Source of the DNA: Pseudomonadales bacterium
GTDB taxonomy: Bacteria; Pseudomonadota; Gammaproteobacteria; Pseudomonadales; Azotimanducaceae
Reading direction: 5' to 3'
Assembly (NCBI GenBank): GCA_030728785.1
Contig: JANQYP010000036.1
Span: 61,794 to 94,337 of the forward strand
Length of the DNA: 32,544 nt
The notes under the pieces are model-generated. The model did no database searches and had not been told where the DNA came from. It saw only the letters and a list, made by a program, of their open reading frames with translations. Shown one piece after another: positions 1 through 32,544 of the stretch; within the stretch, counting starts at the first letter, position 1, and each line of letters opens with the position of its first letter. A program made the translations under genes and the position numbers.

Positions 1-177
1 GCTTTCTTGGCTACGGCTTTCTTGGCGACGGCTTTCTTGGCGACTGCCTTCTTGACGACGGCTTTCTTGGCGACTGCCTTCTTGGCGACTGCTTTCTTGG
101 CGACTGCCTTCTTGGCGACTGCCTTCTTGACGACTGCCTTCTTGACGACGGCTTTCTTGGCTACGGCTTTTTTGGCA
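1..177. repeat. 15-bp tandem repeat encoding the KKAVA pentad (about 12 units)
   Basis: Repeated GCTTTCTTGGCGACG / GCCTTCTTGACGACT units in tandem from the window start. Confidence 0.9.
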
Positions 178-269
178 ACGGGTTTCTTCGTAGCAACTTT
201 CTTTTTAGCAGCTGGATTTTGCTTCGCTGCGACCTTTTTAGTTGTAGCTATTTTCTTTTTCGCAACCAC
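1..269 (-). CDS. Histone H1-like / AlgP-like Lys-Ala-rich DNA-binding protein (3' end beyond the left edge)
   Basis: The minus strand reads GTG GTT GCG AAA AAG AAA ATA GCT..., giving (M)[48 protein letters not shown]... with about 12 AV(A/V)KK pentads. An AGGAG Shine-Dalgarno lies about 7 nt upstream of the GTG at 269. It is missing from the ORF track because no stop falls inside the window. Confidence 0.85.
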
Positions 270-636
270 GGTTCCACTCCTGTCTGACTATTGAAAGTTT
301 TTTTCGCTTTGTTCCAACAGAACCATGGCAGGCGCTTGTACTAACCGATCCACCTTCCTGCCCTGCCGTTCCACTGCTATATCTTTGTTATGCAGACTGC
401 ACACCACCGACACTTGACCGACGCACAACCGACTCGAACCTGGCACGCACTTTCCGCGCTGTTATAAAAGATTTAAAGACGTCCTGCATGCTGATCTAAA
501 GCAAATCAAAGTTTAGAAAAATTAATTTGGATTTGCACACTTTTTTTGAATAAAACCGCAAAAATTCAGTGATTCAGCTGCACTTATACAAATAACTCTA
601 ACGTTTTAGCTCTATCGAGGAGTTGCCGCCACCAAA

Positions 637-1314
<678 letters not shown>

Positions 1315-1366
1315 TCATTTTGGTTCATAAGTAAAATAGCTGGCCTGGTTCTCATCGCCTTGATTA

Positions 1367-3595
1367 TCAGTGATTAACTTTCCGCCGCGCCGCTATGACA
1401 TTGGACAACTGCTCAATTTGCTCAATCGTTCGCAACAATCGATTAATGGTACTGACCTCAATAATGATGCTCATAGTGACTCGATTATTGATCTTGTCGG
1501 TCTGCGAATTCATGGCAATCACGTTGGTTTCCTCTGCCATAAAAACACCGGTGATGTCATGCAGCAGGCCGCGGCGGTCATAGGCGCTCACCTCAATGGT
1601 GACTGGGAAGGTAGCAGTAACTTCCGCACGCCAATCCAGGCGCATCAGCCTACCATAACTGTCGGCCTGCAGCGCCTGCAAACAATCCTGGCAGTGTACC
1701 TCAACGCAGCTATCATCATTGATAATGCCGACAATACTGTCACCAGCCATAGGCCCACAACAGACCGAAAGTGAGTAATGCAGACCGCCGAGGCCGGATA
1801 TCAGTAACTCTGCCTGCTCCGTTGTTTCCTCATCACCCAGCAACAAGCTCAGTTGTTTGTCTTTGGTTTCAAGCTCCACCAGGTGCACCGCTGCCTCAAC
1901 GACATCAATGACATTGATGTCGCCGGCACCAATAGCCGCATACATTTCATTCACTTTCTTGTAGTTCAGCTCGGCCACAAGAGCTTCAATATCGACGTGT
2001 TCGACACCCAGGTGTTGCAGTTCCGTCGTCAATAATTGTTTACCTTCATCTGTGTTCTTGCGCTTGGTACGTAATCCAAACCAACTCTGTATCTTGGCTC
2101 GCGCCCGCGATGTTGTCACATAACCCAGGTGGGCATGCAGCCACTCCCGTCTCGGTTCAACGTCGTTGCCAACAATAATCTCTATTTGGTCACCAGACTT
2201 CAGCCGAGTATTCAGCGGCACAACCTTGCCATTGATCTTGGCACCGCGGCATTTGTGCCCAACTTCTGTATGCACTCGGTAGGCAAAATCCACCGGTGTA
2301 GCATTGGGGGTCAAGTCAACCACGTGGCCTTCTGGCGTAAACACATAGATGCGATCCAGACTAATCTCATCCAACAGCTCTTTTGAAATACCAGCAACGT
2401 CGCCTAACTCTTCACGCCAATCAAGAATCTGTCGCAACCACTCGATACGCTCGCGGTAGGCAACAGGCTCATCAGCCTGGCCGTGAGACTTGTATTGCCA
2501 ATGCGAGCAGACGCCCAACTCAGCCTTCTCATGCATCTCATAGGTTCTGATCTGAACTTCCAGAACTTTGTTTTCAGGCCCGATGACCGCTGTATGTAAT
2601 GAGCGATAGCCATTCTCCTTGGGGGAGGCAATATAGTCGTCAAACTCATGGGGCAGGTTACGCCATAAGTTGTGGACAACACCCAGAACTCGGTAACAGT
2701 CATTATCCTTCGGCACCAGAATGCGCACTGCGCGCACATCGTAGACCTGGGAAAACGTAATACCTTTGCTGCGCATTTTCCGCCAGATGCTGTAGATGTG
2801 CTTCGCCCGGCCGTCTAACTCAGCCTTGACCTTGATCATCTTCAACTTGTCATTCAGGGTAGCAATCACTCGGTCAATGTAACCCTGCCGATCACTGCGT
2901 TTTTCATCCAGCAGGCCGGCTATGCGCTTATAAGCCAGCGGCTCAACGTAACGGAACGACAGGTCTTCTAACTCCCACTTCAGATGACCAATTCCCAGGC
3001 GATGGGCCAGGGGAGCATAAATTTCCATGACTTCGCGGGCAAGACGTATGCGCTTTTCGGGTTCGGCTCGAGCAACTTCCCGAATAGCGCAGGTTCGTTC
3101 CGCCAACTTGATAAGGGCCACACGAACGTCATCAACCAGGGCAATCAGCAAGCGTTTAGCCTGTTCCAACTGGTCTTTGTGTTCACCCAGCACAGATTGT
3201 TCGGAGATACGGATATTGCTGATGGCCGCCATTCGCAGCACACCTTCCACCAGCGTCGCCACGGTTTCACCGAATTGCTTGCGAACATGATTGAGGGTGA
3301 TCTGGTTTTCACGCACGGCGCGATAGATGATGGCGGCGACAATACCCTCTTCATCCATGCGTAATTCGCTGAGAATATCGGCCATATCCAGACCAGTCTT
3401 ATAGCTACTGCGGCCTTCTGCCCAGATTGTATGGGTTTGGACCGCTTTCTCTTCGGCCTTTTCAGACAAATCACAAGCACCGCGGATTCGTTCAATATTG
3501 AAACCGGGACTCTTTTTATGCAGTTGTTGCAGCCACAACTCAATGTTGATGCTTCCATCAAAATGCAGTGGCTGCTCCTCTCTGACTTTTACCAT
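1367..3595 (-). CDS. relA: GTP pyrophosphokinase RelA ((p)ppGpp synthetase I)
   Basis: 742 aa with a synthetase core (DVRAVRILV...SPKENGYRSLHTAVIGPE), a TGS domain (YVFTPEGHVVDLTPNATPVDFAYRVHTEVGH) and a C-terminal ACT domain. The HD region is degenerate, as expected for RelA. Confidence 0.96.
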   Translation of the reverse strand: MVKVREEQPLHFDGSINIELWLQQLHKKSPGFNIERIRGACDLSEKAEEKAVQTHTIWAEGRSSYKTGLDMADILSELRMDEEGIVAAIIYRAVRENQITLNHVRKQFGETVATLVEGVLRMAAISNIRISEQSVLGEHKDQLEQAKRLLIALVDDVRVALIKLAERTCAIREVARAEPEKRIRLAREVMEIYAPLAHRLGIGHLKWELEDLSFRYVEPLAYKRIAGLLDEKRSDRQGYIDRVIATLNDKLKMIKVKAELDGRAKHIYSIWRKMRSKGITFSQVYDVRAVRILVPKDNDCYRVLGVVHNLWRNLPHEFDDYIASPKENGYRSLHTAVIGPENKVLEVQIRTYEMHEKAELGVCSHWQYKSHGQADEPVAYRERIEWLRQILDWREELGDVAGISKELLDEISLDRIYVFTPEGHVVDLTPNATPVDFAYRVHTEVGHKCRGAKINGKVVPLNTRLKSGDQIEIIVGNDVEPRREWLHAHLGYVTTSRARAKIQSWFGLRTKRKNTDEGKQLLTTELQHLGVEHVDIEALVAELNYKKVNEMYAAIGAGDINVIDVVEAAVHLVELETKDKQLSLLLGDEETTEQAELLISGLGGLHYSLSVCCGPMAGDSIVGIINDDSCVEVHCQDCLQALQADSYGRLMRLDWRAEVTATFPVTIEVSAYDRRGLLHDITGVFMAEETNVIAMNSQTDKINNRVTMSIIIEVSTINRLLRTIEQIEQLSNVIAARRKVNH

Positions 3596-3712
3596 AGGCT
3601 CTGCGGCGGGATGAGTAATAGATGGTGAGTCGGTTGGTTTCGATAGTCACTCGGCCAACAAAATCGCTGCCGGCCGGTGAACCGGGAAATCAGATGAAGT
3701 GTGGCTGGAAAT

Positions 3713-5002
3713 TTACCTTGAGAAACACGCAATGGACTCAACGTGGGTAGTGTGGGGAAACATATCGATAACGCCCGCTGCTTCAAACCGATAACCTCCA
3801 GCTACCAAGATTGCTGCATCCCTGGCCAGAGTCACTGGGTTACAGGCAACGTACACTACCCTTTTGGGCTTGTGAGTTGCAAGTTTTTTGCAGACCGCCA
3901 GCGCACCACTGCGGGGCGGGTCCAACAGAACCTTATTGAAGCTGTGGAAATCAGGTATCTCGAGAGTCTCGCTAAACAAGTCACTGACACCAAACCGGGC
4001 GTTGCTGATGCCGTTAAGCGCGGCATTCTCCTGCGCCCGGGCGACGCTGGCAGGAGACAACTCAAGGCCTAGCACAGACGCCGCTGTGCGGGCCATGGGC
4101 AGGCTGAAATTACCAATACCACAAAACGCATCCAGCACCTGGTCTTCACCCTGCAAATCCAACAGGGCGATTGCCTGCTGAATCATCTGGCGGTTTATGA
4201 CCTGATTGACCTGGGTAAAGTCCAGTGGATGAAACTCGTAACTTAAATGATAGGCAGGCAGGCTATACACCAGGCGCTCGCGCCCATCCTGGGGGTAAAT
4301 CTTATGCACTGTTGATTCATTGCCGGGCTGCAGATAGATGGAAAACCCTGCCTGCTCACCCAGCAACTGCAACCTTGCGCTGTCCTCTGCCGTCAGGGGG
4401 CTGAGATGGCGAATCACCAATGCTGTCTCGGTGTCACCCACAGCCACCTCTATCTGGGGCACCGAGCGCGGCTCTGAAAGGTCGGCAATAGCCTGGGATA
4501 ATGCCGGAAGCTGTTCTCCAACAGATGGCTTAAGCACCTTGCAGGTTGCAATTTCAGCCACATAGGGCTTGAGTTTTTCGCGAAAACCGACCAAAACCCG
4601 CGCTTTTTTATCCACATACTTAACCCCCAGGCGAGCCTTGCTGCGGTAACCCAGCAAGGGCCCCATCAATGGTGGCAGAAGCATTTCAGGCTGGAATTGC
4701 GCCAGCGCATTCACCAATTGCTGCTGCTTGAACAGTATCTGCGCTCCCGGCTCGAAGTGCTGAAAACTGCAGCCACCGCAGTGACTTGCGGCAGCGCATG
4801 GCGGCTCTACCCGGTCTGCAGACGCCGTCACCACACTGCGAGTCTTGAAATAATGGCGTTTGTGCTTTCTGGCCCAGGGTTCGGCTACCACAACTTCACC
4901 GGCCAGCGCGCCCAGTACTGCCTGTTTACCGTCAGCGCTTAATGCATAACCATCGGGGTGCAGTGTGGTCAGGGTAATCGTGACTGGGTCATTATTTTTC
5001 AA
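3713..5002 (-). CDS. rlmD: 23S rRNA (uracil-5-)-methyltransferase RlmD/RumA
   Basis: TRAM-like N-terminus, Cys cluster CAAASHCGGCSFQH, SAM motif DAFCGIGNFSLP, and DPPRSGA / YVACNPVTLARD motifs. Confidence 0.95.
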   Translation of the reverse strand: MKNNDPVTITLTTLHPDGYALSADGKQAVLGALAGEVVVAEPWARKHKRHYFKTRSVVTASADRVEPPCAAASHCGGCSFQHFEPGAQILFKQQQLVNALAQFQPEMLLPPLMGPLLGYRSKARLGVKYVDKKARVLVGFREKLKPYVAEIATCKVLKPSVGEQLPALSQAIADLSEPRSVPQIEVAVGDTETALVIRHLSPLTAEDSARLQLLGEQAGFSIYLQPGNESTVHKIYPQDGRERLVYSLPAYHLSYEFHPLDFTQVNQVINRQMIQQAIALLDLQGEDQVLDAFCGIGNFSLPMARTAASVLGLELSPASVARAQENAALNGISNARFGVSDLFSETLEIPDFHSFNKVLLDPPRSGALAVCKKLATHKPKRVVYVACNPVTLARDAAILVAGGYRFEAAGVIDMFPHTTHVESIACFSR

Positions 5003-5025
5003 GGTTGCTGAAATCTCTTTAATAG

Positions 5026-5928
5026 TCAGTCCGAGGAAAAAACCCCGGTGGAAAGGTAACGATCACCACGATCGCAGGCAATGGCGACAATCACGGCATT
5101 TTCTACTTCACGATTGATCTGCAACGCCGCTGCAACGGCAGCACCGGAAGAGACGCCGCAAAAAATCCCTTCACGGGTCGCCAGGGCACGCATTGTCGTC
5201 TCTGCCAGCCCCTGGTCCATATCAACCACCCGGTCCACCAGTTGTTTGTCAAAAATCCGCGGCATATACATTTCCGGCCAACGCCTAATGCCCGGTATTG
5301 AGGCGCCGTTAACGGGCTGCAAACCGACGATCTGGACACTGGGTTTAATCTCGCGGAAGTATCTTGAAACGCCCGTTATAGTACCAGTAGTTCCCATTGA
5401 ACTCACGAAGTGCGTCACTTCCCCACGTGTTTGCTGGTAGATTTCAGGACCCGTACCAATGTAGTGGGCCTGCGGATTATCCGGATTGGAAAACTGGTCC
5501 AGGACTTTACCTTGGCCTTGCTGCTGCATTTTTTCTGCCAGGTCGCGAGCGCCCTCCATACCTTCCTCTCTCGACACCAGCAACAGCTGCGCACCAAACG
5601 CCGACATAGCCGCCTTGCGCTCTGCACTCATGTGCGACGGCATGATCAGTATCATGCGATAACCCTTGATTGCTGCCGCCATCGCCAGGGCAATGCCGGT
5701 GTTACCGCTGGTCGCCTCGATCAGGGTATCACCGGGCCGGATTTCACCTCGGGCCTCTGCCGCCTGAAGCATATTCAGAGCCGGTCGATCTTTAACGGAC
5801 CCGGCCGGATTGTTGCCTTCAAGCTTAAGCAATAGGGTGTTACTGGTGTCTCCGGGTAAACGCTGTAAACGCACCAGCGGTGTACCGCCAACACAGGATT
5901 CTATGGTCGGATAATCGGTTTTTTGCAT
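5026..5928 (-). CDS. cysM: Cysteine synthase B (O-acetylserine sulfhydrylase)
   Basis: PLP lysine motif NPAGSVKDRPA, SGNTGIALAMAAA, GTTGTITGVSRYF. Confidence 0.95.
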   Translation of the reverse strand: MQKTDYPTIESCVGGTPLVRLQRLPGDTSNTLLLKLEGNNPAGSVKDRPALNMLQAAEARGEIRPGDTLIEATSGNTGIALAMAAAIKGYRMILIMPSHMSAERKAAMSAFGAQLLLVSREEGMEGARDLAEKMQQQGQGKVLDQFSNPDNPQAHYIGTGPEIYQQTRGEVTHFVSSMGTTGTITGVSRYFREIKPSVQIVGLQPVNGASIPGIRRWPEMYMPRIFDKQLVDRVVDMDQGLAETTMRALATREGIFCGVSSGAAVAAALQINREVENAVIVAIACDRGDRYLSTGVFSSD

Positions 5929-6050
5929 CTAAGTAGTCACTTCGTCTGTCATGCGTTGCCAGATCATAGGGGATTAAGCCATCTTCAGATAATATCCTGT
6001 TAATCTATAGAAATTCACTTGGTTCATAAACACAATTCTCATGGTGCACC

Positions 6051-8405
6051 ATGATGTTGCGAGCGCTGCAAAGAAGCTCTGGGATTTTCCTCATCCTCGC
6101 AACTGGCCTGGTTGCAGTTGGCCCGCTTGTTGTACTGTTTTTTGTGGCTGAGAATTTAACCACCTTTGCTCGAACAGGCCTACTGCTGTTCGGCCTGTTG
6201 CCCTGCCTGGCGGCTGGCTGGCTGTATCATTTTGTTACCACAAGCCTGCTGCAACCCCTGAGCAAAAGCCTGGCTTTATTGCAAAAAGCTTTAGTGCAAA
6301 AAGATTTACTTCGCAACGATTTACTGCAAAAAGATGCCGCGACACAGATCCCTGCCCTGCCCCACAGAGGGATCAACCGTCTTGCCGACTGTCTGTCACT
6401 GCCCAGGCTGCTGGACACCTGTCTGCGACACAAAGACCAATTGGCCGATGCTCGCGAAGCCCGCGCCAGACAGGCCGCTGAAGCCGCTGCAGAGACGCGC
6501 AACAAGGCCTGCGAAGAAGAAATTTCAGCATTACACCAGGCTCGTACAGAAGCCGTCACAGCCCTTGCCTGCCAACAGGATAACAGCAGCACCTTAGAGC
6601 ACAATCAGCGGCTGCTGCTGTCAATGGCTGACACCAGCCTGAATACCATCGTCAGCTGTACTAATCTGTTAGCAAGCCCTGGCGCCGCTACCGCTGTACT
6701 CCTGGCCAGGTTAAATGCAGCCGCAAAACGCCTGCTGTTCTATCAGGCTGAACTGCGGGCGCTGACGACTGATCTGAGGGATGAAGCCGAACCAAGCAGT
6801 GCCGAATTTGTCCTGCGCGACTGCATTGACCAGGTCATCATGCTGCTGCACCCAACACTCGCGCAACAGAATTGTGAACTTCTGCCAGTTTATGACGACA
6901 GTTGCCAGGTCAACCTTGTAGGCCAGCAAACCAGGCTTCAAGCCATGTTGTTCAACTATCTTCTGGCAGTAATCAACAGCAGCTTAAACAATCACAGCTT
7001 AGACAATCACAGCTTAGACAATCAGGGTTTAATCAAGCAGGGTTTAAGCAAGCGCAAGATTGCCGCTAAGTTTGCGCCGTCTGCCAGCAGCAGTTTTTTG
7101 TGGCATATCAGCCTGGCCAGCAACAGCCAGAACACCCCTCAGCCTGACCGGCTGATATTGCGTCTTGGCCAGGGACTGAGCATGCCTGCAGCGCCACTGA
7201 CGGCTCGCCTGGACAGGCTACTGGACATGTGCGATGGCATCCAGGAGAGCCAGCAACTGAGTCTGCCGGTCAACTGTAGCCACACCCCGGTACACACCTG
7301 CCCAGTTGGGCTGACGGCGCGGATTTTTGCCCAGAATCCCGTCCAGGAAGCAGGGCTGCACAATCGCCTCAGCCAACTGGGCATTAATGTCCAGACTCAT
7401 GGCACCGATGTCAGCCTGTGTTTTATCGGCGCCCAAGCACACAGCGATATTGTTAATATTGCCGGTGCTTTCAGCCCAAAAACTCATATTCTGCTGCTTA
7501 ACAACAATCGCTTATATGGCCGCAGTGACTGGCTGGCACTGCCGCGACCCTTGCAGCAGACAGAATTCATTAACCTGATGACGACAACCTTCCCCATGGG
7601 CGCCGACCAACGGCTGAACGTTCTGATTGTCGACGACGACCATCACGCCCGTCTGTTTCTGGCAGCGCTGTTACGCCAGGCGGGCTATAACGTCATTGAG
7701 GCTGCAGATGGCCTTGCCGCCCTGGACATCATCGCCACACATGCCGTCGACCTGGTATTTATGGACATCCACATGCCGCGCATGAACGGCCTGGAAGCTA
7801 CCCGCGAACTGCGCGCCAGCCTGTCACGGCAACTGCCGGTCATTGCCCTCACCGCTCACCTGATGGACACAGAGCGGGATGCTGTGCTTGCCGCAGGCAT
7901 CAACGATATCCTGATCAAACCCCTGGATGTTGACACCCTCAGCAGGTGCCTGACGACCTGGCTTGGCGGCGCGCCGGGAAGTGCCAACAATGGCGACGGG
8001 GCTGCGAAAGAACCCACCCCGAGGGCTGTTTTTGATGTGAACCTGGCGTTAAAAATCGCCAATCAGCAACCCGACCTGGCCCTTGAAATGCTTGAATTGT
8101 TTGTCCAGGCGATCCCTTTTGAGCAACAGCAGATAACCCAGGCCGTGACGGCCAACAAACCAGAATTACTGCACCGATTGATCCATAAACTCAACGGTGC
8201 CAGTCGGTATTGTGGTATTCCGAGGGTGCAGGCTGTCCTCGGCGAACTTGAGACGCTACTCAAGACGGGCGCAGAAGGTCAGGCTCTGGCGATCCAGCGC
8301 GTCCACAACGAACTGACCCTTCTGCATGCCTGGTATGGCCAGAACCCTGAACCTTTAGCTGCCATGCCGCGCACCCAACTGCGCCGCCTGCCGCCTGGCG
8401 ACTAA
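6051..8405 (+). CDS. gacS: GacS/BarA-position hybrid sensor with degenerate kinase core and intact REC and HPt domains
   Basis: Located next to cysM-rlmD-relA as in Pseudomonas. Two N-terminal TM helices, REC domain (LIVDDDHHARLFL...LVFMDIHMPRMNG...LTAH...IKPLD) and HPt (LLHRLIHKLNGASRYCGIPRV). The H-box and ATP-binding motifs are not recognisable. Confidence 0.8.
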   Translation: MMLRALQRSSGIFLILATGLVAVGPLVVLFFVAENLTTFARTGLLLFGLLPCLAAGWLYHFVTTSLLQPLSKSLALLQKALVQKDLLRNDLLQKDAATQIPALPHRGINRLADCLSLPRLLDTCLRHKDQLADAREARARQAAEAAAETRNKACEEEISALHQARTEAVTALACQQDNSSTLEHNQRLLLSMADTSLNTIVSCTNLLASPGAATAVLLARLNAAAKRLLFYQAELRALTTDLRDEAEPSSAEFVLRDCIDQVIMLLHPTLAQQNCELLPVYDDSCQVNLVGQQTRLQAMLFNYLLAVINSSLNNHSLDNHSLDNQGLIKQGLSKRKIAAKFAPSASSSFLWHISLASNSQNTPQPDRLILRLGQGLSMPAAPLTARLDRLLDMCDGIQESQQLSLPVNCSHTPVHTCPVGLTARIFAQNPVQEAGLHNRLSQLGINVQTHGTDVSLCFIGAQAHSDIVNIAGAFSPKTHILLLNNNRLYGRSDWLALPRPLQQTEFINLMTTTFPMGADQRLNVLIVDDDHHARLFLAALLRQAGYNVIEAADGLAALDIIATHAVDLVFMDIHMPRMNGLEATRELRASLSRQLPVIALTAHLMDTERDAVLAAGINDILIKPLDVDTLSRCLTTWLGGAPGSANNGDGAAKEPTPRAVFDVNLALKIANQQPDLALEMLELFVQAIPFEQQQITQAVTANKPELLHRLIHKLNGASRYCGIPRVQAVLGELETLLKTGAEGQALAIQRVHNELTLLHAWYGQNPEPLAAMPRTQLRRLPPGD
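6275..6334. repeat. 15-bp x4 in-frame tandem repeat in the gacS linker
   Basis: TTTATTGCAAAAAGC / TTTAGTGCAAAAAGA / TTTACTTCGCAACGA / TTTACTGCAAAAAGA, encoding LLQKA-LVQKD-LLRND-LLQKD. Confidence 0.85.
6975..7052. repeat. 15-bp x ~5 in-frame tandem repeat in the degenerate ATPase region of gacS
   Basis: Units such as AATCACAGCTTAGAC and AATCAGGGTTTAATC, encoding LNNHSLDNHSLDNQGLIKQGLSK. Confidence 0.85.
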
Positions 8406-8439
8406 GCACTGAACTGCTCTTCAGCGCCGCCAACCAACC

Positions 8440-8814
8440 TCAGTTGGAGAGCACCACAAACGCCAGGGCAAACTCAGCCTCATCAGAAATGGACAGGTGC
8501 ATTTGTTCTACCCCGAGGGTTGCGGCACGGGCGGCAGCCGCGCCTGACAGACTGATCTGCGGCGCATGGCCTGGCTTTCCGACCACGGCGATCTGCACAA
8601 AGTGAACACCACAGGACATGCCCGTAGCCAGCGCCTTTGCCACCGCCTCTTTAGCAGCAAAACGTTTGGCGACAAAAGCTGCGGAAGGATTCTGTTGATA
8701 GACAAGCATTTCTGATTCGGCAAGGATCTTGTGCACAAACCGGTCGCCCCAGCGCTCAATAGAGGCCGCAATACGTTCGATTTTCACCAGGTCTGTGCCG
8801 ATGCCGATAATCAC
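8440..8814 (-). CDS. acpS: Holo-[acyl-carrier-protein] synthase
   Basis: [15 protein letters not shown] and FVAKRFAAKEAVAKALATG motifs. Confidence 0.95.
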   Translation of the reverse strand: MIIGIGTDLVKIERIAASIERWGDRFVHKILAESEMLVYQQNPSAAFVAKRFAAKEAVAKALATGMSCGVHFVQIAVVGKPGHAPQISLSGAAAARAATLGVEQMHLSISDEAEFALAFVVLSN

Positions 8815-9596
8815 CTTGCCTGACCCTGCGATAACACGCCACCAAAACCATCGCGCCGAAACAACTCACGACTTTTCAGGGGTTTGCCGCCTAGCAAGGG
8901 GGCAAATGCTGCGCGGGTAATGTGCTTGGCACTCTGGTCTGTGGCCAGGGACGAAAAGTCACCAGCGGCAATGGCGAGCAGGTGCTCACCGGGAAAACTG
9001 TCGGCCGCGGCGGCGTCCGGCCGGTCTACGGGGTAGAAGCCTTCGTCGGCAACAAACTCGTAAAACCGGCCGGGCTCGACAGCCGCTCCACGCTCAGCGT
9101 CAACAGTAAAGCTGATGCCAAATCCCATCTCCTGCAGCAAACCCAGCTCAAAGCGGCGTAATGCCTGCTGATAGTGGCGTAAGCGCGGCTCAACATTGGT
9201 CGCAGCGGCCGGCGCAGCGTCGCTCGAAAGGCTCGCCAGCAACATCTGGTATTGATTAAACAGGCCGGGCACTGCTTCATACTTTCCCAGCACCCGAACC
9301 AGCAGTTCGTTGGCATAGATACCCAGCAACAGGCTGTCACCCGCAAGGGGAAAACCAGCGGGCAGAAACTCAGCATGTTTGACAGTGCGCAATTCGCCGC
9401 GCCCAAAACATGAAACTAACAAGGGGGTAAAGGGCTGCCATGTCGCCTGCTGGCGCCCGCGTTTGCCGCGGGCGCCGCGGGCAACAGCACTCACCCGCCC
9501 GGCATCACGCACCAGCAACTCAACAATCAGGCTGGTGTCACGGTACTTGCGCGTATGCAGGATATAGGCCGGAGAAAGCCCATCAGATATCGTCAT
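8811..9596 (-). CDS. recO: DNA repair protein RecO
   Basis: [40 protein letters not shown]-terminus; syntenic with era and acpS. Start placed at MTISDG (9596) rather than the ORF-track start at 9617. Confidence 0.92.
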
Positions 9597-10488
9597 AACC
9601 CAGACTCTTGAGGGCACGTTCGTCGTCAGACCAGCCAGACTTTACTTTTACCCAGAGCTTCAGCATGACCTTATTCTCCAGTAATGATTCAATATCCTGG
9701 CGTGCTTCGCTGCCAATACGCTTCAGCCGCGCGCCACCTTTACCGATAATAATGGCCTTCTGGCCATCACGCTCGACAAGGATCAAGGCGTCGATGTGCA
9801 GAATTTTACCTTCCGTAACAAAACGTTCGATCTGGATAGTAGCCGCATACGGAATCTCTTCACCTAACTGCCTGACAATTTTCTCACGGATAATCTCTGC
9901 CACCAGGAAACGTTCACTGCGGTCGGTGACCTGATCGTCAGGAAACATAAAGGGACCAACCGGCAGTTTGGCCTCAATCAACGCTTCAAGGGTCTTCAGG
10001 TTGTCGCCGTGAGTCGCTGAAACCGGAATTATCTCGGCGTTCGGCAACCGTGCCTGAAGCATCTGTAACTGGGGTAACAAAACACTCTTGTCCTTCAGCA
10101 GGTCAACCTTGTTGATCACCACAATCACGGGAGCTTTGCTTAACTTGATGGCTTCGGCGGTAATCTCGTCATCACTCTGCCACTCTGTACGATCAGTGAC
10201 AAACACTACTACATCAACGTCCCGCAGCACACTCCTGGCGTTTCGGTTCATATAACGGTTAATGGCTTTTTTGGCATCACCGTGGATACCCGGAGTATCA
10301 ACGTAGACCGTCTGGATGCCGTCGCTGGTTTTAATCCCCAGCAATGTGTGTTGTGTGGTCTGGGGTTTGCGGGAAGTAATGCTCAGCTTCTGGCCGAGGA
10401 TATAATTCAGCAGGGTTGACTTGCCGACATTGGGTCGACCAACAATGGCGACATAGCCGCAGCGTTCACTGACAGATGATTCATTCAT
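9583..10488 (-). CDS. era: GTPase Era
   Basis: [45 protein letters not shown], and KH domain ([17 protein letters not shown]). Confidence 0.97.
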
Positions 10489-10528
10489 GGGCGGGTTTCT
10501 TGGAAAAATTGAATAGCGGATGCCTGGG

Positions 10529-11245
10529 TTAGTCAGCGTCTGAATAGTGAGTCAGAGCCAGTTCGATTTCAAAATTAACCCCGAGACTTGCCAGTGCCTG
10601 CCTGGCGGCGAGTTGTTCGGCGTCGCGGCGACTGCTGGCTACACCCGTCACGGGTTCTGTCAGAAGTGTCACCACACATTCAACAGTAAATATCTGGTCG
10701 TGGGACTTACCCTCGACGCCAATAATACTGTATTCCGGCAAAGGGCACTGTTTGGCTTGCAGATATTCCTGCAACAGCGACTTAGGGTCCTTCTGCGAGC
10801 GATCGAGGGTCAGTACCTGCAGGCGCGTCTCAAACCAGGCAACAATCCGCTCGGCGACAACGGCCATGCCCGCCTCCAGATAAATACCACCGATGATCGC
10901 CTCAAGGACATCTGAGAGGATCGAGGCGCGCTCAAAACCGCCACTCTTGAGTTCACCACTGCCCATAATCAGGAAATCGCCCAACTTCCATTCCCGCGCT
11001 ATGTCGGCGAGTGTATCACGACGCACCATGCGGGCCCGCAACCGGCTTAACTGACCTTCCCGAGCGGCAGGGAATTGGTGGAACAGGTGTTCAGCAATAA
11101 TAAAGTTGAGAATGGAATCGCCAAGAAACTCCAGGCGCTCATAATTACGGCCCGTATGGCTGCGATGGGTAAGCGCACGGTTCAGCAGTTCCGGATCTGA
11201 AAACGAATAACCCAGGCGTTGTTGCAGTTTATTGTGAGCGGTCAC
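10529..11245 (-). CDS. rnc: Ribonuclease III
   Basis: [20 protein letters not shown] signature and C-terminal dsRBD. Confidence 0.97.
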
Positions 11246-11271
11246 GAGGTCCCAGTATGATCAACCGTGTC

Positions 11272-11646
11272 CTAATCTCTTAAATCAACGGTTTTATTGA
11301 ATGAGGCGACAAGGTCAAGATTCGCCACCATAGGCATACGTACTTCATAGTCCAGGACAATTTTCGCACCGCGGTTATCCCTGACCACATTGATATTTTT
11401 CGCATAATCAAAATCGCGGATATTGTTCACATGAAACCGCGCCTGAACAATTTTTTCTATGTCCTGCGCGCGCTTCGCTGCCATTCCCTCCTCCTCGCCG
11501 ACGCCCTCAAGCACACCGACGATGGTGCTGTTGTCCATATACAGAGGCACCAATTTCATGGCCACGGAGAGCGCAAAACCAAACACCAGTATCAGCAACA
11601 TCCAGCCGGCAAAGCCGAGGCCCTGCTGATGGTGGGGTAAATTCAT
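11272..11646 (-). CDS. DUF4845-type membrane protein
   Basis: Single TM (GWMLLILVFGFALSVAMKLVPLYMDN) small protein between lepB and rnc as in Pseudomonas. Start placed at MNLPHHQQGLG, preceded by AAGGAG; the ORF itself extends to 11736. Confidence 0.75.
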   Translation of the reverse strand: MNLPHHQQGLGFAGWMLLILVFGFALSVAMKLVPLYMDNSTIVGVLEGVGEEEGMAAKRAQDIEKIVQARFHVNNIRDFDYAKNINVVRDNRGAKIVLDYEVRMPMVANLDLVASFNKTVDLRD

Positions 11647-11768
11647 CTGCCACTCCTTGGGTTCAGTAACCGACCGGCTATCTGCTGCGATTGACACAGC
11701 CGCGCTCGGCTTGTCCGGTATGTTCAATTGAGTCACAGCTGCGCGCTAACCAGCCTGTTCTCTCCAGA

Positions 11769-12578
11769 TTATTCGATCCAACCACGACGGGAAAACAGCG
11801 GCATCCCGGAGTCCCAGTGGAACCAGACAGCAAAAGCCTTACCAACAATGTCCTCTTCTGCCACCATACCCCAGTAGCGACTGTCACTGCTACGGTCGCG
11901 GTTGTCACCCATCATAAAATACATGCCGTCCGGCACAACCCACTCCTGCGGACCATTGCCGGGAAACGGACTGCGGTGAATCAAGTGCTCTACACCGCCA
12001 ATCGTTTCCGCATAGACCTCGTAGTCGGGTCTGTCTGGCGGCATTCTGGCGACAAAGGTCTGGGGCTGCTCGACACCATTAATAAACACTATCTTGTCTT
12101 CGTAACGGATGGTGTCACCCGGGATACCAATCACACGTTTGATGAAATATTCATCTTCATGGGGCGGCACAAACACCATCACATCGCCATTGGCTGGCTT
12201 GTCAACGTCAATTATCTTGGTGCCAATCACTGGCAGGCGCACACCATAGGCATATTTATTCACCACAATAAAGTCCCCCACCAGCAGGGTTGGGATCATT
12301 GACCCGGTGGGGATCTGGAACGGCTCGATAAGGAAAGAGCGCAGTATCAGGACCGCAAACAATACCGGAAAAAACGAAATGGCATATTCTACAACCACGG
12401 GCTCTTTCAGTACTGCCTGCTGCGCCTGCTCTATCGCCTCACTGGCTGCACCTGCCTGGCTTTCCAGCAAGGCCGCCGCAGCACGACGCCTGGGCCGCAG
12501 GACCAGGTTATCAAACAACCAGATGAGGCCGGTTACCAGCGTTGCCAGCACCAGAAAGAGCGGGAAGTTAATACTCAT
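11769..12578 (-). CDS. lepB: Signal peptidase I
   Basis: [24 protein letters not shown] (catalytic Ser), [11 protein letters not shown] (catalytic Lys), [16 protein letters not shown]. Confidence 0.97.
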
Positions 12579-14374
12579 CTGTCTACCTTAAGGACGGCCA
12601 GGAATGCTTCCTGGGGGATTTCGACGCTGCCAAACTGCTTCATGCGCTTTTTGCCCGCCTTTTGCTTTTCGAGCAGCTTCTTTTTGCGGGTTATGTCACC
12701 GCCGTAACACTTGGCGGTGACATTCTTGCGTAACGCCTTGACGGTCTGCCGAGCGACGATCTGGCCGCCAATGGCTGCCTGGATAGCCACGTCGAACATC
12801 TGCCGGGGAATCAATTCCTTCATCTTCTTGGTGAGGGAGAAACCTTTGTTCCGAGCATCGTCCCGATGCACGATTATCGACAGCGCATCAACCTTTTCAT
12901 TGTTGATAAGCACATCCAGGCGATCCAGGCGAGCAGCCTCAAAACGGTCAAAACTATAGTCCAGGGAAGCATAACCCCGGCTAACCGATTTAAGGCGATC
13001 AAAAAAGTCCAGCACCACTTCATTCATGGGAATATCGTAGGTCAACGACACCTGCTTACCGACAAACTGCATATCCTTCTGGACCCCACGCCGCTCGACA
13101 CACAGGGCAATAACACTGCCCAAAAATTCCGCCGGCATTAGCATGTTGACCCGGGCGATGGGTTCGCGCATCTCGTCAATACTCGAAGGATCTGGTAACT
13201 GGGCCGGATTGTCGACCTTCAACACCTTGCCGCTTTTGGTCAGCACTTCATAAACCACCGTAGGCGCGGAGGTGATCAGGTCCAGGTCATACTCACGCTC
13301 AAGGCGCTCCTGCACAATCTCCATGTGCAACATGCCGAGAAAGCCACAGCGGAAGCCGTTACCCAGGGCGTCAGAACTCTCCGGCTCATAAACCAGCGAC
13401 GCGTCATTCAGCGTGAGTTTCTCCAGGGCATCCCGAAAATTTTCAAAATCATCTGCACTGACCGTAAACATGCCGGCATAAACCTGCGGCTTGACCTTTT
13501 TAAAGCCCGGCAGTGTGGGGACATCCGGTGTACTGGCGAGGGTAATGGTATCACCCACCGGCGCACCCTTGACGTCCTTGATACCCGCCACCAGAAAACC
13601 TACCTCACCAGACTGGAGCAGCTTGGTCTCTTTGCGCTTGGGCGTAAAAATACCCACCGAGTCCACCTGGTGGATCTTACCGAGGGATTTGAGGATGATT
13701 TTATCCTTCACGGCAATCTGACCCTGCATGACTCTGATCAGGGACACAACACCGAGGTAATTGTCGAACCAGGAGTCGATAATCAATGCCTGAGTAGGCA
13801 AATCACGGGCTTCAGCCGGTGGTGGAATCACTCGAACCAGTTGTTCGAGCAGTTCATGGACGCCAACCCCGGTTTTAGCGCTGACTCGCAGGGCTTCAGA
13901 GGCATCGATTCCAATAATTTCTTCGATTTCCTGAATCACGGTTTCAGGGTCTGCCTGGGGTAGGTCGATCTTGTTCAGCACCGGCAGCACCTCAAGACCC
14001 TGCTCGATCGCTGTATAACAGTTGGCTACTGACTGGGCTTCGACACCCTGGGCCGCATCTACCACCAGCAATGCACCTTCACAGGCGGCCAGTGACCGGG
14101 ACACCTCATAACTGAAATCTACATGCCCCGGCGTGTCGATAAAATTCAACTGGTACTGATGACCGTCGTCTGCGTTGTAATACAGTGTCACGCTCTGGGC
14201 TTTAATGGTAATCCCACGCTCGCGCTCAATGTCCATGGAGTCCAGCACCTGGGCCCCCATGTCGCGCGCACTCAAACCACCACAGACCTGAATGAACCGA
14301 TCGGCCAGGGTCGACTTGCCGTGGTCGATATGAGCGATAATCGAAAAGTTTCTAATGTATTGCGTTTCGGCCAA
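12575..14374 (-). CDS. lepA: Elongation factor 4 (LepA)
   Basis: [36 protein letters not shown]-terminal [24 protein letters not shown]. Confidence 0.98.
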
Positions 14375-14461
14375 TTGCTAACCACGGCACTGTATGCCGC
14401 CTCAAAAACAAAGCGGTGAAGTCTAATGTATTCGCCGGATATACGCTATGCACAAGTGTTC

Positions 14462-14493
14462 GTCCGGCGGTCCGGCGGTCCGGCGCACCGGCG
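14462..14493. repeat. 8-bp x4 tandem repeat in the lepA-mucD gap
   Basis: GTCCGGCG x3 followed by CACCGGCG. Confidence 0.9.
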
Positions 14494-14520
14494 ACTATTC
14501 CCGCTTACCGCACAAATGCC

Positions 14521-15915
14521 TCAGCCGGGGATCTTAATGACCAGGAACTCAGGCCGCTGGTCCCTGACAATCCGCACGGGTATGGCCAGGTCCCGCGGCA
14601 ATTGTTCGATCATCTTGCCGAAGCCCTGCACCGAATCTACCCACTCACTGTTGATAGTAGTAATAATATCGCCGCGGCTGATGCCTGCCAGCCGGGCCGG
14701 GCCATCTACCACGCGCGTGACCAGCACACCCTTATCAACCCTTAGGGCGGCTTTCTCGTCGGCGGTCAGATCGCGCACATCCAACCCCAGCAAGTTAGTG
14801 CTATCAGCCTGGGGCCTGTTGTTGGCTGGCGCCTGGCTGCTTGCCGTGTCTAACAGACCCACTTTGACCTGCAGGGTCTCGCGCTTGCTGTTCCTGACAA
14901 TCAGCACATCGACCTCGGCGTTCGCCTGGGTTCGGCCGACAACATGAGGTAAATCCGACGACAGATCGATGTCCTTACCATCAAAGGCCAGAATAATATC
15001 ACCCTCTCGAAGCCCGCCTTTTTCCGCAGGACTTCCGGCAAACACCTGGGTCACCAGCGCACCTGCAGCACGATCCATTCCAAAAGACTCAGCCAGGTCG
15101 CTGTCAACCCGCTGGATCAGGACCCCTAACCAGCCACGGGAAACACTGCCTTTAGCCTTCAACTGGTCGACCACTTCCATGGCAACGTCGATTGGTATGG
15201 CAAAAGACAAACCCATAAAGCCACCAGAGCGGGTGAAGATCTGGGAATTGATGCCCACCACTTCACCATCAAGATTAAACAGTGGCCCGCCAGAATTACC
15301 GGGATTAATCGCCACATCAGTTTGTATGAAGGGTACATAGTTACCGTCAGCTTCCATGGGCAGGCTGCGGCCTTTGGCACTGACAATACCGGCAGTGACG
15401 GAATACTCAAAACCAAAGGGCGACCCAATGGCAACAACCCACTCACCCACTTCCAGCTTTTCAGACTTACCCAGTTTCACCTTGGGCAGATCCTTGGCGT
15501 CAATTTTCAGCAGCGCCAGATCTGACAGCTTGTCTGACCCTACCAGAGTGGCTACTCGCTCGCGCCGGTCGCTCAAGGCCACCAAAATTTCATTGGCACC
15601 CTCCACCACATGGTTATTGGTCAGAATATAACCATCTGCAGAGATGATAAACCCGGAGCCCGCAGATGGCCGCGGCGCATTATTCTGGCGCGGTATATCG
15701 CCAAAGAAGCGACGGAACAGTTCCGGCACTTCTTCTTCGTTGTAGTACTGCTGTTGGCGCTTATCCGCGGGTCGGGTTGCGGTAATATTGACGACCGTTG
15801 GTGCTGCCTGTTTTACCAGCCGCGTGAATTCCGGCAGCGCCGCCGCGCTCACCAGCCAGGGCATAGTACCGAGCAGCAACAGGACGACAAACGACAACCG
15901 CTTTTGTCTGATCAT
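14521..15915 (-). CDS. mucD: DegP/HtrA-like periplasmic serine protease MucD
   Basis: Signal peptide MIRQKRLSFVVLLLLGTMPWLVSA, trypsin-like triad regions (TNNHVVEGA, LLKIDAKDL, NPGNSGGPLF), two PDZ domains. Start placed at 15915; the ORF itself extends to 15987. Confidence 0.94.
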   Translation of the reverse strand: MIRQKRLSFVVLLLLGTMPWLVSAAALPEFTRLVKQAAPTVVNITATRPADKRQQQYYNEEEVPELFRRFFGDIPRQNNAPRPSAGSGFIISADGYILTNNHVVEGANEILVALSDRRERVATLVGSDKLSDLALLKIDAKDLPKVKLGKSEKLEVGEWVVAIGSPFGFEYSVTAGIVSAKGRSLPMEADGNYVPFIQTDVAINPGNSGGPLFNLDGEVVGINSQIFTRSGGFMGLSFAIPIDVAMEVVDQLKAKGSVSRGWLGVLIQRVDSDLAESFGMDRAAGALVTQVFAGSPAEKGGLREGDIILAFDGKDIDLSSDLPHVVGRTQANAEVDVLIVRNSKRETLQVKVGLLDTASSQAPANNRPQADSTNLLGLDVRDLTADEKAALRVDKGVLVTRVVDGPARLAGISRGDIITTINSEWVDSVQGFGKMIEQLPRDLAIPVRIVRDQRPEFLVIKIPG

Positions 15916-15970
15916 CAATTTCGGGCCTCCATGAATAGCTTGTCTTAAGTGTTGGTTTTTCTGCGGCTCA

Positions 15971-16351
15971 TCAATTGCAGCGCACATTCAATGCGTCCAA
16001 CATACGCGCTTTACACAACAACAGACCAATCCCAAACCCAGCCACAGCACCCAGCAGCACGGCGCCGTCGCCGCCAGCAAAAACGCTGCCGGCACCACTG
16101 CCTGCTAACAAGCCAGCCAGAGGCAATAACAGTGAGTGCCAGAGCAGACCCAGACCAGCACTGCTGCCAAGGCCAAGAACAACCGTTTGCGGAGCCTCAT
16201 CCGTGGTCGAAAGCTCGCCGAAGGCGGGGAGATAAAGGGAAGTTGTGCGGTCACCACAAGGGGTGCCACAGGCATGACAGCCGGCAGCACTGGCACTGAC
16301 CCAAAGCCCGCCTTTGTCACGCGCAATAATATGGCCTGTCACTTCGAGCAT
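15971..16351 (-). CDS. rseC: RseC/MucC-family membrane protein
   Basis: N-terminal Cys motif GCHACGTPCGDR, then two TM helices; located between rseB and mucD as in the algU-mucABCD operon. Confidence 0.8.
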   Translation of the reverse strand: MLEVTGHIIARDKGGLWVSASAAGCHACGTPCGDRTTSLYLPAFGELSTTDEAPQTVVLGLGSSAGLGLLWHSLLLPLAGLLAGSGAGSVFAGGDGAVLLGAVAGFGIGLLLCKARMLDALNVRCN

Positions 16352-16397
16352 GGTTCAGGGTCGCCTCAGATAAAAAACTGCAGCCTTTACAGCCGCC

Positions 16398-16442
16398 AGG
16401 TAGCAGGTAGCACGTAGCAGGTAGCAGGTAGCAGGTAGCAGG
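16398..16442. repeat. 7-bp x ~6.4 tandem repeat in the rseB-rseC gap
   Basis: AGGTAGC AGGTAGC ACGTAGC AGGTAGC AGGTAGC AGGTAGC AGG. Confidence 0.95.
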
Positions 16443-16462
16443 GCCGAGGCTTAACAGGGTGT

Positions 16463-17518
16463 TTAATAGATAACCGGCTCCACCGACTCGGCAACGCGTT
16501 TGGCCGTATCCACCGGCACTTCACCGACAACAGTGATCTGCTGGGTAGAGCCTTTCAGCCTGCGGGTAATCACAACGGTGCCACCCATGTGGGTGACCAA
16601 CTCACCAAGGGCTGCCTGGCCCTGACCCTGGCGCTCAACAAATACGGAAAATGTAGCCAGCCCGTCAGTGAACAGGACTCGATCCTGGTTTGGCATCTGC
16701 ACAGCCTTGAATCCGCGCGGCAGCCAGGACACTCTCCATGCCGGCTGCTGGGACGGCTGCACTTCGCTCAACAGCGTAGGCGGCGTAATGGAAAGCTGGT
16801 GTTGCACTCGATCTTCACCCAGGGCGCTGACCAGCGCTGCAGGTGGTACTTTCAGGCCGATATCAATCCGAGAAAACTGAAACACCTCAAGTACCCGACC
16901 CCGATTGACCAGGTGGGATTGCAACAGCAAGCCGGTTTGCTCATCAAGCCACAGGCGATAGCCATACCGATCATCATTTTTTGGGGTGATACTCAGCACC
17001 ACGGCAGCGCGACCGGCAATGCGATCCTGACCCAGCATGGCAAAGTGATAAACGCCCTGGTAAGCGCTGAGCTTGTCACTGAAGGCGCGCGTAAAAGGCC
17101 CCATTAGGACTTCATGATCAAGATCAACAGCATGGGAATTTACATGATTACACACCACCAGATCACCAGCGCGGACAATTTCCCGAGGCTCGCCGTTCAA
17201 CTGTGAAAGCCTTTCAAACTCCTTGCCATCGCGAAACTCATGGGCCACCTGGACAGTGTCAAACTGGTAACCACGCATGTAGGTAAAAATACCTTCGTAT
17301 GACTGCTCTCGCAGCGCAATGCCCATTTTCTCAAGCCAGGCACCCGCTTCATCATCCCCTTTTAGACTTTCGCCGGCCGCCACAGCGCTGGCAGAGAACA
17401 TGGCCAGCAACAGCATGAGCCTGCCTAGGAACTGGCGGGCGGAAATCGACCATGGGCAACTCAGCCGCGAGGCTCGGGACCCTGGTTCAGTGTTTGCGAA
17501 AAAACCCGTTCTGGTCAA
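16463..17518 (-). CDS. rseB: Sigma-E factor regulatory protein RseB/MucB (start uncertain)
   Basis: AWLEKMGIALREQSYEGIFTYMRG and EFRDGKEFERLSQLNGEPREIVR, typical of MucB/RseB; syntenic. Confidence 0.9.
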   Translation of the reverse strand: MTRTGFFANTEPGSRASRLSCPWSISARQFLGRLMLLLAMFSASAVAAGESLKGDDEAGAWLEKMGIALREQSYEGIFTYMRGYQFDTVQVAHEFRDGKEFERLSQLNGEPREIVRAGDLVVCNHVNSHAVDLDHEVLMGPFTRAFSDKLSAYQGVYHFAMLGQDRIAGRAAVVLSITPKNDDRYGYRLWLDEQTGLLLQSHLVNRGRVLEVFQFSRIDIGLKVPPAALVSALGEDRVQHQLSITPPTLLSEVQPSQQPAWRVSWLPRGFKAVQMPNQDRVLFTDGLATFSVFVERQGQGQAALGELVTHMGGTVVITRRLKGSTQQITVVGEVPVDTAKRVAESVEPVIY

Positions 17519-17585
17519 TGCTCACCCTCGCTGGGATATCACGCTGTCAATCAGTGGACTATTGTGGAACTGCATACTTGAACTG

Positions 17586-17663
17586 TTTAACTGGTCTGTT
17601 TAATTGGTTGGGTAGCTGGTCTGTGTAGCTGGTCTGTGTAGCTGGTCTGTGTAATGGGTCTGC
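17586..17663. repeat. 13-bp tandem repeat in the rseA-rseB gap
   Basis: GTAGCTGGTCTGT x3 (17612-17650) plus GTAATGGGTCTGC; more degenerate copies upstream from about 17586. Confidence 0.92.
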
Positions 17664-17707
17664 CGGGCTTCGCTGGGACCTGGAGCAGGGCCCAAAAAGT
17701 ACCGGTC

Positions 17708-18352
17708 CTACTGGTTGCCCTGAGCTTCAAAAAGTACTGTCATGGCGTTCGGGTTCATTCGCACCATCTGGTCGTGCTGGCGCAGATAGTTGCGCAATTG
17801 CCGCTGTCTGGTTTCATCCAGGGCCTTTAATTCAGTCTGGCCATCTACAGTTTCATACTCTGGCGCGGCAGCAAGGTTCTGGCCTGGCAATGATTGCCCA
17901 GAGGGCATCGCATCCAGGGCATATGTCGGGGAGGGCAAGCTTCGGGCTGGCTCGCCGCCAGCCACTGGCGCACTGGTAGCGCCACCATCGAATTGAGGTT
18001 GCATGCCCACAAACACGGCAATAACCAGTGATGCCGCCAGGGCGAGACCACCCGCCGGCCGCAGCCAGGCTGCAACAGGACGCGTCGGCAACGTCTCTGC
18101 CAGGCTGGCACCCTGCCCGTGAACACCTTCGTCCTGGAAAATTGCGGCACTGATGCTGGCATGTAAAGCCAGGTGTTGCTGTTGGCTCAGGTGAACACTG
18201 CCGCGGGTAACGGCACTGGCGTGCTGTAAACCCAGCCATTCATCGTGCACCGCCGCATCAGCTTTGTATTGCCGCAGCAGTTGATGGACCTCAATCTCAC
18301 TGGCCTCGTCATCAATCCAGGCTGACAATGATTCTTTTAATCTGTCCGTCAC
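17708..18352 (-). CDS. rseA: Anti-sigma-E factor RseA/MucA
   Basis: MTDRLKESLSAWIDDEASEIEVHQLLRQ N-terminal anti-sigma domain, single TM, C-terminal periplasmic part; downstream of rpoE. Confidence 0.88.
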   Translation of the reverse strand: MTDRLKESLSAWIDDEASEIEVHQLLRQYKADAAVHDEWLGLQHASAVTRGSVHLSQQQHLALHASISAAIFQDEGVHGQGASLAETLPTRPVAAWLRPAGGLALAASLVIAVFVGMQPQFDGGATSAPVAGGEPARSLPSPTYALDAMPSGQSLPGQNLAAAPEYETVDGQTELKALDETRQRQLRNYLRQHDQMVRMNPNAMTVLFEAQGNQ

Positions 18353-18381
18353 TTCATAACCTCGCTTGCCCTTTCTGGACG

Positions 18382-18414
18382 ACTGCTCGTCAACTGCTCG
18401 TCAACTGTTCGTCA
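18382..18414. repeat. 11-bp x3 tandem repeat in the rpoE-rseA gap
   Basis: ACTGCTCGTCA ACTGCTCGTCA ACTGTTCGTCA. Confidence 0.9.
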
Positions 18415-18469
18415 ACTGAGCGCTTTTATTCTGACCGCCTCAAAAAAGCGCCCACTGCATTTCTCCGCT

Positions 18470-19045
18470 TCAAGCCAGAGCTGCAATCTTCTTTTCTATC
18501 GCTTCCCGAGCGCGAAAGATCCTTGATCTGATCGTACCGACAGGACAATCCATCACACCTGCAATTTCTTCGTAACTCAGACCTTCAAATTCACGCAAAG
18601 TTACCGCCACCTTCAATTCTTCCGGCAAGTCATCGATGGCCTTATAAACAACGGCCTGCAGCTGGTCTCGCGCCAGACTGTTCTCTGGATTTTCGATATC
18701 ACTCAAGGCCAGGCCGACTTCCTGATACTCACCCTGGTCAACGTCTATATCGGTATCTGGTGGCCGCCTGGACTTGGATACCAGATAATTTTTAGCTGTG
18801 TTGATGGCGATCCGGTACAACCAAGTATAAAAGGCGCTGTCCCCGCGAAATCCGGGCAAGGCTCTGTAGGCCTTGATAAATGCCTCTTGGGTGACATCAA
18901 GCACTTCGTCCTGGTCGCGCATATAACGACTGACCAGGCTCACAATGCGGTGCTGGTACTTCAATACCAGTAAGTCATAGGCCCTTTTATCGCCACGCTG
19001 CACACGCTCGACCAGCTGCCGATCAGTCTCCGCTTGTGCTATCAC
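18470..19045 (-). CDS. rpoE: RNA polymerase sigma factor RpoE (AlgU)
   Basis: LVERVQRGDKRAYDLLVLKYQHRI...GDSAFYTWLYRIAINTAKNYLV...LREFEGLSYEEIAGVMDCPVGTIRSRIFRAREAI. Start placed at a GTG (19045) preceded by AGGAG; the ORF starts at 19063. Confidence 0.96.
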   Translation of the reverse strand: MIAQAETDRQLVERVQRGDKRAYDLLVLKYQHRIVSLVSRYMRDQDEVLDVTQEAFIKAYRALPGFRGDSAFYTWLYRIAINTAKNYLVSKSRRPPDTDIDVDQGEYQEVGLALSDIENPENSLARDQLQAVVYKAIDDLPEELKVAVTLREFEGLSYEEIAGVMDCPVGTIRSRIFRAREAIEKKIAALA

Positions 19046-19097
19046 CGACACTCCTGCCACCATCTTTGACTGGGTTGCCGGCCAAATTCATGAACTG

Positions 19098-19124
19098 ATA
19101 GACCGCTGTTCAGCGTATAAGTTC
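19098..19124 (-). promoter_or_regulatory. Putative sigma-E-type autoregulatory promoter upstream of rpoE
   Basis: The minus strand reads GAACTT-N16-TCTAT (spacer ATACGCTGAACAGCGG), close to the RpoE/AlgU consensus GAACTT-N16/17-TCTRA, about 50 nt upstream of the proposed rpoE start. Confidence 0.7.
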
Positions 19125-19290
19125 GCGCAAGGTACAAGATCTTCACCGATTTTGTGTTTTGAAGGGCGAATAATACCAGCAACCACCCTGGGAATGGCCC
19201 AAGTTGATAAATATTATGCTTTCCACAAGCCATTCGGTACTCTTGCACCTCAGCGGTGCAGGTAGCTAACGACCCGGCATCACCCGGCAA

Positions 19291-20931
19291 TTGCCCGACA
19301 AACAGCACAAAAGGCGGCGAACTTTGAGCGTTAAATCACACCAACACGACGTTCTTGTTATTGGCAGTGGCGCGGCCGGCATGACCCTGGCGCTCAAATT
19401 GAGTACTGACTATCAGGTTGCCCTGCTCTGCAAGGATGTCAGCAGCGAAGGATCAACCTATTATGCACAGGGCGGGGTCGCCGCTGTCCTTGATGAATAT
19501 GACAGTATTGACTCACACATCCAGGATACCCTGGTAGCCGGTGCAGGCATCTGTCATACGGATGTCGTGAAATTTACTGTGGAGCAGAGCCCCGCCATCA
19601 TCGCCTGGCTGGTGGACCTGGGCGTTAAATTTGATACCGAGACCGCGGCGGACGGCCGCCAGGAATTTCACCTCACCCAGGAAGGCGGGCATAGTCATCG
19701 GCGGGTGATCCATGCTGCTGACGCCACAGGCCGCGAAATTGGCAGCACCCTGGCCCAACACGTTCGAGACAGAGCCAATGTCAGCATTTTTGAGCGTTAT
19801 GCCGCCGTTGACTTGATCACCGAAAACGAGGTGGGCAGACCAGGCAAACGTTGTCTCGGCGCTTACGTCCTGAACCTTGAAACCCAGGAAGTTGAGCTGT
19901 TTCAGGCGCGTTTTGTCGTGCTGGCTACAGGCGGTGCCAGCAAGGTCTACCTTTACACCAGCAATCCCGACACAGCCTCAGGCGACGGTATCGCCATGGC
20001 CTGGCGAGCAGGTTGTCGCTCAGGCAATATGGAGTTTAACCAGTTTCACCCCACCTGCCTGTACCACCCGCTGGCCAAATCCTTCCTTATCAGTGAAGCG
20101 CTGCGTGGCGAAGGCGCGCGCCTGCTGCTGCCGGACGGTACACCCTTCATGAAACGCTTTGATGCTCGCGAGGAACTGGCACCCCGGGACATCGTCGCGC
20201 GCGCCATCGACCATGAAATGAAGCGTCTCGGCTGCGACTGTGTGTATCTGGATATCAGCCACAAAGACAAAGATTTCATCACCAGCCACTTCCCCACCAT
20301 CTATGCCCGCTGCCTGGAGTTGGGCATCGACATTTGCACTTCACCTATTCCTGTTGTGCCCGCTGCCCACTATACCTGTGGCGGCATTGTCACCGACATC
20401 AACGGTGCCACAGACATTCCCAACCTGTATGCCATTGGTGAATCAAGTTTTACCGGCCTGCACGGCGCCAACAGGATGGCAAGTAACTCCCTGCTGGAAT
20501 GTATGGTGTTTGCGAGTGCTGCCGCCCGGCACATCCAGTTGCAGCAAAACAGCATCTCTGCGGCCCTGAATATCCCCGCCTGGGATGAGTCCCAGGTGAC
20601 AGATTCCGATGAAGATGTGGTTATTTCTCATAACTGGGACGAGCTGCGGCGCTTCATGTGGGATTACGTTGGCATCGTTCGCACCGATAAACGCCTGCAA
20701 CGCGCCCGGCGCCGCACCCGCCTGCTGGCACAGGAGGTCAGTGAATATTACAGTAACTACAAAATTACCAACGACCTGCTCGAATTGCGTAACCTCATTA
20801 CTGTCGCTGAATTGATTATCCAGTCAGCCATTCAGCGCAAGGAAAGTCGCGGACTGCACTTCACCCTTGATTATCCCAACCTGCTGCCAGAGGCAAAGGA
20901 CACCATTCTGGTCCCGCCCAACTTTGGTTAG
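19291..20931 (+). CDS. nadB: L-aspartate oxidase (start may be TTG at 19324)
   Basis: [21 protein letters not shown] motif, [52 protein letters not shown]; divergent from rpoE as in Pseudomonas. Confidence 0.96.
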
Positions 20932-20950
20932 GTGCCTGCCGGACCTGCAC

Positions 20951-21418
20951 TCAGGGCGCGGAACTGAACGGCTGATGACCGCGGGTCTGCAGACGCAAAA
21001 CCGCACGCAGGTGCCGAAAAGACTCTTTACTGAGGCTGTCTGGCAGCAGAGTCACGGCAACATTGCCTCCCGCCGAGCACCTGAAGCGCAGCACCACCAA
21101 CCAGCCCGTCAGCACCACCCCGGGCAATAAGGTCGCTGGGCGAGGCCTGCCAGTGCGGGTCTGCAGCTGCCAGCCCGCAGCTGTCAGGGTTAGCGCGACA
21201 ACGGCATTCGGCGTTGTCCGCAGGCCATCCCGAGTCAACGCCACATACCAGCAAACCAGCAGCGCCAGCCCCATGGCCAGGCGCCACAAGACGGGCAACT
21301 GCACCAGCCACAGTGCCAGCGCCGCGGCCAGGTGTGTGGCCGTAACCGCCAGGCAGAACAAACTTGATGGCTGCAATTGCAGATGCAGCTGTCGCGTGAC
21401 CAACGGTGAAGTGGGCAT
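20951..21418 (-). CDS. YgfX/CptA-like membrane protein
   Basis: Two adjacent TM helices in a short protein (LFCLAVTATHLAAALALWLVQLPVLWRLAMGLALLVCWYVAL), adjacent to sdhE as in other gammaproteobacteria. Confidence 0.6.
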   Translation of the reverse strand: MPTSPLVTRQLHLQLQPSSLFCLAVTATHLAAALALWLVQLPVLWRLAMGLALLVCWYVALTRDGLRTTPNAVVALTLTAAGWQLQTRTGRPRPATLLPGVVLTGWLVVLRFRCSAGGNVAVTLLPDSLSKESFRHLRAVLRLQTRGHQPFSSAP

Positions 21419-21465
21419 TAACCCCTCCTGTCAGCGCATCGATTTGCGCAACCCCTTTTTTGGGA

Positions 21466-21723
21466 TCAGCTTTTTGGCCGCACCCTCGCAAGCATAAAAT
21501 CAACCAGCGCCGCCATCCCGGCATCATCAGGCCTGGATTTTTGGCTGAACCACTCCAGCAGATCAGGATCGTCCTGCTCCAGCAACTTCTGAAAACTCAG
21601 TTGTTGTGCCGCTGTGATGGCAAGGTACATTTCATCAAAAAAGGGCAGGAGCAGCAGATCAAGCTCAAGCATGCCGCGCCGACTGCGCCAGCGCATGCGA
21701 TTGTATTCCAGATTTTCAGTCAT
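21466..21723 (-). CDS. sdhE: FAD assembly factor SdhE
   Basis: 85 aa with the conserved RGMLELD motif (RWRSRRGMLELDLLLLPF) and LLEQDDPDLLEWF. Confidence 0.9.
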   Translation of the reverse strand: MTENLEYNRMRWRSRRGMLELDLLLLPFFDEMYLAITAAQQLSFQKLLEQDDPDLLEWFSQKSRPDDAGMAALVDFMLARVRPKS

Positions 21724-21798
21724 AGGCTACCGAAGGTGGTGGAGATCAAGACGGAAAATTATACCGCTTACCTGAGGCCAGCATGTAGAATACTTGCC

Positions 21799-22629
21799 AT
21801 GAATAATGTCATCCCATTAACTGACTTTGGCTTCCTCGCAATCACTGGCAGGGACGCATTAAAATTTTTGCAGGGTTACACCACCTGCGATCTCGCGGAA
21901 GTACTGCCGGGCAAAGCCGGCCTCGGCGCCACCTGCAACATTCAAGGGCGCATGCTCAGCAACTACCGCATTGCGGCGATCGACCAGGGTTACCTGCTGC
22001 GTATGCACAAGTCTTTGGTTGCGCCCACCCGGGCGTTTCTGAACAAATATATCGTCTTCTCCAAGGCAGTCCTAGTGGATGTTTCTGCTGACTATGAGTG
22101 TTTTGGCGTCTTGGGCGACATGGCGGATACACTGAACGACAACCCACTTGACGCGGCAGCGCCCTGCATCAACATTAGGATTAACAGCAAAGTACCTCGC
22201 TTTGAATGCTGGTGTCCCGCCGGCCAGCCTCGCCCGAGTACCATCGCAGCGTCAGCTTGGCTGCTTGCCGAACTGGATGATGGTTATGTCTGGCTTGATG
22301 CCAGCAGCAGCGAAGAATTTATCCCGCAGATGCTCAACCTGCAGCATCTTGGCGGCGTCAGCTTCAAGAAAGGCTGTTATCTGGGGCAGGAGATTGTCGC
22401 CCGCATGCAATACCGGGGCGAAATCAAGCGCAAACTTTATCGCGGCAGCTCACCAGTTGCCGTGGCCGTGACAGACAAGCTCTATGGCCCCACCGCTAAC
22501 ACCGCAGGTCGCGTGGTGAGTTGCGTCGGCCAGCAGTTCCTGGCGGTCATTCAGGTACAGGCCATTGATGCAGGCCTGCATCTCGGCAGCGGTGAACCGC
22601 TGGAGATCATGGCAGCCGCTGTACCTTGA
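21799..22629 (+). CDS. ygfZ: tRNA-modifying / folate-binding protein YgfZ
   Basis: KKGCYLGQEIVARMQYRGEIKRKLYR signature and LKFLQGYTTCDL. Start placed at MNNVIPLTDFGF (21799); the ORF begins at 21406. Confidence 0.92.
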   Translation: MNNVIPLTDFGFLAITGRDALKFLQGYTTCDLAEVLPGKAGLGATCNIQGRMLSNYRIAAIDQGYLLRMHKSLVAPTRAFLNKYIVFSKAVLVDVSADYECFGVLGDMADTLNDNPLDAAAPCINIRINSKVPRFECWCPAGQPRPSTIAASAWLLAELDDGYVWLDASSSEEFIPQMLNLQHLGGVSFKKGCYLGQEIVARMQYRGEIKRKLYRGSSPVAVAVTDKLYGPTANTAGRVVSCVGQQFLAVIQVQAIDAGLHLGSGEPLEIMAAAVP

Positions 22630-22659
22630 GGCGTGACAAATTGCGGCTATAGCCAGACC

Positions 22660-22693
22660 CGCTTATGCTCCACGAGCGCTTACGCTCCATAAG
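22660..22693. repeat. 17-bp x2 imperfect tandem repeat in the ygfZ-mmsB gap
   Basis: CGCTTATGCTCCACGAG / CGCTTACGCTCCATAAG (14 of 17 identical). Confidence 0.75.
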
Positions 22694-22804
22694 ATAGCTG
22701 CCATTATTAGTAACAATGCGGCGCTCAGCCCCGCCCAGAAGCACTCGAGCGGCTTTCGAGACGAGGTCGGCCGGCTCCCTGCAGCAGGCGGCCAAAAACA
22801 GTTG

Positions 22805-23707
22805 TCAGGCCGGCTTTTTGGCAGCGCCCTGAAAGCTGACCTGAATACTTGAGAAATCTTTGCGGCCAAACCCCGCCTTGGCATGACTAACATACAGATT
22901 TCGCGCCAATGACCCCATGGGCGTGGCAGAGCCTCTGGCCAGGGCTGCTTCCGTTGCCAACCCCAGGTCTTTGATCATCAGGTCCACCAGAAAGCCGCCT
23001 TCATAGTCTCTGGCCGCGGGCACGCCGGCCATCACACCCGGATAGGGGTTATAAACTTCCAGCGCCCAGTTGCCACCAGAGCTCTTACGCATGATTTCTG
23101 CCAACACTGCCGGATCAAGCCCGCTGTCGACGCCCAGTTGTAATGCCTCTGCCGTACCCGTCATCAAGACAGACAGCAGCATATTGTTGCAGATCTTCGC
23201 CACTTGGCCGGCACCCGCATCACCAGCATGAAAAATATTCTTGCCCATGGCTTCGAGGATGGGTGTGGCCCGCTGCAGACCCTCTGCGGTGCCGCCAACA
23301 ATAAACGTCAGGGTACCGCCGACGGCGCCGCCGACACCACCGGATACCGGCGCATCAAGCATGGTGATGCCGCGCGCCGAGGCCGCAGCCGAAACCTTTT
23401 GCGCCGATGCTGCGGCGATAGTGCTGCAGTCGATCACCAGGGTTGAGCTGTCCATGGCAGCGAGAATGCCCTCGTCACCCAAATACAGACGCTCCACATG
23501 CACCGATGCCGGCAACATGGAAATCACCACATCCACCCCAACCACTGCCTCAGCCGCGGCGGCACAGGCCAGTGCACCCTTGCCTGCCAGCTCCTGCAGC
23601 GCCGCCGGCACCAGGTCAAATGCCTTGATGGTGTGCCCGGCATGCAGCAGGTTTGCAGCCATGGGGCCACCCATGTTGCCGAGTCCAATAAATCCTATGT
23701 TGGCCAT
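22805..23707 (-). CDS. mmsB: 3-hydroxyisobutyrate dehydrogenase
   Basis: IGFIGLGNMGGPMAANLL Rossmann motif, DAPVSGGVGGA, GAGQVAKICNNML; within the valine catabolism cluster. Confidence 0.93.
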   Translation of the reverse strand: MANIGFIGLGNMGGPMAANLLHAGHTIKAFDLVPAALQELAGKGALACAAAAEAVVGVDVVISMLPASVHVERLYLGDEGILAAMDSSTLVIDCSTIAAASAQKVSAAASARGITMLDAPVSGGVGGAVGGTLTFIVGGTAEGLQRATPILEAMGKNIFHAGDAGAGQVAKICNNMLLSVLMTGTAEALQLGVDSGLDPAVLAEIMRKSSGGNWALEVYNPYPGVMAGVPAARDYEGGFLVDLMIKDLGLATEAALARGSATPMGSLARNLYVSHAKAGFGRKDFSSIQVSFQGAAKKPA

Positions 23708-23758
23708 ATTTAGCTCCCGCTACTGGTGCGATGAATAATTTATTTGCCTGCCGGCAGA

Positions 23759-24916
23759 TTATGCAGTTTCGAGCATGTCGGCCAGGGGATTGATGGCCCA
23801 GGGCAGGTTGAAATGCGCCTGCACCCATTCGTCAGGCACCTGATCCAGATTTGGATAACGCCAGGCAGGCTTATTGTCTTTATCAATCAGCAGCGCGCGC
23901 ACGCCTTCGGCGAAGTCCGGATGGCGGCTGCATTGCACGGCGATGACCAGCTCCAGTTGAAAACACTGTTTTAACGACAGGCCACGGGCGCGCTGCAATT
24001 GTTCATGAATAATATGGGCTGTGGTCGGCGAACCGCTGTTGATACTCTTGGCGGCCCTGGTCAGAAACACATCATCGTCAGCAAAACTGGCAACAGCCCG
24101 GGCAAAGGCTGGCACCGGCTGGTCACTGGCCAGCACCTGCGTCATCAGGGTCTGTATGGCGGTTTCGCGGGGCGCCAGTTGGCCTGCCGGAAATTCTTGC
24201 GCATCACCTTCAAGGCCTGCCAGCAGCGAACCCAACAACGCCTTGTCCCGAACACCGTCACCGTGCCAATCGGCATCAAGCAGCTGCTGCAAGACTGCGG
24301 GCTTTTCCTCGAAAGCCAGCAAGTAATCGATCAAACCAAGATACTTGCCGTCAACAGCATTCAGCTGGCAGCCGGTCCAGGCAATAAAATACGCCCAATG
24401 CCGCGGCATTTTGCTTAGGAACCAGGTAGCGCCAGCATCGGGAAACAGGCCAATGGTAATTTCCGGCAGCGCCAGGCGCGTTGTGGCAGTGCCGATTCGA
24501 TGACTGCAGCCGCCCATAATGCCAAGGCCGCCGCCCATAACAATACCCTGGGCCCACACCAGGGTTGGCTTTGGATAGGTATGAATAAGATAGTCGAGGC
24601 GATACTCGCGTTCAAAAAACGCCTCGGCATAGGCCACAGGTTCATCCGCCACCGTTTGAGCAACCATAGATTGATACAGGGCCTGAATATCACCGCCCGC
24701 AGAAAAGGCTTTGTCACTGTTGCTTTGGAACAGCACCATGACGATATTGTCATCATCGCGCCACTGCTGCAGTTGCGGCGTCAACAGGTCGATCATCGCA
24801 AGGCTGAGGCTATTCAGTGTGGCGGGCACGTTGAGGGTGACAATACCCAGCTGGCAGCCGTTGTTGGTGGCCACAGTTTCAAATAGTACAACGTCAGCAG
24901 CCGTTGTCGCCGCCAT
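23759..24916 (-). CDS. 3-hydroxyisobutyryl-CoA hydrolase (enoyl-CoA hydratase/isomerase family)
   Basis: LNSLSLAMIDLLTPQLQQW, FSAGGDIQALYQ, GIVMGGGLGIMGGCSHRIGT, PEITIGLFPDAGATWFLSK; typical HIBCH pattern. Confidence 0.9.
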   Translation of the reverse strand: MAATTAADVVLFETVATNNGCQLGIVTLNVPATLNSLSLAMIDLLTPQLQQWRDDDNIVMVLFQSNSDKAFSAGGDIQALYQSMVAQTVADEPVAYAEAFFEREYRLDYLIHTYPKPTLVWAQGIVMGGGLGIMGGCSHRIGTATTRLALPEITIGLFPDAGATWFLSKMPRHWAYFIAWTGCQLNAVDGKYLGLIDYLLAFEEKPAVLQQLLDADWHGDGVRDKALLGSLLAGLEGDAQEFPAGQLAPRETAIQTLMTQVLASDQPVPAFARAVASFADDDVFLTRAAKSINSGSPTTAHIIHEQLQRARGLSLKQCFQLELVIAVQCSRHPDFAEGVRALLIDKDNKPAWRYPNLDQVPDEWVQAHFNLPWAINPLADMLETA

Positions 24917-24918
24917 GG

Positions 24919-25695
24919 TCAGGCATTCCGCCAGTTGGGTGCGCGCTTCTGCAGAAACGCATTGACACCTTCGGCCTGGTCCTGGGTGCCAAATAAATCT
25001 ACAAAAGCATCACGCTCGGCGGTATACGCCGAGGTCATGGCGCCGGACCTTGCCGCCTGGATCAGTTGTTTGCAGGCACTGACACTGGTCGGGCTCTGCC
25101 CCTCAACTCTGCCTGCCAGCGCCATGGCGGCCGCCAGCGATGTGCCTTTGGGCACCACCTCTTCCACCAGGCCAATGCGTTCGGCGGTCGCCGCGTCAAC
25201 ACGCTCACCACAGAGAATCATACGTTTGGCCCAACCCTCGCCCACCAGCCAGGCCAGGTGCTGGGTACCCAGCCCCGCCGGCAGCAGGCCAACAGTGGCT
25301 TCAGGTAAACCCATGACAGCCTGGGACTCGGCGATCCGGATATCACAGGCCATGGCACATTCGAGGCCACCACCCATGGCATAACCATTAATGGCCGCAA
25401 TGGACACGCCACGAAAATTTGCCAGGGCTTCAAAGGCCGCGCCAAATTTTTCCGCCAGGTCACGGGCAACGGTTTTATCACCAGAGGCAAACATCTTCAG
25501 GTCAGCACCGGCCGAGAAAAACTTTTCACCCTGACCAGTAATCACCAGGGAATAGACTTCCCTGTTGTTGTTCAGCTCGCCAACCATATCCCGCAACGCT
25601 GTGAGGTTGTCAGCGTCCCAGGTATTGGCAGCAGGATTATTAATGGTAATCAGCGCCGTATGGCCCTGGATATCCAGCAGCAATTTGTCAGTCAT
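24919..25695 (-). CDS. Enoyl-CoA hydratase
   Basis: FFSAGADLKMFASGD, AINGYAMGGGLECAMACDIRIA, GLPEATVGLLPAGLGTQ. Start placed at MTDKLL (25695); the ORF extends to 25716. Confidence 0.9.
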   Translation of the reverse strand: MTDKLLLDIQGHTALITINNPAANTWDADNLTALRDMVGELNNNREVYSLVITGQGEKFFSAGADLKMFASGDKTVARDLAEKFGAAFEALANFRGVSIAAINGYAMGGGLECAMACDIRIAESQAVMGLPEATVGLLPAGLGTQHLAWLVGEGWAKRMILCGERVDAATAERIGLVEEVVPKGTSLAAAMALAGRVEGQSPTSVSACKQLIQAARSGAMTSAYTAERDAFVDLFGTQDQAEGVNAFLQKRAPNWRNA

Positions 25696-25710
25696 AGTGG
25701 CAATTCCTTT

Positions 25711-25750
25711 CCGCAATTGTATGCAGTTGTTAGCAGTTGTCAGCAGTTGT
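25711..25750. repeat. 10-bp x4 tandem repeat at the acyl-CoA dehydrogenase / enoyl-CoA hydratase junction
   Basis: CCGCAATTGT ATGCAGTTGT TAGCAGTTGT CAGCAGTTGT. Confidence 0.85.
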
Positions 25751-26910
25751 TACTGAATGGTTTCGACATCTGCCTGAGTCAGCAGGTGACGCGAGACTAT
25801 CAGGCGCATAATTTCGTTAGTGCCTTCCAGTATCTGATGCACTCGAGTGTCACGCAGGTAACGTTCAAGGGGATATTCCTGCATGTAGCCATAACCGCCA
25901 TGAATCTGCAGCGCCTGGTTACACACATCAAAACCCACATCTGTGGCAAAACGTTTGGCCATAGCTGAGTAGACACTCGCCTGGGGGTCGCCCTTGTCGA
26001 CTTTGAAGGCTGCCAGGCGCACCAGTTGGCGAGCCGCCACCAGTTCCGTGACCATATCCGCCAGCTTGAATTGCAGCGCCTGGAAACTCGCCAGCGGCGC
26101 GCCGAACTGCTGCCGCTCCAACATATAGGTCTGGGTGCGGTTAATAGCCGCCTGGGCGGTGCCAATGGAGCAGGTGGCAATATTGATACGACCACCGTCC
26201 AGGCCTTTCATGGCGATCTTAAAGCCATCACCCTCTTTACCCAGGCGGTTTGCCACCGGCACTCGCACCTGCTCAAAGCTGATCTCTTTGGTTGGCTGGC
26301 TGTGCCAGCCCATCTTTTCAAGATTCTTACCGAAACTGATGCCAGGTAGGTCGCTGGGAATCACCAGGGTGCTGATACCACGCGCGCCGCTGTCGGCAGT
26401 TCTGACCATCACCACCAGCACATCTGTGGCACCGGCGCCGGAGATAAACATCTTCGCGCCGTTCACCACGTAATAATCACCATCGCGCTTGGCCTGGGTG
26501 CGCAACGAGCCGGCGTCGGAGCCGGCGCCGGCTTCAGTGAGACAATAGCTGGCGAGCTGGGCGCCGCTGACCAGGTCCGGGCAGAAGGCTTCGCGGGTTG
26601 CATCGCTGCCATATTCAGCAATCATCCAGCTGGCCATATTATGGATCGAGATAAAAGCCGTGGTTGAAGTACAACCCATGGCCAGCTGTTCCAGTATGAC
26701 TGCCGAGTCGAGCCGGCTGAGACCCATGCCGCCGAGGGATTCCGGGCAATAGAGACCACAGAAGCCCATATCACCAGCGGCCTTGATGACATCCCGGGGA
26801 AATACCTTACCCTCGTCCCAGGCGGCAGCGTGGGGCGCAAAAGCCTTGTCAGAAAAGGCCCGCGCCGCCTGCTGAAAGGCCAACTGGTCTGCAGTCAGGT
26901 CAAAATCCAT
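25750..26910 (-). CDS. Acyl-CoA dehydrogenase (probable isobutyryl-CoA dehydrogenase)
   Basis: CLTEAGAGSDAGSLRTQAKRDGDYYVVNGAKMFISGA and QIHGGYGYMQEYPLERYLRDTRVHQILEGTNEIMR; TAATG overlap with mmsA. Confidence 0.92.
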   Translation of the reverse strand: MDFDLTADQLAFQQAARAFSDKAFAPHAAAWDEGKVFPRDVIKAAGDMGFCGLYCPESLGGMGLSRLDSAVILEQLAMGCTSTTAFISIHNMASWMIAEYGSDATREAFCPDLVSGAQLASYCLTEAGAGSDAGSLRTQAKRDGDYYVVNGAKMFISGAGATDVLVVMVRTADSGARGISTLVIPSDLPGISFGKNLEKMGWHSQPTKEISFEQVRVPVANRLGKEGDGFKIAMKGLDGGRINIATCSIGTAQAAINRTQTYMLERQQFGAPLASFQALQFKLADMVTELVAARQLVRLAAFKVDKGDPQASVYSAMAKRFATDVGFDVCNQALQIHGGYGYMQEYPLERYLRDTRVHQILEGTNEIMRLIVSRHLLTQADVETIQ

Positions 26911-28442
26911 TATTTCAGCGCGATGGTCATATTGGCTGAGGCGACGGCATCACTGTCGAACCAGCGGGCGGTAATGGTTTTGGTTTCAGTATAAAAACGT
27001 ATGGCCTGTTTGCCGTAGGCGTGGTGGTCACCGTAGAAGGAGTTTTTCCAGCCGGTAAATGAGAAGAAGGGTAAGGGTACGGGAATCGGAATATTGATGC
27101 CCACCTGGCCAACTTCAATCTCACTCTGGAATTTGCGGGCTGCGCCACCTGAGGAGGTAAAAATCGACACACCGTTGCCATAAGGATTTGCATTAATAAT
27201 CTCAATGGCTTCTTCGAGGCTGGTGGCCGGCATGGTCACCAGCACCGGGCCAAATATTTCTTCTTTGTAGATGGTCATATCCCGACCGACATCGGCAAAC
27301 AGCGTCGGCCCAACCCAATTACCATGGGGCAGGCCAGGCACTTCACAGGCGCTGCCGTCCAGCAGACAAGTGGCACCTTCGTCTTTGCCTTTTTGGATGT
27401 AACCGAGGATACGTGTTTTGGCCTGGGGGCTGATCTGTGGTCCGTAGCCGGCACTGTCGTCATCCCAAGCACCCGGCTTGACCGCCGCCATGGCCTCGCG
27501 AACGTCAGCAATCATATTGACCGCATCACCGACAAACACCGCTACAGAAATGGCCATACAACGCTGGCCAGCGGCGCCTACAGAAGAGCCAACCAGGGCA
27601 CTGACAACCTGGCTCTTATTGGCATCAGGCATAATCACCATGTGATTCTTGGCGCCCGCCATACACTGCACGCGTTTCAGGTGCTCTGTACCCAGACGGT
27701 AAACATGCTGACCAACGGGGACTGAACCAACAAACGAAATGGCCCGGGTTTCAGGATGGGTAATCAGCGCGTCAACCTGCTCACGCCCACCGTGGATGAC
27801 CTGCACCAGGTCACGTGGAAAACCAGCCTCGTAGAATAACTCGACCAGCCGATTTGGCGTCATGGGATCCTGTTCCGAGGGTTTGAGGATAAAGGTGTTG
27901 CCACAGGCCACCGCCATGGGAAACATCCACATGGGGATCATCGCCGGAAAATTAAAAGGTGTAATACCAACACACACTCCCAGGGGCTGGATCAGGCTGT
28001 AGGTATCAATGCCGCGTGCAACATTTTCGGCGGTCTCACCCATCATCATGGCCGGCACATTACAGGCCTGCTCTACCACTTCAATACCGCGCCAGACATC
28101 ACCCTGGGCGTCGGCAAATGTCTTGCCCGTTTCCAACGCCAGGATCTCGGCGATCTCGTCGTGTTTTTCCTTCAGCAACATCTGGTACTTCATCATGATG
28201 CGCGCGCGTTCGGGCGCGGGTACTCTGCGCCACAATAGAAAAGCTGCCTTGGCTGCTGCAACCGCCTCTTCTACTTCAGCCGGGGTGGTGAAGGGTGCAT
28301 GGGCAATAACTGCCTGGGTTGCCGGATTGGTCACGGGGATGGTTTCTGTGGCAGCGCTCTGCCGAAAACCACCGTTGACATAAATATCCACAATCGGCGC
28401 GACTGGCGCTGCGGTGGTTGTGCTGGCTGGTGTCTGGGACAT
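26910..28442 (-). CDS. mmsA: Methylmalonate-semialdehyde dehydrogenase (CoA-acylating)
   Basis: [70 protein letters not shown]. Confidence 0.95.
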
Positions 28443-28626
28443 GAACGGTTCCTCTCAGGTGTTCTGATTAAGTGTGCACTGGTTAGCGACACGCCCTGTG
28501 TTTAGGGTATGGGTAATGTGAGACGATAGTATAGAAGGCATTAACACAGGTATAGATACATATACGCATTGCTTACCTGCAAATATGCACAGATAAACAC
28601 CAAGGCCGCGCTCTCTGCCAACAGCG

Positions 28627-29607
28627 TTAGTGAGCACTGACACTCAACACCATACGCAACACGTGTATCTCTTCTGGCGCCAATTCAATCACGTTGGTTA
28701 ATGCCAGCGCAGGCTCCAGGCAGAGCATATTCAAATAGCCCCGATCATCAAAATCTTTCATGGCCAAAGCCTTGTCCGCCCCCGGGTTCCACACCACCAG
28801 GTCATTGTTGCCGCTGCAGTGCAACTGAATGTCACGCTTTAACAGCGGGTCGTGTAATGTCACCCTGGCCGGCGGCGCCAGGTAAACACGGTCTACTTCT
28901 GCCTCCACCACCAACGGCTGGTCCTGGCGGCGCTGCTCATAGCCACGTAATTTATCCTTGTAATACAGGTCCTTGAGCTCCGGCACTATTACCTTGCCGA
29001 CGTCACCAACCCGCAGATAGGTATGTAATGCCGCGCCCACCGTGACGGGTGCCGCTGCCAGGTTCCTGCTGGAAACGCTTACGGCAAGATCTGTCGATAA
29101 GCAGATATCAACCAGCATCTCCATCACACCTGCGGTCTTATCCGGCGACAGCCATTCGTCAAACTCAGGCAACTGCACCAGCGCACAGCAAACACGGGTA
29201 TAACCGGCCGCCACCTCAACCTCGCGCACCTCAAACATGCCTGTTCGAGCAAAGCCGTGCTGGGGCCTGTCGTGCAGGGTCTCATGGGCACCAAACCAGG
29301 GCCAGCAGAGAGGTATACCACCACGAATAGCCGTCCCCGGCGCAAAAACAGCGCAACTGCTGACCCACAATACCTCCTCACATTGCGCAGGTTGATAGGA
29401 CGTCAGGTGGGCACCCTGCAGATAGAAGCTGGCCTTGTGCTGCTCAAACTGCAGCTGCACCAGCACCAGCCCTTGGGGGTCAAGGCTGAAGTCAATACGT
29501 CCCGGGTGGCCAAACTGCTGATTCAGGGTGTCCAGCGCTGCAGGTGTAAGTGCAGGTGTAAGTGCAGGTATCTCTGAAGCTGTGGTCATCGTCTGGGGTT
29601 CCTGCAC
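28627..29607 (-). CDS. D-hexose-6-phosphate mutarotase (YeaD-like aldose epimerase)
   Basis: FYLQGAHLTSYQP, RGGIPLCWPWFGAH, QHGFARTGMFEV, ALHTYLRVGDV, VVWNPGADKALAMKDF. Confidence 0.9.
   Translation of the reverse strand: MQEPQTMTTASEIPALTPALTPAALDTLNQQFGHPGRIDFSLDPQGLVLVQLQFEQHKASFYLQGAHLTSYQPAQCEEVLWVSSCAVFAPGTAIRGGIPLCWPWFGAHETLHDRPQHGFARTGMFEVREVEVAAGYTRVCCALVQLPEFDEWLSPDKTAGVMEMLVDICLSTDLAVSVSSRNLAAAPVTVGAALHTYLRVGDVGKVIVPELKDLYYKDKLRGYEQRRQDQPLVVEAEVDRVYLAPPARVTLHDPLLKRDIQLHCSGNNDLVVWNPGADKALAMKDFDDRGYLNMLCLEPALALTNVIELAPEEIHVLRMVLSVSAH
29540..29575. repeat. 12-bp tandem repeat within the 5' coding end of the epimerase gene
   Basis: GCAGGTGTAAGT x2 plus GCAGGTATCTCT, encoding ...IPALTPALTPA... 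on the minus strand. Confidence 0.8.
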
Positions 29608-29613
29608 TACTGC

Positions 29614-29637
29614 GTTACTGGGCTACTGGGTTACTGG
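29614..29637. repeat. 8-bp x3 tandem repeat upstream of the epimerase gene
   Basis: GTTACTGG GCTACTGG GTTACTGG. Confidence 0.75.
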
Positions 29638-30003
29638 GTGGCAGTGGCACTTTAGCCGCACGTCGGCGGCATGTGCGCATGGGGAATGTTAGGGGCATGG
29701 CTAAGACAGTTGTCTTGACGGCTAAAACGTCATCTTGCATGTGGTTTTGTGACGGTGCAAGCCTCTTGACCTGATGCGGCGAATTGCAGTTTATGGGTTA
29801 TTCCCGGCGAAGCCATAGGGCGCGGCCTTGGCTGCAGGCAATGGCTAATCTGTTTATCTGCTGTAAGCCAATTCCCGCATTGGATCTATGGCACTTACAG
29901 CGCCGGCAATGCTGGGTCTAAGACCAATAGCAGGGCTCAGCGGGTCCCGGCAACGGTCATTAGACTTACGCTGATTTTATGGTGTAGCATAAAAATTGAG
30001 CCA

Positions 30004-30033
30004 TTTTAAACTTAAACTATTTTTAACTTAAAC
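30004..30033. repeat. Direct repeat (16-bp period) upstream of the RDHSWG-motif protein gene
   Basis: TTTTAAACTTAAAC at 30004-30017 and TTTTTAACTTAAAC at 30020-30033 (13 of 14 identical). Confidence 0.7.
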
Positions 30034-30057
30034 CATCGCCATCCTGGAGCTCCGCAT

Positions 30058-31017
30058 ATGGTCAATATCGTTGGTAATGTTTCTCCCCAGGACGACTACA
30101 CACACCCCCTGGGTCCCGAAGAGAATTTTAACGAATCCGTCTACTTCAACTTTTTTGACCGCCAGCAGGGCCGCGGCGGTTTTATTCGCATCGGCAATCG
30201 TGCCAACGAAGGTTATGCGGAGATGACCATTATCATCTATAACCCCGACGGCTCAGCTTTTTTTAATTACAAAAAACCGGAGATCAGCCACAACGATGGC
30301 TGGGATGCCGGCGGCGCACGGGTTGAGGTGGTGATACCCGGCGAACAGATCCGTACCCGCTACACGGGCTCGGCACTGTATATGACCAACTCACGGGATA
30401 TGCAGGACCCGAGCCAGGCCTTCAAGAATAATCCATTCCGCAGCCTGCAGGTGAATCTGTTACATGAGGGTGTTGGCCCCCTGTATGGCCATGTGGGCAG
30501 CGCCGAAGATAAAAACGACTTTGCCCGGGCGCACTACGAACAACATATGCGGGTCAGCGGCACCATCGAAATCGAAGGTGAAGCGGTGATCCATATCCAG
30601 GGCCACGGCCTGCGCGATCATTCCTGGGGACCACGTTACTGGCAGTCCATTCGCTCCTATCGCTGGATCACTGGTAATTTTGGTGACGACTTAGGGATGG
30701 TGCTATCCATTGTTGGCGACCACAAGGGCGGCATGTTTCATAAGGGCGACAAATTCCTCAAGGTCACCGACCTGAAGCTGGAAACTGAATATGAGCCGGG
30801 CACCAGTTTTCACCGTTTATTACGCGCCCAGGTGAGCCTCGAAAATGGCGACCAGCATAAAATCACTGGTGTGATCAAAGGTTTTATTCCCCTGCGTAAT
30901 CGCCGATCTGAAAGCATCACTTATATTGGCGAAGGTATGACAGAGTACACCCTCGACGGCGAGCGAGTGGGTTATGGCTTAAGCGAATATCTGGACCAGC
31001 CAGACGACAAAATCTAA
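30058..31017 (+). CDS. Uncharacterised protein (DUF7064/7065-like, RDHSWG motif)
   Basis: 319 aa, clear GGAG ribosome-binding site upstream, internal motif GHGLRDHSWGPRYWQ, beta-rich sequence without a signal peptide. Confidence 0.7.
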   Translation: MVNIVGNVSPQDDYTHPLGPEENFNESVYFNFFDRQQGRGGFIRIGNRANEGYAEMTIIIYNPDGSAFFNYKKPEISHNDGWDAGGARVEVVIPGEQIRTRYTGSALYMTNSRDMQDPSQAFKNNPFRSLQVNLLHEGVGPLYGHVGSAEDKNDFARAHYEQHMRVSGTIEIEGEAVIHIQGHGLRDHSWGPRYWQSIRSYRWITGNFGDDLGMVLSIVGDHKGGMFHKGDKFLKVTDLKLETEYEPGTSFHRLLRAQVSLENGDQHKITGVIKGFIPLRNRRSESITYIGEGMTEYTLDGERVGYGLSEYLDQPDDKI

Positions 31018-31033
31018 TAAGAGCCAAAATATC

Positions 31034-32544
31034 ATGGCCGAGCACAGACCTTTGCAGGACCAGCTAGATACAGCCCGCCAGGAGTCCATGGCGGGACTCG
31101 ATATGCCGTGGCTGCTGGGCCAATGGGCGGCACGACAACCGGATAAGGCCTGTCTGATCTGGGCACCCTTCAACGGGCCTGAGCAAACCTGGACTTACCA
31201 GCAACTGTTGAATGACGCTACCCAGGTCGCCACGGGCCTGCACCAGCGGGGAGTCAGGGCCGGTGAATTTGTCATCATCCATCTCGACAACTCACCGGAG
31301 TTTGTTGTCGCCTGGTATGCCTGCGCCATCCTCGGTGCGGTTGCGGTATCAACCAACACCCACTCAGTGGCCCGCGACCTGGAGTATTTTGCCAGACACA
31401 CGGCCGCTGTCTGCGCCATCACCCAGCCATGTTTTGCCCAACTTATCAGCAACGCCTGTCAGGACCTGCGATTTATCGTGGTCACTGACAACGACGCCGG
31501 CGAGCCACACCCCAACCCGCAACAACAGTGCCTGGCTATCAATGCCAGCGCTTTTGCCGATCTGTTTGTCACCGGCGAACTGCCGGCACTACCAACCGAT
31601 CCGCAACGTAACCTCAGCGTCCAGTTCACTTCCGGCACAACATCACGGCCCAAGGCAGTGTTGTGGACCCATGCTAACGGTCTCTGGGCCGGCAAAGCCT
31701 CCGCCATGCATATGCGTCTGCGCCGCGACGATATCACCCTGGTTTATATGCCCCTGTTCCACACCAATGCCCAGGGTTACTCCATGCTGGCTACCCATTG
31801 GTCTGGCGGCACCATGCTGCTGCAGCCGAAGTTTTCAGCGTCACGGTTCTGGCCACTGACTCTCAAGCACAAGGTCACCTGGATCTCCATGATTCCCTTT
31901 GCCTTTAAGGCGCTGATGGCCCAAGCCGTGCCTGCGCACCAGCAACGCTTCTGGGGCGGCCCTGCCAGCCTGCCAGCCATTGGCCAACACTTTGGCCTCG
32001 AGACTATTGGTTGGTGGGGCATGACGGAAACCCTGACCCAGGGCATTGTCACCGACACCGACCATCCCGGCCCCCATGGCAGTCTTGGCCGGGCCGCACC
32101 TGAGTATGACATTCAAATACGCCGGGCCGATGGCAGCCTGACAGAGGCTAACGAGAAGGGTCTGCTGTTTATTCGCGGCGTGCGCGGCGTCACTCTGTTC
32201 AAAGAGTATTATCAAAATCCTGAAGCCAATGATAAAGCCTTTGATGCTGATGGCTGGTTCGACACCGGCGATCTGATCCGCCGTGATGCTGACGGCTGGT
32301 TATTCTTCAGTGACCGGGAAAAAGACATGCTCAAAGTAGGCGCCGAGAATGTCGCCGCTTCCGAAATTGAAAGTGTCATTATGCAGACCGGCCTGGTCGA
32401 CGAGTGTGCCGTAGTCGCGCAGAAACACTATATGCTCGATGAAATACCCGTGGTGTTTGTCATCGCCAATGCCCAGGGCGCAGCCCTCAGTGAAACCGCA
32501 CTGGCCACCGCCATCATCGAACATTGCCGAATCAATCTTGCCGA
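31034..32544 (+). CDS. AMP-dependent acyl-CoA synthetase/ligase, CaiC-like (3' end beyond the window)
   Basis: An open frame from ATG at 31034 runs off the right edge: MAEHRPLQDQLDTARQESMAGLDMPWLLGQWAARQPDKACLIW..., with QFTSGTTSRPKAVLWTHANG, GWWGMTETLTQG and GWFDTGDLIRRDADGWLFFSDREKDMLKVGAENV. Absent from the ORF track because no stop falls inside the window. Confidence 0.93.
   Translation, partial: MAEHRPLQDQLDTARQESMAGLDMPWLLGQWAARQPDKACLIWAPFNGPEQTWTYQQLLNDATQVATGLHQRGVRAGEFVIIHLDNSPEFVVAWYACAILGAVAVSTNTHSVARDLEYFARHTAAVCAITQPCFAQLISNACQDLRFIVVTDNDAGEPHPNPQQQCLAINASAFADLFVTGELPALPTDPQRNLSVQFTSGTTSRPKAVLWTHANGLWAGKASAMHMRLRRDDITLVYMPLFHTNAQGYSMLATHWSGGTMLLQPKFSASRFWPLTLKHKVTWISMIPFAFKALMAQAVPAHQQRFWGGPASLPAIGQHFGLETIGWWGMTETLTQGIVTDTDHPGPHGSLGRAAPEYDIQIRRADGSLTEANEKGLLFIRGVRGVTLFKEYYQNPEANDKAFDADGWFDTGDLIRRDADGWLFFSDREKDMLKVGAENVAASEIESVIMQTGLVDECAVVAQKHYMLDEIPVVFVIANAQGAALSETALATAIIEHCRINLA

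Follow-up and report, generated by a model that had tools for sequence, protein, structure and literature searches.

The gacS locus and the domains of its product

The window, meaning the whole stretch of 32,544 nucleotides that was analyzed, contains a 784-codon open reading frame (6051–8405) in the position of X in the gene order relA-rlmD-cysM-X-acpS-recO-era. This arrangement is that of the GacS/BarA locus, and intact BarA genes in other families of the order likewise lie beside acpS, recO and era. By position the frame is the GacS/BarA ortholog. A preliminary description had reached the same assignment from synteny and the C-terminal REC-HPt, and both the curated models of the neighboring genes and the Pfam REC and HPt matches agree with it. 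The features of the locus are as follows.

1367–3595, minus strand: relA (curated NCBIfam model)
3713–5002, minus strand: rlmD, the anchor of the locus across the family (NCBIfam)
5026–5928, minus strand: cysM, upstream synteny anchor (NCBIfam)
6051–8405, plus strand: kinase-dead GacS/BarA ortholog, 784 aa (Pfam, NCBIfam, synteny models, clade-wide orthologs)
6084–6230, plus strand: two hydrophobic segments with a very short loop, aa 12–60 (sequence inspection; low-confidence model helices 3–32 and 37–89)
6594–6779, plus strand: degenerate DHp helical hairpin, aa 182–243 (profile alignment to intact GacS DHp; model helices 118–206 and 212–243)
6621–6623, plus strand: codon of Ser191, at the position of the phospho-acceptor His (profile alignment; column survey in 18 proteins)
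6798–6986, plus strand: remnant of the first half of the CA domain, aa 250–312, with the N-box Asn replaced by Ala306 (profile alignment, structure model)
6963–7307, plus strand: low-confidence stretch where the ATP lid and G1/G2 boxes are expected, aa 305–419 (pLDDT <50; no DxGxG/GxGxG)
7311–7589, plus strand: region of alternating strands and helices, aa 421–513 (model secondary structure; weak profile match, 23%, to the corresponding part of intact GacS)
7620–7943, plus strand: REC domain, aa 524–631, phospho-acceptor Asp572 at codon 7764–7766 (Pfam PF00072, 1.3e-28)
8085–8330, plus strand: HPt domain, aa 679–760, phospho-acceptor His712 at codon 8184–8186 (Pfam PF01627, 4.3e-11)
8440–10488, minus strand: acpS, recO and era, downstream synteny anchors (curated models, family neighborhoods)

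Further along the window (12575–19063) lie lepA, a gene for a DegP/HtrA-type protease and rpoE, all ordinary genes.

The frame is uninterrupted over all 784 amino acids. A Pfam scan of the protein at E≤1 returned Response_reg and Hpt plus two sub-threshold chance matches, and neither HisKA nor HATPase_c, even at that threshold, in the core that the preliminary description had called dead. Applied to three intact GacS proteins of other families in the order, the same scan did detect HisKA, HATPase_c, REC and HPt, so the missing domains do not reflect poor sensitivity. D572 and H712, said earlier to be preserved, were confirmed at the codons listed and lie in intact Pfam domains. Among NCBIfam models BarA and LetS match best, through the C-terminal part only. 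The protein scores 182 bits against the BarA equivalog cut-off of 890 bits, again with its C-terminal part only; GacS genes of the outgroups likewise fall below 890 bits, yet score 652–882 bits across most of the model.

Residues 182–308 align with the DHp domain and the first half of the CA domain of intact kinases (profile alignment, probability 98.2, E = 2.7e-14), and the region is therefore a decayed kinase core rather than an unrelated insertion. The sequence SMADTSLNTIV, beginning at residue 191 (nt 6621), occupies the place of the H-box. The profile alignment runs through it without a gap, pairing the His with Ser191, the Glu with Met192, the Arg with Asp194 and the Pro with Ser196, and the Leu and Asn of the box are retained as L197 and N198. 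The absence of the phospho-acceptor His, as first proposed, is thus upheld, but the suggestion that about three residues are missing is not borne out by this ungapped alignment. MAFFT, unlike the profile method, places a gap at the H-box, and the exact register thus varies with the alignment used, but under both methods the site lacks a His. The catalytic Asn of the N-box aligns with Ala306, and there is no DxGxG or GTGLGL box, in keeping with the original reading of this region. The protein has lost both its ATP-binding domain and the histidine of DHp.

An AlphaFold model built from seven sequences has a mean pLDDT of 56, rising to about 85 in the HPt domain, and we relied on it solely for the REC and HPt domains and for the broadly helical character of the DHp region. 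Residues 421–513 are probably the pseudo-receiver that GacS has between CA and REC. The hydrophobic segments at aa 12–60 form a probable membrane anchor with no periplasmic sensor domain.

Loss of the kinase core in a clade of the family

We compared rlmD-anchored neighborhoods in 60 genomes of the family. Thirty have a homolog at the gacS locus, nearly all lacking HATPase_c. Pfam finds HPt in 28 of these 30 proteins and REC in 24, with HisKA in three and HATPase_c in two. A search of genomes also returned homologs in the same genus and family, and a profile scan of genome contigs with a four-sequence alignment gave two close relatives, HKST-UBA224 and UBA4475, the other matches being unrelated hybrid kinases.

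Full-length kinase-dead proteins occupy the locus in g1, g2, g9, g15, g25, g56 and part of g23. Together with shorter forms they make a graded series at a single position, from the full-length dead protein through one with the CA domain deleted, a REC-HPt stub (357 aa in G007) and HPt-only proteins to loci with no recognizable gacS. The most degenerate forms are the HPt-only proteins of g23, of about 290–540 aa, which retain the His. The CA-deleted protein (L170 of G034, 1299–2711) has a HAMP-like region and a DHp domain with an intact SHEVRIPLNG box; the whole ATPase domain has been deleted in frame, REC-HPt comes next, and Pfam accordingly finds HisKA without HATPase_c. It is possibly an intermediate, or a DHp domain that serves as an acceptor in trans.

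The window was drawn from an incomplete assembly of 72 contigs, and an assembly or sequencing error could in principle mask a normal core. The same lack is seen in independent assemblies of more than 20 species, which refutes this explanation, and we give it practically no weight. A hidden frameshift, raised as a concern at the outset, is likewise discounted, because orthologs of other species share the degenerate core in open frames. The loss of the core is clade-wide, and is neither a private mutation, an artefact nor a fresh pseudogene. The unusual rewiring of the Gac pathway suspected from one genome is therefore broader than was thought, being common to the clade.

In the sister genus g57 the core is intact (G117 and G133); HisKA and HATPase_c are found by Pfam in the former (L185), and the latter (L186) has the same motifs. 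In a tree of CysM, RecO and Era a branch with support 1.000 sets the kinase-dead group apart from g57 and the remaining genomes, the deep nodes within the kinase-dead group being poorly supported. This tree, read with the GacA and hybrid-kinase states of the upper non-syntenic genomes set aside, implies four or more losses of the gacS locus.

The preliminary description had allowed for a second, intact gacS elsewhere in the genome. In 16 genomes with the degenerate protein, the present one included, a search found no second BarA-like kinase at E≤1e-80, and this possibility is rejected; the equivalent search in ten outgroup families of the order gave a long match at E≤1e-196 in all ten, nearly full length in nine. 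Some g23 genomes differ. G027 (L226), G139, G077 and G128 encode another BarA-like HK-REC-HPt kinase of about 970–996 aa, which in G027 and G139 lies about 33 kb from the gacS remnant on the same contig. It is a candidate replacement kinase.

Conservation of the relay residues

Among 18 full-length kinase-dead proteins the column that once held the phospho-acceptor His contains 11 different residues and never His. D528, D529, D572 and K623 are each present in all 18, and H712 is kept in 16. The exceptions are G013 and G072, and the C-terminus of the G072 protein looks frame-shifted. Across the 30 syntenic homologs, conservation reaches 90% or more in just eight columns: A557, D572, P624, D662, L688, D691, H712 and G716. 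Mean pairwise identity in the 18 proteins is 0.21 for the core, and 0.38 for both REC and HPt. The ratio dN/dS (omega) between the congeners G003 and G004 is about 0.17 for the core, 0.12 for REC, 0.19 for HPt and 0.30 for the N-terminus; these are Nei-Gojobori values from the one informative pair, pairs with the present genome being saturated. By these measures of sequence change the entire protein is constrained, and the relay residues most. As single cases, the HPt His is changed to Ser in G013 (L162) and the REC Asp to Asn in G077 (L178), both in open frames, and judging from these substitutions the two proteins may have lost relay function.

Two rival explanations were weighed against these patterns. 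One is slow pseudogenization, in which a dispensable gacS is rotting from the inside and awaits removal. The graded series within the clade, from full length through HPt-only to at least four losses of the locus, is what such decay might produce. But frames of 620–780 codons remain open across genera, the catalytic residues of REC and HPt are near-invariant and dN/dS is well below 1. Slow pseudogenization is thus largely refuted, and we consider it very improbable; the earlier view that a 784-codon open frame does not look like a decaying pseudogene is sustained by the open frames of the orthologs and the low omega. The other explanation is a pseudokinase scaffold resembling DivL, in which the DHp-like remnant heterodimerizes with another kinase and modulates it, REC and HPt being secondary. 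The dead core is indeed under purifying selection (omega about 0.17) and can still be aligned to DHp. Yet its identity across the clade is 21% against 38% for REC and HPt, and G007, the g23 forms and, for CA only, G034 have dropped the core yet keep the HPt. A scaffold therefore seems improbable to us as the main role.

Candidate partners of the protein and a probable kinase-less relay

Counted by hand without regard to the relatedness of the genomes, and scoring GacA as absent where a genome was not among the matches listed, GacA is present in 25 of the 30 genomes with the gacS locus compared with one of the nine without it (Fisher, 1.6e-4). A hybrid kinase with the architecture PAS-PAS-HisKA-HATPase-REC, counted in the same way, is present in 20 of the 30 and one of the nine (p = 0.006), some of these calls being partial or weak matches (G004, G025, G001, G157, G077). 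That reduced genomes lose many regulators bears on both tests. Parallel losses of gacS, GacA and the hybrid kinase are seen in g25 (G113, G140, G158), g15 (G147; G019, G109) and g28. G060 (L164) is an exception, encoding GacA and a portion of the hybrid kinase yet no gacS between cysM and acpS; its gacS may have relocated.

In the present assembly, which is 85% complete in 72 contigs, gacA was not found, although four sister species in its genus have GacA. In G003 uvrC adjoins gacA, and uvrC is likewise missing from the present assembly, so a gap is the likely reason and loss of gacA from this genome is rejected. CsrA is encoded on the same contig as the window. Further HPt proteins, ChpA for example, occur in several carriers. 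In G029 (2.1 Mb, 96% complete) the sole HPt above the cut-off is that of the dead GacS. This genome has kept the dead GacS (L171) and GacA, and a search for CsrA in it found none; GacA may have another output there, or CsrA may lie in a gap.

The kinase core has been lost but the relay domains are kept under selection, and the protein is therefore probably an adapter between a different kinase and GacA. We think it fairly probable that gacS here encodes a kinase-less phosphorelay shuttle, fed in trans by another kinase and passing phosphate to GacA. This had been proposed from the single sequence, and it gains support from the retention of D572 and H712 against a scrambled H-box, the co-occurrence with GacA and the hybrid kinase, and the sole HPt of G029. 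As the phospho-acceptors of both receiver and HPt are kept, we infer that the protein is able to take up phosphate in trans, which His712 would then hand to GacA. The membrane anchor and the coiled-coil/DHp-like hairpin probably still provide location and dimerization. From its co-occurrence, the leading candidate for the donor is the co-inherited PAS-PAS hybrid kinase, and the flow would run from its H1 and D1 to H2 of the dead GacS and thence to GacA. The retained GacS receiver might be an alternative entry point, a buffer or a drain. It is also possible, though here we lean slightly to doubt, that throughout the clade the sensor and kinase function of Gac has passed from GacS to this unlinked PAS-type kinase, with GacS reduced to an obligate REC-HPt adapter, or in some lineages to a bare HPt.

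Reverse phosphotransfer likewise calls for REC and HPt, and the active-site residues of REC are intact. The protein might thus, as the preliminary description also allowed, be a phosphate sink or GacA phosphatase, retrieving phosphate from H2 to D1 to water and keeping the pathway off until GacA is charged in some other way. But the HPt-only forms of g23 have no receiver of their own through which to drain phosphate to water, loss together with the hybrid kinase better suits a forward relay, and the charging of GacA in G029, with its one HPt, would go unexplained unless small-molecule donors are involved. We regard a sink as unlikely.

LadS is a hybrid kinase of the 7TM type. In P. aeruginosa it signals from H1 to D1 of LadS, then to H2 of GacS and on to GacA, using only H2 of GacS, and the isolated GacS-H2 domain suffices (Chambonnier et al., PMC4866733). 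In the shuttle reading the HPt of GacS would similarly be the acceptor for another hybrid kinase, with the candidate PAS-PAS hybrid in place of LadS as donor. GacS of P. aeruginosa is an active kinase too, whereas here a dead form is fixed over many genera; by this analogy the clade looks like a natural endpoint of the LadS to GacS-H2 arrangement. Compared with the tripartite HK-REC-HPt proteins GacS of Pseudomonas and BarA of E. coli, the present protein shares the locus, both relay phospho-acceptors and homology over DHp and half of CA, but has no phospho-acceptor His, no ATP-binding domain and no apparent periplasmic sensor domain. RscS of Vibrio fischeri works via the HPt of SypF (PMC5019070), again one hybrid kinase signaling through the HPt of another protein, as would be the case here; SypF is itself a sensor kinase, unlike the present protein, and its output is unrelated. 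DivL of Caulobacter is a catalytically inactive histidine-kinase relative that has been retained, as has the present protein, but it is an allosteric partner of CckA (reviewed in PMC12189002), whereas the conserved part here is the relay residues of REC-HPt. The Caulobacter hybrid kinase CCNA_03265 also lacks the conserved His and keeps the receiver Asp, and its authors suggest that it may be charged by an HPt or a heterodimer partner (PMC11481889); it is a single protein and not a GacS ortholog, unlike the clade-wide protein described here.

Few global regulatory pathways have been studied as thoroughly as Gac/Rsm, and GacS, as its sensor, is taken to be the fixed top. The open-access literature searched yielded no naturally kinase-less GacS. 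Loss of the kinase with retention of the relay residues suggests that the relay half is the indispensable part. If the sensor and kinase function has indeed passed to the PAS-type kinase, a tripartite kinase has been split naturally, the pathway keeping its output while exchanging its input. The clade also offers a natural experiment on input exchange in phosphorelays, with the L137/L211 family as a concrete candidate donor. Annotation pipelines may call such proteins histidine kinases, thereby counting a kinase that is unable to work.

The candidate in the present genome, L137 (contig C51), is a frame of 984 codons that lacks an HPt, and is the one HK-REC hybrid without HPt noted among the kinases found. 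Its full-length ortholog in G029 is L211 (34% identity over 903 aa), and the kinases found in that genome include no other HK-REC hybrid. The hybrid kinase was not found in the carriers G002, G089, G106, G007 and G137 or in the HPt-only g23 genomes; its catalytic motifs are intact in nearly all orthologs inspected. The N-terminal part of L211 matches orthologs in most genomes with a dead GacS. As a query it gave only cross-matches to PAS regions in g57, and in four outgroups three such cross-matches and one case with nothing. This N-terminal region, about 240–300 aa of the hybrid kinase (L137, 2749–5601; L211, 1620–4265, both minus strand), aligns across the clade and matches no Pfam family. 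It is possibly a new sensory domain.
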